Source: Hyphomonadaceae bacterium (GTDB taxonomy: Bacteria; Pseudomonadota; Alphaproteobacteria; Caulobacterales; Aquidulcibacteraceae). Taken from it: a DNA stretch of 64,000 nt. Each line of letters begins with the position of its first letter. The first letter of the stretch is position 1. Made by a program: the position numbers and the translations under genes. Below the pieces are notes generated by a model, which was not told the DNA's origin, did no database searches, and was given only the letters and a program-made list of their open reading frames with translations. The DNA lies in the NCBI GenBank assembly GCA_019753105.1, contig JAIELJ010000015.1, positions 1 to 64,000 on the forward strand, read 5' to 3'. Below, piece after piece: positions 1 to 64,000 of this stretch.

Positions 1-321
1 GGCGGCGGCGGCGGCGGCGGATACCGCGGCGGCGGCGGCGGCGACCGTGGCGGCGGCGGTGGTTTTGGCGGCGGCGGCGATCGTCCCCCGCGCGCACCGC
101 TCGGCGATCCGCAGGACGGCACCGTGAAGTTCTTCAACGGCGCGCGTGGCTTCGGCTTCATCACGCCGGACGGCGGCGGCGCTGACGTGTTCGTGCACGT
201 GAGTGCAGTCGAGCGCGCCGGCCTCACGCAATTGGTCGAGGGCCAGCGCGTGAACTTCCAGACCCTGCCCGACACCAAGGGCAAAGGTCCGAAGGCCGTG
301 AACCTGAAGGTCAACGACTAA
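1..321 (+). CDS. Cold-shock domain protein with Gly-rich N-terminal part (5' end outside window)
   Basis: Reading frame 1 is open from the window edge to TAA at 319-321. The visible part is about 40 residues of Gly-rich sequence with Arg, Asp, Tyr and Phe (RGG/GGYRGG-like), then a complete cold-shock domain from about base 118. The domain carries RNP1 (RGFGFI) and RNP2 (VFVHVSA). Such domains bind single-stranded RNA/DNA and act as RNA chaperones in the cytoplasm. Because the Gly-rich stretch precedes the domain, it may be a linker behind an upstream first cold-shock domain; that cannot be seen here. A factor-independent terminator follows directly. The domain is certain; total architecture is unknown. 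Confidence 0.9.
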   Translation, partial: GGGGGGGYRGGGGGDRGGGGGFGGGGDRPPRAPLGDPQDGTVKFFNGARGFGFITPDGGGADVFVHVSAVERAGLTQLVEGQRVNFQTLPDTKGKGPKAVNLKVND

Positions 322-346
322 GCGCGTTGAGCGACGAATAAACGAA

Positions 347-380
347 GGCCCGCGGTTTGCGCCGCGGGCCTTTTTGTTTT
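347..380 (+). terminator. Rho-independent terminator of the cold-shock gene
   Basis: Perfect 9-bp arms 347-355 and 362-370 (GGCCCGCGG/CCGCGGGCC) with a 6-base loop, followed by a T-rich tract at 371-380. It lies 25 bases after the cold-shock stop codon and before the convergent SRPBCC gene. Confidence 0.9.
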
Positions 381-397
381 GCGTCGCAATCAGCGCG

Positions 398-1435
398 CTA
401 TTGCAGCGGGATGAAAATCTCCATCCGCGCCGGCGTTGCGCCATCCGGGCTCGCGGCTTGATGCACGATCTCCCAAGGCAGCCCGCCCTCGCGCAGCGGG
501 ATACGATGGGCTTGGAGATACGCGTACATCTGTGCGTACGCCGCTTGCACTTGGCGGCCATTGCCTTCGACCAGCACGTTCATCGCCTGGCCCGACGGCG
601 TCTGTCCGATCTGGACGCCAACAACCGTGAGCGGCGTCGCGCCCGCGAACGGATAGCCGACGCGAAAGCTCATCCGGTTGGCGGCGATGTCGTGCAGCGT
701 CACCACGCGGACAAGCGGCCCCGAGGGCGTGAGGCCATACTGCGCCATGAAATCGCGGACTTGTTGGATGCCAAGCTCTTCAGCGCCGCGGATCATCGCC
801 AAATCCGTGGCCGAGGTTTCGACCACGGCGTACACGAAGTTCTGCGGCTCGACCGCGCTGAATTGCGGATTTAGACCTTCGAAGTCGACGTTCGGCAATT
901 GCTCGGTCAACGTCTTGAGACGCGCCAAACCGCCTTCCAGCTGCTGGCCGACCTGTCGGCTCATGATCAGATTCATGTATCGGCACGGCACGTTGATCGC
1001 GCCGGCGCCGCACTGGGCGGTCACCCTCCATTCGACAGCCGTGGCGTTTTGGCCGGGGCGCAGGCTGATGATGGAGTTGAGCGTCGCGCGCTCACCGAGT
1101 TCGAGGATCGATTGCACCTCTTGGTTCGGCGAGGAGCTCACGATCGACATCCGGCCGCGGCCGACGTCGCGAACGTTCGACGCCCAACGCATGTTCTGGC
1201 CTTCGCCCGGATCGCCGGAGAACGCGTACTCCGCGTCAGGATCGCGGGCGTAGAAAGGCGACCATTCGCGCGCGATCCGCAGATCATTGACCATCGCGAA
1301 CACGGCCGCCCGCGGGCGCTCAACAGAAACGGTGCGCGTGACCTCAAGATCGTTCGATAACAGAAAGCGGCCGACGCCGTAGAGCACGCCCGTAATGAGC
1401 GCGACCACCAGCAACAAGCCCAGAAACCATCTCAT
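398..1435 (-). CDS. Membrane-anchored SRPBCC / GyrI-like effector-binding fusion protein
   Basis: A 345-residue protein. Residues 1-26 form one hydrophobic segment (likely N-terminal membrane anchor). Next comes an SRPBCC (START/polyketide-cyclase-like) ligand-binding fold with the typical VFAMVNDLRIAREWSPF start, then a C-terminal GyrI/AraC-effector-binding-like domain from about residue 190. The ATG at 1435 is preferred over the one at 1453 because AGGGGG lies 7 bases upstream of it. Both domains bind small hydrophobic ligands in other proteins; no catalytic role can be assigned. It converges on the cold-shock gene terminator. Confidence 0.8.
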   Translation of the reverse strand: MRWFLGLLLVVALITGVLYGVGRFLLSNDLEVTRTVSVERPRAAVFAMVNDLRIAREWSPFYARDPDAEYAFSGDPGEGQNMRWASNVRDVGRGRMSIVSSSPNQEVQSILELGERATLNSIISLRPGQNATAVEWRVTAQCGAGAINVPCRYMNLIMSRQVGQQLEGGLARLKTLTEQLPNVDFEGLNPQFSAVEPQNFVYAVVETSATDLAMIRGAEELGIQQVRDFMAQYGLTPSGPLVRVVTLHDIAANRMSFRVGYPFAGATPLTVVGVQIGQTPSGQAMNVLVEGNGRQVQAAYAQMYAYLQAHRIPLREGGLPWEIVHQAASPDGATPARMEIFIPLQ

Positions 1436-1667
1436 GCGCCGCCCCCTCCGCATGCGCGGGAACAGAACGCACTACCATCGTGAAGGTCACCGCGCCACGC
1501 GCGACCATGCACGCTTGCATCGCGCGCAAGGCCCTCGCGCCAAGCGCGAAAGTCCCCTGCTTTATTCACCATGTTTCGCGCCCACCAACCCGGTCGACGC
1601 CTCCCCAGCCGAGGGAGGGTTACCACAGGGCAATGTCAGCCGTCAGTGCTGCAATGCAGCGCAACTC

Positions 1668-2036
1668 TCAGGGTTTTGTAGCGGCGCCCGGCGCCCGCAG
1701 CTCGTCCCAGACCTCGAACTCGTAGGCGATGCAGCATTCCATCATCTGACGCCACACCGGCTCGGCGATGGCCCAGGAGAGGCCGTGCTTCTCGGCTTCG
1801 GCTTTCACCTTGGCCAAGACGTCATTGATGCGAGCTTCGTCGCGGACGACGTTACGGTCGGTTTTGATGCGGGCGGCGGCGTCCATGTAGCCTTGGCGGC
1901 GGGCGATCAGCGCCACCAGCATGCGGTCGATCTCGTCGACGCCCTGGCGGACATCGGTCATGTCCCGGCAGGCTTCCGGATCGGGAGCGGCGAAGGTTTT
2001 GACGGCCTTCAGGGCCGGGGTGCGCACGTCATCCAT
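1668..2036 (-). CDS. Chorismate mutase, AroQ class (type II)
   Basis: A 122-residue all-helical protein matching monofunctional AroQ chorismate mutases, which convert chorismate to prephenate in Phe/Tyr synthesis. The family signatures are the first helix VRQGVDEIDRMLVALIARR, the KTDRNVVRDEARINDVL core with its catalytic-type Arg/Lys residues, and the C-terminal VWRQMMECCI helix. There is no signal peptide, so it is cytoplasmic. It is divergent from uvrC, with about 100 bases between. The 214 bases between it and the SRPBCC gene (1454-1667) show no gene I can support. Confidence 0.85.
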   Translation of the reverse strand: MDDVRTPALKAVKTFAAPDPEACRDMTDVRQGVDEIDRMLVALIARRQGYMDAAARIKTDRNVVRDEARINDVLAKVKAEAEKHGLSWAIAEPVWRQMMECCIAYEFEVWDELRAPGAATKP

Positions 2037-2152
2037 GACTCTGTTTTGGGGTCAGGCGCCCTTCCCGTCCAGGGGGCGCAGGGCCGCAGGCGGGTTCCGG
2101 GTGGGATCGGAGGCGGGTCCTTCCCATCTCTATGCGCTATCGTGACTCGCAC

Positions 2153-4153
2153 ATGACAGGCGCAGACAAACCGATCACGCCGCCGCTGGAGCATTTGCCG
2201 GCGGAAGATGCGCCGACGCCCGTGCTGAAAGGCATCGAGGCGATCCGCGACGCGTGGAAGCGCCTGCCCGCCAAGCCCGGCGTCTATCGGATGATCGGGG
2301 CCGATGGCGAGGTGCTTTATGTCGGCAAGGCCAAGAACTTGAAGAACCGCGTCGGCCAATACGCACAAGGCCGCGGGCATACCAACGCGATCTACCGAAT
2401 GATCCATCAGACATTGTCGATGGAAGTGATCGTCACCGCGACCGAGACCGAAGCACTGCTGCTCGAAACCAACATGATCAAGCGGCTGAAGCCGCGCTAC
2501 AACGTGCTGATGCGGGATGACAAAAGCTTCCCGTACATTGCGATCCGTACCGATCATTCTTTCGCGGCGTTGCAAAAGCATCGCGGCGCCAAGAGCTTCA
2601 AAGGCAAATTCTACGGCCCGTTCGCCAGCGCAGGCGCGGTGAACCGCACGCTGAACACGTTGCAGAAAGCCTTCCTGCTGCGCTCATGCTCGGACTCCAC
2701 GTTCAGCGGCCGCACCCGGCCGTGCATGCTCTATCAAATCAAGCGCTGCTCGGCCCCGTGCGTGGATCTGGTGAACGGCGATGAATATGCGGCGCTGGTG
2801 AAAGACAGCGTCGATTTTCTCGAAGGGAAATCGGTCGAGCTACAGGATCGCCTCGCCGTCGAGATGCGCGAAGCAGCCGAGAGGCTTGAATTCGAACATG
2901 CCGCGCGTTTGCGCAATCGCATCCGGGCGCTTGCCAGCGTGCGCGCATCGCAGGGCATCAATCCGAGCACGTTCGATGAAGCGGACGTGTTCGCAATGCA
3001 CGTCGAAGGCGGCCAGAGTTGCATCCAGGTGTTCTTTTTCCGCGCCGGTCAAAACTGGGGCAATCGCGCCTACTTCCCGCGTCATGGCGGCGAAGAAACA
3101 GCGGCGGACATCATGGGCGCCTTCCTCGCGCAATTCTACGATGACCGCGAACCGCCAAAGCTGGTGCTCGTCAATATCGAGCCCACGGATCAGGAATTGC
3201 TGGAAGAAGCGCTGTGCGTGCGTGCGGAGTGCAAAGTCGAGATCAGGCGGCCGGAGCGTGGCGAGAAGCGCGAGATCGTGGACGCCGCTTTGCTCAATGC
3301 GCGTGAAGCGCTTGGCCGGCGCATGGCCGAGACAGGCAGCGTCGCGAAACTGCTGGACGGTGTGGCGGAAGTGTTCGGGCTTTCGCAGCGACCGGAGCGG
3401 ATCGAGGTTTACGACAATAGCCACATTCAAGGCACAAGCGCGCTGGGCGCGATGATCGTCGCCGGGCCTGAGGGCTTTGCGAAGAACCAGTATCGCAAGT
3501 TCAATATGGAACGCGCGAAGTTCAACGGCGACGACTTCGCGATGATGAAAGCGATGATCAAGCGCCGCTTCGCGCGGATGCTGGCGGAGCGCGAGGAAAC
3601 GACGGAGGAGCAAGCGCCGGAGCCTGAAAGCAACGTCTCAGATGGCGGCGTCGATTTCTCGAAAGAGCGCGATGAGCCTGAGCGTGAGACGAAGTTCGGC
3701 GCTTGGCCCGATCTCGTGCTGATCGACGGCGGCGAAGGCCAGCTCAACGCAGCACTTGAAGCGCTCGAAGAACTCGGCCTTAAGAACCGCATCAAAATCG
3801 CCGGCATCGCCAAGGGCGTTGACCGCGACGCGGGCCGCGAGCGCTTCTTCATCCCCGGCAAGCCGCCGTTCCGCCTCGATGAGAAGAGCCCCGTGCTCTA
3901 CTATCTTCAGCGCATGCGCGATGAAGCGCACCGCTTCGCCATTGGCGCACATCGCGGCAAGCGCTCGGCCAACATCGCCAAAAACCCGCTCGACGAGATC
4001 GGCGGCATCGGCCCTGCCCGCAAACGCGCGCTTCTGGATCGCTTCGGCTCGGCCCGCGGCGTCTCGCGCGCGGCTTTGGCGGAGCTGGAAACAGTGGACG
4101 GCGTCAACACAGAACTGGCAAAGCGGATTTATGATTTTTTCCGCAAGGCTTGA
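2153..4153 (+). CDS. uvrC: UvrABC system protein C (excinuclease subunit)
   Basis: A 666-residue nucleotide-excision-repair nuclease that makes the 3' and 5' incisions around lesions marked by UvrA/UvrB. An N-terminal GIY-YIG domain starts near residue 41 (G43-V-Y45 and Y56-V-G58). A UVR motif for UvrB contact lies around [21 protein letters not shown]. The RNase-H-like endonuclease domain includes [12 protein letters not shown] and [13 protein letters not shown], and a C-terminal tandem helix-hairpin-helix ([17 protein letters not shown]) follows. An ATG at 2132 is in frame and could also start. A Glu-rich insert lies near residue 485. pgsA follows after 3 bases, so the two are probably co-transcribed. 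Confidence 0.97.
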
Positions 4154-4156
4154 GCC

Positions 4157-4750
4157 GTGAGCAATCTCCCAACACTGCTCACCATCTTCCGCATCGTGGC
4201 TGCACCCGCGATTGCCGGGCTCGTGCTGTGGGCGTCACAGATCGTGCACGTGAATGTGGAGACGGCGGGTCAGGTTTATCTGGCAGCGCTGGTGCTCTTC
4301 ATCGCCGCATCGCTCACCGATTGGCTCGACGGCTATCTCGCGCGCAAGCTCGATGCAGTGACGCCGTTGGGCGCCGCCCTCGATCACGCCGCTGATAAAG
4401 TGCTGATCACCTGCGTACTCGTAGCACTCGCTTATGCGGCGCTGCCTTGGTGGCTTGTGCTCGCTTCTGTGCTGATCCTCGGGCGCGATGTAGCCGTCGC
4501 TGGTTTGCGCGAAGGCATTTCAGCGCAAGGTAAGACGCTGCCGGTGAGCGATCTCGGCAAATGGAAAGCCGCCGCAGAGATGGCCGGCGTGGCTGCGTTT
4601 CTGGCGTTCCAGACAGCGGCTCTCATGCTCGCGCCGCAGAGCTTGATCCTCGGATTGGATTGGGCCGCGCGCATCTTGCTGTGGGCGGCGGCGGCGTTGG
4701 CGTTGATCAGCGGCGCGCAATATCTCGCCGTGCTGACGCGCAAGGCTTAG
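4157..4750 (+). CDS. pgsA: CDP-diacylglycerol--glycerol-3-phosphate 3-phosphatidyltransferase
   Basis: A 197-residue membrane enzyme of phosphatidylglycerol synthesis that replaces CMP of CDP-diacylglycerol with glycerol-3-phosphate. The CDP-alcohol phosphotransferase motif D-x2-DG-x2-AR-x8-G-x3-D-x3-D is complete: D55, D58-G59, A62-R63, G72, D76, D80. Hydrophobic segments cover about residues 10-28, 40-54, 85-112 and 128-190. The start is GTG, 3 bases after the uvrC stop, suggesting coupling with uvrC. Its stop codon overlaps the stop of a possible antisense micro-ORF. Confidence 0.95.
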   Translation: MSNLPTLLTIFRIVAAPAIAGLVLWASQIVHVNVETAGQVYLAALVLFIAASLTDWLDGYLARKLDAVTPLGAALDHAADKVLITCVLVALAYAALPWWLVLASVLILGRDVAVAGLREGISAQGKTLPVSDLGKWKAAAEMAGVAAFLAFQTAALMLAPQSLILGLDWAARILLWAAAALALISGAQYLAVLTRKA

Positions 4751-4827
4751 TCGAGGCGGCCGAACTCAACGAGGTTGAGCAAGAAAATCGCGACGATGAA
4801 GACGCCGATGGCGATGAGCGCAGCCAT
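4747..4827 (-). CDS. Possible 26-residue single-span membrane microprotein
   Basis: A 27-codon frame reads MAALIAIGVFIVAIFLLN followed by LVEFGRLD and TAA. The stop overlaps the pgsA stop on the other strand. It has one hydrophobic span and a charged C-terminus, the usual form of a membrane microprotein. GGGG lies 8 bases upstream of the ATG as a weak ribosome site. The frame stays open upstream for about 20 codons (including RYFSHQQIQFSGLL) with no ATG/GTG/TTG; a CTG occurs there. Function unknown. It could be chance, since only composition and placement support it. Confidence 0.4.
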   Translation of the reverse strand: MAALIAIGVFIVAIFLLNLVEFGRLD

Positions 4828-4898
4828 GAGAAGCCCCGAAAACTGAATCTGTTGATGGCTGAAGTACCTGATCGCCCCGCTCTGGGCCAGGGGCGGGG

Positions 4899-4927
4899 TT
4901 GACGCACGCTTTCATTCAACCTATTGG
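4899..4927 (+). promoter_or_regulatory. Putative sigma-70-type promoter of the arsR operon
   Basis: TTGACG at 4899-4904 and TATTGG at 4922-4927 are separated by 17 bases. A start site about 7 bases downstream of the -10 would fall at or next to the ATG of arsR (4934), implying a leaderless or nearly leaderless mRNA. Inference from pattern only. Confidence 0.45.
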
Positions 4928-4933
4928 TTGAAT
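4914..4933. promoter_or_regulatory. Perfect palindromic operator for the ArsR-type regulator
   Basis: ATTCAACC (4914-4921), spacer TATT, GGTTGAAT (4926-4933): 8-bp arms with no mismatch. The palindrome ends on the base before the arsR ATG and covers the proposed -10. ArsR-family dimers bind such inverted repeats at their own promoters, so autorepression is the simplest reading. Confidence 0.65.
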
Positions 4934-5257
4934 ATGGAAGCTGTAGCCCTGGATCACACCATGCTTGCCCTCGCCGACCCTACCCGGCGGGCGATCCTTC
5001 AGCGTTTGGGCTCGGGCGAGGCGCGGGTGACGGAGTTGGCCGCGCCGTTCGCCATGTCGCTCAACGCCGTCTCCAAGCACATCCGCGTGCTGGAGCGGGC
5101 CGAACTGGTGAGCCGCCGCCGGGCGGGCCGCGAACATTTCCTCTCGCTCAATCCCAAGCCCCTCGATGAGGCCGCGGCCTGGATCGATGAGCAACGCCGT
5201 TTCTGGACCCAGAGCTTGGATGCGCTGGAGCGCGCCCTCGCTGAACACGAAGATTAG
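4934..5257 (+). CDS. ArsR/SmtB-family winged-helix transcriptional regulator
   Basis: A 107-residue repressor-type protein with the family core ALADPTRRAILQRL, the recognition-helix region MSLNAVSKHIRVLE and the wing SRRRAGREHFLSL. It has no metal-binding Cys motif (ELCVCDL), so it belongs to the metal-independent group that usually precedes SRPBCC genes. The ATG at 4934 is preferred over a TTG at 4928, which lies inside the operator palindrome. Two SRPBCC genes follow on the same strand. It probably binds the palindrome at 4914-4933 and controls all three genes. Its inducing ligand is unknown. Confidence 0.9.
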   Translation: MEAVALDHTMLALADPTRRAILQRLGSGEARVTELAAPFAMSLNAVSKHIRVLERAELVSRRRAGREHFLSLNPKPLDEAAAWIDEQRRFWTQSLDALERALAEHED

Positions 5258-5288
5258 GGCCGAACACAAAGACTAAGGAGCATTCCTA

Positions 5289-5816
5289 ATGGAGCTTGGC
5301 CGCATCACCGCGCCGGATACGTTTGTTCTCGAACGCCGCCTGAAGGCCCCGATCGAACGCGTGTGGTCCTACTTTGTCGACGGCGAAAAGCGCGCGCGCT
5401 GGTTCAATGGCGGCGACACGCTCAGCGCCAACGGCCAAGCCTTCACGATGATCTTCGCGCACAAGAACATCACCAGCGAAAAGCCGCCGGAGCGCTGGAA
5501 GGAAATGGAGACGGGTTCGTTCCCAATGGGCGGGCGCGTGCTCGCATTCGATCCGCCGCGTTTGCTGGCGATCACGTGGGGCGATGGCGATGAGGCTGTT
5601 TCCGAAGTGCGCTTTGAGTTCACGGCGATTGGCGATGAGACGCTGCTGACACTGACGCATATCAAAGTCGATACGCGCGAACACCTGCTCGATTTCGCCG
5701 GCGGCTGGACGGCGCACATCGAGACGCTCGCTGGCGTGCTGGATGGCAAGCCGACCAATCGCTTCTGGGCGGACGTAGTCGCCGCACACGCGCTCTATGA
5801 GCCGCAAGCGCAATGA
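5289..5816 (+). CDS. SRPBCC (AHSA1-like) domain protein, first of two
   Basis: A 175-residue single-domain START-like protein beginning with the family pattern FVLERRLKAPIERVWSYFVDGEKRARWF. It contains the central W(G/D)-type strand (LLAITWGDGDEAVSEVRFEF) and the C-terminal helix GGWTAHIETLAGVLDGK. AHSA1-like bacterial proteins paired with ArsR regulators are thought to bind hydrophobic ligands; the ligand is not known. AAGGAG at 5275-5280 is its ribosome site, 8 bases before the ATG. Its last codons overlap the next gene by ATGA. Confidence 0.85.
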   Translation: MELGRITAPDTFVLERRLKAPIERVWSYFVDGEKRARWFNGGDTLSANGQAFTMIFAHKNITSEKPPERWKEMETGSFPMGGRVLAFDPPRLLAITWGDGDEAVSEVRFEFTAIGDETLLTLTHIKVDTREHLLDFAGGWTAHIETLAGVLDGKPTNRFWADVVAAHALYEPQAQ

Positions 5817-6247
5817 GCGGAGCGCCTGCCATTCGCGTCGAACATCGCTTTAGCGTCTCGCCTGAGCGCGTGTTCGATGCGTGGCTCGATCCGGTTTGGA
5901 TCGGGCGTTTCATTTTCGGCGCGCATTTGCGCGATGAGCAGGTGGTAAGCCTAGAGAACGATCCGCGCGTCGGCGGTGCGTTTCACTACAAGGTCACGCG
6001 CGGCGGCATCGAGATCGATCACACCGGCACGTATCGCGAAATCGAACGGCCACGACGTTTGGTGTTCACCTGGGGCGTCGATGCGGAGCAAGGCGATTTG
6101 AGTGTCGTGACAATCAGCTTCGCGCCGGATGGCGATGGGTGTTTGCTTACGCTGACGCACAAGCTGCATCCGGATTGGGCCGAGTACGCTGAGCGCACGC
6201 AAGCCGGCTGGACAAAGATTGTCGGCGATTTGGCGGGCGCACTCTAA
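5813..6247 (+). CDS. SRPBCC (AHSA1-like) domain protein, second of two
   Basis: A 144-residue single-domain protein starting RVEHRFSVSPERVFDAWLDPVWIGRF, with the AHSA1 core RLVFTWGVDAEQGDLSVVTISF and C-terminal helix AEYAERTQAGWTKIVGDLAGAL. It overlaps the preceding SRPBCC gene by four bases (ATGA), indicating translational coupling. The two proteins are related but clearly diverged, so this is an old duplication or two separately recruited members. It is cytoplasmic, with no catalytic residues assignable. Confidence 0.85.
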   Translation: MSGAPAIRVEHRFSVSPERVFDAWLDPVWIGRFIFGAHLRDEQVVSLENDPRVGGAFHYKVTRGGIEIDHTGTYREIERPRRLVFTWGVDAEQGDLSVVTISFAPDGDGCLLTLTHKLHPDWAEYAERTQAGWTKIVGDLAGAL

Positions 6248-6264
6248 AGCAGACCCGCGCCCCT

Positions 6265-6639
6265 TTAAGCGTGCTGCACGACGCTCAGCAGATTCAAATC
6301 CGGATCGTGGAACCACGCCACTTTCGTGCCGTCGGGCGCTGCCCAGATGCCGCGTGGGTCTTGCGGGAAAAAGCCGAAGCGCGCGAACACCACGCCCTTG
6401 GCGGCGAGCGCATCCACCGCCGCTTCGATCTCAGGGACCACAAACGCCAACACCGCATATTGCGCCGGCGCCATCGCCGGCACGCGCGAGATGCGGATGG
6501 TGGCGTTCTCGCCCGCGAACACGAGCGCAAAGCCGTCATCGGTGACGAACTTCAGCCCCAGCGTATCCGTGTAGAACGTTTTCGCGGCTTCAGGCTTCAT
6601 GGTCCCGAGCAGCGGCGTGACGGTGGCGGTTGCGAGCAT
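6265..6639 (-). CDS. VOC (glyoxalase/bleomycin-resistance fold) protein
   Basis: A 124-residue protein with two beta-alpha-beta-beta-beta units: an N-terminal half with TFYTDTLGLKFVTDDGFALVF and a C-terminal half with FFPQDPRGIWAAPDGTKVAWFHDPDLNLLSVVQ. The DPDLN-L motif near the end is typical of the family. VOC members bind a metal and act as dioxygenases, lyases or antibiotic-binding proteins; the substrate is not predictable. The ATG at 6639 is chosen because GGGAGG lies 8 bases upstream. It converges with the arsR-SRPBCC operon, ending 17 bases from it. Confidence 0.85.
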   Translation of the reverse strand: MLATATVTPLLGTMKPEAAKTFYTDTLGLKFVTDDGFALVFAGENATIRISRVPAMAPAQYAVLAFVVPEIEAAVDALAAKGVVFARFGFFPQDPRGIWAAPDGTKVAWFHDPDLNLLSVVQHA

Positions 6640-6750
6640 ATGGGCCTCCCTTGGCGGCAAGCTCTAAGCGCGCAAGCGTACCCAAGCAACTCGCGGTTTC
6701 CTAAGCCGCGCCCGCCCTGCTAAGCCAAGCTAACGAACGGGGACGCGCTT

Positions 6751-7467
6751 ATGGGTTTGGTGATCGATCTGGGCATGCATGTCGGCGACGACACCGCCTA
6801 TTATCTCGCGCGCGGCCATCGCGTCATCGCGGTGGAGGCCAACCCCGCTCTGGTGCGACAAGCGCAGCAACGCTTTGCGCGCGAGATCGCCGATGGCGCG
6901 CTGACCATTCTCAATGTCGCGCTCTCCAATCAGGTCGGCACGGCGAAGTTCTTCATCTCCAAAGTCAACGCCGAATGGAGCAGCCTGGAGCAATGGCGCG
7001 CCGCGAGTACGGGCGACATCGAGGAAATCAGTGTCGAGACACTCACCCTCTCCGACATCATCGCCCGCTATGGCGATCCCGATTTCATCAAATGTGACAT
7101 CGAGGGCGCCGACGGCATTTTCTGCCATCAACTGATCCAGCTTCCGAAGAAGCCGCGTTACATCTCGGTTGAGGCGATCTCAATCGATTGGATCGCGCTC
7201 TTGGTTGCGGCGCGCTACACGCACTTTCAGCTGGTCAACCAAGCCTTCATCCGGCGCATGCCGCCGACGATGAAGTTCATGCGTGACGGCCGCGAGCAGA
7301 GCTGGACATTCTCCGGCCACGCCAGCGGGCCCTTCGGCGACGATCTGCCGAATGAATGGACGTCTTTCCAGGAAGTGGCGCGCCGCTGGCTGGATTTTCA
7401 GCGCTTGAAAGCCGAAGCGCCCGGCATGGTGCTCGACAATTGGTTCGACGTGCACGCGCGATTGTAG
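6751..7467 (+). CDS. FkbM-family methyltransferase
   Basis: A 238-residue SAM-dependent methyltransferase. Motif I is the GMHVGDDTAYYLARGHRVIAVEANP stretch near the N-terminus, with the acidic ribose-binding residue in VEANP. The FkbM signature DFIKCDIEGAD lies near residue 115. FkbM enzymes O-methylate sugars or polyketides, often on surface glycans or lipids. It ends 5 bases from the convergent 320-residue gene. With the two following genes it forms a methyltransferase-rich block; a role in modifying a surface or secreted molecule is inference. Confidence 0.85.
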   Translation: MGLVIDLGMHVGDDTAYYLARGHRVIAVEANPALVRQAQQRFAREIADGALTILNVALSNQVGTAKFFISKVNAEWSSLEQWRAASTGDIEEISVETLTLSDIIARYGDPDFIKCDIEGADGIFCHQLIQLPKKPRYISVEAISIDWIALLVAARYTHFQLVNQAFIRRMPPTMKFMRDGREQSWTFSGHASGPFGDDLPNEWTSFQEVARRWLDFQRLKAEAPGMVLDNWFDVHARL

Positions 7468-7472
7468 CGCGT

Positions 7473-8435
7473 CTACATCTGCTCAAACGGTACGCCGAGT
7501 TGGGTGAATAACCGGGCCAGTGGCGGGATTCGCGCGACATCGGCGATCGAGAGATTATGTTCGTCCAGACACTGGCGCGCCAACGCTTGCGCCGTGCGCC
7601 TGCGGCCCAACATCCAATAGGCGTGGATCATCGCCGCGCGAAGGATAAGCTTATTGTGAGGCGAGCTTGCTTTTTGGCGCGCTGAGTCAATGCAGCGAAC
7701 ATTCTCTAGCTTGAAATAGTCGCTTCCCGTTTCGCCGAGCCGCTCACGCACAAGCTCCTTCGTTATTGGACGTGTCAGGCGATGAATGCTCGTGCAGCCG
7801 GTTGGTGCGTCGAACTCTTTGACGAAGCAATCGTCGAGTAACTCCATCGCCATGTGAAGCCACGGTTGATAAGCGAAGAGATAGTCCTGGTTCAGAACGA
7901 TGGACTTCCCAGGCACGAGCCGCGGCATGAATTCGCGAACGACGTGAAGCGTGAGATCAGGCGTCTTGCCAACGTCGAATGAGAGCGCTTCGATCGGCAA
8001 CTCGTCCGCGTATCCGCGGGTGCAAATGTCGCCGCGGCGAATATCGATAAGATCAGCGTAAGCGGCGGTCTGCGCCCGAAACATCGGCTCGAAATCCACC
8101 CGACCGTTCACGGCCTCGGGCACTACAAGATCGGCATACGCGCGAATGGCCTGCACCATCGCGCCATCGGCGACATCCTCAAACAGATCGTAAGACAAAA
8201 TGCGCTTGGTCAGACCGGCGGCGCACGGGTTCTGACGCATCCCCTCCCCGATCAGCGTCGCCGAGCCGCCAATCAGTGCGCCTGCGTCGACGATCGAGCC
8301 AAACCCGGTGAAGAATGAGCGCCCGAGCCAGTAATAGACTAGGCGATCATGGAAGCTCAGCTGCGCTGGGCACGAGAAAACCGCATGCGGAATTTCCTCG
8401 TAGAGCGCTTCTAGATCGGCGACGGATAGGCGCAT
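7473..8435 (-). CDS. Unknown 320-residue protein with a methyltransferase-like N-terminal half
   Basis: Not recognised at family level. Residues about 40-75 (GFGSIVDAGALIGGSATLIGEGM) resemble a SAM-binding motif I. The segment PDLTLHVVREFMPRLVPGKSIVLNQDYLFAYQPWLH resembles TylF/macrocin-type O-methyltransferases, where a D-x-D-x-x motif binds metal. The C-terminal 80 residues are helical (ILRAAMIHAYWMLGRRRTAQALARQCL) and may be a TPR-like tail. Its base composition is lower in GC than its neighbours: I count 31 G/C in the 60 bases 7681-7740. That fits later acquisition. It lies between two methyltransferases and is convergent with the first. Confidence 0.6.
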   Translation of the reverse strand: MRLSVADLEALYEEIPHAVFSCPAQLSFHDRLVYYWLGRSFFTGFGSIVDAGALIGGSATLIGEGMRQNPCAAGLTKRILSYDLFEDVADGAMVQAIRAYADLVVPEAVNGRVDFEPMFRAQTAAYADLIDIRRGDICTRGYADELPIEALSFDVGKTPDLTLHVVREFMPRLVPGKSIVLNQDYLFAYQPWLHMAMELLDDCFVKEFDAPTGCTSIHRLTRPITKELVRERLGETGSDYFKLENVRCIDSARQKASSPHNKLILRAAMIHAYWMLGRRRTAQALARQCLDEHNLSIADVARIPPLARLFTQLGVPFEQM

Positions 8436-8557
8436 AGATACAACCTAACGTCTATCGGCGTCGACGTAACCACATTCCGCGCTCACGCGAAATCCGCCGG
8501 CAGTGCCAGATAAGTGAACGCGTTTACGGCGTCGGTCTCCGCCGCTAGTTTGCCCCC

Positions 8558-9346
8558 ATGGACATGACAGCCTTCCGCCGCTCCGTGCTGGAGCGTGCTG
8601 GCGGCCTTCGCGGTGAAGGCTTGGAGATTGGCGCGTTCGCGCGGCCGACCGTCTCGCCTGCGCAGGCGCCGATGGCGTTCCTGGATTTCTTCACCACCGA
8701 AGAGCTGCGCGCCCAGGCCACCGCGAACGGCGCTGACCCGGAGGCGGTCGTGCCGGTCGAGTTCGTGGTGCGCGGCGAGGATTATCGCAACGTCGTCAAT
8801 CGCCAGTTCGATTTCCTCATCGCCAATCACGTCTTCGAGCACATCGTCAATCCGATCGCCTGGCTGCAGATGCTTGGCGATCTCTTGAAGCCCGAAGGCC
8901 ATCTGTTGTTGACGATCCCGGCGCGGACGATCCGTTGCTTCGATCGCTTCCGCGATCCGACGTCGTTCGCGCACATCATGTGGGACTACATCTCCGATCT
9001 CACGCACGAGCAGAAAGCGTGGGTGCATGCGGTGGAGACCAATCTCTATTACGATCGCTCATTCGCCAATCTCACCATCACGCCCGAGCAGCTCTTCAAC
9101 GTCGAGAACATCAAGAAGGCCAAGCATCATCCCGGCGTGCATTGCCACGTCTTCTTGCCCGACACGTTCCTCGACAAAATCATGCGCCCGCTCTTGAAAA
9201 CGCGCGTCATCGATTACTCGCTCGCCGCCTTCGAGCGCGCCGATCAATGGGGCGAGTTCTGCGTGGTACTGCGCAAGGGATGGACGCCAGTGGAACTCGG
9301 GCTGGAAGAATTCTACGGCGCGCCGCTGAAGCCGCCGCCGCGCTGA
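8558..9346 (+). CDS. Class I SAM-dependent methyltransferase
   Basis: A 262-residue protein. The start GLRGEGLEIGAFARPTV and the segment FDFLIANHVFEHIVNPIAWLQMLGDLLKPEGHLLLTIP match the methyltransferase type 11/23 fold: motif I with LEIG, motif post-II with the NHVFEHI signature, and motif III with KPEGHLLLTIP. The C-terminal half has conserved-looking His/Asp residues (FRDPTSFAHIMWDYISDLTHEQKAW) and may recognise substrate. It is divergent from the 320-residue gene across 122 bases. Substrate unknown; glycan or lipid head-group methylation is plausible from the FkbM neighbour. Confidence 0.8.
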   Translation: MDMTAFRRSVLERAGGLRGEGLEIGAFARPTVSPAQAPMAFLDFFTTEELRAQATANGADPEAVVPVEFVVRGEDYRNVVNRQFDFLIANHVFEHIVNPIAWLQMLGDLLKPEGHLLLTIPARTIRCFDRFRDPTSFAHIMWDYISDLTHEQKAWVHAVETNLYYDRSFANLTITPEQLFNVENIKKAKHHPGVHCHVFLPDTFLDKIMRPLLKTRVIDYSLAAFERADQWGEFCVVLRKGWTPVELGLEEFYGAPLKPPPR

Positions 9347-9488
9347 GCGCTTACGGCGTTTGCGCATAGCGCCGAGTCAACAATGCAATAATTGAGGCGG
9401 ACTATACCCGCACTTAAGCCACGCGCTCTTGTTCGCGGCGCGGTTCGCACGTTGGCTCATCGCGAGTGAGGCGCATGGCGCCGCCGCG

Positions 9489-11831
9489 ATGGGGACGAAA
9501 TTGAAACGCGCGTTACTTTCAGCGCTCAGCTTGAGCGCGTTGCTTTGGACGCCAACGCTCGCTGCGGCGCAAACGGCGGAACCGGCCGTCGATGAGAGCG
9601 ACACCGTCGTCGTCACCGCCGCGCGGCGCGAGCAGAATGTGCAGGATGTTCCCATCGCCGTGTCGGCGCTGAACGAAGAACTTCTGCTCTCCACCGGCAC
9701 GTCCACGATCGCGCAGATCACGCAATTACAGCCGACTGTGCAGTTCATCTCTTCGAACTCGCGCAACACTTCGACTTTGATCCGCGGTCTCGGCAGCAAT
9801 TACGGGCTGACCAATGACGGCTTGGAGCTTGGCGTCGGCATTTATGTCGATGACGTCTATTACGCCCGCCCAGGCTCAGCGACGCTCGACTATTTCGACA
9901 TTGAGCGCATCGAAATTCTACGCGGGCCGCAAGGCACCCTGTTCGGCAAAAACACCACCGCCGGCGCCATCGCCATTGTCACGCGCGCGCCGACGTTTGA
10001 GCCGGAAGGCAGCGCCGAAGCCTCGATCGGTGACTATGGCTTCCAGCAATTGCGCGCCACAATCTCTGGCCCACTCATTGACGACTTGCTCGCGGGCCGG
10101 CTGACGATCGGCACAGTCGATCGCGACGGCTTCATCGACAACGTCACCTATAATCGCGATCAGAACAGCGTCTCCAATCTCTCGGCGCGCGCGCAATTGC
10201 TGCTGCGCGCCAGCCCCTCTCTCGATGTGCGCTGGAGCGCCGATTACGATCAGCAATCGCCTGACTGCTGCACGCAGGTTTTCGTCCGCTACGGGCCCTC
10301 GCTGCGTCCGCCGGCGCGCCAGTTTCCGGCGCTGGCGGCGTTTTTCGGGCACGAGCCAGCCAGCACGAATCCGTACGACCGCGTAGCGGATTCCGATGCC
10401 GAAATCCGTGCCTACCAGCGCATCTGGGGCACGTCGTTCAACGTCAATTGGGATACGCCGATCGGCACGCTGACGTCCGTCACGGCTTATCGCACCTGGC
10501 GTTGGCGGCCATCGAACGATCGCGATTACACTTCGCTCGATATACGCGCGCGCTCTCAAAATCCGTCGGATCAATTCCAGTGGAGCCAGGAGATACGTCT
10601 CGCCTCGAATGAAGACGGCGCGATCGATTGGGTGGTTGGCGCGTATGCGTTCGGCCAGGAGGTCGAAACCTCGGGCACCGAGGAGTACGGCGCCGACGCC
10701 GCCTATTGGCTGATCGGCCCGAGCGTGCCGAGCAATTTGTTGGACGGCTACGCCGCGAACACCGACGTTCTATCCGAGACAGAATCCTACGCCCTCTTCG
10801 GCGAAGCGACGTGGCACGCGACGGACCGGCTGCACCTCACGGCAGGCTTGCGTTACACAGCGGAAGAGAAGTCGGTCGACTACGTGCAAACCGTCTCGGG
10901 CGGGCTTGCGACAAGCAACCCGACCTTCATCAACGCTCAGCTCGGCATCGCGCGCCCGCAAGCGTACGCGGCCAGCATCGAAGATGAGAGCCTGAGCTGG
11001 CGCGCCAGTGTGAGCTACGACATCACCGAAGACATCTTCGTCTACGCAACTATAGCGAACGGCTTCAAGTCAGGCGGCTTGAACGCGGCGGGCATCCCAA
11101 CCCAGCCGGACGGCAGCCCATCGCTGGTGAGCGCCATTATCGATCCGGAGGAGAACACGACGTACGAACTCGGGTTCAAGTCGCAATTCTTCGATCGCGC
11201 GCTGACCTTCAACGTCGCCGCCTACTTCACCGAAGTGAGCGACTACCAAGCCAATGTCGTTGATGCCGGCCCCGGCGCGATCCGCGGCTATCTCGCCAAC
11301 ATTGACAGCGTCGAAGTGCAAGGCATCGAACTCGAAGCGCGCGTCAGTCCGCACGAGAACTTCAGCGCCTACGCCACGCTAGCATGGACGGACGGGGTCT
11401 ATGCATCATTCCCGAACGCGCCCTGCCCGCTCGAGCGGCAAAGCTCCGGCACATCGGTTTGTGACATCAGCGGCGCGCGTTTGCCCGGCGTTTCAGAATG
11501 GGCTGGCTCTCTCGGTGGCGAACTGCGCTTGCCAGCGCCGCTCCTTTCGCTGAGCGGCGAGTACTTTCTCGGCGTGGACGCGACGTACCGCTCCAACTGG
11601 TTCGCGGACGCGTCGAGTTCGATCTATACCGAGATCGATCCATCAACACTCGTGAACCTGCGCTTCGGCTATCGCACCGATGGCGGTACGGATGCCTTCT
11701 TCACGATCCGTAACGCGTTCGATGAAGAGTATCTGCTCTTCACCAGCATCCAGGCCGGAAACTCAGGCGCGATCTACGGCACGCCCGGCGATCCGCGCAC
11801 GATTGCCTTCACGATCCGCCGGACGTTCTGA
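9489..11831 (+). CDS. TonB-dependent outer-membrane receptor
   Basis: A 780-residue outer-membrane beta-barrel receptor. The ATG at 9489 gives a good signal peptide (MGTKLKRALLSALSLSALL, cleavage near LAAAQ). A TonB-box-like TVVVTAARREQ follows, then the plug domain (VPIAVSALNEELL to RIEILRGPQGTLFGKNTTAGAI) and a barrel ending in a terminal Phe (IRRTF). A TTG at 9429 is in frame but adds 20 residues before the signal peptide. The closest type is the FecA/sphingomonad-like receptors that import siderophores or complex organic ligands. No transport partner or regulator is adjacent, so the ligand is unknown. Confidence 0.93.
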   Translation: MGTKLKRALLSALSLSALLWTPTLAAAQTAEPAVDESDTVVVTAARREQNVQDVPIAVSALNEELLLSTGTSTIAQITQLQPTVQFISSNSRNTSTLIRGLGSNYGLTNDGLELGVGIYVDDVYYARPGSATLDYFDIERIEILRGPQGTLFGKNTTAGAIAIVTRAPTFEPEGSAEASIGDYGFQQLRATISGPLIDDLLAGRLTIGTVDRDGFIDNVTYNRDQNSVSNLSARAQLLLRASPSLDVRWSADYDQQSPDCCTQVFVRYGPSLRPPARQFPALAAFFGHEPASTNPYDRVADSDAEIRAYQRIWGTSFNVNWDTPIGTLTSVTAYRTWRWRPSNDRDYTSLDIRARSQNPSDQFQWSQEIRLASNEDGAIDWVVGAYAFGQEVETSGTEEYGADAAYWLIGPSVPSNLLDGYAANTDVLSETESYALFGEATWHATDRLHLTAGLRYTAEEKSVDYVQTVSGGLATSNPTFINAQLGIARPQAYAASIEDESLSWRASVSYDITEDIFVYATIANGFKSGGLNAAGIPTQPDGSPSLVSAIIDPEENTTYELGFKSQFFDRALTFNVAAYFTEVSDYQANVVDAGPGAIRGYLANIDSVEVQGIELEARVSPHENFSAYATLAWTDGVYASFPNAPCPLERQSSGTSVCDISGARLPGVSEWAGSLGGELRLPAPLLSLSGEYFLGVDATYRSNWFADASSSIYTEIDPSTLVNLRFGYRTDGGTDAFFTIRNAFDEEYLLFTSIQAGNSGAIYGTPGDPRTIAFTIRRTF

Positions 11832-11842
11832 GCTTCAAAACA

Positions 11843-11876
11843 AAACCGCCGGTGTTTCCACCGGCGGTTTGTTGTT
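11843..11876. terminator. Bidirectional rho-independent terminator between the receptor gene and ftsH
   Basis: Perfect 12-bp arms 11843-11854 and 11859-11870 (AAACCGCCGGTG/CACCGGCGGTTT) with a 4-base loop. Both sides are A/T-rich (TTTGTTGTT to the right, TTTTGTTTT on the opposite strand), so it can end the convergent receptor and ftsH transcripts. Confidence 0.9.
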
Positions 11877-11879
11877 CGC

Positions 11880-13808
<1,929 letters not shown>

Positions 13809-13971
13809 GAACGGACCTTCTGCGCGCGCACTGACGATCGCCGTCAGCGCGGAAAGACTTTAGTAAACAAGATAGGGACAGCGCCCCGCCCTGAACACCC
13901 CTTACTCTGACACGGTGCAGGTCAAAGTCCGATGAACGAAAAAGCGGAAAATTAGCCAGAGTTTCCGGCCG

Positions 13972-15183
13972 TTAATCCTGTCCGAGCAAATGCTGGACGC
14001 GTTCCTTGAGCAACCAACGCGGCGCGGCGGCGGCGAGCGGCAGGCGCTTGCCGTCCTTTTCCAGCTCCGGCTGCGCGTTGCGGCTGAGCACGACGGCCCA
14101 ACCTGGCTCATCGATTTTGAGCGCGACGCGGCCGTCCCACACGGTTTCCACGCCCGCCTCCAGCACTAACCGCGGGATGGCGCGCGCGCCATCGGCGCGG
14201 CCATAGAGCGCGCCGCGATCGCGGCTGATGCGGATTTCATCCCCCTGCCGGCGCACCACGGCGCCGCCAAGCGTCTGCGCCTTGAACGGCCGGCGCTTGC
14301 TCAACATCAGAGCGTTCATGATCCGCGCCTTGGTTGGGTGCGGCGCGTAGCCGGAACCGCTGGCGGCGGCGATGAGCAGAGCCAAAGCCCGCTCGTACGC
14401 CGCGCCAGCGGGAAGCCAGTCCTGCGTGCTGAAGGATGCGGTTCCGTACTCGATGCGGACGACGCGTTCGATCAACGCGGCGGCTTCCGCGTCGATCCGC
14501 GCCGCCAACGGCGCGAGGCGCTCGGCAATGGCGGCGAGCCGCATTGGATCGAACCCCGCCGCTTCTTGCTCCGCCAAACGCAAGCGGGTGAGCACGCGCT
14601 CATAGTGCAGGCTCGAATTGGATGGATCCTCGATCCAGTCTGCGCCCCGTTGCCGGAGATCGTCGCGCAACGCTTCCCGGCGAACACCAAGCAGCGGCCG
14701 CGCAAGCCAAAGCCCTCGCCCTTCCGGCCAGAGCGGCATCGGCGTCATCGGGCGCATGCAAACGAGGTTGTACCAGGCTGACCAGCGCGCGGCGCGCATG
14801 ACGACAGTCTCGGCCTGATCGTCGCGATTGTGACCGGTGGCGATCACGCGTGCGCCGCGGCTGTTGGCGAGCGTTGAAAGCGCTGTGTAGCGGCGGCGGC
14901 GGGCGAAGTGCTGATTGCGGTTAGCGCCCTCGTCCCAACTCAGCGTGGTGATGTGAGCGGGTACGCCCAACGCCTCGGCCATCCGCGCAGCGCACGCTGC
15001 ATCATCGGCGGAGCCGCGCCGCAGGCCATGATCGACGATGCCTGCAATGAGACGCTCGGGGCCGAAGCGCTCAGCCAGAAAATGCAGGAGCGCAGTAGAG
15101 TCGCCGCCGCCCGAGAGCGCAACGATAGTCGGCCGGCTCGCACCTTGGGCCGACATGCGTTCAATCGTTGCGACATCAAGCAT
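13972..15183 (-). CDS. tilS: tRNA(Ile)-lysidine synthetase
   Basis: A 403-residue enzyme that adds lysine to C34 of the minor tRNA-Ile so that it reads AUA. The PP-loop ATPase motif SGGGDS is at residues 24-29. Further family segments are IVDHGLR, HNRDDQAETVVMR, RPLLGVRR and WIEDPSNSS. The C-terminal TilS domain is shorter than in E. coli, as is usual in alphaproteobacteria. ATG at 15183 has GGGAG upstream. It lies 29 bases downstream of cpoB on the same strand and 163 bases before ftsH. Confidence 0.95.
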   Translation of the reverse strand: MLDVATIERMSAQGASRPTIVALSGGGDSTALLHFLAERFGPERLIAGIVDHGLRRGSADDAACAARMAEALGVPAHITTLSWDEGANRNQHFARRRRYTALSTLANSRGARVIATGHNRDDQAETVVMRAARWSAWYNLVCMRPMTPMPLWPEGRGLWLARPLLGVRREALRDDLRQRGADWIEDPSNSSLHYERVLTRLRLAEQEAAGFDPMRLAAIAERLAPLAARIDAEAAALIERVVRIEYGTASFSTQDWLPAGAAYERALALLIAAASGSGYAPHPTKARIMNALMLSKRRPFKAQTLGGAVVRRQGDEIRISRDRGALYGRADGARAIPRLVLEAGVETVWDGRVALKIDEPGWAVVLSRNAQPELEKDGKRLPLAAAAPRWLLKERVQHLLGQD

Positions 15184-15212
15184 GGCCGCTCCCGGCCAAA
15201 GGCATTGTCAGC

Positions 15213-16067
15213 TTATGCGGCGCACTGAGCTGCGCGTGCTTCCCGCGCTGCAAGCGCGCGAACATTGGCCGACGCGTTGGGATAGCGGCGGGTGAGCGAG
15301 TTGAACGCGCCGCACGCACGCTGCGTCTGCCCCAAACCAACGAGCGCCATGCCGAGACGCACTTGCGCTTCCGGCGCACGCGGACCGTTGCCATTGCGCT
15401 CGATGTAGAGAAGGAAGTTGCTCGCGGCATCCTGGTAATTGTTACGCGCAAGCTGCGTGAACGCGAACCAGAAACGCGCATCCGCTGCCGTTGCGGCGTT
15501 GGGATGTGCTTCGAGGAATTCACCGAATGCGATCTCGGCCTCGGCATAGTTGCCGTTGACCAGCAATTCGCGCGCACGGCTGTAAGATTGCTCAGCCGTG
15601 AGCGCCGGTTCAGCAGCAGGCGGCGTGCCACGTGGGACGGGCGTGCCGGCCGGCATCGTGCCGAGCGTGCCGGAGGCGCGGCGCTGCGCATCGTTGAGCG
15701 AAGATTGCTCATCAGCTGTCGGACGCGCAGGCGCGCCCCCTGGCTGCGGTTGCGCGCCCGGCTCCGGCGGCGTGCCGGACGAGAGATCTTGGTTCACGCC
15801 GGCAAGCTCGCCGACCATCGTGTTCAAGCGGCGTATCTCGCGATCGCGCTGGATGATCTCGAACTGCAGACGTTCGTTTTCGGCGGTCTGCTCGCGGAGC
15901 TGTTCTTCGAGCTCCTCGATGCGATCCTGCCGCGCGTCGGCGTTGCCGTAGCTCGGCGGCGGCAGCGCGGTCTGCGCGATGGCCGGAGCGGCGGCAAAAA
16001 GAAACCCGGCCGCGGCGAGGATCGCCGCGAGCCGGGTGGTTTTGGTCAGAGCCAGAGAGAGAGTCAT
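15213..16067 (-). CDS. cpoB: Tol-Pal system coordinator CpoB (YbgF)
   Basis: A 284-residue periplasmic protein linked to Tol-Pal function and septal peptidoglycan synthesis in other bacteria. There is a signal peptide (about residues 1-31, cleavage near PAIAQ). A coiled-coil segment follows (DRIEELEEQLREQTAENERL, about 45-75), then a Pro-rich linker. The C-terminal TPR repeats are AEQSYSRARELLVNGNYAEAE, AEIAFGEFLEAHPN and RLGMALVGLGQTQRACGAF. AGGAAG lies upstream of the ATG at 16067. It follows pal on the same strand, the usual order. Confidence 0.93.
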   Translation of the reverse strand: MTLSLALTKTTRLAAILAAAGFLFAAAPAIAQTALPPPSYGNADARQDRIEELEEQLREQTAENERLQFEIIQRDREIRRLNTMVGELAGVNQDLSSGTPPEPGAQPQPGGAPARPTADEQSSLNDAQRRASGTLGTMPAGTPVPRGTPPAAEPALTAEQSYSRARELLVNGNYAEAEIAFGEFLEAHPNAATAADARFWFAFTQLARNNYQDAASNFLLYIERNGNGPRAPEAQVRLGMALVGLGQTQRACGAFNSLTRRYPNASANVRALAAREARAAQCAA

Positions 16068-16109
16068 GGGGCGCTTCCTAGTCCCGTCCCTCGGGCTAAA
16101 TTTTGACGC

Positions 16110-16610
16110 TTACGAGACGGCGCCAGAAACGATCTGCGTGTGACCGTTGCGGTTCACGCTCCACGCTTCTTCGTTGGCGCGCGGATCGAGCGGACGCTCT
16201 TTGCCGTACGACACCGTCTCGACGCGGTTGGCGTTGACGCCGAGCGACACGAGGTAGTCGCGCGCGGCGGCGGCGCGGCGGGCGCCGAGAGCGAGGTTGT
16301 ACTCGCGCGTGCCGCGCTCGTCGCAGTTACCAGCGACCAAGATGCGGACGTTCGGATATTGGCGGAGCCACGCCGCTTGACGCTCGAGGATCGAGCGCGC
16401 TTCCGGCGAGAGATCGAAACGGTCGTAGCCGAAGAACACACGATCGCCGACCGAGACGCGGAAGTCTTCAGCCGAACCTGGCGTCGCGCCGGCCGGTTGC
16501 GAGGGCTGCGACGGTTGCGAAGGCTGTGACGGGGTCGGCGTCGGTTCTGGACGGCTAGCGCACGCGGCGAGCGTGCCAACAGCGGCGATAGCGATGATGA
16601 ACTTACGCAT
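16110..16610 (-). CDS. pal: Peptidoglycan-associated lipoprotein Pal
   Basis: A 166-residue outer-membrane lipoprotein. The signal sequence MRKFIIAIAAVGTLAAC ends with a lipobox (LAAC, Cys17). A Pro/Ser/Gln linker with four PSQ units follows. The OmpA-like peptidoglycan-binding domain contains FFGYDRFDLSPEARSIL, VAGNCDERGTREYNLALGARRA and YGKERP; the diaminopimelate-contacting Asp/Arg region is present. The ATG at 16610 is chosen because an earlier in-frame start at 16739 would add 43 residues before a perfect lipoprotein signal. GGGGAG lies upstream. It works with TolB and TolA. Confidence 0.95.
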   Translation of the reverse strand: MRKFIIAIAAVGTLAACASRPEPTPTPSQPSQPSQPSQPAGATPGSAEDFRVSVGDRVFFGYDRFDLSPEARSILERQAAWLRQYPNVRILVAGNCDERGTREYNLALGARRAAAARDYLVSLGVNANRVETVSYGKERPLDPRANEEAWSVNRNGHTQIVSGAVS

Positions 16611-16717
16611 ATGCTTAAAACTCCCCTGATCGGATGTACGCACTCGGCTGGGCGTTCCCCCACCCTGCTGAATGCGAAGATTAGTGCTCCAGTTCCTACC
16701 GTACAATCGTGTTCTCT

Positions 16718-18052
16718 TCACGGCAGCAAGGGCGACCAAGCAGGATCGGAAGCGTCGGTTTGTGTAGGAATCTGACGCAAATTCCGTCCAGTAAGGTCAA
16801 CAGACCACAAACGCGCGCCTTCACCACGGCCCTCGCGGAAGAACATTATTACGCGACCATTAGGCGACCACGTGGGCGCTTCGTCGAGATAGCTTTCGGT
16901 TAAGATGCGTTCACCAGAACCGTCCGGGCGCATCACGCCGATTGCGAAGCGGCCGCCCGATTGGCGCGTGAACGCGATCAGGTCGCCGCGCGGGCTCCAC
17001 ACTGGTGTTGAATACCGGCCTTCACCAAAGCTGATGCGGCGCTGGCCGGAGCCATCGGAATTCATCACGTAAAGCTGCGGAGAGCCACCGCGATCCGAGT
17101 TGAAGACGATCTGGCCGCCGTCGGGCGAGTATGACGGCGATGTGTCGATCGCCGCGTGATTGGTGAGACGGCGGCGCTGACGCGAGCCCAGATCCATCGA
17201 GAAGATCTCGCTGTTGCCGTTCATGTCGAGCGTGAAGACGATGCCTTGCCCGTTCGGCGAAAAGCGCGGCGAGAAGGTCATGCCTGGGAAATCGCCGAGC
17301 ACTTCGCGGCGGTTGGTTTCGAGATTGTACAAGAAGACGCGCGGCGCCCCCGTCTCGAAGCTCATATAAGTGATCATTTGCGTCGACGGCGAGAAGCGCG
17401 GCGTCAGCACCAGGCCATCGGCGCTGGTCAGGAAGAACGGATTAGCGCCGTCCTGATCCATGATCATCAAGCGCTTCACCCGGCGCGTGCGCGGGCCGGC
17501 CTCCGAGACGAAGACGATGCGCGTGTCGAAATAACCGCTTTCGCCGGTCAGCGCTTCGTAGATCTTGTCCGAGATCTGGTGCGCGATACGGCGCCAGTTA
17601 TCGGCGGTGGTTGCGTACGAGAACGCCACCGGGCGGCCATCGGCGTTGGTAACGGCTTGCTCGGCAAACACATCCCACAAGCGGAACTCAACTTGGATGC
17701 GGCCATCCGCAAGCGGCGTGACTTGACCAACCACGAGCGCTTGCGCGTCAAGCACCCGCCAATCGGCAAAACGCGGCGGCACTTCAAGGCCGGTGATGCG
17801 CTCGATGAAAGCGTCCGGGCTCACCGTTCGGAAAAGGCCGGAGCGATCGAGGTTGGCGCGGATGACGCCGGAGATGTCGCGGCCGACCTGCGCTGCCGCC
17901 GCGTTGTTGCCGTTGAAGTCTGTGACGGCAATCGGCATCGGATTGAGGTGGCCCTCGTTGATGTCGACACGCAATTGAGCGTGCGCCGTAGAGAAGCCCG
18001 CGATGGTCGCGAAGGCGAAAATCGCCAGCAGGAACCGTCTGATCATCTGCAT
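16718..18052 (-). CDS. tolB: Tol-Pal system beta-propeller protein TolB
   Basis: A 444-residue periplasmic protein. ATG at 18052 gives a clear signal peptide ([20 protein letters not shown], cleavage near AHAQ). An N-terminal alpha/beta domain (about residues 25-165) precedes a six-bladed beta-propeller with repeated blades such as [41 protein letters not shown] and [15 protein letters not shown]. It shuttles between TolA and Pal during outer-membrane constriction. An earlier in-frame start at 18163 would overlap tolA and is not needed. It sits 14 bases downstream of tolA. Confidence 0.96.
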
Positions 18053-18066
18053 CGCACTGCCCTTTG

Positions 18067-18798
18067 TCAGTTCTGTCTCGGCGCGAACCGGTACGAATTG
18101 GTCCGCCAGATTTCGTAATGCTCGCCGACGATCGGATCGTCGGGGAACGGGTATGGATCGCACGCGCGCACCGCGCGCAAGGCTGATTCAGCCGCAACAC
18201 GCATCGGCGCATCGAACGTGTAGTTACGCGGGCTCGTCACCCGCGGCTGACCGTTGAGCGTGCCGTTGCGGTTCAAGTCGAACTCGACCACGACGACGAG
18301 CCGCTCAGGTTCGGGCAGGTCGACCGGACTGCGCCAGCAACGCGCCAAATGCGTTCGCACCAAGGCCGCGGCGCGCGCTTCCAGCGTCACCTGATCTGCG
18401 GTTCCGCGCCCCGCGCCTTGTTGGTCGCGATCGGCGCGAGTGCCGTCCTGCTGCTGTCGGCCACGATCTTTCGAGGTGTCGTTCAGATCGGCGCGGAGAT
18501 CGCGCATCCAATCATCGTCCGCATTGCGCGGCTGCGGCCGGCGCGGCTGCGGCGTGGGCGAAGGCGCTGTGGCGGACGGCTCTGACTCTTCAGCGATCTC
18601 CGGCGCTTCCGCTTCCTCTTCGACCTCAACAGCCAAAGCGCGCACGTTCACTTCGTCAGAAATATCGACGATCTCGACAGGCACCATCGCCACACCGCCC
18701 GACGGCGGGGCAATGCTCGTAGACTCCCACGCGAGCAGCGTCATCATGACTGCGCCAATGTGGCCAATGATCGAGACGGCGATCCCTGCTGGGCGCAT
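18067..18798 (-). CDS. tolA: Tol-Pal system protein TolA (short alphaproteobacterial type)
   Basis: A 243-residue inner-membrane protein spanning the periplasm. There is an N-terminal transmembrane helix ([21 protein letters not shown]), an acidic Pro-rich middle ([19 protein letters not shown]), a basic/Gln-rich stretch, and a C-terminal TonB/TolA-like domain ([35 protein letters not shown] to [11 protein letters not shown]). It couples proton flow through TolQR to TolB/Pal. The ATG at 18798 lies one base after the tolR TGA; an ATG at 18819 inside tolR is also in frame. The long helical domain of enteric TolA is absent. Confidence 0.85.
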
Positions 18799-18799
18799 G

Positions 18800-19261
18800 T
18801 CACCCACCGCCTCCGCCATTGCCTTGGCGCGCGTCTGTCTCAAGTTGGATCTTGGTGAAACCACCGGAACTGACGCGCGCGAGCACATCGGCCATCACGC
18901 CATAATCGACATTGCGATCGCCACGGATCCAGATCGGGCGGTCATAGCCTTCGTTGGAAATGGCGCGCAGACGCGGCACCAATTCTTCCACCGTCACCAC
19001 GGTTTCCTGCAGATAGACAGTGCCGTCCGATTGCACCGTGATCGCCAGCGGCTCGTTGTCAGCAGAACTCTGCTTTGCATCGGTTTGCGGCAGCTCGATC
19101 GGGATCGAGACGGTGAGCAGCGGCGCCGTCACCATGAAAACGATGAGCAGCACGAGCATCACATCCACGAAGGGCGTGACGTTGATTTCGGCAAGACGAC
19201 CGCGCCGCGCTCGTCTGCGCCCGCGGCCGCCTCCTCCGCGCGAGGCGCCAAGCCCTGCCAT
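18800..19261 (-). CDS. tolR: Tol-Pal system protein TolR (ExbD/TolR family)
   Basis: A 153-residue inner-membrane protein. After a Gly/Arg-rich N-terminus there is the family signature LAEINVTPFVDVMLVLLIVFMVTAPLLT with the proton-path Asp in the single transmembrane helix. The periplasmic domain follows (SADNEPLAITVQSDGTVYLQ to GDRNVDYGVMADVLA). It forms the ion-driven motor with TolQ. Its ATG overlaps the tolQ stop (TAATG). The C-terminus ends in a Gly-rich tail. Confidence 0.95.
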   Translation of the reverse strand: MAGLGASRGGGGRGRRRARRGRLAEINVTPFVDVMLVLLIVFMVTAPLLTVSIPIELPQTDAKQSSADNEPLAITVQSDGTVYLQETVVTVEELVPRLRAISNEGYDRPIWIRGDRNVDYGVMADVLARVSSGGFTKIQLETDARQGNGGGGG

Positions 19262-19947
19262 TAGGTGCGCTCGCTCAAGCGGCGCGAAAGGCGAGCAGCG
19301 ACTTCGTCGGCGAAGGTTTCAAGGCGATCACCGAAGCGATCGAGATCGCTGGCGAACTTGTTGTAGAAGATAACAGCAGGAATAGCGGCAACGAGGCCGA
19401 GCGCAGTGGCGAACAAAGCTTCGGCGATACCGGGCGCGACGACGGCGAGGTTGGTCTGCTGTTGCTGAGCGATGTTGGTGAAGGCGTTCATGATGCCCCA
19501 CACCGTGCCGAAGAGGCCGATAAACGGCGTCGACGCAGCGACCGTGGCGAGAACGCCAAGATTGCGCGAGGCGCGCGACATCTCGCGCGAGATTTGCGCC
19601 TGCATGAGGCGATCGACGCGATCCAGAAATTGCTGGCCATCAGGAATGCCGCCACGGCGCGCTTCGCGCCACTCGCGCGCCGCCGCCGCATAGACGCGTG
19701 ACAGTGAATCGCGCGGCTTGTCGCTGCCGCGATCGTCCATCTCGTCAGCCGAACGGCCAGACCAGAAGTCGCGCTCGACCTTGCGGGCGTTCTGTTCGAG
19801 TTCGCCGAACTGCAGCCATTTGTCGACCGCTACGGCCCAAGACCAGATCGAAGCCACCGCCAGGATCAGCATGACCCCTTTGACGACAGGGTCGGCCTGC
19901 AAAAACAGGCTCCAAATGGTGATCTGCTCTGCTGCTGCGGCGTCCAT
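19261..19947 (-). CDS. tolQ: Tol-Pal system protein TolQ (MotA/TolQ/ExbB family)
   Basis: A 228-residue inner-membrane proton-channel subunit with three hydrophobic segments: about residues 22-45, 135-160 (FIGLFGTVWGIMNAFTNIAQ) and 170-195 (EALFATALGLVAAIPAVIFYN). The conserved LFGTVWGI and ATALGLVAAIPA motifs are present. ATG at 19947 is chosen over an in-frame TTG at 19977 because GGGAG lies 8 bases upstream of the ATG. It overlaps tolR by a single base pair of the stop/start and lies 70 bases downstream of ybgC. Confidence 0.95.
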   Translation of the reverse strand: MDAAAAEQITIWSLFLQADPVVKGVMLILAVASIWSWAVAVDKWLQFGELEQNARKVERDFWSGRSADEMDDRGSDKPRDSLSRVYAAAAREWREARRGGIPDGQQFLDRVDRLMQAQISREMSRASRNLGVLATVAASTPFIGLFGTVWGIMNAFTNIAQQQQTNLAVVAPGIAEALFATALGLVAAIPAVIFYNKFASDLDRFGDRLETFADEVAARLSRRLSERT

Positions 19948-20017
19948 GCTCGCTCCCGTTCCCGCGGCCAATTCCAACTCAGCCGCGCCCCGCTTGGTGT
20001 AGAGCCAGCGGAATCTG

Positions 20018-20479
20018 TCAAAAGCTGGACGCGGAGGGCTCTAGAAATGGTTTAAGGCCGTCTAAAAGCACGGCTGGCGGTCTTCGGGGCCGGCCCGTGA
20101 GGCTTATGCAACAAACTTGGACCTCGGCCTTAACCAAGATCTCGCCATTTCGCTCGATCTGCTGGCTGATGAACATGCGCGGCCCACGGATCGTTTCGAA
20201 ACTGGATCGCACGATCAGAGCGTCGTCGATCCGGGCCGCTTTGATGAACTCAAGGGTCAATTTATTGACGGCAAACCCAAGCGGCTCCTCGGCGTTCAAC
20301 AGAACCGAATGATGGACGCCCGCCAGGCGCAGGAAGTCGCTGCGGCCACGCTCACAATAGCGCAGGTAATTGGCGTGATAGACGAGCCCGGTAAAATCCG
20401 TGTCCTCGTAATAAATGCGCACCGGCAAGATGTGAAACCGGCCTTCGAAGCGGCCGGCTGTCGGCGCGTCGTCACTCAT
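20018..20479 (-). CDS. ybgC: Tol-Pal-associated acyl-CoA thioesterase YbgC
   Basis: A 153-residue hot-dog-fold thioesterase. The YbgC/4-HBA-CoA thioesterase signature VRIYYEDTDFTGLVYHANYLRYCERGRS carries the catalytic-type Asp. It hydrolyses acyl-CoA or acyl-ACP and is linked to phospholipid metabolism in other bacteria. ATG at 20479 has GGAGG 7 bases upstream, better placed than for the ATG at 20485. It begins 2 bases after the FAD oxidoreductase stop, so the two are probably transcribed together, and precedes tolQ. Confidence 0.92.
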   Translation of the reverse strand: MSDDAPTAGRFEGRFHILPVRIYYEDTDFTGLVYHANYLRYCERGRSDFLRLAGVHHSVLLNAEEPLGFAVNKLTLEFIKAARIDDALIVRSSFETIRGPRMFISQQIERNGEILVKAEVQVCCISLTGRPRRPPAVLLDGLKPFLEPSASSF

Positions 20480-20481
20480 CT

Positions 20482-21825
20482 TCATGCCTCCGGCGCCAGC
20501 ATGGCTGCGATCGCAGCGGCGCGCACGCGGATTTCCGGGACCGCCGTCGATTCCCAGAACGCGCCCTGCGTGATCGGGCCAAGGGCGAACATCGTCTGGT
20601 GCGCGGCGGCGGCGCCGACCACCCTGTTGTCCGGATCGACGCGGAAGCCCAAACCATTGTCCATCGTCGCGACGACGCCTTCTTCCAGAAGTTGCCGCAC
20701 AAGCGGATCGTCCGCGCGAGACAGGTCAACTGCCGTCCCGGTGCAGTTGACCACTGCGCCGACATCCATGTTGTGGCGCGCGAGCGAGCCGCGCCCGCGA
20801 TGCTGGAGCCGCACACCCCGCGGGCCGGGCGCTGCGCTGACGATGCCGCCGGCCAGCACTTTCAAGCGGCCTTCATCGCGCAGCGCTTTGACTTGCGCGG
20901 TGATCTCGGGCGCGGTGCGGTGGCGGTGCACATCCCACCAGACCCGCGCGTGCCGCAGGAAGCGGCGCTGCTGCTCGGTTGAGAGCCGCATCCAAAGCTC
21001 CGGCGTTCGAGCGCGCAGCCGTTCCATCACGTATTGCCAGGGCTCGCCGCGCGCGGCAGCAGCTTCCGCTTCCTTGCGCAAGGCGAACAACGCCTCACTG
21101 AGCGGCAGCGGCAGCTCGATCGCTGCTGGCGGCGCCCGCGTCGGATCGGTGAGATGTCCGCGCGGGACTTGGCCACGGCGCGACAGCGCGTAAATGACGC
21201 CGCGCTTGCGCCGCTTCGCCAACGACAGCGCAACGTCGATCATGGTGAGCCCCGCGCCGAGCACCAGCACGTCGCCAGGCGGTATCGCCGCCAACGCCGC
21301 GCGGTCCCAAGGATCGGTCAGCAGCACGCCGCTTGATTCGAACATGGCAGGCGCCCGCGCCCGCGCGTTGCCGAGCGCCAGCACGACCTGATCGGCGCCA
21401 ACGGCGCGTCCTGACGAAAGTGTGATCGTCCAGCCCTCGCCGTCTGGGCGGCAGGCGACCGCATCCTCGCGGACGCGTTTCAGCGCCGGCCCGCCAAAGC
21501 CGCCATGCGCACGCGACACGACGCTTTCAACGTACTCGCCATAGAGTTTGCGTGGCTGAAACGAGTTGGCCGCATCGCGCCGACCGTGTCGCGCCAACCA
21601 GCGCACGAAGTGATCGGGCTCGTCGGCAAAGGCGCTCATGTTCGATGCGCGGACGTTCAGCAGGTGCGCGGAATCCTCGGTGCCATAAGCCAATCCAGGC
21701 CCAAATCGGCGCGCGCGGCCAATCAGCAGCACGTCGGGGGCGTGCTTGCCGCGCTTCAACACGTGCGCCGCCGTGGCCGCGCCGCTGAAGCCGGCGCCGA
21801 TGATGGCGACCCGCTGCCGCGTCAT
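20482..21825 (-). CDS. FAD/NAD(P)-binding oxidoreductase
   Basis: A 447-residue flavoprotein-like enzyme of the FAD-NAD(P)-binding group (HpaO/ornithine-monooxygenase-like). The N-terminal dinucleotide fold is VAIIGAGFSGAATAAHVLKR. Then come GLAYGTEDSAHLLNVRASNMSAFADEPDHFVRWL (characteristic of this group), a second Rossmann motif VLVLGAGLTMIDVALSLAK, and a C-terminal VGAAAAHQTMFALGPITQGAFWESTAVPEIR. The substrate is unknown. It sits directly upstream of ybgC, where ruvB would normally be found, so it is a newcomer to that operon. Confidence 0.82.
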   Translation of the reverse strand: MTRQRVAIIGAGFSGAATAAHVLKRGKHAPDVLLIGRARRFGPGLAYGTEDSAHLLNVRASNMSAFADEPDHFVRWLARHGRRDAANSFQPRKLYGEYVESVVSRAHGGFGGPALKRVREDAVACRPDGEGWTITLSSGRAVGADQVVLALGNARARAPAMFESSGVLLTDPWDRAALAAIPPGDVLVLGAGLTMIDVALSLAKRRKRGVIYALSRRGQVPRGHLTDPTRAPPAAIELPLPLSEALFALRKEAEAAAARGEPWQYVMERLRARTPELWMRLSTEQQRRFLRHARVWWDVHRHRTAPEITAQVKALRDEGRLKVLAGGIVSAAPGPRGVRLQHRGRGSLARHNMDVGAVVNCTGTAVDLSRADDPLVRQLLEEGVVATMDNGLGFRVDPDNRVVGAAAAHQTMFALGPITQGAFWESTAVPEIRVRAAAIAAMLAPEA

Positions 21826-22043
21826 CGGAGTCTGCTGTGCTGGAACTTCGTCAACGCCATGATCCCCCGATCATTGTGCCCCAGTATGAGCCAGGAAGCC
21901 TATGCAATGGCGCATAGCTTCGTCTGAGCGCCGGGAGCCTATGCATACGGCGCCTGCTCGCGCGCGCGGCGACAATCCAACGCGTCGACGGCTAACTAAC
22001 GACGCCGCTTGAAAATCTCGAAACCCTGTAGTTGTTTCGTCAC

Positions 22044-22916
22044 ATGAAGAAACTCCTGCTGGCAGCAGCCCTTACGTTCGCCTTCGCCGCTTCGGCGCAG
22101 GCGTACACCGCTTATCTCAAACCAAGCGAATTCTATCCGGACGATGCACGCATCTCCGTCGAAGGCTCGTTCGCCACGAGCTTCTTCGAACCGGGCATCG
22201 CGCTCTCCGGGAACTTCGTCGTCTTCGAACCGGATGGCACCGAAGGCGTGTTCAGCCGCGTGGAAGTCGGCGCCGAGACGGCAAACCTCGGCGCGTCGCT
22301 CACTGAGAGCGGCACCTACCGCGTCACCACTGGCGAAATCCTTGGCCAGGTCGTCACGCTCATCGCAGAGAACGGCACATGGCGCCCGCTCGCCGCCGGT
22401 GAAACGCCGGCCGCTGACGCCGAAACCACCACGCTGCAAACGGTCACGCTGAGCGATGTGTACGTCACGCGCGGCGCGCCTTCGCGTGCGAACGTCGATA
22501 GTGTGCTCGGCCGCCTTGCGCTGCGCCCTGTGACGCATCCGAACGAAGTGCTCGCCGCCAACGGCTTCCAAGTGCAAGCCATGTTTGATGGCCAGCCCTT
22601 CGCCAATGCGGCGCTCGTTCTGTATCGCGAGGGCGATCCGGAAACCGATCTCGATACCTATTTCGCGACGGACGCGAACGGCAACGCCACCATCGCGCTG
22701 CCGGGCCCAGGCACCTATGTGCTCGCCGCGCGTCACCGCGCCAACGCGCCGGCCGGTGCGCAAGCACAGGTGCAATCCTACACGACGACGCTGACGTTTG
22801 AGGCGCTGTCGCAACTCTATCCAATTGCGGAAGTGCGCGAAGCCGAACCGCCGCCGGTTGATCGGCACGAAGAGCGCCGCCGGCGTCGCGACCCGCGACT
22901 CGGCCGCGGCGGCTAA
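22044..22916 (+). CDS. Secreted DUF4198 domain protein
   Basis: A 290-residue exported protein. The signal peptide MKKLLLAAALTFAFAASA is cleaved near AQA|Y. The mature part begins YTAYLKPSEFYPDDARISVEGSFAT, as in DUF4198 proteins, which have beta-sandwich domains and often occur near TonB-linked metal uptake genes. A carboxypeptidase-regulatory-like strand set follows (EGDPETDLDTYFATDANGNATIALPGPGTYVLAARH). The C-terminus is Arg/Glu-rich. ATG at 22044 is preferred over TTG at 22032. The 218 bases upstream hold no gene. A terminator follows at 22938-22976. A metal-related role is inference from the family. Confidence 0.8.
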   Translation: MKKLLLAAALTFAFAASAQAYTAYLKPSEFYPDDARISVEGSFATSFFEPGIALSGNFVVFEPDGTEGVFSRVEVGAETANLGASLTESGTYRVTTGEILGQVVTLIAENGTWRPLAAGETPAADAETTTLQTVTLSDVYVTRGAPSRANVDSVLGRLALRPVTHPNEVLAANGFQVQAMFDGQPFANAALVLYREGDPETDLDTYFATDANGNATIALPGPGTYVLAARHRANAPAGAQAQVQSYTTTLTFEALSQLYPIAEVREAEPPPVDRHEERRRRRDPRLGRGG

Positions 22917-22937
22917 GTCAGCCACCAAAGTTGATTG

Positions 22938-22976
22938 GAACGCGCGCGGCCCTTAAGTCGCGCGCGTTCTGCTTTT
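22938..22976 (+). terminator. Rho-independent terminator after the DUF4198 gene
   Basis: Perfect 11-bp arms 22938-22948 and 22959-22969 (GAACGCGCGCG/CGCGCGCGTTC), 10-base loop, then TGCTTTT. It ends two bases before the AGGAGG ribosome site of the next gene, so the SDR gene mRNA would need to start inside or after it, or read through. Confidence 0.8.
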
Positions 22977-22988
22977 CAGGAGGCGCAT

Positions 22989-23651
22989 ATGGGCGCGATC
23001 GTGATCACCGGCGCCAATCGCGGCATCGGCCTTGAGCTTGCCCGCCAACTGAAAGCGCGCGGCGGCGATATCATTGCGGTGTGCCGCTCCCCTTCGGCTG
23101 AGCTTCAAGCGCTCGGCGTACGCGTCGAGAGCGGCATCGATGTGAGCGACGCGAGCGCTGTCAGTGAACTCGCAAAGCGTTTGAGCGGCGCAAGCATCGA
23201 TCTTCTGATCAACAATGCAGGCATCCTGCGCGGCGATAAGCTCGACGCGCCGAACTTTGACAGCATCGCCGAGCAATTCTCCGTCAACGCCATGGCGCCG
23301 CTGCGCGTGACGACGGCGCTGCTGCCGCTCATGAGCAAAGACGCCAAGGTCGCCATCGTCACCAGCCGCATGGGCTCGATCGCCGATAACGGCTCCGGCG
23401 GCCATTACGGCTACCGCATGTCGAAGGCCGCGGTGAACGCGGCCGGCATGTCGCTGGCGCGCGATCTCGCCAGCCGCGGCATCGCCGTTGGTCTTTTCCA
23501 TCCCGGCATGGTCGCAACCGAGATGACCGGCAGAAATGGCATTCCGCCACAAGACGCCGCGCGCGATCTCATCACGCGCATCAATGCGCTGGCGCTCGAG
23601 ACAAGCGGCAAGTTCGTGCACGCCGGCACCGGCGAGGAGCTGCCCTGGTGA
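22989..23651 (+). CDS. Short-chain dehydrogenase/reductase
   Basis: A 220-residue Rossmann-fold oxidoreductase. The cofactor motif TGANRGIG is at residues 7-14, NNAG lies in LLINNAGILRG, and the catalytic YxxxK is in HYGYRMSKAAVN. The pattern resembles CsgA/sniffer-type SDRs (NAD(P)H-dependent carbonyl reductases). ATG at 22989 has a perfect AGGAGG at 22978-22983, which decides the start. It overlaps the following MBL hydrolase by four bases. Substrate unknown. Confidence 0.88.
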   Translation: MGAIVITGANRGIGLELARQLKARGGDIIAVCRSPSAELQALGVRVESGIDVSDASAVSELAKRLSGASIDLLINNAGILRGDKLDAPNFDSIAEQFSVNAMAPLRVTTALLPLMSKDAKVAIVTSRMGSIADNGSGGHYGYRMSKAAVNAAGMSLARDLASRGIAVGLFHPGMVATEMTGRNGIPPQDAARDLITRINALALETSGKFVHAGTGEELPW

Positions 23652-24376
23652 GCGAGGCGCAAACAAAGCTGCAGATCCGCATCATGCCGGTGACGCCGCT
23701 GCAGCAGAATTGCTCGATCCTGTTCGATCCGGAGACGAAGCACGCATGCCTCGTCGATCCCGGCGGCGACGCCGACCGCTTGATGCAGGCGCTCGAACAG
23801 CTCGGCCTCACGCTCACACGCATGTGGCTGACACACGGCCACCTCGATCATGCCGGCGCCGCCGCCGAATTGCGCGAGCGCACCGGCGTCGCCGTCGAGG
23901 GCCCGCACGCCGACGATCAATTCTGGCTCGATCAGATCGAGGATAACGCTAAGCGCTATGGCATTGCCGATCTCCGCAACGTGACGCCGGATCGCTATTT
24001 CGAAGACGGCGAGACGCTGGAGTTCGAAGGCGTCCGCTTTGCTGTGTCACACACGCCCGGCCATACGCCGGGCCATGTCGTCATTCATAACGACGAGATG
24101 AAAGTCGCCTTCGTCGGCGACGTGTTGTTCGCGGGCTCCATCGGCCGCACCGATTTTCCGCGCGGCAATCACCAGCAGCTGATCGACTCGATCACCGGAA
24201 AACTCTGGCCACTCGGCGACGACATCACCTTCGTCCCCGGCCATGGGCCCCTCTCGACCTTCGGCCGCGAACGCCAATCCAATCCGTTCGTCGCGGATCG
24301 GCTCACGGGCTATGCGGGCACGGAGAAGCAAGCGCCGGATGTCGGCGAACAGCGCACGACGAAGCGTTATACTTAG
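23648..24376 (+). CDS. MBL-fold metallo-hydrolase (glyoxalase II-like)
   Basis: A 242-residue metallo-beta-lactamase-fold hydrolase. The zinc motif THGHLDH gives H63, H65, D67 and H68. Further ligands are in HTPGHTPGH, FVGDVLFAGSIGRTDF and FVPGHGP. The IGRTDFPRG segment and overall length match the YcbL/glyoxalase-II-like subgroup that hydrolyses thioesters. It starts with GTG overlapping the SDR stop, so the SDR and hydrolase are translationally coupled. A double-hairpin repeat begins 2 bases after its stop. Confidence 0.9.
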   Translation: MSEAQTKLQIRIMPVTPLQQNCSILFDPETKHACLVDPGGDADRLMQALEQLGLTLTRMWLTHGHLDHAGAAAELRERTGVAVEGPHADDQFWLDQIEDNAKRYGIADLRNVTPDRYFEDGETLEFEGVRFAVSHTPGHTPGHVVIHNDEMKVAFVGDVLFAGSIGRTDFPRGNHQQLIDSITGKLWPLGDDITFVPGHGPLSTFGRERQSNPFVADRLTGYAGTEKQAPDVGEQRTTKRYT

Positions 24377-24378
24377 TA

Positions 24379-24473
24379 TGGAGCGCGGGCGTCCTCGCCC
24401 GCGGCTCTCGATCGATCACGCACAGGTGCTTGGCCTAAACGGCGGCGCCGCGGGCGAGCGCGCCCGCGCTCCA
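24379..24473. repeat. Double-hairpin intergenic palindrome (element A)
   Basis: Outer arms 24379-24391 and 24461-24473 (TGGAGCGCGGGCG/CGCCCGCGCTCCA) and inner arms 24394-24404 and 24448-24458 (CTCGCCCGCGG/CCGCGGGCGAG) are all perfect. Each half also folds alone as GCGGGCG-loop-CGCCCGC. It sits between the convergent MBL and SDR genes, where it could terminate both. The design matches paired REP-type elements and the element at 47285-47367. Confidence 0.75.
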
Positions 24474-24476
24474 CGC

Positions 24477-25289
24477 CTACTCCGCACCCAACTTCTTCGC
24501 GTAGCCGCTGGCCATCAGCCCAGCCATCACATCGAACAGCTGATCCGGGTTGGCGCGGCGAAGCAGTGCGCCTTGCAGCTCCATGCCTTCGGCAAGGATG
24601 AGTTCGCGCTGCCCGCTCTCAAGCGCTTCAACAATGCGCGACGCCGCGACATCGGCGGGGATGCCGTTATCGATCGCGGTATCGGAAAAGCCGCGCACAT
24701 TGGCCGCGCCGTCGAGCGCGTTCTTCGAGACGTTGGTTTGCACGGAGCCCGGCGCAACGACGAGCACTTTCATGCCCTGATGCGTTGTCTCAGCACGCAC
24801 GCTGTCATGATACGCCAGGATGCCAGCCTTAGCCGCGCTATACGCCGCGCGCAGCGGCGCGCCGACAATGCCGGCGACGCTGGAGATCGCCACCAAATGC
24901 CCGCCGCCCGCGGCGACCATGCGCGGCAGCACCGCTTGCGTCAGCGCAATCGGAGCCATGAGATCGACATCGATGATGCGGCGATAAACTTCCCACGCCG
25001 TATCGACAGCCAGCGAGCGCTGCGAAATCCCCGCATTGTTGACGAGCGCATCAACACGCCCGCCCCACGCCCACGCTTGTTCGACGATACGCGGCAAAGC
25101 AGCAAGATCCGTCGCTTCGAACGGCAACACCAGAGCATCGCTGTTGCAACGCGCTTTCACCTCAGCGAGCGCTGCTTCGTTGCGGCCTGAGAGGATGAGC
25201 TTTGCGCCCTTGGCGCTTAGAGCTTCCGCGAGTGCTGCGCCAATGCCGGAGGACGCACCGGTGATCCACCAAATCTTGCCTTCAAACAT
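24477..25289 (-). CDS. Short-chain dehydrogenase (DhrB/SDR7-like)
   Basis: A 270-residue SDR. The cofactor motif TGASSGIG lies near the N-terminus (MFEGKIWWITGASSGIG), followed by NNAGIS. The catalytic serine is in VAISSVAG and the Y/K pair in YSAAKAG. The sequence pattern (LPFEATDLAALPRIVEQAW, VLVVAPGSVQTNVSKNAL) matches the dehydrogenase/reductase SDR7B-like group. The ATG at 25289 has GGAAGG 6 bases upstream; an ATG at 25295 directly abuts that site. It lies 18 bases downstream of the thioesterase on the same strand, so the pair is probably one operon. Confidence 0.88.
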   Translation of the reverse strand: MFEGKIWWITGASSGIGAALAEALSAKGAKLILSGRNEAALAEVKARCNSDALVLPFEATDLAALPRIVEQAWAWGGRVDALVNNAGISQRSLAVDTAWEVYRRIIDVDLMAPIALTQAVLPRMVAAGGGHLVAISSVAGIVGAPLRAAYSAAKAGILAYHDSVRAETTHQGMKVLVVAPGSVQTNVSKNALDGAANVRGFSDTAIDNGIPADVAASRIVEALESGQRELILAEGMELQGALLRRANPDQLFDVMAGLMASGYAKKLGAE

Positions 25290-25307
25290 GGTCATCCTTC
25301 CGGGCCT

Positions 25308-26102
25308 TCACGCAAAGATCGCAACCGTCTGGCGTCCAACCGCGAGCGGTGCGCCATCGGCGTCCCACATCATCATGCTCTGCATCGAATAGCCATCGCC
25401 CGCGTGCTCGCTCGACGCATGCAGCAGCACCCAGTCATCTAAGCTCTGCGGCTGCGTCAGCACATCGACCGTCCACGTCATCGTGCTGATCGGCGCGGGC
25501 GCTGGAAAATGCACCATGGCGGCCGGCGGCAAACAATCCGCCATGGCGAGCAGCACCGTCAGCGGATGCGCCGGGCCGACATCGAGAAAGCGCGTCCAGA
25601 CGCTAAACTCTGGGCGCGGCTCGCTGACGTCAAAGAGGCGGCCGCCTTTGGCGAGGCGCGTCTCGAAATTATTCCAGAACCCACGCGGCGCGGACGCGCC
25701 CTCCTTGCGAAACGGCGTAAGCGCCTCCGGACGCGGCAGCTCCGGCAGCGGCAGATAATCGTGCGCAACTTTGCTCTCGCGCGCGCCGCCAAAAACAAAC
25801 AAGGATCGCGCCGCTGTCCCCTCGGCATTGAGGCAGTCGCAAGCCACGAGCGCCGATGAGCGCCCGCGCCGCAACAGCGATGTCTCAAAGCGCAACTGCC
25901 CGCTCGCGGGGCCAATAAAGGTGAACTGAGCCGACCGCAGCGGGCCAAGATCGCCCAAGCCGCGGCGCACGGCTTCGTGCGCCAGCGCCGCGGTCATGCC
26001 GCCATACAGCGTACGCCCCTGCGCCCAATCCTGCGGCGCATCAATTACATAAGCCGCGCCATCCGGCGCCAGCGCCTCTATGGCGTCGTGAAAGGAGGTC
26101 AT
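25308..26102 (-). CDS. Acyl-CoA thioesterase (double hot-dog fold)
   Basis: A 264-residue TesB/acyl-CoA thioesterase-like protein. The N-terminal hot-dog domain is marked by WAQGRTLYGGMTAALAHEAVRRGL and RSAQFTFIGPASGQLRFETSLLRRGRS. The C-terminal domain contains FLDVGPAHPLTVLLAMADCLPPAAMVHF and WVLLHASSEHAGDGYSMQSMMMWDADGAPLAVGRQ. It would hydrolyse acyl-CoA in the cytoplasm, chain length unknown. It is upstream of and co-directional with an SDR, a pairing that suggests fatty-acid or steroid-like substrates (inference). Confidence 0.85.
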   Translation of the reverse strand: MTSFHDAIEALAPDGAAYVIDAPQDWAQGRTLYGGMTAALAHEAVRRGLGDLGPLRSAQFTFIGPASGQLRFETSLLRRGRSSALVACDCLNAEGTAARSLFVFGGARESKVAHDYLPLPELPRPEALTPFRKEGASAPRGFWNNFETRLAKGGRLFDVSEPRPEFSVWTRFLDVGPAHPLTVLLAMADCLPPAAMVHFPAPAPISTMTWTVDVLTQPQSLDDWVLLHASSEHAGDGYSMQSMMMWDADGAPLAVGRQTVAIFA

Positions 26103-26217
26103 CCGCCCAAACTATGCGCGCACCGCCACGGAGCACAATGTTGACGCCAAGTCAGATGGGAACCGCCTGCGCTGCGGCGCCGTTACACCCCCGCATTCGC
26201 AGTGTTCGGAGACCATC

Positions 26218-26352
26218 ATGCTGGAAATTGCCCTGCTTCTCGGCGTCGCGGTCGTCGCCGCCACGTTCGTCACCGACGCCGGATCAGGCACATTGAAGTT
26301 GGCGCGCGCAATGCGCCGCCGAAACAACATACGCGTCGCGGACAAGTACTAA
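26218..26352 (+). CDS. 44-residue membrane microprotein
   Basis: ATG at 26218 with GGAGA 6 bases upstream and TAA at 26350-26352. The first 20 residues (MLEIALLLGVAVVAATFVTD) form one hydrophobic span and the rest is basic (KLARAMRRRNNIRVADKY). The clear ribosome site, hydrophobic/basic layout and position 48 bases before the PAS kinase favour a real gene. Function unknown; it could be a membrane partner of the kinase (speculative). Confidence 0.6.
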   Translation: MLEIALLLGVAVVAATFVTDAGSGTLKLARAMRRRNNIRVADKY

Positions 26353-26400
26353 CCCGCTCCGACTTTTCTTTTCGGCCGCTGCGGCGCAGAGTGCCGCGCG

Positions 26401-27954
26401 ATGGTATCCGCCAATGCGCTCACGGAAGCAGCGCTGCGCGCAGCGCACGACCCTGTGGTCGTGATGTCGCGCACGGGGATTATCCAGTGCGCGTCTGAGC
26501 GGATCGCGATCACAAGCGGCTATAGCGCGTCGGAATTGCAAGGCCAGCACCTGCAGAAATTGCTGCCGCCTCGGCTTCACGGCGTCTTCAATCGCTTCCT
26601 CACCGAATTCTTCACCAACCCAACCGCGCGCCATGTCGGCTACGCCGAGCCGCTCTTCTTTCTGCACAAAGACGGCCAAGAGCGGCGCATCGAGTTCGGC
26701 ATCAGCGCATTCGAGAGCGAGGGCGAGCTCTACGCCGTCTGCACGTTGCACGATGCGCCCGCGCGGCCGCCTATCGAACACAACACCAAGATGGCGCTCG
26801 AGCGCCTCGAGACACGCCTAAGCAATGCGCTGCAAGACGTGAAAATCCTGATCGCGCACGCGCCGGCCGCCATCGCCGTGCTCGACCGCGACATGCGCTA
26901 CATGCTGGTGAGCCGCCGCTGGATGGAGGATTTCACACTCGAAGGCAATATTGCTGGCAAGCGCCATTACGATGTGATGCCCAATCAGCCCGATCGCTGG
27001 AAGGAAATGCACGCGCGCTGCCTTCAAGGCGAGACGTTCTTCAGCGAAGAAGAATCGTACGTCTGCCCCGATGGGCGCGTAGAAATCATCCGCTGGGAGC
27101 TGGTGCCGTGGCGGGACGTCGAGAACCAGATCGGCGGACTGATGATTTTCAGCGAACTTATCACCCAGCGGAAACGGGCCGAGATCGCTCTGCGAGAGCA
27201 TCACGACCTTCTGGAGACACAAGTCACCGAGCGCACCGCGCAGCTTGAGCGCTCACGCGACGAGGCGCTCCGCGCCAACGCCGACAAGACGCGCTTTATA
27301 GCCGGCATCAGCCACGATCTGCGCCAGCCTTTGCAGGCGGCAACGCTTCTGCTCTCCGCCCTGCAACGCCGTGTCAGCCCTGACCTCAGCGCCCTCTGCG
27401 GCAAGATCGAAACGGCGATTTCCGAAGCATCCAAGAAACTGAGCGGCCTGATGGATGCCTCGCGCTTAGAAGAAGGCGTGCTGCAACCGCGCATCGCACC
27501 CTTCGAGATTGGCCCGCTGTTGCAGCAAGTCGCCCGCACGCATCACCCGATGGTTGAAGCCAAGGGCCTGGAGCTCATCGTCGAGGAGTGCGCCGCCATC
27601 GGCGCATCGGACACTTTGTTGCTCGCGCGGATCATCGACAATTTCATCTCCAACGCAGTCAAATACACGCGGGTTGGCGAGATCAAAGTCGGCTGCGCCA
27701 TCGTGGGCGATGCGGCGCGGATCTATGTGGCTGATACCGGCGCCGGCCTCGACGATGCAGGCATGATCCGCGTGTTCGATCCATACGTTCAGCTCGATGA
27801 TGCAAGCGCCGGCTACGGCCTCGGCCTCGCCATCTGCCGCACGATCGCGGACGCGCTGCATTGCCAACTCAACGTCACCTCTGAAGTGGGGCACGGCTCA
27901 GTGTTCTCGGTCACCATCCCGCTTGCGACGGCGGACGCTACGGCGGCGGAGTGA
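26401..27954 (+). CDS. PAS-domain sensor histidine kinase (DLRQPL class), no receiver
   Basis: A 517-residue cytoplasmic kinase. PAS1 covers about residues 10-120 (VVVMSRTGIIQCASERIAITSGY) and PAS2 about 145-265 (PAAIAVLDRDMRYMLVSRRWMEDF to GGLMIFSELITQRKRAE). A coiled coil leads to the phospho-acceptor H305 in ISHDLRQPLQAA. The ATPase domain shows NFISNAVKY (N box), DTGAGL (G1) and GYGLGLAI (G2). Kinases with this H-box normally end in a receiver; here the protein stops after the catalytic domain. No transmembrane segment or response regulator is adjacent. A second kinase of this class is at 48807-50387. Confidence 0.92.
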   Translation: MVSANALTEAALRAAHDPVVVMSRTGIIQCASERIAITSGYSASELQGQHLQKLLPPRLHGVFNRFLTEFFTNPTARHVGYAEPLFFLHKDGQERRIEFGISAFESEGELYAVCTLHDAPARPPIEHNTKMALERLETRLSNALQDVKILIAHAPAAIAVLDRDMRYMLVSRRWMEDFTLEGNIAGKRHYDVMPNQPDRWKEMHARCLQGETFFSEEESYVCPDGRVEIIRWELVPWRDVENQIGGLMIFSELITQRKRAEIALREHHDLLETQVTERTAQLERSRDEALRANADKTRFIAGISHDLRQPLQAATLLLSALQRRVSPDLSALCGKIETAISEASKKLSGLMDASRLEEGVLQPRIAPFEIGPLLQQVARTHHPMVEAKGLELIVEECAAIGASDTLLLARIIDNFISNAVKYTRVGEIKVGCAIVGDAARIYVADTGAGLDDAGMIRVFDPYVQLDDASAGYGLGLAICRTIADALHCQLNVTSEVGHGSVFSVTIPLATADATAAE

Positions 27955-27958
27955 GCCC

Positions 27959-28336
27959 TTGGCGCGGACGCCGCATCAGCGCGCCGAGGCCGAGCTGACG
28001 GCTTACGGGCTGAGTTTTCCCGAAACCACTTCTGGCCCTGGCTGGCAAACCACGCGCGCGCTTTATGTGCGCAAGAAAATGTTCTGCGTGTTCGGCGCCA
28101 AGGGCGAACTGCTCAATGCGTTGACGCTGATCATGAAGCTGCCAATCTCGGCCGAGATGGCTGAAGATCTGCCCTTCGTCCGCCCCGCCAAGGGTTGGTA
28201 CAAGCAGCACAAATGGGTGACGGCGCACTTTGGCGCTGACGATGATCCGCTCGCCGAGATGGAGACGCTGCGCGGCTGGCTGAAGCAGAGCTACATCGCA
28301 GTCGCGCCGAAGATGCTCGGGTGCCGAGCAACTTAG
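27959..28336 (+). CDS. MmcQ/YjbR-family protein
   Basis: A 125-residue protein with TTG start 4 bases after the kinase stop. Family features are the SFPETTSGPGWQTTRALYVRKKMFCVFG segment and PAKGWYKQHKWVTAHFGADDDPLAEMETLRGWLKQSYIAVAPK, matching the MmcQ/YjbR double-wing fold (often called CyaY-like, with possible DNA-binding). The extended alternative starts all lie inside the kinase gene, so the TTG is preferred. It is probably co-transcribed with the kinase. Function unknown. Confidence 0.75.
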   Translation: MARTPHQRAEAELTAYGLSFPETTSGPGWQTTRALYVRKKMFCVFGAKGELLNALTLIMKLPISAEMAEDLPFVRPAKGWYKQHKWVTAHFGADDDPLAEMETLRGWLKQSYIAVAPKMLGCRAT

Positions 28337-28397
28337 CAAAGCGCTATCGGAGCTGACGCGGCACGGCTATCGTTGGGCGATAGCGACGGGGGAAGCA

Positions 28398-29330
28398 ATG
28401 ACGGGCACGACCAGCGGCGATGGCGCCCCAAGGGCACCTCTGAGCCAACCAATCATCGGTTGGGCCCTCCTAGCCACTCTCATCGCCGCCGCACTCTCCG
28501 CCGGCATTGCTTTCTTGCTGGGCGACGAAACTGCCAGTGCGGAGGTCTATCGCACCCGCGGCAGCGACTATGCCGACCTCGTCGACGTGCTCTTGATGCT
28601 GGCGGTCTGCATCACAGTCTCGATTGGCGTGTGGCTGGCCTTTCATCTGCTCCTCTTCCGCAAGCGCGCGAAGCTGTGGAAGTCCGTCATCGCGCTCGTG
28701 GTGATCTTGCCCGTGGTTGTCTTCACTGGCTTCATCGCGCGGGCCGGCACGATCGTATCGCACTTCGAACAGGACCGCGCCGCTCTCAGGCAAATCCGGT
28801 CGAGTCTAAACCAGCGGCTCGCTGCGATGCGTGCTGAAACCGCCGACCAAGACGAGGCGCTGCGCGCCAATGCCGGTTTTCCGGCGATCAGTAGCGATGC
28901 TGATATTGTTGTCGCCCTCGAAGCAATTCGTACGCAACGCGATCGCATCCGGGCTTTCGAGTTGGAAGCAGACACAGAAATCGAACGCGCGCGCGAGGAA
29001 ATGCTTGCTCTTGATGTCTATGAAGGCGAGCGCGTCGAGTTCATTCAGCAACTCGACGCCATCTTGGCGCCGAACTCAGCAACACACCGGCTGTTCGACC
29101 TTGAGATCTCGCTCTTGGACAAACAAGAAGAAGCGATGCTGCTCTTAGTGCAACGGCGTTCGACTTGGGCTTTCCATCAGGGCGAAATCCAGTTTCACGA
29201 TCGCGACGCAGTCCACGATATGAACGAGTTCACGCGCCAAGCACACGACCTCATGCGACAGATAGACATTATCGAGGCTAATGGCGGCGAAGGCGTCCCG
29301 CGCGCAGCGCCTGACCCGCCGCCAGGCTGA
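28398..29330 (+). CDS. Unknown membrane protein with periplasmic or cytoplasmic coiled-coil domain
   Basis: A 310-residue protein not assigned to a family. It has three hydrophobic segments: about residues 20-42 (IGWALLATLIAAALSAGIAFLL), 60-86 (DVLLMLAVCITVSIGVWLAFHLLLF) and 95-115 (SVIALVVILPVVVFTGFIA). A 190-residue helical, charged tail is rich in Glu, Arg and Gln (HFEQDRAALRQIRSSLNQRL, RAFELEADTEIERAREEM), as in coiled coils. The C-terminus is Pro-rich. It is downstream of the MmcQ-like gene and convergent with ruvB. The helical tail could be a protein-interaction stalk. Confidence 0.7.
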   Translation: MTGTTSGDGAPRAPLSQPIIGWALLATLIAAALSAGIAFLLGDETASAEVYRTRGSDYADLVDVLLMLAVCITVSIGVWLAFHLLLFRKRAKLWKSVIALVVILPVVVFTGFIARAGTIVSHFEQDRAALRQIRSSLNQRLAAMRAETADQDEALRANAGFPAISSDADIVVALEAIRTQRDRIRAFELEADTEIERAREEMLALDVYEGERVEFIQQLDAILAPNSATHRLFDLEISLLDKQEEAMLLLVQRRSTWAFHQGEIQFHDRDAVHDMNEFTRQAHDLMRQIDIIEANGGEGVPRAAPDPPPG

Positions 29331-29369
29331 ACCATGTTTCACGTAGCGGATATTGACTTTCGAGACCCG

Positions 29370-30398
29370 CTACTTCCCCTCGAACAAGCTCCCGCTCTCA
29401 ACCGGCTTGCTCGGCGGCTTCTTCCCCAGCCGCTCATACGCCTTCGGCGCAGCAACCCGCCCGCGCGGCGTGCGCATGACTAGGCCTTGCTGCATCAAGT
29501 ACGGCTCAATCATATCCTCGATCGCATCGCGGGCTTCGGACAACGCCGCCGCCAGCGTGTCGACGCCAACCGGCCCGCCGGAATAGGTTTCGACCAAAGC
29601 ATGCAGATAGCGGCGATCGAGCATGTCGAGGCCGTCGCTATCGACATCGAGGCGTTTCAGCGCAGCATCGGCGGCTTTGGCGTCGATGGCATTGTCGCCG
29701 GCGAAATCGCGGACGCGGCGGAGCAAGCGCACCGCGACACGTGGCGTGCCGCGCGCGCGCTTCGCGATCTCATAAGCGCCGTCCGCCGTGATCGGCGCGC
29801 CCAACTTTGCAGAAGCACGCGACACGATGCCGAGCAAATCCTCGGCACTATAAAAATCCAGACGCACCGGAATGCCGAAGCGATCGCGCAGCGGCGTGCT
29901 CAGCATGCCCGCGCGCGTCGTCGCGCCGACAAGCGTGAACGGCGAAAGATCGATCCGCACGCTGCGCGCCGACGGGCCTTCGCCGATGATGATGTCGAGG
30001 TGATAATCCTCCATCGCCGGATAGAGAATTTCTTCGACCGCCGGCGCGAGGCGATGGATCTCGTCAATAAACAACACGTCGCGCGGTTCGAGATTGGTGA
30101 GCAGCGCCGCAAGATCGCCGGCGCGCGCAATCACGGGGCCGCTGGTGGCGCGGAAGCCGACACCCAATTCGCGCGCGATGATCTGCGCCAGTGTCGTCTT
30201 GCCTAAGCCCGGCGGGCCGAACAGCAAAGTGTGGTCCATCGCTTCGCTGCGGCCGCGCGCGGCTTCGACGAAGACCTTGAGATTGGCCTTGGCGGCGGGC
30301 TGGCCGACGAACTCGTCGAACCCTTGCGGGCGGAGCGCACGGTCCGCGCCCTCTCCGGGCATGCGTTCAGGCGTGGTGATGCGTTCTGCTTCGGCCAT
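29370..30398 (-). CDS. ruvB: Holliday junction branch-migration helicase RuvB
   Basis: A 342-residue AAA+ motor that drives branch migration with RuvA. Walker A is GPPGLGKT (61-68) and Walker B is in [10 protein letters not shown]. The sensor/hairpin region [26 protein letters not shown] and the C-terminal winged helix ([24 protein letters not shown] to [12 protein letters not shown]) are complete. It is on the same strand as ruvA and ruvC but separated from ruvA by 3.3 kb of unrelated genes. It is followed downstream, after another 8.9 kb, by ybgC. Confidence 0.97.
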
Positions 30399-30538
30399 TG
30401 CGCTTCTTAACTCGATTCGGGTTTCCGAATTGTTCTGGTCTACGCCTGTGGATAAACCGAAAATCGAAATGTCGGCTTTAGGCGCTGGGCTTCGTCCTCC
30501 GGCCAGCGCCGCTCACGGCCAGGCTGAAAGGACACGCC

Positions 30539-30904
30539 ATGCACTACATGTTTCTGGTCTCCGGGGTCGAGACCGTGACTGCACCGCCGCAAGCCATGAT
30601 CGATGCGATCGAAGAGCTGACCGAGAAAGAAATGGCGGCAGGACGCATGAAAGCGCGCGGCGGGCTGCTGCCTGTCGCGATGGGCGCCGCGCGGATTGAA
30701 TCGCGTCGCGGCAAACTGAAAATGACGGACGGCCCGTTCGCGGAAACCAAGGAAGTGCTTGGCGGCTTTTCGATCTTCGAGTTCGAGACCCGCGAAGAAG
30801 CGCTTGCGGCCGCGCAGCAGTTCATGGACCTGCACAGCCGGCTCTGGCCGGAATGGGAAGGCGTTTGCGAGATGCGGCCAATGTTCGGCTTCGAGGCGCG
30901 CTAA
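30539..30904 (+). CDS. YciI-family (DGPF-domain) protein
   Basis: A 121-residue protein with a ferredoxin-like YCII fold. The N-terminal strand is MHYMFLVSG and the hallmark DGPF lies in KMTDGPFAETKEVLGGFSIFEF. Proteins of this group are frequently encoded beside ECF sigma factors, and here a sigma gene lies 1.1 kb downstream on the other strand. The catalytic role is not established. It is divergent from ruvB across 140 bases. Confidence 0.88.
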   Translation: MHYMFLVSGVETVTAPPQAMIDAIEELTEKEMAAGRMKARGGLLPVAMGAARIESRRGKLKMTDGPFAETKEVLGGFSIFEFETREEALAAAQQFMDLHSRLWPEWEGVCEMRPMFGFEAR

Positions 30905-30939
30905 AGCCGAGGGTCAGCGCGACGCTCGGCTCGGCGGCG

Positions 30940-31539
30940 TTAGCTCGCTTGGTATTGCGCGATCAGTGCGTCGAGGTGCCGGCGTTCGGGTGCGAGTTGG
31001 ACGACGTATTTCACGACCATCCAAACCGCACCGCACGCCAGCGCCCCACCAAGCACGATGGCCGCCGATTGCATCTCGTGCGGCGCCATTTTGCCGGTCG
31101 CGACAAGCTGGTTGAGCAGCACGAAAAGCAGCGGTGCGAACGCAAGTTGGGCGCCGCCGATGATGAAGATCCGCAGCCGCGCTGCGTCATTATCGGCCTT
31201 CAGCGCGCGGAAAGTCTCAAGCAGCGTGCCAGTCGGCCCGCCCTGCGGCGCGGCGCGTTGGGCGATGAAAATGAGCGCAATGAAAGGGATCAGCGCAAAA
31301 GGAATGAGCCCCCACTCGCGCGTAAGATCGATCGAGTCGACTTGGCCGGTGAGCAGATCGACGCCCATCAGCGCCAGCGGAATGGTCAGCATCACGCCCG
31401 CGAACACCAGCATGCGGCGCAATTGCGTGCGGCGGCTAGCAAGCTTGGCTTGCGCTTCAGCCACGATGTAGGCGCTCGCGGCCGCACTCGGATTGTTGGC
31501 GTTCGAGGCCCAGGCGTTGCGCAGGGATTCATAATCCAT
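30940..31539 (-). CDS. Unknown four-span membrane protein coupled to an ECF sigma factor
   Basis: A 199-residue protein. After a soluble N-terminus (MDYESLRNAWASNANNP) there are hydrophobic segments at about residues 43-62, 75-93, 125-145 and 158-177. It overlaps the end of the upstream sigma gene by 11 bases, the arrangement typical of sigma/anti-sigma pairs. No recognised anti-sigma domain (zinc-binding HxxxCxxC or RskA-type) is present. A regulatory role toward the sigma factor is inferred from coupling only. Confidence 0.7.
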   Translation of the reverse strand: MDYESLRNAWASNANNPSAAASAYIVAEAQAKLASRRTQLRRMLVFAGVMLTIPLALMGVDLLTGQVDSIDLTREWGLIPFALIPFIALIFIAQRAAPQGGPTGTLLETFRALKADNDAARLRIFIIGGAQLAFAPLLFVLLNQLVATGKMAPHEMQSAAIVLGGALACGAVWMVVKYVVQLAPERRHLDALIAQYQAS

Positions 31540-32011
31540 CGTCGTTCTCCATCAGTTGCGTGAGCTTGGCGCGCGCACGCGTGAGCCGCGCGCCGACATT
31601 GGTTTCGCTGAGACCGTGAATGGCCGCGATCTCGGCGTAAGATTGGCCCTCGAGCGAGAGCAGCATGAGCGAGCGATCGACGGCTTCGAGCCTGCGGATC
31701 GCCGCGTAGAGGCGCTCGATCTGCGGATCTTCGCTGGCGTTTTCTTCGACGCGCAGCCGCTCATATTCGCTCTGCCGATGCCGCCGGCGCGCCTCAGACT
31801 TGCGCCAGGTCAGCGCGCGATTGTGCGCGACGCGGTAGATGAATGTCGTCTCCGCACTCTCGCCGCGAAACGACGGCGCTGCGCGCCAGACTGCGAGCAG
31901 TAGCTCTTGTAGAAGATCATGCTGGTCAGCGTTCACGGCAAAGGCCCGCGCGATACGGTGCAGGACACCAACATGCGCACTCACCCACGCCTGAAACCGC
32001 TCATCGCCCAC
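31529..32011 (-). CDS. ECF-type RNA polymerase sigma factor
   Basis: A 160-residue sigma-70 relative with only regions 2 and 4. Region 2 contains DLLQELLLAVWRAAPSFRGESAETTFIYRVAHNRAL (core-binding and -10 recognition). Region 4 contains LMLLSLEGQSYAEIAAIHGLSETNVGARLTRARAKLTQLM (helix-turn-helix for the -35). It is followed with an 11-base overlap by a four-span membrane protein that may control it. The target regulon and signal are unknown. ATG at 32011 fits the family N-terminus. Confidence 0.9.
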   Translation of the reverse strand: MGDERFQAWVSAHVGVLHRIARAFAVNADQHDLLQELLLAVWRAAPSFRGESAETTFIYRVAHNRALTWRKSEARRRHRQSEYERLRVEENASEDPQIERLYAAIRRLEAVDRSLMLLSLEGQSYAEIAAIHGLSETNVGARLTRARAKLTQLMENDDGL

Positions 32012-32057
32012 AATCAGCTCCGATCCACTGCGTTAGACGGCAGTGGGGAGCCGCTCC

Positions 32058-32531
32058 TTACACGCGGCGCAGCCGAATAAGGTAACAGCGCCGCCCGATT
32101 TCGGTCCGACTGGCAGCCAACTCGGGAAAACGATCTGCGTAGACCTGAAAACTTCGCCGGCTCTCAGGCGGCGACGAGCGTCGGAACTCAGCGCAAAGAT
32201 TGATCCGATCCGGGGCGGCTACCTCGTAGGACACCAGCTCCTCCAGATCCGTCCGCAGCGCGCCGCGCTCACAATCTCTGTTGTCATAGTTCATCGCAAC
32301 GAGTGCTGTGCGCGCCTCATCGATGCTCGTTGGCAGCCGGTGCGTGGTTTCAAAATAGCATTGCGCCGCAGTTGCGACGGCGCCGATGGCTTGATAGTGC
32401 GCGTCGTCTAATCGCCGATCGCGCGCGGTGCTGGGACTTCCAACTGTCGTCAAGCCGGCGATGATTGCCGCAACTACAGCGAAGCCGCTGAGAATCGCGA
32501 CGATTAGACCGAGATCAGGCTTGCTGGTCAT
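32058..32531 (-). CDS. Unknown single-span membrane protein
   Basis: A 157-residue protein with an N-terminal transmembrane helix (LIVAILSGFAVVAAIIAGL, about residues 9-27). The predicted extracytoplasmic part contains four Cys residues (AAQCYFETTHRLP, NRDCERGAL, NLCAEFRR, RRCYLIRL), enough for two disulfides. The start at 32531 has GAGG 8 bases upstream; 32537 is also possible. It overlaps the end of the preceding DUF5671 gene by 17 bases, so the two are coupled. No family recognised. Confidence 0.65.
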   Translation of the reverse strand: MTSKPDLGLIVAILSGFAVVAAIIAGLTTVGSPSTARDRRLDDAHYQAIGAVATAAQCYFETTHRLPTSIDEARTALVAMNYDNRDCERGALRTDLEELVSYEVAAPDRINLCAEFRRSSPPESRRSFQVYADRFPELAASRTEIGRRCYLIRLRRV

Positions 32532-33159
32532 TCTCATCGCCTCGCTCGGCGTCGCGGATGAAATAGAGAAAGATCGCGCCCGCGATTGCCGCAACCACCA
32601 GGAACTTGAGCGTCACGCGCGTTGTGAGATCGCCGTTGAGAAAGCCGTAAACCAGCCCGATCGCATCGCCGATCAGTGTGCACGCGGCGATCACCAGCGT
32701 GACGTAGGTGAGCCATTTACGTACGCGTGAACGCTGCATCATCGGATTGATGCGGCGTTGCTTGCGGATATGCAGCGCAAGCCAAACGAAAAGCGGCCCG
32801 CCGACAACGAGACCAGCAATGCCGCGCCGTATCTGACTGTCGAGAAAATCTGCGCCGTAAGTCTCGACCTCATCGGGAATTGTTGTGTCGATCAACGCAA
32901 ACAGCAACGAACCCAAGTGCCAAGCGACAATGCCCAGCAACAGGAAAAGCACGAGATAGAGAAACGCCTCGCGCGCCGAGACGTAGGCTTTTGGCCTCGG
33001 CACCGCCAAGCCGGACTCAGTCACCACCCACTCGGCGAGTGCAGCATCCACCTCTTTCTTGGTCCAGCCAGCAGAGACGAGTGCAGCGCCTATGCGTTCG
33101 CTGCTTTCGCCGCGGTTGAGCGCCTCCTTGATGAATGCGTCGAGTGTCGCGTTTGCCAT
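32515..33159 (-). CDS. DUF5671-like membrane protein
   Basis: A 214-residue protein. Residues 1-50 form a soluble helical domain (MANATLDAFIKEALNRGESSERIGAALVSAGW) resembling the domain found at the start of DUF5671 proteins. Transmembrane segments follow at about 63-85 (AFLYLVLFLLLGIVAWHLGSLL), 110-128, 147-168 and 180-197. ATG at 33159 has GGAGG upstream. It overlaps the next gene at its 3' end. It is divergent from the Gre-factor gene across 55 bases. Function unknown. Confidence 0.72.
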   Translation of the reverse strand: MANATLDAFIKEALNRGESSERIGAALVSAGWTKKEVDAALAEWVVTESGLAVPRPKAYVSAREAFLYLVLFLLLGIVAWHLGSLLFALIDTTIPDEVETYGADFLDSQIRRGIAGLVVGGPLFVWLALHIRKQRRINPMMQRSRVRKWLTYVTLVIAACTLIGDAIGLVYGFLNGDLTTRVTLKFLVVAAIAGAIFLYFIRDAERGDENDQQA

Positions 33160-33214
33160 GCGGCCTCCGGTGCACGCGCCTTGAGGTATGGCGTGGGCGC
33201 GATACATCTACTCC

Positions 33215-33667
33215 ATGAGCCGCGCTTTCGTGAAGGAAGATGATGACGCGCCGGAGGAGCGGGCTGAGCGGCCGATCTCGTCTGCGCCGAATTTAGTCAC
33301 CGCTGATGGCCTCGCCGCCATCGAGGCCGAAGTCGCGCGGCTGACGCAATCCCTTGCCGCCACTGAAGACCGCGACACCCGCGCCCGCCTCAACCGCGAT
33401 CTGCGCTACTGGAACGCACGTCTCGGCAGCGCGCATGTGCAGCCCGCGCCGGCAGACAACGAGATCGTCCGCTTCGGCGCAACGCTGACCATCCACCGCG
33501 ACGACGGCCGCAAGCAAACCTTCCGCATCGTCGGAGAAGACGAAGCCGATCCCGAACGCGGCACCCTCTCCTACGTCTCTCCGCTGGCGCAAGCGCTCAT
33601 GGGCAAGAGCGAAGGCGATAGCGTGCGCGTTGCTGGCGCAGATGCGGAGATCGTCGCGATTAGTTAG
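33215..33667 (+). CDS. GreA/GreB-family transcription elongation factor
   Basis: A 150-residue protein beginning MSRAFVKEDDDAPEERAERP, the usual start of this GreB-like group. A helical N-terminal coiled-coil domain (LAAIEAEVARLTQSLAATEDRDTRARLNRDLRYWNARL) and a C-terminal FKBP-like domain (IVRFGATLTIHRDDGRKQTFRIVGEDEADPERGTLSYVSPLAQALMGK) follow. Gre factors bind the secondary channel of RNA polymerase and trigger cleavage of backtracked RNA. The acidic DD/EE at the coiled-coil tip region is not obvious, so anti-cleavage or regulatory activity is also possible. It converges with ruvA, overlapping it by 4 bases. Confidence 0.85.
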   Translation: MSRAFVKEDDDAPEERAERPISSAPNLVTADGLAAIEAEVARLTQSLAATEDRDTRARLNRDLRYWNARLGSAHVQPAPADNEIVRFGATLTIHRDDGRKQTFRIVGEDEADPERGTLSYVSPLAQALMGKSEGDSVRVAGADAEIVAIS

Positions 33668-34278
33668 CGGCTGACTTCTTTCAACGCAGCGCGGATGAGT
33701 TCCGGCGCCGGCGCATCCGCGTCGAACTGCTTGGCCGCACTCGCAACAGCGCGTGCCGCGCTCGATTGGTCGATGCCGAGATTGACCAGAGCCGACACCG
33801 CTTCGGCGCGCGCGCCGGTGATGATGGCGTTGGCCGTACCTTTGCCGGCGCCGGGCGCAGCGCCCGAGATGAAGCCCTTCGGCCCCTGCTTCGCCGCCAA
33901 CTCTTGCGCCAAGCGCGCCGCGAGTTTGGGGCCTACACCATTGGCGCGCGCGAACGCGGCTTTGTCCTGGAGCGCGATTGCATCGACCAGCACAGACGGC
34001 GGCATCGCATCGAGAATGCCAAGTGCGACCTTCGCGCCGACGCCCGGAATGGTTTGCAGATGCGCGAACCAGGCGCGCTCGTCTTCGCCGGTGAAACCGA
34101 ACAAGCGGATCGCGTCTTCGCGTACGTGCGTCTCGACGAAGAGCTTGACCGTCGCACCCACGCTCAGCCGCTGCAGCGTGCGCGCGCCCGCTTGCACGAG
34201 GTAGCCCACGCCGCCGACCTCAATCAGCGCCGTCTCCTCGCCGACAGCACCCACGACACCGTTCAATGACCCGATCAT
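33664..34278 (-). CDS. ruvA: Holliday junction-binding protein RuvA
   Basis: A 204-residue DNA-binding subunit of the RuvAB complex. Domain I (MIGSLNGVVGAVGEETALIEVGGVGYLV), domain II with two helix-hairpin-helix motifs (LQTIPGVGAKVALGIL, ARANGVGPKLAARLAQEL) and the C-terminal RuvB-contacting domain III (EAVSALVNLGIDQSSAARAVASAAK) are all present. The ATG at 34278 gives the canonical MIGS/MIGxLxG start; upstream in-frame sequence is not RuvA. It is isolated from ruvB (3.3 kb) and ruvC (5.6 kb). Confidence 0.96.
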   Translation of the reverse strand: MIGSLNGVVGAVGEETALIEVGGVGYLVQAGARTLQRLSVGATVKLFVETHVREDAIRLFGFTGEDERAWFAHLQTIPGVGAKVALGILDAMPPSVLVDAIALQDKAAFARANGVGPKLAARLAQELAAKQGPKGFISGAAPGAGKGTANAIITGARAEAVSALVNLGIDQSSAARAVASAAKQFDADAPAPELIRAALKEVSR

Positions 34279-34420
34279 CGGAAATCCTCTTCCCCTCTCC
34301 AGTGCGGGGATTCGGGCGCGGGCGGAACGATTGGCGTGGATTTCGTGCGGCTCGCCGCATGGGATTGGCCGCTCCGGGGCAGCCGCGCTAAGCCGGAGGC
34401 TCAAAGTTTGGGGAAAACGC

Positions 34421-36475
34421 ATGCCACAGCTGACACGCCGCGCCGTCACCGTCTCAACGCTCGCGCTCATGGCCGGATGCGCCACAGGCGGCGGATCGAC
34501 CTCGGCGCCGCGCGGTCGCGCCGCCATCGGCTCTTTCGGCATCGACATGACGTCCGTCGATCCAAACGTGAAGCCGGGCGACGATTTCTTCGAGTACTGC
34601 AACGGCACGTGGATGCGTAACAACACCATCCCTGAGGATCGCACCTCCTGGGGCACGAACGACATGCTGACGGTGAAAGCCGAGCATGATGTGCGCACGA
34701 TCATCGAAGAAGCCGCAGCAGCTGGCGGCGAGGAAGGCTCGAACCGCCAGAAGATTGCTGACTTCTACAACGCGTATCTCGATCAGGACGCGATCGACGC
34801 GCGCGGCCTCACACCCATCCAACCGGCGCTGACGCAGATCGCAGCGTTCCGCACGCACGAAGATGTTGTGCGATTCATCGGCACGCCCGGCAATGGCGCG
34901 TCGTTCCCGATCTCGCTCTATATCGGCCTCGATGAGCGCAACCCGGATCGTTATCTGCCGCAAATGACGCATGGTGGCTTAGGCCTGCCGGAGCGCGAAT
35001 ATTATCGCCGCGAAGACGCCCGTATGCCGGCGCTGCGCCAAGGATACGAAGCTGCGTGCGCGAACATGCTGGGTCTCATCGGGCAAAGCGACGCCGCCGC
35101 GAAAGCGCGCGCGATCATGGCGCTTGAGACGCAGATTGCCGAATTGCATTGGCCGGTCGCGGATCGCCGCGAGCGTGAGCGCACCTACAATCTGCTCAGC
35201 AAAGAACAAGTCCGCGCGCTGGCGCCAGCCTTCCCGTGGAATGCGTATTTCACGGCGCGCGGGCTCGGCAATGCGAACGAGATTGTTGTCGCCGAATTGA
35301 GCGCAATGGGGCCGCTCGCGAACCTCGTCGTCAACACACCGGTGACGACGTGGCAGAGCTATGTCGCTTGGCATTACGTGAGCGCCCGAGCCGCGGTGCT
35401 GCCGCGCACGATTGATGATGCGAACTTCGACTTCTACGGCCGTCAATTGAGCGGCGCGGAGCGCCAGCGCGATCGTTGGCAGCGCGCCATTCAGGCTACA
35501 AACGGCGCGCTCGGCGAAGCGATTGGCGAGATCTATGTCGCGCGCCACTTCCCGCCGGAAACCAAAGCGCAAGCGCTCGAACTGGTCGAGAACATGCGCA
35601 TCGCCTACGGCCAGCGCATCGATCAATCGCCCTGGATGTCAGAGGAAACGAAGGTCGCGGCGCGCGAGAAGCTCGCCACGTTCCGCCCGAAGATCGGCTA
35701 CCCGGATAGCTGGAAAGATTATTCAGGCTACGAGGTGCGCGCCGGCGACGCGTTCGGCAACGCACATCGCTATGCGACTTGGGATTGGGCCAACGATCTA
35801 GCGCGCCTGGGCCGCCCAAGCGATCGCGATGAATGGTTCATGGTCCCGCACGCGGTGAACGCTTATTACAACCCGCCGTTCAACGAGATCGTCTTCCCTG
35901 CCGGTTATCTCCAGCCGCCGCTCTTCGATATCAATGCCGACCCTGCCGTGAATTACGGCGCCATTGGCGGCGTCATTGGCCACGAAATGGGTCACGGCTT
36001 CGATGACCAAGGCGCGAAGTCGGATGCGCACGGCGTGTTGCGCGATTGGTGGAACGAAGAAGATGTCCGCCGCTTCCGCGAAGTCACGGATCGTTTGGCC
36101 GATCAGTATTCGCAGTTCGAGCCGCTGCCGGGCTTGCGCCTGAACGGGCGCTTGTCGCTCGGCGAGAACATCGGCGATTGCGGCGGATTGCAAGTTGCGT
36201 TGCACGCCTATCGCATTTCATTGAACGGCGAAGAGCCGCCTGTGCTCGAAGGCACGACCGGCCTGCAGCGCTTCTTCATGGGCCGCGCCCAACACCGCAA
36301 AATGATTCAGCGCGAACAAGCGCTGCGCAATCAGGTGATGACAGGCCCGCACTCGCCCGCGCGGTATCGGATCAACGGCCCGGCGCGCAATATGGATGCG
36401 TGGTACGAAGCCTTTAACGTTCAACCTGGCGATGCACTTTACCTGCCGCCAGAAGAGCGCGTCACGATTTGGTAG
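34421..36475 (+). CDS. M13-family zinc metallopeptidase, exported (neprilysin/PepO-like)
   Basis: A 684-residue endopeptidase. The N-terminus MPQLTRRAVTVSTLALMAGC looks like a lipoprotein signal with a lipobox (LMAGC) and a twin-Arg pair, so Tat or Sec export with lipidation is likely. Then comes the M13 start SVDPNVKPGDDFFEYCNGTWM. The zinc motif HEMGH is H521-E522-M523-G524-H525, with the third ligand E582 in GENIGDCGG. Substrate-binding NAYYNPPFNEIVFPAG is present. M13 enzymes cleave oligopeptides. It lies 135 bases upstream of the Tat-exported repeat protein on the same strand, and is divergent from ruvA. Confidence 0.93.
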   Translation: MPQLTRRAVTVSTLALMAGCATGGGSTSAPRGRAAIGSFGIDMTSVDPNVKPGDDFFEYCNGTWMRNNTIPEDRTSWGTNDMLTVKAEHDVRTIIEEAAAAGGEEGSNRQKIADFYNAYLDQDAIDARGLTPIQPALTQIAAFRTHEDVVRFIGTPGNGASFPISLYIGLDERNPDRYLPQMTHGGLGLPEREYYRREDARMPALRQGYEAACANMLGLIGQSDAAAKARAIMALETQIAELHWPVADRRERERTYNLLSKEQVRALAPAFPWNAYFTARGLGNANEIVVAELSAMGPLANLVVNTPVTTWQSYVAWHYVSARAAVLPRTIDDANFDFYGRQLSGAERQRDRWQRAIQATNGALGEAIGEIYVARHFPPETKAQALELVENMRIAYGQRIDQSPWMSEETKVAAREKLATFRPKIGYPDSWKDYSGYEVRAGDAFGNAHRYATWDWANDLARLGRPSDRDEWFMVPHAVNAYYNPPFNEIVFPAGYLQPPLFDINADPAVNYGAIGGVIGHEMGHGFDDQGAKSDAHGVLRDWWNEEDVRRFREVTDRLADQYSQFEPLPGLRLNGRLSLGENIGDCGGLQVALHAYRISLNGEEPPVLEGTTGLQRFFMGRAQHRKMIQREQALRNQVMTGPHSPARYRINGPARNMDAWYEAFNVQPGDALYLPPEERVTIW

Positions 36476-36610
36476 CCCCATAAATGCGGGCTAGTTGCGA
36501 GACGTTCGCGCGTGCCAAACCGTCGCACGCGGTGTTAGATTCGTGTTTGAGGGAAGAGTTTGATGCGAGCGGCTCGCAAGTCGGGCCGGCGCTGACTTTT
36601 GGGGAGACCG

Positions 36611-37090
36611 ATGTCGGACAAAAAGCGTTTGAATCGCCGCTCATTTATGGCGCGCGTTGCGGGCTCGGCCGCGATCATTGGCGGCGCTGGCGCCATCATC
36701 ACCGGAGAAGCTGCTGCACAGAACTACACCGGCCGCACCGATAGCGATTCCGGCGCCTACGCCGACCGCGCCGGTTACGGCCGCACCGGCCTCACGGATA
36801 GCGACAGCGGCAACGGCTCCGACCGCGCCGGCTACGGCCGCGGCGGCGGCGGTGGTGGCGGCACGACTGGCGTAACCGATAACGATCCGAGCGATCCGGT
36901 CGGCAACGGTCGTGGCGGCGGCGGTGGCAACCGCACCGGTCTCACCGATAGCGACGCCGGCGGCAACGCTGACCGCGCCGGCAACGGTCGCGGCGCAACA
37001 CGCTCATCGCCGACTGGCCGCACCGACGGCGATAGCGGCTCCTACGCTGACCGTGGCAATTACGGCCGTGGCCCACGCCGCAACTGGTAA
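36611..37090 (+). CDS. Tat-exported protein with TDSDSG/GYGR repeats, family not recognised
   Basis: A 159-residue protein with GGGGAGA before the ATG. Residues 5-36 form a Tat signal (R9-R10-S-F-M, hydrophobic AGSAAIIGGAGAIITG, cleavage near AAA|Q). The mature part is five copies of a 19-residue unit: residues 40-58, 59-77, 86-101 (degenerate), 109-127 and 135-153, joined by Gly-rich linkers. The consensus is TG(R/L)TDSDSGxxADRAGYGR. It has no Cys and no known fold; Gly, Asp and Arg dominate. It is six bases upstream of the oxygenase gene and 135 bases after the M13 peptidase. Low complexity makes homology assignment unsafe. Confidence 0.85.
   Translation: MSDKKRLNRRSFMARVAGSAAIIGGAGAIITGEAAAQNYTGRTDSDSGAYADRAGYGRTGLTDSDSGNGSDRAGYGRGGGGGGGTTGVTDNDPSDPVGNGRGGGGGNRTGLTDSDAGGNADRAGNGRGATRSSPTGRTDGDSGSYADRGNYGRGPRRNW
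36728..37069 (+). repeat. Tandem coding repeat, five units of about 57 bases
   Basis: Inside the Tat-exported protein. Units start at 36728, 36785, 36866, 36935 and 37013. Units 1, 2, 4 and 5 keep all 19 codons; unit 3 keeps the start (TGVTDNDP) and the GNGR end only. Gly-rich linkers separate units 2/3, 3/4 and 4/5. The DNA copies share codons such as GCTACGGCCG, suggesting duplication within the gene. Confidence 0.8.
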
Positions 37091-37096
37091 TCGCTA

Positions 37097-38275
37097 GTGT
37101 CACATAGCGAGCCTTGGCTCGACGACCCGCTCGGTTCGATCATTGGACCCGAGCGGGTCGCGCATTTCTTCGAGCACGTTTACGAGCGCGAAGCGCTCAT
37201 CACGCTGCATAACCAGCCGCAGCGCTTCGCCGGTCTGCTGACGATCGACGACGTCGATCGTATCGTCACAGGCCTTGATCTGAAGCAAGGTCAGCTCGCG
37301 CTGGCTGATGCGTCACGTGAACTTAAAACGGAAGAGTTCATCGATGACGCCGGCTATATCGATCGCGGTGCTGTCGCTGATCTTTATCGCCGCGGCGCGA
37401 CGATCATTCTCAATCAGGCGCATCAGTTCACGCCTTCACTTGCCCGGCTCTGCCGCGGGCTGGAGCACACCTTCTCGTCGCACGTGCAGACGAACACCTA
37501 TCTGACGCCCCCCAACGCGCAGGGCTTCCGTACGCACTACGACAATCACGACGTGCTCGTGATCCAGGTTGAAGGCGAAAAGGCGTGGCGGCTTTACGAC
37601 AAGCCGATCGACACACCGTATCGCGGCGAAGGCTTCGAGCCTGACAAGTATCAGGCGGGCGAGCTGAAGCAGGAATTCGTGCTGAAGGCCGGTGACTGCG
37701 CCTACGTCCCGCGCGGCCTGATGCACGACGCATCGACTTCGGGCGAGCATCCCTCGCTGCACGTCACCGTCGGCCTCATCACGCGCACCTGGGCCGACTT
37801 GATGCTCGAAGCGGTTTCGGAAGCGGCGCTGCGCTCACCAGAGCTTCGCCGCTCGTTGCCGGCGGGCTTTGCGCGATCCGGCTTCAACCGCGATGGCGCG
37901 CGAAAGCAATTCGCCGAAGTGATGCAGACGATCGCGCGCGAGGCGCAGCTTGATCCCGCACTCGATCTGATGGTCGACACCTTCATCCGCTCGCGCGGCG
38001 CCGATAACCGCAACGCCATCAACGAAGGCGCACACGGCCCCGGAATCGAGGAACGCTTTCAAGCGCGCGCCAACGCGCCGTTCCGGATCGCGGACGATGC
38101 AGGCGATGTGGTGATTATCTGCCCGGGCGGCGAACTGACGTTTGCGGCGGAAAGCTTAGCGGACGTGCAGCTCGCCTTGAGCGGCAAGCCGTTCACCCTG
38201 GCCGACATCAGAAGCGCCAAGCCAACGGCCTTGATCGCGTCGCTGCTGGCCTACGGGTTGGTGACGCGCGTCTGA
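37097..38275 (+). CDS. JmjC/cupin-type 2-oxoglutarate oxygenase (YcfD/RoxA-like)
   Basis: A 392-residue Fe(II)/2-oxoglutarate oxygenase-like protein. The metal triad fits H147-x-D149 in THYDNHDVLVIQVEGEKAWRLYD and H210 in VPRGLMHDA. N-terminal WLDDPLGSIIGPERVAHFFEHVYEREALI and the C-terminal winged-helix-like domain follow the ribosomal-oxygenase layout (E. coli YcfD is of similar length). YcfD hydroxylates an Arg of ribosomal protein uL16. The GTG start is 6 bases after the repeat-protein stop with no strong ribosome site, implying coupling. Either it is the uL16 hydroxylase or it acts on the adjacent Arg/Asp-rich repeats; the second is inference. Confidence 0.85.
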   Translation: MSHSEPWLDDPLGSIIGPERVAHFFEHVYEREALITLHNQPQRFAGLLTIDDVDRIVTGLDLKQGQLALADASRELKTEEFIDDAGYIDRGAVADLYRRGATIILNQAHQFTPSLARLCRGLEHTFSSHVQTNTYLTPPNAQGFRTHYDNHDVLVIQVEGEKAWRLYDKPIDTPYRGEGFEPDKYQAGELKQEFVLKAGDCAYVPRGLMHDASTSGEHPSLHVTVGLITRTWADLMLEAVSEAALRSPELRRSLPAGFARSGFNRDGARKQFAEVMQTIAREAQLDPALDLMVDTFIRSRGADNRNAINEGAHGPGIEERFQARANAPFRIADDAGDVVIICPGGELTFAAESLADVQLALSGKPFTLADIRSAKPTALIASLLAYGLVTRV

Positions 38276-38595
38276 AGCAACGTGGCGCGCCGAATGGCGT
38301 TTGCGAGCGTCGATGTCTCGAACGGCTTGGCGAGAAGCGTAAGGCCCTGCGCTTCGGCTTCTCTCCGCACCGAGTCCGCATAGCCGCTCGCCAGAATAAC
38401 CGGCAACCCGGCATATGTGGCGCGAACCTCGCGCGCGAGTTCGATGCCGTTCTTGCCGCCCGGCATCATCACATCGGAAAACACAAGATTGGCGGCTGCG
38501 CCGTCTCTCAGCGCGGCAAGCGCCTGCTCAGCACTCGCGACACGGCGCACACGCCAGCCCAGATGCTCCAACATCGCGCCTGTCATGTCGGCCAC
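38251..38595 (-). CDS. Receiver portion of the split hybrid kinase (possible re-initiation product)
   Basis: A GTG at 38595, 12 bases after the amber codon, could restart translation and make a 114-residue receiver. That product would lack the first beta strand and the acidic pair (DD) needed to bind magnesium, so it would probably be inactive. No ribosome site is seen in front of the GTG. Listed to document the fragment; expression as a separate protein is doubtful. Confidence 0.3.
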   Translation of the reverse strand: MADMTGAMLEHLGWRVRRVASAEQALAALRDGAAANLVFSDVMMPGGKNGIELAREVRATYAGLPVILASGYADSVRREAEAQGLTLLAKPFETSTLANAIRRATLLQTRVTNP

Positions 38596-38607
38596 GGCTT
38601 CGTCGTC

Positions 38608-39819
38608 CTATACGAGCAGCACGTCGCCATCGAAATGCGCTGCGGCTTCGGAATTGGCGGCAGGGGTGGCAGCAGCCGTCTCGGCGGGATTGCCACGTGG
38701 CAGCACGAGCGTGAACGTCGCGCCCTCACCTCGGCTTGACGCCACTTCAATGCGGCCACCCGATTGCTGCGCAAAGCCGTGCACTTGCGCGAGCCCAAGG
38801 CCCGAACCGCGGCCGATATCCTTGGTGGTGAAAAACGGTTCAAATATCCTGTCGATCAACTCCGGCGAGATGCCCGCACCGGTATCGCTGACAGCGATGC
38901 TTACGAACGGCGCGTCGGCGTCATTTGGCGCTCCATTCTTCGCGGCAATCCGCACGACGCCGCCATCGCCCATCGCATCGCGTGCGTTGACCGCGAGGTT
39001 GAGGATGGCGAGTTGCAGCGCATCGGGATCGGCAAAAACCGGGTCAGCGCCGTCGACATTGATAGAGACGCGCACGTTCACGCCGAGGCTGCGGTTCAAA
39101 AGATCACAGAGGCCAGCGAAATACTCTTTGAGCGCGATGGATTTCGGCGAGATATCCTGACGCCGAGAAAACGCCAGCAGCTGCTTGCTCAGGTTAGCGC
39201 CGCGTTCGACAGCTTCGCGCATGCGCGCAGTGATCATCGCCCGCCTCTCCGGCGTGTCGGAGCGCTCCAGCATGTTGAGACCGCCGGAGATCACCATCAG
39301 AAGATTGTTGAAATCGTGCGCCACGCCGCCGGTGAGCTGGCCCAACGCCTCGAGTTTTTGCGCCTGGCGCAGCTGCGCCTCGCGCTCTCGCAATTCGGCG
39401 GTGCGCTCGGCGACTACCTCTTCCAAACGATTGCGCGCGAGCCAACGCTCGGTAACGTCGGTCAGTGCAACGCAGAGCCCTTCCGCGGTCGGCGCGATGC
39501 GCAGCTCGACATAGCGCCCTGGCCGGTAGAGTGATTGCGACTCCATCATCGCCATCGGCGCGCCGTTCATCGCTGCGCGCAGGATTACCTTGAAATCGTC
39601 GTGCACCGCGCTGGCGAAATCCCAATAACTGCGCCCGACAATGTGCTCGCGTTCAATGCCGAAATACTTCTCAGCGGCGGCGTTGAATTCGGTGAAACAC
39701 CAGTCTCGATCGAGAGCGTAGAAGCCGTCCGAGATGCTATCGAGCACGCCGCGAAGGCGCGCTTCGCTCATCGCGAGGAGCCGCGCGGCGTCGTTGTTAA
39801 GCGGCGTGTCTTCGGCCAT
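38608..39819 (-). CDS. Kinase portion of the split hybrid kinase
   Basis: If the amber codon is real and not suppressed, this 403-residue product (PAS, DHp, HATPase) is what would be made. It would remain a complete kinase with H168, an N box and G boxes but lacking its receiver. The product would end DGDVLLV, the first strand of the missing receiver, as expected for a truncated rather than designed protein. Confidence 0.6.
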   Translation of the reverse strand: MAEDTPLNNDAARLLAMSEARLRGVLDSISDGFYALDRDWCFTEFNAAAEKYFGIEREHIVGRSYWDFASAVHDDFKVILRAAMNGAPMAMMESQSLYRPGRYVELRIAPTAEGLCVALTDVTERWLARNRLEEVVAERTAELREREAQLRQAQKLEALGQLTGGVAHDFNNLLMVISGGLNMLERSDTPERRAMITARMREAVERGANLSKQLLAFSRRQDISPKSIALKEYFAGLCDLLNRSLGVNVRVSINVDGADPVFADPDALQLAILNLAVNARDAMGDGGVVRIAAKNGAPNDADAPFVSIAVSDTGAGISPELIDRIFEPFFTTKDIGRGSGLGLAQVHGFAQQSGGRIEVASSRGEGATFTLVLPRGNPAETAAATPAANSEAAAHFDGDVLLV

Positions 39820-39904
39820 CCCGAGCCCCGTGCACCGGTCCAGGCCGCCGCAACGCGGCCCATCGGCCAAGAACGCGTCAGCAGCGCTGCGGTTCCCGCG
39901 AGAT

Positions 39905-40402
39905 CTAAGCGCCGGCCCGCCGCCTGAAGCCGCCGTGCGCCGCGTGGCAAAGCGCTACGCCCAGCGCATCCGCGGCGTCAGCGCTTACCTCTCCTGCCGT
40001 CGGCAACAGACGGCGCACCATGAACGCAATCTGGGTTTTGTCGGCGCTGCCCGAACCGACGACTGCTTTCTTGATCGTCGTCGGTGCGTATTCAGCGACC
40101 ACGACGCCGCGACGCGCCGCCGCCGCCAGCGCTACACCGCGCGCCTGTCCAAGCGCCAATGCCGCGCGCGCGTTCGAGTTCACGAACGTCTCTTCAACGG
40201 CGCACTCGTGCGGTTGATGCTGTTCGATCACGGCGCTCAGTTCATCGAGCAAGCAAAGCAAGCGCGATGCGAGTTGCTGTTGCGCTGGCGGCTTGATCAC
40301 GCCGTGCGCGACATGGCTCAAGCGCGAGCCTTCGCTCAGGATCAATCCCCAGCCGCAATTATTGAGGCCAGGGTCGACGCCAAGGATCAAAGTTGCCGTC
40401 AT
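39905..40402 (-). CDS. ruvC: Holliday junction resolvase RuvC
   Basis: A 165-residue endonuclease that cleaves Holliday junctions. The catalytic acidic residues lie in LILGVDPGLNNCGWG, CAVEETFVN and SADAADALGVALCHA. ATG at 40402 overlaps the stop of the upstream O-antigen ligase-like gene by four bases (ATGA). The earlier in-frame start at 40453 would extend into that gene without family support. The C-terminus is short and Arg-rich. It is separated from ruvA by 5.6 kb. Confidence 0.95.
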   Translation of the reverse strand: MTATLILGVDPGLNNCGWGLILSEGSRLSHVAHGVIKPPAQQQLASRLLCLLDELSAVIEQHQPHECAVEETFVNSNARAALALGQARGVALAAAARRGVVVAEYAPTTIKKAVVGSGSADKTQIAFMVRRLLPTAGEVSADAADALGVALCHAAHGGFRRRAGA

Positions 40403-41658
40403 GCGCGCGCATCCAAAGCGAGTCGCGCCGCGACCGCCACATAGATTGTCCAAAACAGATTGTTGGCTTGCAGCGCGTGGCTCTCCGAGAGCGTGTACAT
40501 CGCGAACGCCGCCAGAAACGCCGGCGCCCAGAGCCCAGCATCGCTGCGCGCAACCGCGCCCGCACCACGCCAGAGCGTTGCGACCAGTTGCAGCGCGAAC
40601 AACGCAACGCCGATGCGCCCCATGCCGAGCGCCATCTCAAGCCAGCTCGAGTGCGCCGACGCCACTTCCCACGCGACCGCCTCACGCACCCAAAAAGCAG
40701 GGCCGTTATCGGGGAGCCAGAACGCGTAATAGCCGTAGCCGAACCATGGTTGGGCAGCGACCGCGGGCGCTGCCGCTTCCCAAATGTCGGTGCGCCCCGT
40801 GAGCGTGAGATCGCGCCCGATGACGGCGACCACCAGATCGGGCGCGAGCGTGACGATGCTGACGCCAATCACAACAGAAGCGAGCGCAGCTGCACTTACA
40901 AGTACGGTTTGCAACGGCCCCTGACGCGCCAGCGCGCACGCGCCCATCACAGCAAGGCCAAGGAGACTCGCAAGCAAAGCCGTCTTCGATGTTGAGAGCA
41001 GCACAAGCGCAAAAGCGCCCAGCGCAGCGCCGAGCCAAAGCAAGCGCCGCTGCGGTTCAACCACGGACGCTGCAACACAAACACAAACGCCGAGCGCCAT
41101 GATGCCGCCAAGCGTATTCTTATGCGTCCAGAGTCCAGACCAAGCGCCGGGATGTTCGAACGTCATGCGGCCAATGCTCGGCGCAAGCGCGCCAACGAGA
41201 AGCGAACCGGCGATCAACACAACAAAGGCGCCAGCGATCACAGTGACAAGCTTCGGCCATTCGTAGCGCCAAGCGAGATAGAGGCCGAACCCCATCGTGA
41301 GGCCAAGCCAAACCGAACGCCGCAGCGTTCCGCCGGAATCGATCGACCAGAGCGTCGAAAGCCCAGCCAGCGCCAGCATTCCGATCAGCAGCGGAACAGC
41401 GAGCGCGGTTTGTGCCGCCGTGCGCGCCTGACGCCAGATCACCCAGCCGAGAAACGCATAGACCGGCAGAAAGAAAATTCGCGCATAGCCTGGCGGGTCC
41501 GTCGCGCCCTGGCTTTGCGCGAGTGCGGCAAAGAAAGGTTCCGAGAACTGCACCAGGCAAAGCGCAGCGGCAGCGACCTCCCAACGCGCGGCATCGACGC
41601 GGCCAGATTCGACGCGGCGTGGCGCGCCGGCGTCCACGGAGGCATGGGTCGCGGTCAT
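40399..41658 (-). CDS. O-antigen ligase-family polytopic membrane protein
   Basis: A 419-residue protein with about 10-12 hydrophobic segments. The Wzy/WaaL-type signature lies in the large extracytoplasmic loop: FEHPGAWSGLWTHKNTLGGIMALGV (with the HKNxLG motif) and WFGYGYYAFWLPDNGPAFWV. Homologues polymerise O-antigen or attach glycans to lipid A or proteins. No other glycan genes are adjacent. It overlaps ruvC by four bases, so it probably carries the promoter for ruvC. Confidence 0.88.
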   Translation of the reverse strand: MTATHASVDAGAPRRVESGRVDAARWEVAAAALCLVQFSEPFFAALAQSQGATDPPGYARIFFLPVYAFLGWVIWRQARTAAQTALAVPLLIGMLALAGLSTLWSIDSGGTLRRSVWLGLTMGFGLYLAWRYEWPKLVTVIAGAFVVLIAGSLLVGALAPSIGRMTFEHPGAWSGLWTHKNTLGGIMALGVCVCVAASVVEPQRRLLWLGAALGAFALVLLSTSKTALLASLLGLAVMGACALARQGPLQTVLVSAAALASVVIGVSIVTLAPDLVVAVIGRDLTLTGRTDIWEAAAPAVAAQPWFGYGYYAFWLPDNGPAFWVREAVAWEVASAHSSWLEMALGMGRIGVALFALQLVATLWRGAGAVARSDAGLWAPAFLAAFAMYTLSESHALQANNLFWTIYVAVAARLALDARA

Positions 41659-41736
41659 CTCGCGTTAACGTTTGCCGCCAATCCCTTGCCAAAGCGCTAA
41701 CCGGGCTCCAGCATCGCGAAAAAGCGGGAGGGGTTC

Positions 41737-43134
41737 ATGGTTCGACGGTCGTTAGCGCTGGCATTTGCGTGCATTGCATGCCTCGCAGCGCCGGCTTCGG
41801 CGCAGAGCGACAGCGAGCGGCGCCAGGCGCGCGAACTCATCGAGCAAACCGTTGGCGTCAACACCGCTACCGGTGATCAAAACATCATTCTGGCGAACCG
41901 CTTGGCGGAGCGCTTCCGCGCCGGCGGCTTTGCCGCCGAAGATGTGCACATCATCAATGGCGGCGACTCCGCTGGCCTGCTCGTGCGCTATCGCGGCGAT
42001 GGCGGCGGTGGGCGGCCGATCCTCTTTCTCGCGCACATGGATGTTGTGCCGGCGCTGCGCGAGGAATGGGAGCGCGATCCGTTCACGCTCGTTGAAGAGA
42101 ACGGCATGCTGTTCGGGCGCGGCGTGCTCGATAACAAGGCGGGCCTCGTTCATATCGCATCGACCTTCCTGACGCTCCGCGCCGAAGGCTTCCGCCCGAC
42201 ACGCGATCTCATTCTCTGGTTCAGCGGCGACGAGGAAACCACAGGCCTCACCACGCAAGCCCTGCTCGCCAATCACCGCGCCCTGCTGGGCGATGCCGAG
42301 TTCGCGCTCAACTCAGATGCCGGCGGCGGCCAGCTCGCGCCCGACGGCCGCGCGCTCACTTACGTCGTGCAGACGGCAGAGAAGACCTATGCGAGCTTCA
42401 CGTTCACGGTGCGCAATCAAGGCGGCCACTCCTCAGCGCCGCGTGCGGACAATGCGATCTATGAACTCAGCGAAGCGCTGCAGCGTTTGCGCTCCTTCGA
42501 GTTTCCGATCCAATGGAACGAGACGACGCTAGCGAGCTTCCGCAATGCCGCCGCCGCGTTTCCAGGCCCGGAAGGCCAAGCCATGCGCCGCTTCGCCGAG
42601 CGCCCCACCGATCGCGCGCTGCAACGCATGCTCGGGCGCACGTCGATGGGCAATATGATGCGCACGACGTGCGTCGCCACCATGCTGAGCGGCGGCCACG
42701 CCGAAAACGCGCTGCCGCAAACCGCGACCGCGACCGTGAATTGCCGCATCTTTCCGGGCGTGCCAGTCGATGATGTTCTGAGCGAGCTACGCGCCATCGC
42801 CGGCAGCGGCGTTGAAGTCGCCCAGCTTGGCCCGTCAAACTTCAGCGATGCGTCGCCCTTGCGCGCGGACGTGATGCAGGCCGTGACGCGCACCGTGCAT
42901 GCGCGCTATCCCGACTTGGTGATCACGCCTTACATGTCGGCAGGCGCGACCGATGGGCTCTTCTTCCGCGCAGCGGGGATCCCCGTGTACGGCGTCGGCG
43001 GCGTTTTCATCCGCGGCAGCGACTCCTTTGCACACGGCCTGAACGAACGCATCCCAACCGACGCGCTCTACACCGGCCTCACCCACTGGCGTTCGCTGAT
43101 CACCGAACTCGCCGCACCGGCGGCTGGGCCGTAG
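41737..43134 (+). CDS. Exported M20-family metallopeptidase
   Basis: A 465-residue zinc exopeptidase. The signal peptide MVRRSLALAFACIACLAAP is cleaved near ASAQ. Zinc-site motifs of the M20/ArgE/CPG2 family are FLAHMDVVPALREEWERDPF, GRGVLDNKAG and LWFSGDEETTG. The dimerisation domain is inserted at about 225-340 (FTVRNQGGHSSAPRADNAIYE). The C-terminal ligand region is MSAGATDGLFFRAAGIPVYGVGG. It would release amino acids from periplasmic peptides. It is divergent from the O-antigen ligase gene and ends at a shared terminator with secA. Confidence 0.92.
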   Translation: MVRRSLALAFACIACLAAPASAQSDSERRQARELIEQTVGVNTATGDQNIILANRLAERFRAGGFAAEDVHIINGGDSAGLLVRYRGDGGGGRPILFLAHMDVVPALREEWERDPFTLVEENGMLFGRGVLDNKAGLVHIASTFLTLRAEGFRPTRDLILWFSGDEETTGLTTQALLANHRALLGDAEFALNSDAGGGQLAPDGRALTYVVQTAEKTYASFTFTVRNQGGHSSAPRADNAIYELSEALQRLRSFEFPIQWNETTLASFRNAAAAFPGPEGQAMRRFAERPTDRALQRMLGRTSMGNMMRTTCVATMLSGGHAENALPQTATATVNCRIFPGVPVDDVLSELRAIAGSGVEVAQLGPSNFSDASPLRADVMQAVTRTVHARYPDLVITPYMSAGATDGLFFRAAGIPVYGVGGVFIRGSDSFAHGLNERIPTDALYTGLTHWRSLITELAAPAAGP

Positions 43135-43157
43135 CCGGAACGGCGAGCACAAAAACA

Positions 43158-43190
43158 AAGGGCGCGACCGTAAGGCCGCGCCCTTCTCAT
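43158..43190. terminator. Bidirectional terminator between the M20 peptidase gene and secA
   Basis: Arms 43158-43166 and 43177-43185 (AAGGGCGCG/CGCGCCCTT) with a partly paired 10-base loop. The right flank is TCTCATTTCG and the left flank is A-rich (CAAAAACAA), giving a T-rich tail on the minus strand, so it best terminates secA. Confidence 0.75.
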
Positions 43191-43207
43191 TTCGATTGTC
43201 GCCTCGC

Positions 43208-45913
43208 TTAAGCGCTCTGCGCTTCAGCTTGGCCGTGGCAGTACTTGAACTTCTTGCCGCTGCCGCATGGGCACGGCGCGTTGCGCGAGACTTTGCCCCA
43301 GGTTGCCGGATTGTGGCGATCGAAGCCGTCCGGCGCGAGTGCTGGCGCATCGCGTTGGACCATCTCGTTCTCGCCGGTGTCCGGATTCTGGTGGATCTCG
43401 AACGTTCTTGGCGGCTGAAGCGGACGCTGCGCGACTTCGTCGGCCTGGCCGATCTGCAAGCGTAGCAGCATGCGCGTCACGGTCGTGCGCAAATCGAGCA
43501 GCATGCGCTCGAACAATGTGAACGCTTCGGTCTTGAACTCGTTCAGCGGATCGCGCTGGGCGTAGCCGCGCAAGTGGATGACCGAGCGCAGATGGTCCAG
43601 CAACGACAAGTGCTCGCGCCAGCGCATGTCGACGACGGAGAGCAGCACTTGCTTTTCGACCGCGCGCAGACGCTCCGGCCCGAGCATGGCGGCCTTTTGC
43701 GCATAAGCTTGATCGACCGCGCGCGTCATGCGCTCGATGATTTCCTGTTGCGCGATGCCTTCTTCGCCCGCCCACGCATCGATCGGCAGCTTGAGATCGA
43801 AAATCTCTTCCGCTTCGACCATGAGTTCGGCGGTGTTCCACTGCTCCGGATACGCCTTCTCCGGCATCGAGCGCCAGACTAGCTTCTCGACAACGTCGTG
43901 GCGCATGTCGCGAATGATCGGCGCAACGTCGGCGGTGCGCATGAACTCGATGCGTTGTTCAAAGATCGCCTTGCGCTGATCGTTGATGACGTCGTCGTAC
44001 TTCAGCAGGTTCTTACGAATTTCGAAGTTGCGCTGTTCGACGCGGCGCTGCGAAGTCTCGAGCGCCTTGTTCATCCACGGGTGGACGATGGCCTCACCTT
44101 CTTGGATGCCCAAGCCGCGCATGATCGCATCGAGGCGATCAGCGGCGAAGATACGCAGCAGATCGTCTTCGAGACAGATATAGAATTTCGATTTGCCCGG
44201 GTCGCCCTGACGGCCGGTACGGCCACGCAGCTGGTTATCGATACGGCGGCTTTCGTGACGCTCAGTGCCGAGAACGTAGAGACCGCCAGCGGCAAGCGCG
44301 ACCTGCTTCTTGGCGTCGATGTCGGCTTGGATTTGCTTCTTGAGCGCGGCGATCTGATCCGGCGTTTCATCGCCCTTGAGCGCCGTCTTCAGACGCATGT
44401 CCAAATTGCCGCCAAGCTGAATGTCGGTGCCGCGGCCGGCCATGTTGGTGGCGATCGTCACAGCGCCCGGCACGCCGGCTTGCGCGACGATTGTCGCTTC
44501 CTGCTCGTGATAACGCGCGTTCAGCACTTGGTGCGGAATGCCGCGCTGCTTCAGCAGGCCAGAGAGATATTCCGACTTCTCGATCGAGACCGTGCCGACC
44601 AGCACAGGCTGACCGCGACGGTGCGTCTCTTCGATGTCAGCGATGATGGCTTTGTATTTTTCCTTCGCCGTCCGGTAGACCTCGTCATCGATGTCGATGC
44701 GCTTGACCGGGCGGTTCGTCGGGATTTCGACGACGTCGAGCTTATAGATATCGCCGAATTCGGCGGCTTCGGTCGAAGCCGTGCCGGTCATGCCGCCGAG
44801 CTTATCGTACAAGCGGAAATAGTTCTGGAACGTGATCGAGGCCAGCGTCTGGTTTTCAGGCTGGACGTTCACGCCTTCCTTGGCTTCGATCGCCTGGTGC
44901 AGACCTTCCGACAAGCGGCGGCCATGCATCATGCGGCCGGTGAACTCGTCGACCAGAACCACTTCGCCGTCCTTGACGATGTAGTCTTTGTCTTTGTGGA
45001 AGAGCTTGTGCGCGCGCAGCGCTTGGTTGGCGTGGTGCACGAGCGAGATGTTCGACGGCTCGTAGAGCGAACCTTGCAGCATGCCGCGTTCGGCAAGCAT
45101 CTCTTCGATCGTTTCCGAGCCCGTCTCGGTATAGGTCACCGAGCGTTGCTTCTCGTCATGCTCGTAGTGCTCGTCGCGCAGCAGCGGGATGAGCGTGTCC
45201 ATGGTTTTGTAGAATTCGCTGCGATCTTCGGTGGGGCCCGAAATGATGAGCGGCGTGCGCGCTTCGTCGATCAGGATCGAGTCGACTTCGTCGACGATCG
45301 CGAAGCGGTGGCCGCGCTGAACCATCTCGCCCAGCGAATACTTCATGTTGTCGCGAAGATAGTCGAAGCCGAATTCGTTGTTGGTGCCGTAGGTGATGTC
45401 GGCGGCGTAAGCTTGGCGGCGCTCGTTATCGTAAAGCCCGTGCACGATCACGCCGACAGAAAGGCCGAGGAAGCGATAGACTTGACCCATCCACTCGCTG
45501 TCACGCTTGGCGAGATAATCGTTCACCGTGATGACGTGAACGCCGCGGCTCTCGAGCGCATTGAGGTAAACCGGCAGCGTGGCGACGAGCGTCTTGCCTT
45601 CGCCCGTGCGCATTTCGGCGATCTTGCCGTTATGCAGGAACATGCCGCCCATCATCTGGACGTCGAAGTGGCGCAGGCCCAGCGTGCGCTTTGACGCCTC
45701 GCGGACGGTCGCGAACGCTTCCGGCAGGATCTCGTCGATCTTCGCGCCGCGCGCGAGTTTGTGACGGTATTCGCTTGTCTTGTTACGGAGCGCTTCGTCG
45801 GAGAGCGCTTCGAAGGTCGGCTCGAGCGCATTGATGCGCGCCACGGTCGGGCGCAAGTGGCGGACTTTGCGGTCGTTGACGGAGCCGAAAATCTGCTTGG
45901 CGAGGTTCAGCAT
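43208..45913 (-). CDS. secA: Protein translocase ATPase SecA
   Basis: A 901-residue Sec motor. Walker A is MRTGEGKT (about residues 101-108), with [13 protein letters not shown] and the DEAD-like box in [17 protein letters not shown] second nucleotide-binding fold contains [13 protein letters not shown]. The C-terminus carries the SecB/lipid-binding zinc motif [14 protein letters not shown]. The family's preprotein crosslinking and helical scaffold regions are complete. It is divergent from the parvulin lipoprotein gene across 248 bases (45914-46161) that must hold both promoters. Confidence 0.98.
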
Positions 45914-46161
45914 AGGCGCAATCTTAATGTTGATGCGCCGAGCAGGACAGGGCGCGGGAGGATGGGCTTAAAGTGTTGAGCTGGTTGGCTTTTTCTAGTC
46001 CCACCGACGCGCGCCGAAGTGCGTAAACACTCTGGACGGGTGCGTTCGCGAGACTTAAGAGCGGCCCTGGGCGGTGTCAATGCGACCCGACGGGTAAGCC
46101 CAGATGGGCCTCTCGAGGCGCAGGCCTTGCACGCTGCCGTCAGTTCCAGAGAGCAGAACGC

Positions 46162-47271
46162 ATGGCGCCCCGAAAGAATTTCCTCTCCAAGGCCGGTCTT
46201 TTGGCCATGGGCTTGGCCATTGGCCTCACCCTCGCCGGCTGCGGCCTCGGCCGTGATTCCAGCACTGACGGCCAAGGCATCGACGATCCCGTCGTCGCCG
46301 CGACCGTTAACGGCCGGCCGATCTATATCGAAGACGTCCGCGCCCACGCCGTCGCGCGCGGCTTCATGCAAGAGGGCGAAGACCTCGACGCCAATTCCGA
46401 CGCCTTTTTCGTTGCGCTTGAGGAACTGATCCAATTCCGCTTGTTCTCCATGGAGGCCGAAGCGCGCGGGCTCGACCGCGCCGGTGACGTCCGCCGCCAA
46501 CTCGAAAACGCGCGCGAGCGCGTTCTGGCCGCCGCCATCTACGAAGAAATCGACCAGATCGCGACCGACGAAGACGCCATCCGCCGGCTCTATGAAGAGA
46601 ACGCCGGCCGTTTGGGCCAAGGCTCGGAAGTGCATTTGCGTCATATGGAATTCGCCACACGAGAATTGGCTGACGCGGCCAAAAGAAGGCTCGATGGCGG
46701 CGAAAGGTTCGAAGCCCTCGCTTTTGAGCTCTCTTCCGACCGCGAATCCGCTCCGGACGGCGGCGATCTTGGCTGGTCGTTGCTGAACGACGTTGCAGCG
46801 CCGATCCGCGCCGCCGTCGTCGACATCAACACGGGCACGGTCGTCGGCCCAATCTCGTTTGAGAACCACTGGTATCTCGTCCGCCTGGACGATCGCCGCG
46901 AGCGCGGTGTGCCGAGCCTCGAAGAGCTGCGTCCGCGCATCGTCGACTGGCTCCGGTTCCAGGAGATCACGCGTCTGCACGAACGGCTTGAGCGCGACGC
47001 GCGCATCGAGCGCCTGCGGGAACCGGAAATCGCGCTCGATCCAGGCGAAGAGACGCCCGCGCCCGCCGACGCTACGCCGCAAGAGCCGTTGCGTCCGGCA
47101 CCGGATGCGGCAGCGGCTCCTGGCCAAGCCGCACCGCCCTTCCCGTTCCCGATGGGCCCGGGCGGCGTCGTGGGCGTTGATCCAGCACCACAACAAGCGC
47201 CCGCGCCGGCGCCAGCCGCACAAGCGCCAGCGCCGCAGCCGCAGCCGAGCGACGAAGGGCCAACGCAGTAG
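46162..47271 (+). CDS. Peptidyl-prolyl isomerase lipoprotein (parvulin/SurA-PrsA-like)
   Basis: A 369-residue exported chaperone-like protein. The signal LLAMGLAIGLTLAGCG contains a lipobox (LAGC, Cys27), so it is a lipoprotein. A SurA-N-type helical domain (VNGRPIYIEDVRAHAVARGF to RVLAAAIYEEIDQ) precedes a parvulin-like PPIase domain (VHLRHMEFATRELADAAKRRLDGGERFEALAFELSSDRESAPDGGDLGW to VGPISFENHWYLVRLDDRRE). The last 85 residues are a Pro/Ala/Gln-rich tail. It assists folding of exported proteins. Position between secA and argJ is a conserved alphaproteobacterial arrangement. Confidence 0.9.
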   Translation: MAPRKNFLSKAGLLAMGLAIGLTLAGCGLGRDSSTDGQGIDDPVVAATVNGRPIYIEDVRAHAVARGFMQEGEDLDANSDAFFVALEELIQFRLFSMEAEARGLDRAGDVRRQLENARERVLAAAIYEEIDQIATDEDAIRRLYEENAGRLGQGSEVHLRHMEFATRELADAAKRRLDGGERFEALAFELSSDRESAPDGGDLGWSLLNDVAAPIRAAVVDINTGTVVGPISFENHWYLVRLDDRRERGVPSLEELRPRIVDWLRFQEITRLHERLERDARIERLREPEIALDPGEETPAPADATPQEPLRPAPDAAAAPGQAAPPFPFPMGPGGVVGVDPAPQQAPAPAPAAQAPAPQPQPSDEGPTQ

Positions 47272-47284
47272 CAGCGTCGCTTGC

Positions 47285-47367
47285 AGGTTGGATCGCGGGC
47301 CTCCGGCCCGCATCGACACACGCACCGCCTTTGTACAAGTGCGGGCCGTAGGCCCGCGATCCGACCT
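47285..47367. repeat. Double-hairpin intergenic palindrome (element B)
   Basis: Outer arms 47285-47301 and 47351-47367 (AGGTTGGATCGCGGGCC against GGCCCGCGATCCGACCT) have one mismatch. Inner arms 47305-47312 and 47340-47347 (GGCCCGCA/TGCGGGCC) are perfect. Each half folds alone as GCGGGCC-loop-GGCCCGC. It is the same design as the element at 24379-24473 but with a different outer sequence. It lies between the PPIase and argJ genes. Confidence 0.75.
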
Positions 47368-47430
47368 TGTGACGGCCGGTGGCCATAAAACCAGTTGTGC
47401 ATCGCCCGCGCCTCGGATCAAACGTCGCGC

Positions 47431-48663
47431 ATGACGCATCCGATCAGCCCGCTCGCGCCCGCGCGTTTTCCTGACCTGCCCGCGATCGCGGGCCTTGAGG
47501 CCGCGATCGGCCGCGCTGGTTTCTACAAGCACGAGCGCCCTGATCTTCTGCTCATGCGCATGCCCGAAGGCACGCGCGCGGCAGGCGTCTTCACCACCAA
47601 TGCCGTGGGCTCCGCGCCGACCGATTGGTGCAAGCAAGCGCTCTCCGCCACGCGCGGCGGCGCACGCGCGCTGCTCGTCAACGCTGGCTGCGCCAATTCC
47701 TTCACCGGCCCCGCAGGCGACGCCGCGTGCAAGCGCGCACTGGAAAGCGCCTGCGCGCATATTGGCGTCGAGACGCGTGAGATCCTGGCTGCCTCCACCG
47801 GCGTCATCGGCGTGCTGCTCGATGACGCGAAGATCGCGCGCGCGATGCCGGACTTGTCGCTCCATCCAGTGAACTGGTTCGACGCCGCCTCCGCGATCAT
47901 GACCACCGACACCTTCCCAAAAGGCTCGGGCGCAACGTGCGAGATCGACGGCGTCACCGTGAACATCGCCGGCATCGCCAAGGGCTCGGGCATGATCGCG
48001 CCGAACATGGCGACGATGCTCGCCTTCGTCTTCACCGACGCCGCCCTCTCCGCGCCGATCCTGAAGACGCTGCTCAAGGCCGAGTCTGAGACCAGCTTCA
48101 ACGCCATCACCGTCGATGGCGACCGCAGCACCAATGATTGCGTGCTGCTCTTCGCAACCGGCCAAGCGAAAGTCCCGCCGATCGCCGACGCACACGATCC
48201 GCGCCTCGCCGCCTTCCGCGAAGCGCTAAGCGGCGTGCTACGCGATCTCGCCATCCAGATCGTCCGCGACGGCGAAGGCGCGACCAAGCTCGTGAGAGTC
48301 ATCGTCGACGGCGCCGCGAGCGACGCCAGCGCCAAGATTATCGCGCGCACGATTTCCGAGAGCCCGCTGGTCAAAACCGCCATCGCCGGCGAAGACGCAA
48401 ACTGGGGCCGTATCGTCGCCGCCGCAGGCCGCTCCGATCAGCCACTGAAGCGCGAAATGCTGAGCGTCCGCTTCGGCGATCTCTACGCCGCCCGCGACGG
48501 CATGGTCAGCCCCGACTACGACGAAGCCGCCATGAGCGCTTACATGAAACGCGATGAATTGGAGATCACCGTAACCGTCGGCCCCGGCGCCGGCCGCGCC
48601 GTGATGTGGACGTGCGACCTGACCAAACGCTATGTCGAGATCAACGGGGATTATCGGAGTTGA
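47431..48663 (+). CDS. argJ: Glutamate N-acetyltransferase / amino-acid acetyltransferase
   Basis: A 410-residue arginine-biosynthesis enzyme that transfers acetyl from N-acetylornithine to glutamate. It is self-cleaved before T195 in GSGMIAPNMATMLAF, giving alpha and beta chains. Other family segments are LLVNAGCANSFTG, ILAASTGVIGVLL, MTTDTFPKG and NDCVLLFATGQA, with EDANWGRIVAAAGRS near the C-terminus. ATG at 47431 is chosen over 47395 because the family starts close to it. mutT, its usual next gene in alphaproteobacteria, is displaced by 3.7 kb. Confidence 0.96.
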   Translation: MTHPISPLAPARFPDLPAIAGLEAAIGRAGFYKHERPDLLLMRMPEGTRAAGVFTTNAVGSAPTDWCKQALSATRGGARALLVNAGCANSFTGPAGDAACKRALESACAHIGVETREILAASTGVIGVLLDDAKIARAMPDLSLHPVNWFDAASAIMTTDTFPKGSGATCEIDGVTVNIAGIAKGSGMIAPNMATMLAFVFTDAALSAPILKTLLKAESETSFNAITVDGDRSTNDCVLLFATGQAKVPPIADAHDPRLAAFREALSGVLRDLAIQIVRDGEGATKLVRVIVDGAASDASAKIIARTISESPLVKTAIAGEDANWGRIVAAAGRSDQPLKREMLSVRFGDLYAARDGMVSPDYDEAAMSAYMKRDELEITVTVGPGAGRAVMWTCDLTKRYVEINGDYRS

Positions 48664-48806
48664 GGTCCGCTATTGGCCCAGATCTTCCAATAGGCGCGCT
48701 GACGCAAACAATTCGAGCGGTTCAGCAAACTCACATCTCATCGGACCGAGTCCAGGCTACTCGCGCAGTGGTATACTTATAGTTGTCGTGATTCGGGGGT
48801 TGCAGA

Positions 48807-50387
48807 ATGGGGCGGTGGCACCCGCTTGCGGTCGCGTTCGCCTACTTCGTTCTTGCATATGCTTGCTTAGCATTCACGCGTTTTGACTCATTTGCGCAAG
48901 CGTTGTGGCTCAGTAACGCTTTGCTGGCTGCGGCGCTGGTGTCGCTTCCCAAAAGCAAATGGCCTCAAACGTTGTTGCTGGCCGGATTGGGTCATCTCCT
49001 TGCACACTTTGCGGTTGGCGACCCGCTGCGCGCCTCGATATCGTTTCTGGTGGCAGATCTAAGCGAGACTGCGCTGTTCGCTTGGTTGTTTTCTCGATGG
49101 GCGGAAGCCTCCGAGGCGAGCGCTCGCTTAGTGGGCTTCATCATATCGTCCATGCTAAGTGCGCTCACTTCGGCTGCCGTACTGGCTGGCTTGTTCTTTC
49201 TGACTAGCCAGCCCCCTACATTGCGCGACCTCGTGATCTCGTTTGCGGTCGATGCGCTCGGTCTCGTGATCTTTTTTCCTCTCTTCCATGGCCTCGCAGA
49301 AACGCGGTGGCGAAAAGTTCGCGAGCGCCCGCGGCTTTTCTCTATCCTTGTCGCTGCGGTCGTGGCGGTGGGGGTAGTCGGCGCGATTACCCAAAGTCCG
49401 GTTCCGCGATTGATATTCTTGCCTCTCATCGTTGGCATCGCATTCGAATTCGGTGTTGCAGGCGCACTCACTGGCCTAGGCACTCTGCTAGTGGTTTGGA
49501 CCGCCTTCACTGTTGGAGGTCACCCGCCATCCGCTTGGCCCGGTTTTGACGAACAGCGCGGCGTTCTGTTGTTGGTTCAGCTGTATGTCGCTGCGGTCGC
49601 CATCACGGTACTTCCGTTGGCGGTTTTCCTTGAAGAGCGAGAACGTAGTGCACTCAAGTTAGCAGGTCTCGCCCGAGAAGAGGCTGCGCGCGCTGAAGCG
49701 GAGCGAGCCCACGAGTTTAAGTCTCGCCTCATTGCAATGGCCAGTCACGATCTTCGTCAGCCGCTACAGGCGGCGCACTTTTACGTCGACATACTCTCAA
49801 CCAAGCTCGTCGATCGGCAACTGAAATCGGTATGTGAAAATGCCTCTTACGCGCTGGAATCCATTGGAAGCATTTTGGATGCGTTACTCAATGTTTCCCG
49901 CTTAGACGCAGGCGTACTCAAACCAACCATTTGCGAGTTTGACTTGCAGCCGATCTTGCAGCGTGTCGCCGCAAGCGTAAAACCGCTGGCGGACAAGAAA
50001 GGTCTTCACCTCACGACCCCAACTGAGGCTTGTTTCGTGGTCAGCGATCCGCTGTTGCTGGAAAGGATCATCAGCAATTTCGTCTCCAACGCCGTACGCT
50101 ACACCCATGCCGGCGAGGTGCGAGTCTGGACGCAAACGTCCAGGGACGGCATATCGGTTGGGGTGACAGACACTGGTGTAGGGATTTCATCCTCGGATTT
50201 CGATCGAATTTTTCAGGATTACCAGCAGCTTGATGACGATCGCGATGCTCAAGGGTTAGGGCTCGGGCTTTCCATAGCAAAGCGCATGGCTTCCTTGATG
50301 AACTATACGATTTCCCTTCGCTCAGAACTCGGTGTTGGGTCGACGTTCGCTGTCGACGGAATAGCGATCCCGACTAAGCAGCACTAA
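48807..50387 (+). CDS. MASE1-type membrane sensor histidine kinase (DLRQPL class), no receiver
   Basis: A 526-residue kinase. Residues 1-270 hold about eight transmembrane segments of MASE1 type (for example LAVAFAYFVLAYACLAF, WLSNALLAAALVSLP, LIFLPLIVGIAFEFG). A short coiled coil leads to H314 in ASHDLRQPLQAAHFYVDIL. The ATPase domain has NFVSNAVRY, DTGVGIS and GLGLGLSIAK. It ends without a receiver, like the kinase at 26401. Base composition is lower in GC than neighbours (32 of 60 at 49141-49200 against 40 of 60 in argJ at 48241-48300), suggesting acquisition. A TATACT at 48772-48777 may be its -10. Confidence 0.9.
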   Translation: MGRWHPLAVAFAYFVLAYACLAFTRFDSFAQALWLSNALLAAALVSLPKSKWPQTLLLAGLGHLLAHFAVGDPLRASISFLVADLSETALFAWLFSRWAEASEASARLVGFIISSMLSALTSAAVLAGLFFLTSQPPTLRDLVISFAVDALGLVIFFPLFHGLAETRWRKVRERPRLFSILVAAVVAVGVVGAITQSPVPRLIFLPLIVGIAFEFGVAGALTGLGTLLVVWTAFTVGGHPPSAWPGFDEQRGVLLLVQLYVAAVAITVLPLAVFLEERERSALKLAGLAREEAARAEAERAHEFKSRLIAMASHDLRQPLQAAHFYVDILSTKLVDRQLKSVCENASYALESIGSILDALLNVSRLDAGVLKPTICEFDLQPILQRVAASVKPLADKKGLHLTTPTEACFVVSDPLLLERIISNFVSNAVRYTHAGEVRVWTQTSRDGISVGVTDTGVGISSSDFDRIFQDYQQLDDDRDAQGLGLGLSIAKRMASLMNYTISLRSELGVGSTFAVDGIAIPTKQH

Positions 50388-50466
50388 ACGTCAGCAGCAA
50401 CTTAGCGTCTGCTATCGGCGAAAAGCGGACCTATCGCGCTCCCATCTTCTGCAACTTTTTGAAGCC

Positions 50467-50571
50467 CGTCATTCCGGGATCGCGAAGCGAGGCTCGGAAC
50501 CCAGGGGCCGCAAGCTCGTCGTTTGCCCCTGGGTTCCGGGCTCAATGCTCACGCATTGCCCCGGAATGACG
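50467..50571. repeat. Nested palindromic element (CGTCATTCCGGG type)
   Basis: Outer arms 50467-50478 and 50560-50571 (CGTCATTCCGGG/CCCGGAATGACG) and inner arms 50495-50508 and 50525-50538 (CGGAACCCAGGGGC/GCCCCTGGGTTCCG) are both perfect. Such GTCATTCCGGG palindromes are familiar as dispersed intergenic repeats in alphaproteobacterial genomes (recalled, not searched). Confidence 0.75.
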
Positions 50572-50647
50572 AAGAGCTGATGCACATCATTGGATCATAA
50601 GCACACCTCTATTCCGAGGATAGATTCCAGCCATGCGTGTCTATGGG

Positions 50648-50679
50648 CCCCGGACTTGCGGCGTTGCCGCGCTCCGGGG
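50648..50679. repeat. Short palindrome in the repeat cluster
   Basis: Arms 50648-50654 and 50673-50679 (CCCCGGA/TCCGGGG) enclose a second stem 50658-50662 and 50666-50670 (GCGGC/GCCGC) around a GTT loop. The flanks TATGGG and ATGGG are consistent with a REP-type unit. Confidence 0.55.
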
Positions 50680-50744
50680 ATGGGTGAAAACGGGGATACG
50701 CGGCCCTCTATCCGACCCACCTCAAACCAGTCGTATCATGCACT

Positions 50745-50799
50745 CATCGTCTTCGCATGGAGGGCAGTTGATCCCTGTTCTGGCAACGCGAAGACGATG
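50745..50799. repeat. Inverted repeat CATCGTCTTCGC / GCGAAGACGATG
   Basis: Perfect 12-bp arms 50745-50756 and 50788-50799 with a 31-base loop. It differs in sequence from the two elements just upstream, so three repeat families or modules are adjacent here. Confidence 0.6.
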
Positions 50800-51377
50800 T
50801 GACGAGCGTGATGTTTCGATGATCTTGTACAACATGGCCGCGCGCATCCCGGGAAATGCGTGAAGCTTGTATGAGTGACGCAAGGCGCCAGGGCCATGCT
50901 GGTTGACCCAATGCCGGGTACAGCGCCAAGCGTGATCACGTCGAAACGGAAGCCGGCGGGGAACATCCGACCGGAGCGCACCGGGGATTGGCGCTGGAAC
51001 TCGCCAACCCGCACGCTGGCGGCGATCGAGCCAAGGGAGTGAAACACCTCCCCGTGCCGAGCCGTCATCCGCCGTCACGGGAGACGCGAGCCAAGCGTCG
51101 GCGCCAGAAATGGCGCCCTATGAACTACTCAAGGCGCAAATCTCGCGTCTCCGCCCTCCTTCGGAACGCCGTTTTCGGCGCGATGGCGGCTGGAATCCGT
51201 CCGATTAACAACTCGTTGTTTGCCAGATCGGGCAAAATCGCCCATATCGCCCCGGTCGATCTCGTCGCGTCACGCTTTGATCCTCGCAACTCGCGCCGGA
51301 TGTCTGCTGTTTCCCTCGAAAAATCGGCGCCTGCCGTGGAAGGTCCACGCGGGCCGCTAATGCAAAAGGAGACGGCA

Positions 51378-51584
51378 ATGGCTGTCGGTACTGTGAAGTT
51401 TTTCAACACCACCAAAGGTTTCGGCTTTATCGCGCAAGACGGCGGCGGCAAGGACGTGTTCGTCCACATTTCCGCCGTTGAGCGTTCGGGCATGAGCGGT
51501 CTGGCCGATGGCCAGAAGGTCTCGTTCGATCTTGAGAAGGATCGCCAAGGCCGCGATTCCGCGATCAACCTGAAAGCCGTCTAA
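51378..51584 (+). CDS. Cold-shock protein (single domain)
   Basis: A 68-residue CspA-family protein starting [18 protein letters not shown], with RNP1 (KGFGFI) and RNP2 (VFVHISAVE). It is an RNA chaperone in the cytoplasm. AAAGGAGA lies 7 bases before the ATG. An open frame continues far upstream, but it lacks family sequence before this ATG. The domain closely resembles that ending at base 321 (FGFI, DGGG-DVFVH-SAVERxG-L). Cold-shock genes often have long structured leaders, and about 475 bases upstream have no other assignment. Confidence 0.95.
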
Positions 51585-51594
51585 CGACGTCTCG

Positions 51595-51623
51595 GCGGGA
51601 GCGAGCTCAGAGCTTGCTCCCGC
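51595..51623 (+). terminator. Stem-loop after csp, terminator-like without a T run
   Basis: Arms 51595-51607 and 51611-51623 pair over 13 positions with one G-U, leaving a 3-base loop. The following bases are TCGTCGG, so there is no U tract. It may protect the csp mRNA 3' end or act as a weak terminator. Confidence 0.5.
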
Positions 51624-51705
51624 TCGTCGGCCGGTCACACCGCTGACACTTGAGCGCTCGGGGCAGCGCGCTAACTCCGCAAGCACGATTTCAGCGGAGA
51701 ACCCA

Positions 51706-52311
51706 ATGCGACTTCACTACGCCCCCGGCGCCTGCTCACTGGCGCCGCACATCGTCAGCCGCGAAGCCGGCCTCGACGCTACGCTTGACAAAGTGACGTT
51801 CGGCGCAGAGCGCACCACTGAGAGCGGCAAGGATTTCTACACCATAAATCCGCAAGGCGCGGTTCCCGCGCTTGAAACCGACGACGGCGAGATCCTCACT
51901 GAAGCGCAAGTTCTGCTGCAATACCTCGATTCGCTCGCGCCATCGAAGGCGCTGTTGCCAAGCGAAGGCTTCGCCAAGTGGCGCGGACTGGAGACGCTCA
52001 ACTTCATCGCCACCGAACTGCACAAAGGCACAAGCCCGCTGTTCAAGAAGCCGAACGATGAAGTCCGCGATGCAACGATCAAGCTCGTGCAAAATCGCTG
52101 GGGCCTCTTCACGCAGAAGCTAGGCGATCAGGACTATGTGTTGGGCGCGTTCTCGGTCGCGGATGCATACGCATTTACGGTCCTTCGCTGGGCGAAGGCG
52201 TTCAAGATCGACCTCTCCGCTTACCCGAAGCTCGAAGCCTACTTCCTGCGCGTGCAAGCGCGGCCTGCTGTGCAGCAAGCGCTGACGGAAGAAGGCTTGC
52301 CAACGTCGTAA
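51706..52311 (+). CDS. Glutathione S-transferase, beta class
   Basis: A 201-residue enzyme with the beta-class start MRLHYAPGACSLAPHI carrying the active Cys10. The thioredoxin-like domain includes NPQGAVPALETDDGEILTEAQVLLQYL (cis-Pro and glutathione-binding E/S region). The all-helical C-terminal domain contains FIATELHKGTSPLF (His of the second site) and YVLGAFSVADAYAF. It conjugates glutathione to electrophiles or acts as a peroxidase in the cytoplasm. GGAGA lies upstream. It is inserted between argJ and mutT. Confidence 0.93.
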   Translation: MRLHYAPGACSLAPHIVSREAGLDATLDKVTFGAERTTESGKDFYTINPQGAVPALETDDGEILTEAQVLLQYLDSLAPSKALLPSEGFAKWRGLETLNFIATELHKGTSPLFKKPNDEVRDATIKLVQNRWGLFTQKLGDQDYVLGAFSVADAYAFTVLRWAKAFKIDLSAYPKLEAYFLRVQARPAVQQALTEEGLPTS

Positions 52312-52362
52312 ACGGCGCGGAAAGGTTGATGCGTTTCAACCATCCTTCCTCACGGCATTTTC

Positions 52363-52800
52363 ATGCAGATCGGCGATGCTCCCGGTTCAAGGCGGCTTCT
52401 CTTAGTAGCAGCAGCCGCCTTGTTTGACCCATCGGGGCGCGTGCTGATCACGCAGCGTCCTCAATCGAAGCAGCTTGGCGGGCTGTGGGAGTTTCCTGGA
52501 GGCAAGGTCGAGCCTGGCGAAGCGCCAGAGCAGGCTTTGAGCCGGGAGCTGAAAGAGGAACTGGATTTGACCGTCGAGCCTGACTCTCTCGATCCGTTTG
52601 CGTTCGCATCGCACGCCTATCCGGATTTCCATCTGCTGATGCCGCTCTATGTCGCCACCAAGTTTGGCGGGGTGATCAAGCTCGACCCGAACGCTGCCGC
52701 CGACGCACGCTGGGTGAAACCGGCTGAATTGCCCTCAGTCGAAATGCCGCCCGCCGACGTTGTTCTGGTGAAGCGCCTGATGGAACGGAGCGTCGCATGA
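52363..52800 (+). CDS. mutT: 8-oxo-dGTP diphosphatase-type Nudix hydrolase
   Basis: A 145-residue Nudix protein. The Nudix box GGKVEPGEAPEQALSRELKEEL conforms to GX5EX7REUXEEXGU with all metal-binding Glu residues. The N-terminal VAAAALFDPSGRVLITQRP and KQLGGLWEFPGGK are characteristic of MutT. It removes oxidised dGTP from the nucleotide pool. Its stop overlaps the Flp pilin start by four bases. In many alphaproteobacteria it directly follows argJ. Confidence 0.92.
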   Translation: MQIGDAPGSRRLLLVAAAALFDPSGRVLITQRPQSKQLGGLWEFPGGKVEPGEAPEQALSRELKEELDLTVEPDSLDPFAFASHAYPDFHLLMPLYVATKFGGVIKLDPNAAADARWVKPAELPSVEMPPADVVLVKRLMERSVA

Positions 52801-52964
52801 TCTCGCGTTTTCTCCGTGATGAACGAGGCGCCACCGCGATCGAATACGGCCTGATGGCCGCGTTGATCTCAGTCGCGGTGATCGCCGCTGTTCAGGCTTT
52901 GGGCGTAGCGCTGGGCGAAAACTTCAACGAGACCGCAACGCGGGTAGCGGCTGTCGTTCCCTAA
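52797..52964 (+). CDS. Flp-family type IVb pilin
   Basis: A 55-residue prepilin. A short basic leader MISRFLRDERG is followed by the processed hydrophobic helix ATAIEYGLMAALISVAVI, with the Flp motif IEYGLxAALI and Glu at position 5 of the mature pilin. Cleavage by a prepilin peptidase would fall after G11. The ATG overlaps the mutT stop (ATGA), so it is translated with mutT. No cpa/tad assembly genes are in the window; assembly must rely on a distant cluster. Confidence 0.88.
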   Translation: MISRFLRDERGATAIEYGLMAALISVAVIAAVQALGVALGENFNETATRVAAVVP

Positions 52965-53044
52965 CATTTCAGCTTTGTTGCAAGCGCTGACGAACGCGCG
53001 CAACGCAACCCGGCTATCCCCTCGCTCGATCGAGGGAGATTGCC

Positions 53045-53287
53045 ATGAACTGCCTGCAAGCCTTAGCCGCCGCCACGTTGGTTGCGTCGGGTAGTCCTTT
53101 GGCAGAGCCGCTCCTGGACGCACCCGCTTTCATCGAACGCCAAACCGCGCGCGGCGAAGCGCTGCTGCGCGTTGCGGCGGCCAAGCTCGAAGCGAGGCTC
53201 CAGCGAGAGGACGAAAGCGACCAAAGCTACGCACGCACATGGCTGCACTCGCCGGATGGGCACATCCACGCAGCGCGCCTGCTCTAG
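53045..53287 (+). CDS. Small unknown protein, possibly exported
   Basis: An 80-residue frame with GAGGGA 7 bases before the ATG. The first 18 residues (MNCLQALAAATLVASGSP) are mildly hydrophobic and could be a weak signal. The rest is helical and charged (AFIERQTARGEALLRVAAAKLEARL). It ends 3 bases from the convergent HNH gene. No family is recognised and it could be a chance frame, but placement and ribosome site are good. Confidence 0.5.
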   Translation: MNCLQALAAATLVASGSPLAEPLLDAPAFIERQTARGEALLRVAAAKLEARLQREDESDQSYARTWLHSPDGHIHAARLL

Positions 53288-53290
53288 ACG

Positions 53291-53851
53291 CTAAGCGTCC
53301 AGTTCGACGTCCCAGTAGAGATAATCCATCCAGCTTTCGTGCAGGTGGTGCGGCGGGAAACGCCGGCCGCTGTGCTGGAGCTCGTGCATGGTCGGGCGGC
53401 GCGGCTTGCGGCGCGGACGCATATTGGCGTGATGCACGTATTTGCCGCCCTTGCGCAGATTGCAGGGCGCGCAAGCCGTGACGATGTTCTCCCACGTCGT
53501 GCGCCCGCCTTTCGAGCGCGGCACGACGTGATCGAAGGTCAAATCGTCCGGCACGCCGCAATACTGGCAAGCAAAACCATCGCGCAGGAATACGTTGAAG
53601 CGCGTGAACGCCGGCGGGCGATCCTGGTGCACATAGTCGCGCAGCGAGATAACGCTCGGCAGCTTCATCTCGAACGACGGCGAGTGCACGACATGGTCGT
53701 AATGCGCCACGACATCGACGCGCTCGAGGAAGACAGCCTTCACCGCCTCCTGCCAAGGCCAGAGCGAAAGCGGATAATAGGAAAGCGGGCGGAAATCGGC
53801 GTTGAGCACCAGCGCCGGGCAGCCCGCCAAGGGAGCGCTGGAAACGTTCAT
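53291..53851 (-). CDS. HNH endonuclease-domain protein
   Basis: A 186-residue protein. The HNH core CQYCGVPDDLTFDHVVPRSKGGRTTWENIVTACAPCN has two CxxC zinc pairs and the DHVVP and N-IV signatures. The N-terminal VLNADFRPLSYYPLSLWPWQEAVKAVFLERV is typical of a stand-alone HNH group widespread in alphaproteobacteria. The C-terminus is basic then aromatic. Not near a restriction or phage system. Biological role unsettled in the family; DNA cleavage or repair is likely. Confidence 0.9.
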   Translation of the reverse strand: MNVSSAPLAGCPALVLNADFRPLSYYPLSLWPWQEAVKAVFLERVDVVAHYDHVVHSPSFEMKLPSVISLRDYVHQDRPPAFTRFNVFLRDGFACQYCGVPDDLTFDHVVPRSKGGRTTWENIVTACAPCNLRKGGKYVHHANMRPRRKPRRPTMHELQHSGRRFPPHHLHESWMDYLYWDVELDA

Positions 53852-54027
53852 GGCCAGCCCATCCGAGTGGACTGGTGAACAATCGAGGAGAGGCTTTGGC
53901 TGCTCTTGAAGACGCGGCTCCTTCGCACCTGCACAGTACAGAATATGGGGCTATCGCAGGCGTGATCCAGCTATACCTGATTTGCGGCGACATGTTTATG
54001 ACAGCCGCGCCACGTTGCCGGAAAATC

Positions 54028-54705
54028 TCAGCTTCCGGCGACTAAGCCTTGCGTTTTCAACTGTGTGGCCAGGAAATCTCCCGCCAGATCGACGCCGTCA
54101 GGCCCGACTGAATGCGGGATTCCGTAGGAAACATGCCACAGCGCGCCGTGCCCGGCTGCCGCCAAACTCTCGGCCGCATCGAACATGGCCGGGATCGGGA
54201 TCATCGGATCGCGGTCGCCGTGGATGAGCAGGACGGGCGGTTTGGCGCGCATTTCGTCCTTGAGTTTCGCGCCGCCGACCAGCGCGCCTGAGAGCCCGAC
54301 AATGCCAGCAATCGCCCGCTCGCGTCGGAGGCCGACATGCAGCGCCATCATCGTGCCCTGGCTGAAACCGACGAGCGCCAGCCGCTCCGGCGGGAGCCCA
54401 TACTTTTCAAGCTCGCGATCAATGAAGCGATCCACCGAGGGCGCTGCGGCGCGGACGCCGTAGTCCAGCTCACGCGGGTCCGCGGCCGAGAGCGGAAACC
54501 ACTGATAGCCGCCAGGCGCTTGCGGGACGGGCTCGATCGCATTCGGCGCAACAAACGCCGCACCCGGCAGCGCCTCGGCCCAATATGGGGCGAGGCTGAT
54601 GAGATCGGCGCCGTTGGAGCCGTAGCCGTGCAGCAGGATCACCAGCGAATCCGGCTTGCCGCCCCGCGCCGGCGGCATGCGCGGGCCATCGATGAAGACT
54701 GTCAT
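54028..54705 (-). CDS. Alpha/beta-hydrolase, carboxylesterase/phospholipase type
   Basis: A 225-residue serine hydrolase of the YpfH/Est (abhydrolase_2) family. The nucleophile is S115 in LVGFSQGTMM, the acid is in LLIHGDRDPMIP and the His in GIPHSVG. The oxyanion loop is VILLHGYGSNGADL. It hydrolyses short carboxyl esters in the cytoplasm. ATG at 54705 is favoured over 54744, which lacks support. It is divergent from gluQ across 90 bases. The 176 bases to the HNH gene (53852-54027) hold nothing I can assign. Confidence 0.9.
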   Translation of the reverse strand: MTVFIDGPRMPPARGGKPDSLVILLHGYGSNGADLISLAPYWAEALPGAAFVAPNAIEPVPQAPGGYQWFPLSAADPRELDYGVRAAAPSVDRFIDRELEKYGLPPERLALVGFSQGTMMALHVGLRRERAIAGIVGLSGALVGGAKLKDEMRAKPPVLLIHGDRDPMIPIPAMFDAAESLAAAGHGALWHVSYGIPHSVGPDGVDLAGDFLATQLKTQGLVAGS

Positions 54706-54795
54706 GGCGGTTAGGTAGCGTCTCGGCCCGCGAGCGCAAAGCACGGACGCGAAAATCTATCCCACACCGCGCCCACCGTCTTACATTGGCGCCCA

Positions 54796-55626
54796 ATGAG
54801 CTTCGTCACCCGCTTTGCCCCCTCCCCCACCGGGTACCTGCACCTCGGCCACGCGCTCTCGGCGCTGACGGCGTTCGATGCCGCACACGCGGCCGGCGGG
54901 CGCTTCATTCTGCGCATCGAAGATATCGACCAGAGCCGCGCGCGATCGGAATTCGATGCGGCGATCTTCGAGGATCTCGCTTGGCTCGGGATCGCCTGGG
55001 AAGAACCGGTGCGGCGACAGTCCGAGCACATGGCCGACTACGAAGCCGCGCTGCAAAGCTTGATCGAACGCAACCTCGCCTATCGCTGCTTCCGCACGCG
55101 CAAGGAGATCGCCGACGCGATTGCTTCGGCCCCGCACGAGGCGGGTGAGATGTTTCGCGGCGAGGCGCTGCCGGCGGATGAGGAGGCGGCGAAGCTCGAA
55201 GCCGGTGAAGCGTTCGCGTGGCGGCTCTCACTGAAGAAGGCGCGCGCAGCGCTGGGGCCGGCCTATTTCACGCTGGTGTTCGAAGATGAGACAGGCCTCG
55301 TGCGCGCCGAGCCCGACAAACACGGCGATGTCATCCTCGCGCGCAAAGACTTTCCGGCGAGCTATCACCTTGCCTCGGTTTGGGACGACGCATTGCAAGG
55401 CGTGACGCATGTGATCCGCGGCGAGGATTTGCGCGACGCAGCGCACCTGCACGTGTTGTTGCAGAAGCTTCTGGAGCTGCCGCAACCTGTTTATCGCCAT
55501 CACCGCTTGATGCTCGGCGAAGACGGCAAGCGGCTGGCCAAACGTGATGCGGCGGCGACGCTCCGCGCTCTGCGCGACGCCGGCAAAACGCCGGACGATG
55601 TGCGCGCGGTGATTGGCCTTAGCTAA
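54796..55626 (+). CDS. gluQ: Glutamyl-queuosine tRNA(Asp) synthetase
   Basis: A 276-residue paralogue of the GluRS catalytic domain without an anticodon-binding domain. It activates Glu and attaches it to queuosine-34 of tRNA-Asp. The HIGH-like motif lies in RFAPSPTGYLHLGHALSAL and the KMSKS-like motif in KRLAKRDAAATLRALR. ILRIEDIDQSRARSEF and YHLASVWDDALQGVTHVIRGEDL are family segments, and length matches GluQ-RS (about 290). The 143 bases after it (55627-55769) hold no evident gene. Confidence 0.93.
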   Translation: MSFVTRFAPSPTGYLHLGHALSALTAFDAAHAAGGRFILRIEDIDQSRARSEFDAAIFEDLAWLGIAWEEPVRRQSEHMADYEAALQSLIERNLAYRCFRTRKEIADAIASAPHEAGEMFRGEALPADEEAAKLEAGEAFAWRLSLKKARAALGPAYFTLVFEDETGLVRAEPDKHGDVILARKDFPASYHLASVWDDALQGVTHVIRGEDLRDAAHLHVLLQKLLELPQPVYRHHRLMLGEDGKRLAKRDAAATLRALRDAGKTPDDVRAVIGLS

Positions 55627-55769
55627 CGCGCATTCACCACGCGTGTGGGCGCAACTGCGCTGCAAAAACACATGCCATCGCCGCCATTTCCGAACGGAAT
55701 CCTAAGCATAATCGGTGACACTGGCGTCACGAATAGAAGGATTGCGCCCGTCGTGGCGCTACAACGACA

Positions 55770-56114
55770 ATGCTCTGGGTTGATCAAGACAGCTATTTCG
55801 GACCTAACCGCCGGCAGAAATCCGGTGGTCTGCGCATGCGTGAGCGGCGCCGGTACGATTACGCCGGTCAGCCGCCGTCGCTTTCAGTCGCCTTGCGCCA
55901 GCTCCGTATGCGCGTTCTCGATGCGCGCGGGCCGGGCGCCGGCCACTTCGCCGATCGCGCCCAAGCAACGGCGCTGCTCGCGCAAATGAACCATGAATAT
56001 GCGGCTTCGGACGAACTCTCATCGCTCGCGATGCAAGCGGCGCGTGGCGTCGAGCGCGACATGCGCCCGGCTCTCTACGAATGCCTCGACCGCGCGCACG
56101 CGGTTCTGCACTGA
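55770..56114 (+). CDS. Unknown small protein (114 residues)
   Basis: Starts MLWVDQDSYFGPNRRQKSGG and continues as a basic, helical protein (LSVALRQLRMRVLDARG, ATALLAQMNHEYAASDELSSLAMQAARG). The codon composition and a defined N-terminus resembling small conserved alphaproteobacterial proteins suggest it is real. No signal or membrane span. It meets the convergent 95-residue gene end to end at 56114/56115. Function unknown. Confidence 0.65.
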   Translation: MLWVDQDSYFGPNRRQKSGGLRMRERRRYDYAGQPPSLSVALRQLRMRVLDARGPGAGHFADRAQATALLAQMNHEYAASDELSSLAMQAARGVERDMRPALYECLDRAHAVLH

Positions 56115-56402
56115 TCAATCCGGATAGTGACGATCGCCGGGCCAACCTTCGATGGCCTCGATTGTCTCGTGCGCGGACTCGAGCTTGTGATCCGGCACGT
56201 TCGAGATCCGCGCCGCTTCGATCCAGGCCTTGATCGCGGTTGGCGCCAATCGATCACGGCCGCACAACAGAAAGAACGGCTCATCCGGCGCGACCGCCGA
56301 AAGCGAACCGTGTTCGAGATTGGCGGCGAGATATTTGAAACCGGCGTCACGCAGAATTTTCGCGGCTTGCAGTTTCGCTTCGCGTCCGTCTTCCGCTGAC
56401 AT
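56115..56402 (-). CDS. Unknown small cytoplasmic protein (95 residues)
   Basis: AGGAGG lies 5 bases before the ATG at 56402, which decides the start. The sequence is a helical-then-strand protein (EAKLQAAKILRDAGFKYLAANLEHGSLSAVAPDEPFFLLCGRDRLAPTAIKAWIEAAR) ending in acidic/aromatic residues. It begins 2 bases downstream of the serine hydrolase stop, so the two are coupled. No family recognised. Confidence 0.75.
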   Translation of the reverse strand: MSAEDGREAKLQAAKILRDAGFKYLAANLEHGSLSAVAPDEPFFLLCGRDRLAPTAIKAWIEAARISNVPDHKLESAHETIEAIEGWPGDRHYPD

Positions 56403-56404
56403 CG

Positions 56405-57586
56405 TTACCTCCTGCTCTGCGTTGCCGGCCGATCGCCAAAGGCGCCGATCAGGCGTGTCGACCAGTCGCCCAGCGCATCCCACGCTTCGGCGCCGCCGTC
56501 AAAGCGCCCGAGGCGCACCATCACCAAATCCTTCGACGGCACGACGACAATGATCTGGCCCTCATAGCCCTGCGCGGAGAATGCGTCAGACATGCTGTTG
56601 TCCGTGATCAGCGAACGACCCGGACGGCCCGGCCCGTGCGCCGGCGTCAGCCACCATTGAGCCCCGTACGTATCGGTGTTCTGCGCCGGCCCCGGCGTGC
56701 GCCCGAAATCGACCCAGCCCTCCGGCAGAACACGCTCACCATCCCACACGCCATCACGCAAATAGAGATAGCCAAACTTGGCGTAGTCACGCGCCGTCGC
56801 CCACAGAAGTGAGCTGCCATAGAACACGCCTTGCGGATCGTATTCCCAGAGCGCGCGCATGCCGAGACGCTCGAACAGCGACTGATTCATCCATTGCCGC
56901 ATCGCCGCGCGGCGCGCCGATGGATCGCGCGCATCGGCAGCGATGACGCGCGTCAAAGCATCTGAAATTAGAATCGTACCGGCAGAGGTGTAGTTCCACG
57001 TCGTCCCGGGATCATGCAGCAGCGGCCGCTCGCTCGCCCAGCGCGACACATCGTGGCGGCCTTCGCCGAACAACATTCGCGCGTTGCCTGCACGCGTCAA
57101 ATCTTCGTTGCTTTCCTGATAGTCGAGCCCATCGACCATTTGCAGCCACTGGCGCCACGTGGTCGAAGCGCGCCTGTCACCGGCGCTCCAATTCGGATGG
57201 CCCATCGGCGTATCGATCGAAAGCCGCCCCTGCATCTGCGCGATGCCAACAAACGCGTGCGTGAAGGATTTCGCCATCGACCAAGAGACGAGCCGAGAGT
57301 CGCGTGTGTAGCCATCCATGTAGCGCTCGAAGACGACGCGCCCGCCTTGGATCACGACTACCGCGCGCGTCTCACCCAAAAGCGGATGCGCGCCAGCGAA
57401 TGCCTCGGTGACCGCCAGATCAAACGCCGGGCGATCGACGTCGGCGGGCAGCGGCGCGGTTTGCCAATCTTGCGTCGGCCAGGCAACGCCGGCCGGTTGC
57501 GCCGGCAACGGATAGAGCTCTTGGGCCGCGCTTGCGCCTGCCGTAGCGCAAACCAAAACCAGCGCCGCCAAGACGTTTCGCAGCAT
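56405..57586 (-). CDS. Exported class C beta-lactamase-family serine hydrolase
   Basis: A 393-residue protein with a signal peptide (MLRNVLAALVLVCATAGA, cleavage near SAAQ). The SxxK motif is S103-M-A-K106 in SWSMAKSFTH. The YxS/N motif is in TTWNYTSAGTILISDAL, and a C-terminal HGPGRPGR region may be the third element. The pattern resembles 6-aminohexanoate-dimer hydrolase/EstB esterases rather than true AmpC lactamases. It probably hydrolyses amide or ester bonds in the periplasm. It is divergent from the 104-residue Cys-rich protein across 50 bases. Confidence 0.9.
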   Translation of the reverse strand: MLRNVLAALVLVCATAGASAAQELYPLPAQPAGVAWPTQDWQTAPLPADVDRPAFDLAVTEAFAGAHPLLGETRAVVVIQGGRVVFERYMDGYTRDSRLVSWSMAKSFTHAFVGIAQMQGRLSIDTPMGHPNWSAGDRRASTTWRQWLQMVDGLDYQESNEDLTRAGNARMLFGEGRHDVSRWASERPLLHDPGTTWNYTSAGTILISDALTRVIAADARDPSARRAAMRQWMNQSLFERLGMRALWEYDPQGVFYGSSLLWATARDYAKFGYLYLRDGVWDGERVLPEGWVDFGRTPGPAQNTDTYGAQWWLTPAHGPGRPGRSLITDNSMSDAFSAQGYEGQIIVVVPSKDLVMVRLGRFDGGAEAWDALGDWSTRLIGAFGDRPATQSRR

Positions 57587-57636
57587 GACGCATCCCCTCG
57601 CCTTCGCTATGCTCTCCAACATACGGGGAGGCGGCG

Positions 57637-57951
57637 GTGTCGCGCAAACGCTGGTTTGTGATTGGTGGCTTGGCGCTGGCGGCGGTGGTGCTGTCGAGCG
57701 TCGCGTGGTCGCTGCGCGATGATCTGGCCTACGCGAAACTGGCGACCGGCTATGCCGCCAAGCAGACGTGCTCGTGCCTGCATATCACCGGTCGCACGCT
57801 CGACTCGTGCATGGCGGATTTCCCGGAAGATGCGCGATCCATGATCGCGATCGAGCAAAGCGGAAGCAGCGTCCGCGCCAGCGTGCTGTTCGGCGCCGTC
57901 GGCGCAACCGCCACCTACTCACAAGAATACGGCTGCACGTTCGACGATTAG
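57637..57951 (+). CDS. Membrane-anchored four-cysteine protein
   Basis: A 104-residue protein with GTG start and GGGGAGG upstream. There is one transmembrane helix (WFVIGGLALAAVVLSSVAW, about residues 6-24), then a short extracytoplasmic domain. Its Cys residues are at KQTCSCLHITGRTLDSCMADFP and EYGCTFDD, enough for two disulfides. No family is recognised. It is divergent from the exported serine hydrolase and overlaps the convergent membrane-protein gene by 3 bases at the stops. A shared role with the hydrolase is possible but unproven. Confidence 0.75.
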   Translation: MSRKRWFVIGGLALAAVVLSSVAWSLRDDLAYAKLATGYAAKQTCSCLHITGRTLDSCMADFPEDARSMIAIEQSGSSVRASVLFGAVGATATYSQEYGCTFDD

Positions 57952-58436
57952 ACCAGCCAACCCTTGGCGTTGAACACTGGTTTGCGCATGCCAGCCAATA
58001 CAAGCCCCACCAACGCGCGTATGCCTGCCCAAAGCGCCACGACAATGTTGGCCCAGAACACGATCAGCGCATACCAGCTGAGGATCTCGGTCGCGCTGCG
58101 CGGAATGACGAGCGCCGGCAACGTCAGAAATGTCGTCGCCACGAACGCGATGATGATCGTGCGCAGCGCTTGCTCATGGTGCGTCGCCGCCCACGGCGTA
58201 GCGCCTTCGCGGCTGGTATAAGCGATCACGCCAGCCGCGATGCCGACCCCTAAGCCGATAAAGCGCTCAATGCCGCCAAGCGGCAGCACGAACGGCACGG
58301 CAAAGCACGCAATCGTCAAAACGTGCACCAGCACCGCTTTACCGCGATGCGTCTTCAGCCCCCAACCTTGCTGTTGCGGGCGCACAGGCTTAGGCGGCGG
58401 CGGACGGCGGAAGGGCGTGACATTGTCGGCGGGCAT
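57948..58436 (-). CDS. Unknown four-span membrane protein
   Basis: A 162-residue protein. A Pro-rich cytoplasmic N-terminus (FRRPPPPKPVRPQQQGWG) precedes hydrophobic segments at about residues 34-53 (AVLVHVLTIACFAVPFVLPL), 57-73, 90-110 and 118-147. The segment SREGATPWAATHHEQALRTI between spans 2 and 3 has two adjacent His residues. It recalls DUF4870-type proteins, but I cannot confirm that. ATG at 58436. Function unknown. Confidence 0.7.
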   Translation of the reverse strand: MPADNVTPFRRPPPPKPVRPQQQGWGLKTHRGKAVLVHVLTIACFAVPFVLPLGGIERFIGLGVGIAAGVIAYTSREGATPWAATHHEQALRTIIIAFVATTFLTLPALVIPRSATEILSWYALIVFWANIVVALWAGIRALVGLVLAGMRKPVFNAKGWLV

Positions 58437-58504
58437 GGGCGTGGTTTAGTGCGGAGCGGGCGCATCCCGCAAGGCGCGTCCTCGCGCTGGACGGTATAGG
58501 GGAA

Positions 58505-58945
58505 GTGTGGCGTAGTTCCTCGATGTCATCGGCCCGCGATCTTTTTCCGGTTACGCAAGCGACCGCTGCGGCTGTCTACGATCTGATCTTCGCGCCTTGG
58601 CTGAAGGAGATCGGGCTCACGGATTTCGTCATTTCCGAGGGCCGCGCTGCGGCGCGGCTGCCTGAGAGCGACCATTTGAAGTTTTTGGCTGGCGGTATCT
58701 GTGGCCAAGCCTTGATGGCGGCGATCGATACGGTCGCGGTCATGGCGGTTGCGACCGGCGATAAGGAAATCAAGGGCACCGCCTATCAGCACACGCAATT
58801 TCTGCGCCCCGCGCGCGGGGACGATTTGATTGTCAGCGCCGAAGTTCTGCGCGCGGGCAAAACAACCGCCTATGTCGACGCGCGGATCACGTTCGTCGGC
58901 AGCGGCGCACTTGTCGCCCACGCGGTGCTTGAGTTCGCCTTCTAG
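58505..58945 (+). CDS. PaaI-family acyl-CoA thioesterase
   Basis: A 146-residue hot-dog-fold protein (140 if started at ATG 58523). Family features are FLAGGICGQALMAAIDTVAVMAVATG (catalytic helix with the Asp) and TAYQHTQFLRPARGDDLIVSAEVLRAGKTTAYVDARITF. It probably hydrolyses aromatic or medium-chain acyl-CoA as a tetramer. The GTG at 58505 is immediately preceded by GGGGAA, too close for ideal initiation, so the ATG is equally likely. It converges with the OmpA-family gene. Confidence 0.85.
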   Translation: MWRSSSMSSARDLFPVTQATAAAVYDLIFAPWLKEIGLTDFVISEGRAAARLPESDHLKFLAGGICGQALMAAIDTVAVMAVATGDKEIKGTAYQHTQFLRPARGDDLIVSAEVLRAGKTTAYVDARITFVGSGALVAHAVLEFAF

Positions 58946-58956
58946 GACACGCGACC

Positions 58957-59463
58957 TTACTTGCCGCCCCCACCATTGGTGATGCGGATTTCGACGCGGC
59001 GGTTTTGCGCGCGGCCATATTCGGTGTCATTCGGCGCGACCGGCGACCACTCGCCGCGGCCGCTGGCGTTGATGCGGCTGAAGCCGACGCCGTAATCCAT
59101 GAGCTGCGAACCCACGGCGCGGGCGCGGCGCTCGGATAGATCCTGATTGTATTGATCCGAACCGATCGCATCGGCGTGACCGATGATTTCGATGCGCATG
59201 CCGCCATGCTGGTTCAGCGTGCGCGCCAGGCCTGCGACGCGTGGTGCGAACTCGCTGCGCACATCGGCGCGGTTGAAATCGAACGTGATGTCGGACGGCA
59301 TCGTCACGCGGATTTCGTTCGGCGAAACGCGATCGACGGCAACGCCAGCAGGCGCCATCTCCGTGCGGAGCGCGCGTTCAGCGGCGTCCATTTCGCTTTG
59401 CTGCGCGAACGCTGGTGCTGCGCTGAACATCAAAATGGCGGCGGCGATAAGAGCCAAGCGCAT
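58957..59463 (-). CDS. OmpA-family periplasmic protein
   Basis: A 168-residue protein with a signal peptide (MRLALIAAAILMFSAAPAFA, cleavage before QQS). A short helical linker precedes an OmpA-like peptidoglycan-binding domain: VTMPSDITFDFNRADVRSEFAPRVAGLARTL, IEIIGHADAIGSDQYNQDLSERRARAV and GRAQNRRVEIRI. No lipobox, so it is probably soluble in the periplasm. A Gly-Gly-Gly-Gly-Lys C-terminus is odd for this domain. ATG at 59463 gives the signal; 59493 would add a basic prefix. Confidence 0.9.
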   Translation of the reverse strand: MRLALIAAAILMFSAAPAFAQQSEMDAAERALRTEMAPAGVAVDRVSPNEIRVTMPSDITFDFNRADVRSEFAPRVAGLARTLNQHGGMRIEIIGHADAIGSDQYNQDLSERRARAVGSQLMDYGVGFSRINASGRGEWSPVAPNDTEYGRAQNRRVEIRITNGGGGK

Positions 59464-59559
59464 GGGCGAACTCCGAATTGACCGCCGCCGCACCTGCGCC
59501 GCCTCTATGGCTGATCTGTGGCTGATGTGACGAGCGCGCCGATGTGTGGCCGCCGCGCT

Positions 59560-59931
59560 TCAGGCGGTCCGGCTTGGCCGCGTCGCAAACCAGATGATCC
59601 AGACATAAACAGGCTGGAAAAGCAGGCGCGCCCAAAGCGCCGGCGCGCCGATGGCGTGGCGATCGGCGTTGATCAACATGTCGATATGAACCGGCGTGAC
59701 GCAGATCGTGAACGCCATTAGCGCCCAACCCACGCGCTCGCGCCAGGCGCTGCGCATAAGCGCCAACGCGCCAGCGATCTCGAACGCGCCTGTGGCTAGC
59801 ACGACGAGGCGCGGATACGGGATGTATGGCGGCACGACCGACGTGAACGCGTCAGTCAGCACGAAATGCCCGATGCCGCCGAGCAAGAACCACGCAAAGA
59901 CCAGCGCGAGCGCAGCGCCCCGCCAGCTCAC
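59560..59931 (-). CDS. DoxX-like four-span membrane protein
   Basis: A 123-residue integral membrane protein with hydrophobic segments at about residues 5-25, 42-60, 70-88 and 98-116. The pattern GGIGHFVLTDAFTSVVPPYIPYPRLVVLATGAFEIAGALAL matches DoxX/DoxD-type small membrane proteins, which have oxidoreductase links in some species. Its GTG overlaps the putA stop by 4 bases, so it is translated with putA. Function unknown. Confidence 0.82.
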   Translation of the reverse strand: MSWRGAALALVFAWFLLGGIGHFVLTDAFTSVVPPYIPYPRLVVLATGAFEIAGALALMRSAWRERVGWALMAFTICVTPVHIDMLINADRHAIGAPALWARLLFQPVYVWIIWFATRPSRTA

Positions 59932-62900
59932 AGGTTCAGCAAATGCGGGTCGCCGCCTTGGGCAGCGATGTTCACCGAAACCGCGCGCTCTTCGGCAAAG
60001 CGCGGCAGATAGTTCGGCCCGCCCGCTTTAGGACCGGTGCCCGAAAGCCCTGACCCGCCGAACGGCTGCACGCCGACGACGGCGCCAACGATCGTGCGGT
60101 TCACATAGAGATTGCCTGCTGGCACGGCCGCCTTCACCGCTTCGGCGAAGCTATCAAGACGCGAGTGAACACCGAGCGTGAGGCCATAACCCTTAGCCGC
60201 GAGTTCAGCACCGACCTTGGCGATGTCGGCCGGATCGTAGCGCACGACATGCAGGATCGGTCCGAACACTTCTTTGTCGATCTGCGCCAGCGAGTTGAGT
60301 TCAACCAATGCAGGCCCGAAGAAATTGCCGCCGAGATGCGCGACATCGATCTGCTTCAGCACTTTCGCCTCGCGGCGCATGCGCTCCATGTGCTTTTCGA
60401 GATTGGCTTTGGCTTCGGCATCGATGATCGGACCGATATCGGTGAACGGATCGGCGGGATCGCCCATGACAAGGCAATCCATCGCGCCCGAAAGCGTTTC
60501 GATCACGTCGTCCGCAGTGTCATGCGGCAGAAACAGAATGCGCGCCGATGAGCAACGCTGACCGGCGCTGTTGAAGGCCGAGGCGATCATGTCGTCGACG
60601 ACTTGCTCTTTGAGAGCCGTCGTATCGACGAACATGCCGTTCAAGCCGCCAGTCTCGGCGATCAACGGCACGATCGGGCCGTCTTTGGCCGCGAGCGTGC
60701 GGTTGATGATGCGCGCGACTTCGGTCGAGCCGGTGAAGGCGACGCCGGAGATGCGCGGATCGGCGACAAGCTTGCCACCGACCTCGCCGTCACCGATCAC
60801 GAGCCGCAGCACGTCTTCCGGCAAGCCAGCTTGGCGGAAAAGATGCACCGCCGCTTGCGCGATGCGCGGCGTTTGCTCGGCGGGCTTGGCGACGACCGTG
60901 TTGCCCGCAGCGAGTGCTGCCGCGAGTTGGCCGGTGAAAATCGCGAGCGGGAAGTTCCATGGGCTGATGCAGACGAACACACCGCGACCGTGCATTTCGA
61001 GATGGTCCGTCTCCCCTGCCGGTGACGGCAGTTGCACCGGGCCAGCGAAGAGGCGCTCTGCCTCTGCGGCATAGTACCGGCAGAAATCGACGGCTTCGCG
61101 CACTTCATCAATGCCATCTTGCAAGCCGCGTCCTGCCTCGTGGGCGATGAGCTGCACCAGTGGATCGTGATGTTCTTGCAGTGCGTCAGCCATGGCGCGG
61201 AGCATGCGGCCGCGTTCGGCGCCGCCGAGCCCGTTCCAGCTTTCGAACGCTTTGTGTGCTGTCGTAACCGCGTCAGCCGGCGTCAGCGTCGACTCCGGCG
61301 TCGCGCCCTTGTTCGGCGGCGGGAAGAGCGCATCGCGATCGGCTTTGATCGAGAGGTCACGCCCAGTCGAGTTGCGGCGGCTCGCGCCATAAAGTTGCGG
61401 CGGCGGCGGCAGACGCGGATGACGGCTCGGGCGCGCTTCGAGCGTCGTGATCGGATCGGCAGCGACAAGTTCGGGCGAGACATCGTCATCGAGGAACGAG
61501 TGCACGAATGAGGTGTTTGCGCCGTTCTCTAGCAAACGCCGGACGAGATACGGCAGCAAGTCTTCATGGCCGCCAACGGGCGCGTAGACGCGCACCGGCA
61601 GTTGCGGTTCGGCGGCGGCGTAGAGCGCTTCGCCCATGCCGTGTAGGCGCTGGAACTCGAAATCGGTGCGCCCCGCGCTCGCGGCCATGCGGCGAACAGC
61701 GGCGACAGTATGCGCGTTATGCGTCGCAAATTGCGGGAAGATCGCGCCGGCTTGCAGCAGATCGCGCGCGCAGGCGAGATAATGGACGTCGGTCGCGGCT
61801 TTTGTGGTCCAAACCGGGAAGTCGAGACGGCCCATCACTTGCGCGCGCTTCACTTCGCCGTCCCAGTAGGCGCCCTTCACCAGACGCGTCTGAATCGTCG
61901 TGCCGCGGCGGCGCGACAGCGAAGCCAGCATCTCGATCAGTTCACGCGTGCGCTTCTGATACGCCTGGATGGCAAGGCCCAAGCCTTCCCAGCCCTTCAG
62001 CGACGGCTCAAGCGCCAGGCGCTCAAACAAGCGCATCGACATGACGAGGCGATCCGCCTCTTCCGCATCGAGCGTCAGCCCGATGTTCCATTTCTTGGCG
62101 CTCTCCGCCAGTTGCAGCACGCGCGGATAAAGCTCACGCATCACGCGCTCTTCCTGGCGCGCCTCGTAACGCGGGTGCAGCGCCGACAGCTTCACCGATA
62201 TGCCATTCGAAGCGTGCGGGCCCGCGCCGCCTGCATCTTCGCCGACGGCGTCGATCGCCGCTGCGTAGGCCGCGAGATAGCGCGCAGCGTCTTCATTGGT
62301 GCGGGCGCCTTCGCCCAGCATGTCGAACGAATAGCGCGTGGCGAGGCCGGAGCGCACCATGCTGGCGCCCCGCTTCAACGCTGCATTGATGTTGCGGCCA
62401 AGTACGAATTGTTCGCCGAGGATGCGCATCGCTTGCATCGCGCCCGCGCGCACGACCGGTTCACCCATGCGCTTGATGAGGCCGCCAAGCACGGCGCTGG
62501 CTTCGCCTTTCAAGTCTTCCGGCAGATTGACGACGCGGCCAGTCAGCATCAGGCCAAACGTGCCGGCGTTGACGAGCCAATGGTCGGACTTGCCCAGATG
62601 CTCGGCCCACTGCCCGGTCGAGATCTTCTCGGCGATCAGCTTGTCGGCCGTCTCTTCATCCGGCACCCGCAGCAGCGCTTCGGCGAGGCACATCAGCGCC
62701 AGGCCCTCGGCGTTGGAGAGGCCGAACTCCTCGAGGAAGCTCTCCATCACGCCCTTGCGGCGCTTCAGGCTGCGGGCCTTCACCACCAGCTGTCGCGCTT
62801 CGGCCGCGACAGAGGCGCGCGCGGCGGGATCGAGGGGCGCATTGGCCAAGAGCGCCGCCACCGCGGCATCCTCGTCGCGGTATTTCAGCGCGTCGAGATG

Positions 62901-62948
62901 GTCCCAATCAATGGCGGCGGACGGGTGCGGCGTAGGGGCGGTTTGCAT
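59928..62948 (-). CDS. putA: Bifunctional proline dehydrogenase / glutamate-5-semialdehyde dehydrogenase
   Basis: A 1006-residue enzyme oxidising proline to glutamate. The FAD-dependent proline dehydrogenase barrel spans about residues 150-480 (RLVKGAYWDGEVKRAQ, FATHNAHTVAAVRR, YLVRRLLENGANTSFVHSFLDDDV). The aldehyde dehydrogenase spans about 520-1000 (WNFPLAIFTGQLAAALAAGNTVVAKPAEQTP, C799 in AFNSAGQRCSS, LYVNRTIVGAVVGVQPFGGSGLSGTG). The N-terminus lacks a ribbon-helix-helix DNA-binding domain, so it is not the autorepressing type. It is divergent from the GT4 gene across 89 bases. Confidence 0.96.
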   Translation of the reverse strand: MQTAPTPHPSAAIDWDHLDALKYRDEDAAVAALLANAPLDPAARASVAAEARQLVVKARSLKRRKGVMESFLEEFGLSNAEGLALMCLAEALLRVPDEETADKLIAEKISTGQWAEHLGKSDHWLVNAGTFGLMLTGRVVNLPEDLKGEASAVLGGLIKRMGEPVVRAGAMQAMRILGEQFVLGRNINAALKRGASMVRSGLATRYSFDMLGEGARTNEDAARYLAAYAAAIDAVGEDAGGAGPHASNGISVKLSALHPRYEARQEERVMRELYPRVLQLAESAKKWNIGLTLDAEEADRLVMSMRLFERLALEPSLKGWEGLGLAIQAYQKRTRELIEMLASLSRRRGTTIQTRLVKGAYWDGEVKRAQVMGRLDFPVWTTKAATDVHYLACARDLLQAGAIFPQFATHNAHTVAAVRRMAASAGRTDFEFQRLHGMGEALYAAAEPQLPVRVYAPVGGHEDLLPYLVRRLLENGANTSFVHSFLDDDVSPELVAADPITTLEARPSRHPRLPPPPQLYGASRRNSTGRDLSIKADRDALFPPPNKGATPESTLTPADAVTTAHKAFESWNGLGGAERGRMLRAMADALQEHHDPLVQLIAHEAGRGLQDGIDEVREAVDFCRYYAAEAERLFAGPVQLPSPAGETDHLEMHGRGVFVCISPWNFPLAIFTGQLAAALAAGNTVVAKPAEQTPRIAQAAVHLFRQAGLPEDVLRLVIGDGEVGGKLVADPRISGVAFTGSTEVARIINRTLAAKDGPIVPLIAETGGLNGMFVDTTALKEQVVDDMIASAFNSAGQRCSSARILFLPHDTADDVIETLSGAMDCLVMGDPADPFTDIGPIIDAEAKANLEKHMERMRREAKVLKQIDVAHLGGNFFGPALVELNSLAQIDKEVFGPILHVVRYDPADIAKVGAELAAKGYGLTLGVHSRLDSFAEAVKAAVPAGNLYVNRTIVGAVVGVQPFGGSGLSGTGPKAGGPNYLPRFAEERAVSVNIAAQGGDPHLLNL

Positions 62949-63037
62949 GGCGGGCTTTTGCGCGCCTCTGAACCTAAGGGCAAGCGTTCGGCGGGCGGCT
63001 CTTGCGTCGCAGCCTGCCCCGTGGTCAGAAGCGCCCC

Positions 63038-64000
63038 GTGAGCACCGAAGCCCCCGCGCCTGCGCCCGAAGCCGCGAGCCGAGAGAACGCGTCGGACGCG
63101 CCTCCGCTCGCTACCAAAATCCTGCTGGTCACCGACGCCTGGGAGCCGCAGGTGAACGGCGTCGTCCGCACGCTGTCGTCGACCATGAGCGAACTCAAGG
63201 CGATGGGCTGCGAGATCGAGGTGATCTCGCCGGCGGACTACAAGCACACCTTCCCGCTCATCACCTATCCCGAGATACGCCTCGCGCCCGGCAATCGCGG
63301 CGACGTCGAGGACCGCTTCCTGGCGTTCGCGCCGGACGCGGTGCACATCGCCACCGAAGGCCCGCTCGGCTGGGACGCGCGCGCGATTTGCCTCAAGCAC
63401 AAGCACCCGTTCACGACCAGCTACCACACGCAATTTCCGGAATACGTCCACGCGCGCTTCTGGTGGATCCCGCTGGCCGCCGGCTATTGGTACATGCACG
63501 CGTTCCACGACAAGTCGGGCCGCGTCATGGTGGCGACGCCGACGATGCAAGACTTGTTGAAGCTGCAAGGCTTCCGCAATACGGCGATCTGGAGCCGCGG
63601 CGTCGATGTCGAGCAATTCCATCCAAGCAAGCGCGGCATCGATGGCGGCGTCTATAAGGATTTGCCGAAGCCGGTGTTTGCGTATGTCGGACGCGTCGCC
63701 GTTGAAAAGAACATCGAAGCGTTCCTTAAGCTCGATCTGCCGGGCTCAAAGGTCGTCGTCGGCGACGGGCCGGCGCGCGAAGCGCTGCAACAGCAATATC
63801 CGGAGGCGCATTTCCTCGGCTCGAAGTTCGGCGAAGAGCTGGCGCGTTGCTATGCCGACGCCGACGTTTTCGTCTTCCCGAGTTTCACCGATACATTCGG
63901 CCTCGTGATCCTTGAAGCGGCCGCAACGGGGACGCCGGTTGCTGGTTTCGTCGCACCAGGCCCCAAGGACATTCTGCCGGGCACAGGCGCCGGCATCGTC
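63038..64000 (+). CDS. GT4-family glycosyltransferase (3' end outside window)
   Basis: Frame open from GTG at 63038 to the window end (321 codons). After an Ala/Pro-rich start comes the family 4 N-terminal fold: KILLVTDAWEPQVNGVVRTLSSTMSELKAMG and HTQFPEYVHARF. The C-terminal donor fold begins PKPVFAYVGRVAVEKNIEAFLKL and runs through FVFPSFTDTFGLVILEAAATGTPVAGF with the E-x7-E motif. The pattern fits SqdX/PimB-like lipid mannosyl- or sulfoquinovosyl-transferases. Acceptor unknown. It is divergent from putA. Confidence 0.9.
   Translation, partial: MSTEAPAPAPEAASRENASDAPPLATKILLVTDAWEPQVNGVVRTLSSTMSELKAMGCEIEVISPADYKHTFPLITYPEIRLAPGNRGDVEDRFLAFAPDAVHIATEGPLGWDARAICLKHKHPFTTSYHTQFPEYVHARFWWIPLAAGYWYMHAFHDKSGRVMVATPTMQDLLKLQGFRNTAIWSRGVDVEQFHPSKRGIDGGVYKDLPKPVFAYVGRVAVEKNIEAFLKLDLPGSKVVVGDGPAREALQQQYPEAHFLGSKFGEELARCYADADVFVFPSFTDTFGLVILEAAATGTPVAGFVAPGPKDILPGTGAGIV

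Follow-up and report, generated by a model that had tools for sequence, protein, structure and literature searches.

The window, the whole stretch of 64,000 nucleotides analysed here, encodes an exported M13 peptidase, a repeat protein with a Tat signal and a Fe(II)/2-oxoglutarate oxygenase, all on the forward strand (Table 1). These are real genes. The repeat gene begins 135 bases after the peptidase gene and is followed after 6 bases by the oxygenase gene, which confirms the gene order described in the first-pass annotation.

Table 1. Coordinates of the genes, motifs and putative operators in the window.
Feature	Position	Strand	Remark
M13 peptidase	34421..36475	+	ATG 34421, stop 36475; neighbour, judged outside the module; PF05649 E 8.6e-116, PF01431 E 3.7e-62
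Operator, weaker upstream copy TTGCGAGACGTTCGCGC	36495..36511	.	10/12
Fur-like operator TTGCGA-N5-TCGCAA, here ATGCGAGCGGCTCGCAA	36563..36579	.	11/12; 31 bases 5′ of the repeat-gene ATG
Tat-signal Asp-repeat protein, 159 aa, proposed substrate	36611..37090	+	homologues adjoin the oxygenase elsewhere
Twin-arginine motif NRRSFM	36632..36649	+	RRSFL/RRSFM present in homologues
Repeat unit 1 TDSDSGAYADRAGYGR	36737..36784	+	translation
Repeat unit 2 TDSDSGNGSDRAGYGR	36794..36841	+	translation
Repeat unit 3, short type (type B) TDNDPSDPVGNGR	36875..36913	+	translation
Repeat unit 4 TDSDAGGNADRAGNGR	36944..36991	+	translation
Repeat unit 5 TDGDSGSYADRGNYGR	37022..37069	+	translation
JmjC_2 Fe(II)/2-oxoglutarate oxygenase, 392 aa, proposed modifying enzyme	37097..38275	+	GTG start 37097, stop 38275; PF08007 E 1.5e-28
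Codons H147 to D149 (HxD metal ligands)	37535..37543	+	60/60 rows, alignment A2
Codon of H210, third metal ligand	37724..37726	+	60/60 rows, alignment A2

Of the five units in the repeat protein, four are 19 residues long (TGxTD.D.....D....GR) and the remaining one is shorter (TGVTDNDPSDPVGNGR), whereas the first count gave 19 residues for all five. It possesses no Cys, and its scan against Pfam and NCBIfam gave no family above cut-off; in three alpha-type precursors scanned, no Pfam repeat family was matched, the calcium-repeat ones included. A twin-arginine motif and a hydrophobic stretch are both present (NRRSFMARVAG). The motif was also found in repeat proteins retrieved without requiring it, with the exception of those cut at contig ends. 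Such Tat-type signals are compatible with the earlier idea that modification takes place in the cytoplasm before export. A lipobox occurs in 25 of 110 homologues, and the loci contain one to three precursor genes each. The same genome has a second repeat gene with no oxygenase alongside.

The oxygenase matches PF08007 (JmjC_2) at 99.3 bits against a curated cut-off of 22, and is the sole JmjC_2 protein over the cut-off in its genome. In a sequence-profile comparison with solved structures it comes closest to human NO66 (E 6.8e-39) and MINA53 (E 8.3e-35), with the R. marinus YcfD chain (4csw/4cug) scoring far more weakly (5.5e-5). The label 'YcfD type' given at first is loose, since NO66 and MINA53 score closer. 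From 80 oxygenases, 5 were skipped as their match began after residue 12, and 66 of the other 75 were retained at less than 92% mutual identity; 59 of these together with the window protein make up the 60 rows of alignment A2. The iron triad HxD...H and the 2OG-binding Lys are present, their roles being assigned by alignment to NO66 and YcfD, and H147, D149, H210 and K162 are invariant in 60 of 60 rows; the equivalent of K162 is presumably the residue that binds 2OG.

In R. marinus YcfD, whose structure is 4cug, the pocket for the substrate Arg is formed by D118, M120, Y137 and S208 (PMC5862942). The R. marinus numbering was matched to that of E. coli YcfD from residue types, without a structure; on this basis the four map to T132, T134 (mostly I/L/V), H151 and T224, and a YcfD-type Arg pocket is not seen. 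The residue in place of the Arg-binding Asp of YcfD, T132, is Thr in 57 of the 60 rows, and Ser421 of NO66 maps to G226. In the oxygenase tree the repeat-linked enzymes cluster strongly (2 label changes versus 9.9 in shuffles), and a single clade of them, with 15% support over 200 bootstrap replicates, is not resolved. Very long branches lead to YcfD and to the oxygenase of L066 in this tree. Four genomes (G065, G225, G243 and G296) have a distant JmjC_2 protein in addition, and one distant JmjC_2 gene adjoins a Nif11-type leader.

A search for co-occurrence, suggested in the first-pass annotation, found the pair again in 58 of the 59 genomes with the oxygenase subfamily. The order sample comprised 299 genomes, of which 58 contain both genes, 1 the oxygenase only, none the repeats only and 240 neither (Fisher p 1.3e-61, kinship ignored); the oxygenase-only genome is 65% complete and its contig ends there. 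An occurrence independent of any repeat protein, as for a YcfD-type enzyme, was therefore not seen in the order sample, and the arrangement found is that of a multi-core precursor gene beside a modifying-enzyme gene, as in RiPP systems. In named genomes, 75 of 80 oxygenase loci have a repeat gene close by, in both Alpha- and Gammaproteobacteria; this set overlaps heavily with the family genomes (e.g. L071/G039), and the two are not independent. Across 398 sampled genomes of the phylum, 8 of 8 oxygenases of the repeat-linked subfamily have a repeat gene, and no alpha-type units were found within the DNA covered at any of 10 other JmjC_2 loci tested. The repeat matches in G017 (C318:2429-3007) are located 106 bases downstream of the oxygenase. 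Apart from contig ends and L095, every examined locus of this oxygenase has repeats. By these comparisons, the repeat gene and the JmjC_2 oxygenase gene constitute a conserved module of two.

The surroundings of the module vary. In the 80 named loci, ruv genes are present in 41, dnaJ in 9 others and neither in 30; the ruv neighbourhood is common to about half of them, so the adjacency there is partly plain inheritance. Contexts with ruv and with transketolase/pgi were not kept apart, since all 19 transketolase- or pgi-bearing loci also have ruv genes. An M13 gene adjoins the pair in 8 of 29 family genomes with the oxygenase, upstream in G000, G037 and G050 and downstream in G032, G033, G041, G048 and G054, and in 5 of the 80 named loci; in the window, both operators separate it from the gene pair. 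With adjacency so sporadic and on both sides, the peptidase was rejected as a part of the module, and the suggestion that it matures or recycles the product is not borne out. No other widely conserved neighbour (peptidase, transporter, second tailoring enzyme or partner gene) was recognised near the loci; the recurring neighbour clusters, based on rough longest-ORF gene picks, are housekeeping genes. A gluconolactonase-like gene (PF08450) downstream in Maricaulis-type loci looks lineage-specific.

The best clue to the function of the module is an operator that the first-pass annotation did not mention, and which is called Fur-like by comparison with the Fur consensus. Of 65 non-redundant loci, 46 have it ahead of their first repeat gene, versus about 2.1 expected from dinucleotide shuffles; the count covers first precursors only, in 68 loci reduced to 65 by dropping near-copies. 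It was not found in the other 19 of these promoters, in seven further loci (L118, L184-L189), or upstream of the second repeat gene of the same genome (best 8/12). Within the genus, 21 of 22 promoters have it at a score of at least 10/12 versus 0.1 in mononucleotide shuffles, with score limits chosen after the genus sites were seen. Similar second copies are visible by eye upstream in some relatives. In the genome of the window, the operator is also located at the starts of aconitase acnA, hemB and the genes for a TonB receptor, a solute-binding protein and a PKHD-type hydroxylase, whose iron-related status was judged by eye. Eight sites in all lie near ORF starts, and two of them precede guaA and a 120-residue ORF, which are not known to be linked to iron. 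The total of 15 sites, versus 10 for the reversed pattern, is barely above background by number. A Fur gene is present in this genome. By its promoter operator, the module looks like a candidate member of a Fur-type iron regulon. It is paradoxical for a Fe-dependent enzyme to be made under iron starvation; PiuC-type enzymes are a precedent.

The pairing, the Tat-type signals, the conservation of Asp, the Fe/2OG ligand set and the operator with its other genomic sites are read directly from the sequences. We propose, with a probability of about 0.5, that they belong to an iron-regulated protein-modification module of two genes, in which the oxygenase would β-hydroxylate the repeat Asp, and the product would be exported by Tat and bind iron. 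Upon iron limitation, a Fur-type repressor would leave the operator, and one or more repeat proteins would be produced together with the oxygenase. The conserved Asp of each TDSD...D..G.GR unit would then be β-hydroxylated in the cytoplasm, most probably at the Asp within the [A/S/T]-D-x-x-G core. The decorated protein would be exported by the Tat system, with about a quarter of homologues, those with a lipobox, staying membrane-anchored, and its array of Asp and β-hydroxy-Asp could, like a ribosomal counterpart of β-hydroxyaspartate siderophores, capture Fe(III) or some other metal at the envelope. That the repeats are the substrate is very probable given the near-perfect co-occurrence and the adjacency in two classes. 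That the product handles iron is held more tentatively, at a little under even odds.

Which residue would be modified, Asp or Arg? Within the repeats, Asp is more constant than any other residue, Arg included: in leave-one-out counts over 417 long and 152 short units, the repeat Asp is conserved at 98.7-100% and the final Arg at 94-95%. The core [A/S/T]-D-x-x-G is common to the long, short and gamma units. Moreover, 8 of 108 distinct mature regions have only 0 to 3 Arg each; all eight come from records titled Gammaproteobacteria or their orders, with units like TDASDQSGGE. Four gamma-titled loci (L117, L119, L142 and L149) do have Arg in or after the units. β-Hydroxylation at the Arg of every GxGR unit, a reaction like that of YcfD with uL16, would fit the 94-95% Arg in a Gly-rich stretch of alpha-type units and the activity of YcfD itself. 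Yet it is disfavoured by these eight Arg-poor proteins, which have the same enzyme subfamily, by Thr in place of the Arg-binding Asp of YcfD and by the greater constancy of Asp, and we regard it as unlikely. The Asp is thus the probable modification site, and of the earlier proposal that Arg or Asp is modified before Tat export, the repeats as substrate are retained and the Arg is not. An Asp target alone gives no explanation for the roughly 95% Arg conservation in alpha-type units. It is hardly credible that the enzyme is a housekeeping hydroxylase of uL16 or another ribosomal protein which stands beside the repeat gene by chance, the alternative allowed for at first: it is kin to ribosomal oxygenases and the only JmjC_2 over the cut-off in its genome, but the subfamily is missing from 240 of 299 genomes of the order, is repeat-free, among the loci examined, only at contig ends and in L095, and coexists with a distant JmjC_2 in four genomes.

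Two further readings keep the repeats as substrate and differ in the product. The D-x-D-x-G...D pattern resembles calcium loops, and EGF-like domains with AspH-modified Asp/Asn have calcium sites. The Asp might therefore be modified in a calcium-binding or structural protein of the envelope or matrix, with iron-type control only mirroring the Fe(II) need of the enzyme. The lipobox forms and the precedent of AspH, which hydroxylates Asp/Asn of EGF-like domains in the accessible part of its source (PMC6817910), fit this reading; the lack of Pfam repeat families in the three precursors scanned and the sharing of the operator with TonB receptor, haem and aconitase genes speak against it, and it is rather improbable. 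Alternatively, the protein could be a RiPP precursor proper, cut into small hydroxylated natural products, perhaps by M13-like peptidases. Its multiple near-identical cores with linkers, the one to three precursor genes per locus, the Nif11-type leader beside a distant JmjC_2 gene and the action of a JmjC hydroxylase, BipG, in a RiPP pathway (PMC12707348, in part) would agree, but among the neighbouring genes none was recognised as a peptidase, a transporter or a second tailoring enzyme with wide conservation, and a lipobox occurs in 25 of 110 homologues, which makes this distinctly unlikely.

The proposed Asp-hydroxylating, iron-regulated module predicts a substrate, a residue class and a growth condition. 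In the portion of the literature sampled, uL16 is the main protein substrate of bacterial JmjC hydroxylases, and β-hydroxyaspartate iron ligands are familiar from small siderophores; the proposal, if true, would join the two. It would also suggest why a protein that is repetitive and probably unfolded should take the Tat route, namely that cytoplasmic oxidation is completed before export. For genome mining, it would provide a handle on a protein family that is widespread and for which neither Pfam nor NCBIfam was found to have a model. The system looks like an undescribed one that chemically decorates a repeat protein, perhaps for iron binding at the cell surface. It is possible, though doubtful, that it represents an undescribed ribosomal metallophore class in Alpha- and Gammaproteobacteria, a polyvalent, surface-anchored or released 'protein siderophore': a Tat-exported protein of many Asp repeats, which a dedicated JmjC oxygenase controlled by Fur would β-hydroxylate in the cytoplasm. 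The pairing of repeat protein and JmjC_2 oxygenase was not found in titles or abstracts of open-licence PMC papers among the matches listed; Iyer et al. 2010 (NAR) reportedly dealt with peptide-modifying dioxygenases and may touch on it, so no priority is claimed.

NO66, MINA53 and YcfD/RoxA share the Pfam domain (JmjC_2, PF08007) and the HxD...H ligands with the window oxygenase, which differs from them in its genetic tie to an exported repeat protein and, in the pocket, by T132 for the Arg-binding Asp of YcfD, H151 for its Tyr and G226 for NO66 Ser421. PesHI is an MNIO pair, and the β-hydroxyaspartate lipopeptide siderophores are made by non-ribosomal synthesis. The available passages on BipG, the JmjC ornithine hydroxylase of biphenomycin (PMC12707348), likewise place a JmjC enzyme and a ribosomal precursor in the same cluster, but BipG works alongside several further enzymes on the way to a short-peptide antibiotic, whereas the window has one enzyme, many repeats, Tat-type signals and iron-type control. 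Bufferins, MNIO-modified exported RiPPs, are alike, as far as the accessible text (PMC12452194) goes, in a precursor gene 5′ of an iron-dependent oxidising enzyme, a signal-peptide precursor, tandem or stand-alone precursor genes and a metal-chelating product, as proposed here. They differ in enzyme superfamily, Cys-based copper chelation, Sec signals and a DUF2063 partner gene. The window has JmjC, Asp repeats, Tat-type signals, an iron-type operator and no recognised partner gene; with a JmjC_2 rather than an MNIO enzyme, no recurring partner gene recognised and a precursor without Cys, membership of the bufferins was rejected. Enzymatic β-hydroxylation of Asp in ribosomal peptides, as proposed here, is known from SmaO/SmaX in a graspetide cluster (PMC13097080) and from PesHI (PMC13060819), and the parts of these two sources at hand describe no Tat-exported repeat protein. 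Finally, β-hydroxyaspartate occurs in iron siderophores such as cupriachelin (PMC10484230, in part); these share the ligand chemistry proposed here but are small lipopeptides, whereas the product of the window would be a ribosomal protein.

The repeat protein and the JmjC_2 (PF08007) oxygenase form a conserved, probable enzyme-substrate module, which appears often to be iron-regulated and whose precursor family has no name in Pfam or NCBIfam. The repeat protein of the window contains four 16-residue cores of the pattern T-D-x-D-x-G-x-x-x-D-x-x-G-x-G-R, one of them with N for the later G, and one short core, T-D-N-D-P-S-D-P-V-G-N-G-R; no family of Pfam or NCBIfam reaches its cut-off against this protein.

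Features of the module and its surroundings in the window
Feature	Position	Strand	Basis or place
ruvB, ruvA and ruvC over 11 kb, module between ruvA and ruvC	29370-40453	-	Pfam
M13 peptidase	34421-36475	+	gene call and family match
Weaker operator copy	36495-36511		between M13 gene and repeat gene
Operator	36563-36579		between M13 gene and repeat gene
Repeat protein, 159 residues, twin-arginine signal	36611-37090	+	window sequence
JmjC_2 oxygenase, 392 residues, six bases 3' of repeat gene	37097-38275	+	family match

Sixty genomes of the family were each searched with all three proteins (M13 peptidase, repeat protein and oxygenase). The repeat protein was present in 28, and a close oxygenase (E below 1e-90) in 29, namely the same 28 and G041, a genome with no repeat match whose contig stops at the 5' side of the oxygenase. 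Among 299 genomes drawn evenly from the order, the oxygenase profile gave some match in 81 (E 1e-10). The scores fell into two groups far apart: 59 genomes reached E 3.7e-116 or better, whereas the best match of the other 22 was E 4.2e-40 or weaker. The line bounding the subfamily was placed inside this gap after the gap had been seen. When the repeat protein of a relative was used as a separate query, repeat genes turned up in 58 genomes of the order, all within the 59. Both genes were present in 58 of the 299, the oxygenase only in one (G041, 65% complete), the repeat gene only in none and neither in 240 (p = 1.3e-61, a value that ignores kinship). The first-pass annotation had suggested co-occurrence as a check, and its gene observation stands, with the module more strongly supported than was claimed. 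In a sample of 398 genomes from the phylum, 14 had a match, and in eight of them the oxygenase was of this type, with E values of 1.4e-103 or better against 4.7e-40 for the genome ranked next; a Tat-signal repeat gene was found at the locus in all eight (G000, which is the window's genome, G065 and L184-L189). No alpha-type units, that is long or short Arg-closed repeats, were found by a script that covered these units at the seven other JmjC_2 loci of this sample (L190-L196, with ~1.5 kb on each side) or at three from the family (L064-L066).

The best 80 of 492 oxygenase relatives from a contig scan were taken as named loci. In 70 of these best 80, the oxygenase is preceded by at least one Asp-rich ORF that carries a twin-arginine motif, and the closest such ORF is never more than 364 bases away. 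Of these loci, 44 have a single upstream repeat gene, 12 have two and 14 have three; the script demanded the motif, so its frequency in those 70 is no test. Altogether a repeat gene lies near the oxygenase in 75 of the best 80, including L087 and L107, where the repeats are cut by the contig end, L128, where they are partly masked, and L101 and L118, where the gene is downstream of the oxygenase. In four loci without a repeat gene (L088, L090, L093 and L102), the sequence begins at the oxygenase itself or no more than 66 bases from it, and L095 has no repeats in the 5.4 kb examined. Taxa named in the record titles include Hyphomonadaceae, Maricaulis, Hyphobacterium, Oceanicaulis, Brevundimonas, Peiella, sphingomonads, Pseudohongiella and Pseudomonadales. 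At least one of ruvA, ruvB and ruvC (38, 31 and 39 loci, respectively) accompanies the module in 41 of the best 80, including all 19 transketolase/pgi loci; dnaJ occurs in 9 others, all gamma-titled, and none of these genes in 30, some on short contigs. Hence roughly half of the loci have inherited the pair in place, and the rest keep it together in other surroundings. The wide occurrence of ruv surroundings weakens one linkage argument and leaves those from co-occurrence and from the other surroundings untouched.

Two loci deserve separate mention. The oxygenase and repeat gene of L133, a record titled Dehalococcoidia, very closely resemble those of gammaproteobacteria (L149); this is probably a binning error or a recent transfer. 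At L192 (2704-3057, minus strand), a distant JmjC_2 gene not of the repeat-linked type adjoins a Nif11-type leader ORF (PF07862, E 7.9e-10), a second hint of bacterial JmjC_2 enzymes acting on RiPP-like precursors.

The interpretation offered in the first-pass annotation was half right overall. The M13 peptidase, which had been thought to mature or recycle the product, is no part of the system by its distribution: a good relative is present in 59 of the 60 family genomes and adjoins the oxygenase in just eight, upstream in G000, G037 and G050 and downstream in G032, G033, G041, G048 and G054. The alternative of a housekeeping uL16 hydroxylase that happens to sit here is opposed by the absence of the oxygenase from 240 of 299 order genomes and by its company with repeats in 58 of the 59 that have it; moreover, the enzyme fails the sequence-based tests applied for a YcfD-type uL16 hydroxylase. 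In an alignment of 59 relatives with the window oxygenase, the metal ligands H147, D149 and H210 as well as Lys 162 are kept in 60 of 60 rows. The contacts of the substrate Arg in R. marinus YcfD, D118, M120, Y137 and S208 (excerpt of PMC5862942), correspond to T132, T134, H151 and T224 of the window enzyme through E. coli YcfD, to which the R. marinus numbers were carried by residue type. Counted from the profile alignment, the NO66 contacts of the substrate His, Tyr328 and Ser421 (excerpt of PMC9994133), correspond to Y135 and G226, and both of these residues are present in 60/60 rows. As far as these alignments tell, the acidic residue holding Arg and one of the two His contacts are lacking; this argues for a substrate residue other than Arg or His, with Asp as the natural candidate.

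The repeats bear on the same question. Units were counted by leave-one-out in 108 distinct mature regions. Among the long units, of which 417 matched in full, D occupies the three Asp positions in 417/418, 417/417 and 417/417 cases, and among the 152 short units in 152/153, 152/154 and 152/152; the closing Arg is present in 417/440 and 152/161, respectively. The alpha-type units thus conserve Arg strongly, which favours the first-pass annotation, where Arg was proposed beside Asp as a target, but the loss of the YcfD acidic residue and the Arg-poor gamma repeats speak against it: eight mature regions (L135, L136, L138, L139, L140, L143, L144 and L148), all from gamma-titled records and with TDASDQSGGEG as the typical unit, contain 0 to 3 Arg each. 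The partly masked L128 resembles them, and Arg is present in the gamma-titled L117, L119, L142 and L149. Judged by eye, all three kinds of unit (long, short and gamma) share [A/S/T]-D-x-x-G.

Several variants of the repeat protein were observed. In L143 and L148 the repeats have decayed to acidic Asp/Glu runs with Met or Ser, while the Tat signal and the oxygenase type are kept. Units in L108, L109 and L127 (Brevundimonas/Caulobacteraceae) are bracketed by Cys, C-SDSDTGTYGDPSGNGRR-C, and could form disulfide loops outside the cell. L186-L189 encode short repeat proteins of about two units with a C-terminal Cys and an N-terminal KTLTD-like segment ahead of the Tat motif; as many as three such genes stand in tandem. 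Repeat genes remote from the oxygenase are present in several genomes, and one enzyme may therefore serve several repeat-protein substrates. That of the window's genome (G000:C1:148195-148632; L002, L067) encodes a Tat-signal protein of 194 aa with the lipobox LTGC and adjoins what we read as the ribosomal L21 gene; neither an oxygenase alongside nor an iron-type operator was found there.

In the window's genus, the inverted repeat TTGCGA-N5-TCGCAA lies upstream of the repeat gene, with at least 10 of 12 letters in 21 of 22 promoters (0.1 expected in mononucleotide shuffles) and its end 19 to 41 bases ahead of the ATG in 19 of 22; with other spacings from 3 to 7, 10/12 was reached in at most one of the 22. 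Since the pattern at two mismatches is no rarer than chance within the window (5 found, 7 expected), the evidence comes from its conserved place. The whole genome has 15 sites at up to one mismatch and 10 of the reversed pattern, and, under one rule for both sets, 8/15 and 2/10 lie near an ORF start. Five of the eight precede aconitase, delta-aminolevulinate dehydratase (hemB), a TonB-dependent receptor, a solute-binding protein (a family-level match that we read as iron-type) and a PKHD-type 2OG hydroxylase, and the other three the repeat gene itself, guaA and a 120-residue unnamed ORF; no iron gene was recognised alongside the two control sites, iron-relatedness being judged by eye. A further site lies ~380 bases before fur (C1:514528). 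These genes support the assignment of the operator sequences, which we take to be Fur-type. A perfect copy at G000:C7:14429-14445 (L199), near guaA and an unnamed ORF, possibly marks a further regulon member. Among 65 first-repeat-gene promoters of the named loci (from the best 80 of 492, near-copies dropped), 46 have the operator or the Fur-type TGAGAAT-N-ATTCTCA: 15/16 Hyphomonadaceae-type, 24/40 other alpha and 7/9 gamma-type, where dinucleotide shuffles give 0.4, 1.5 and 0.3 (TGATAATGATTATCA in L122 and TGAGAATCATTCTTA in L117 are examples). At L118 and L184-L189, neither kind of site was found ahead of the repeat genes.

We propose that iron starvation would lead to derepression at the operator, as its sites suggest, and that repeat protein and oxygenase would then be made jointly. 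The oxygenase would hydroxylate repeat Asp in the cytoplasm, a step to which the gene pairing and the complete ligand set point, with conservation indicating Asp as the site. The modified protein would be exported by Tat and bind iron at the envelope, a function suggested by the operator and by known beta-hydroxyaspartate chemistry. In cupriachelin, beta-hydroxyaspartate moieties contribute to photoreduction of bound iron (excerpt of PMC10484230). Of 110 precursor ORFs classified with a simple rule, 25 show a lipobox and 83 show an AxA site, so anchored as well as released forms are expected. We give a probability of about 0.35 to the system being a ribosomally made iron chelator of a new class.

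Searches of open-licence papers listed none on the pairing of this oxygenase with a repeat protein, which is no proof of absence. By profile the window oxygenase is nearest to NO66 and MINA53, and by domain it belongs to JmjC_2; BipG is a precedent for a JmjC hydroxylase in a peptide pathway (excerpt of PMC12707348). Bufferins, according to an excerpt of PMC12452194, are exported RiPPs that bind metals and owe their formation to iron-dependent oxidative enzymes. Compared with bufferins as described there, the module has a different enzyme, a different proposed ligand residue and Tat-type rather than Sec signals, and no partner gene was recognised at it; the likeness of the module lies in the proposed exported metal-binding product of an iron-dependent oxidative enzyme.
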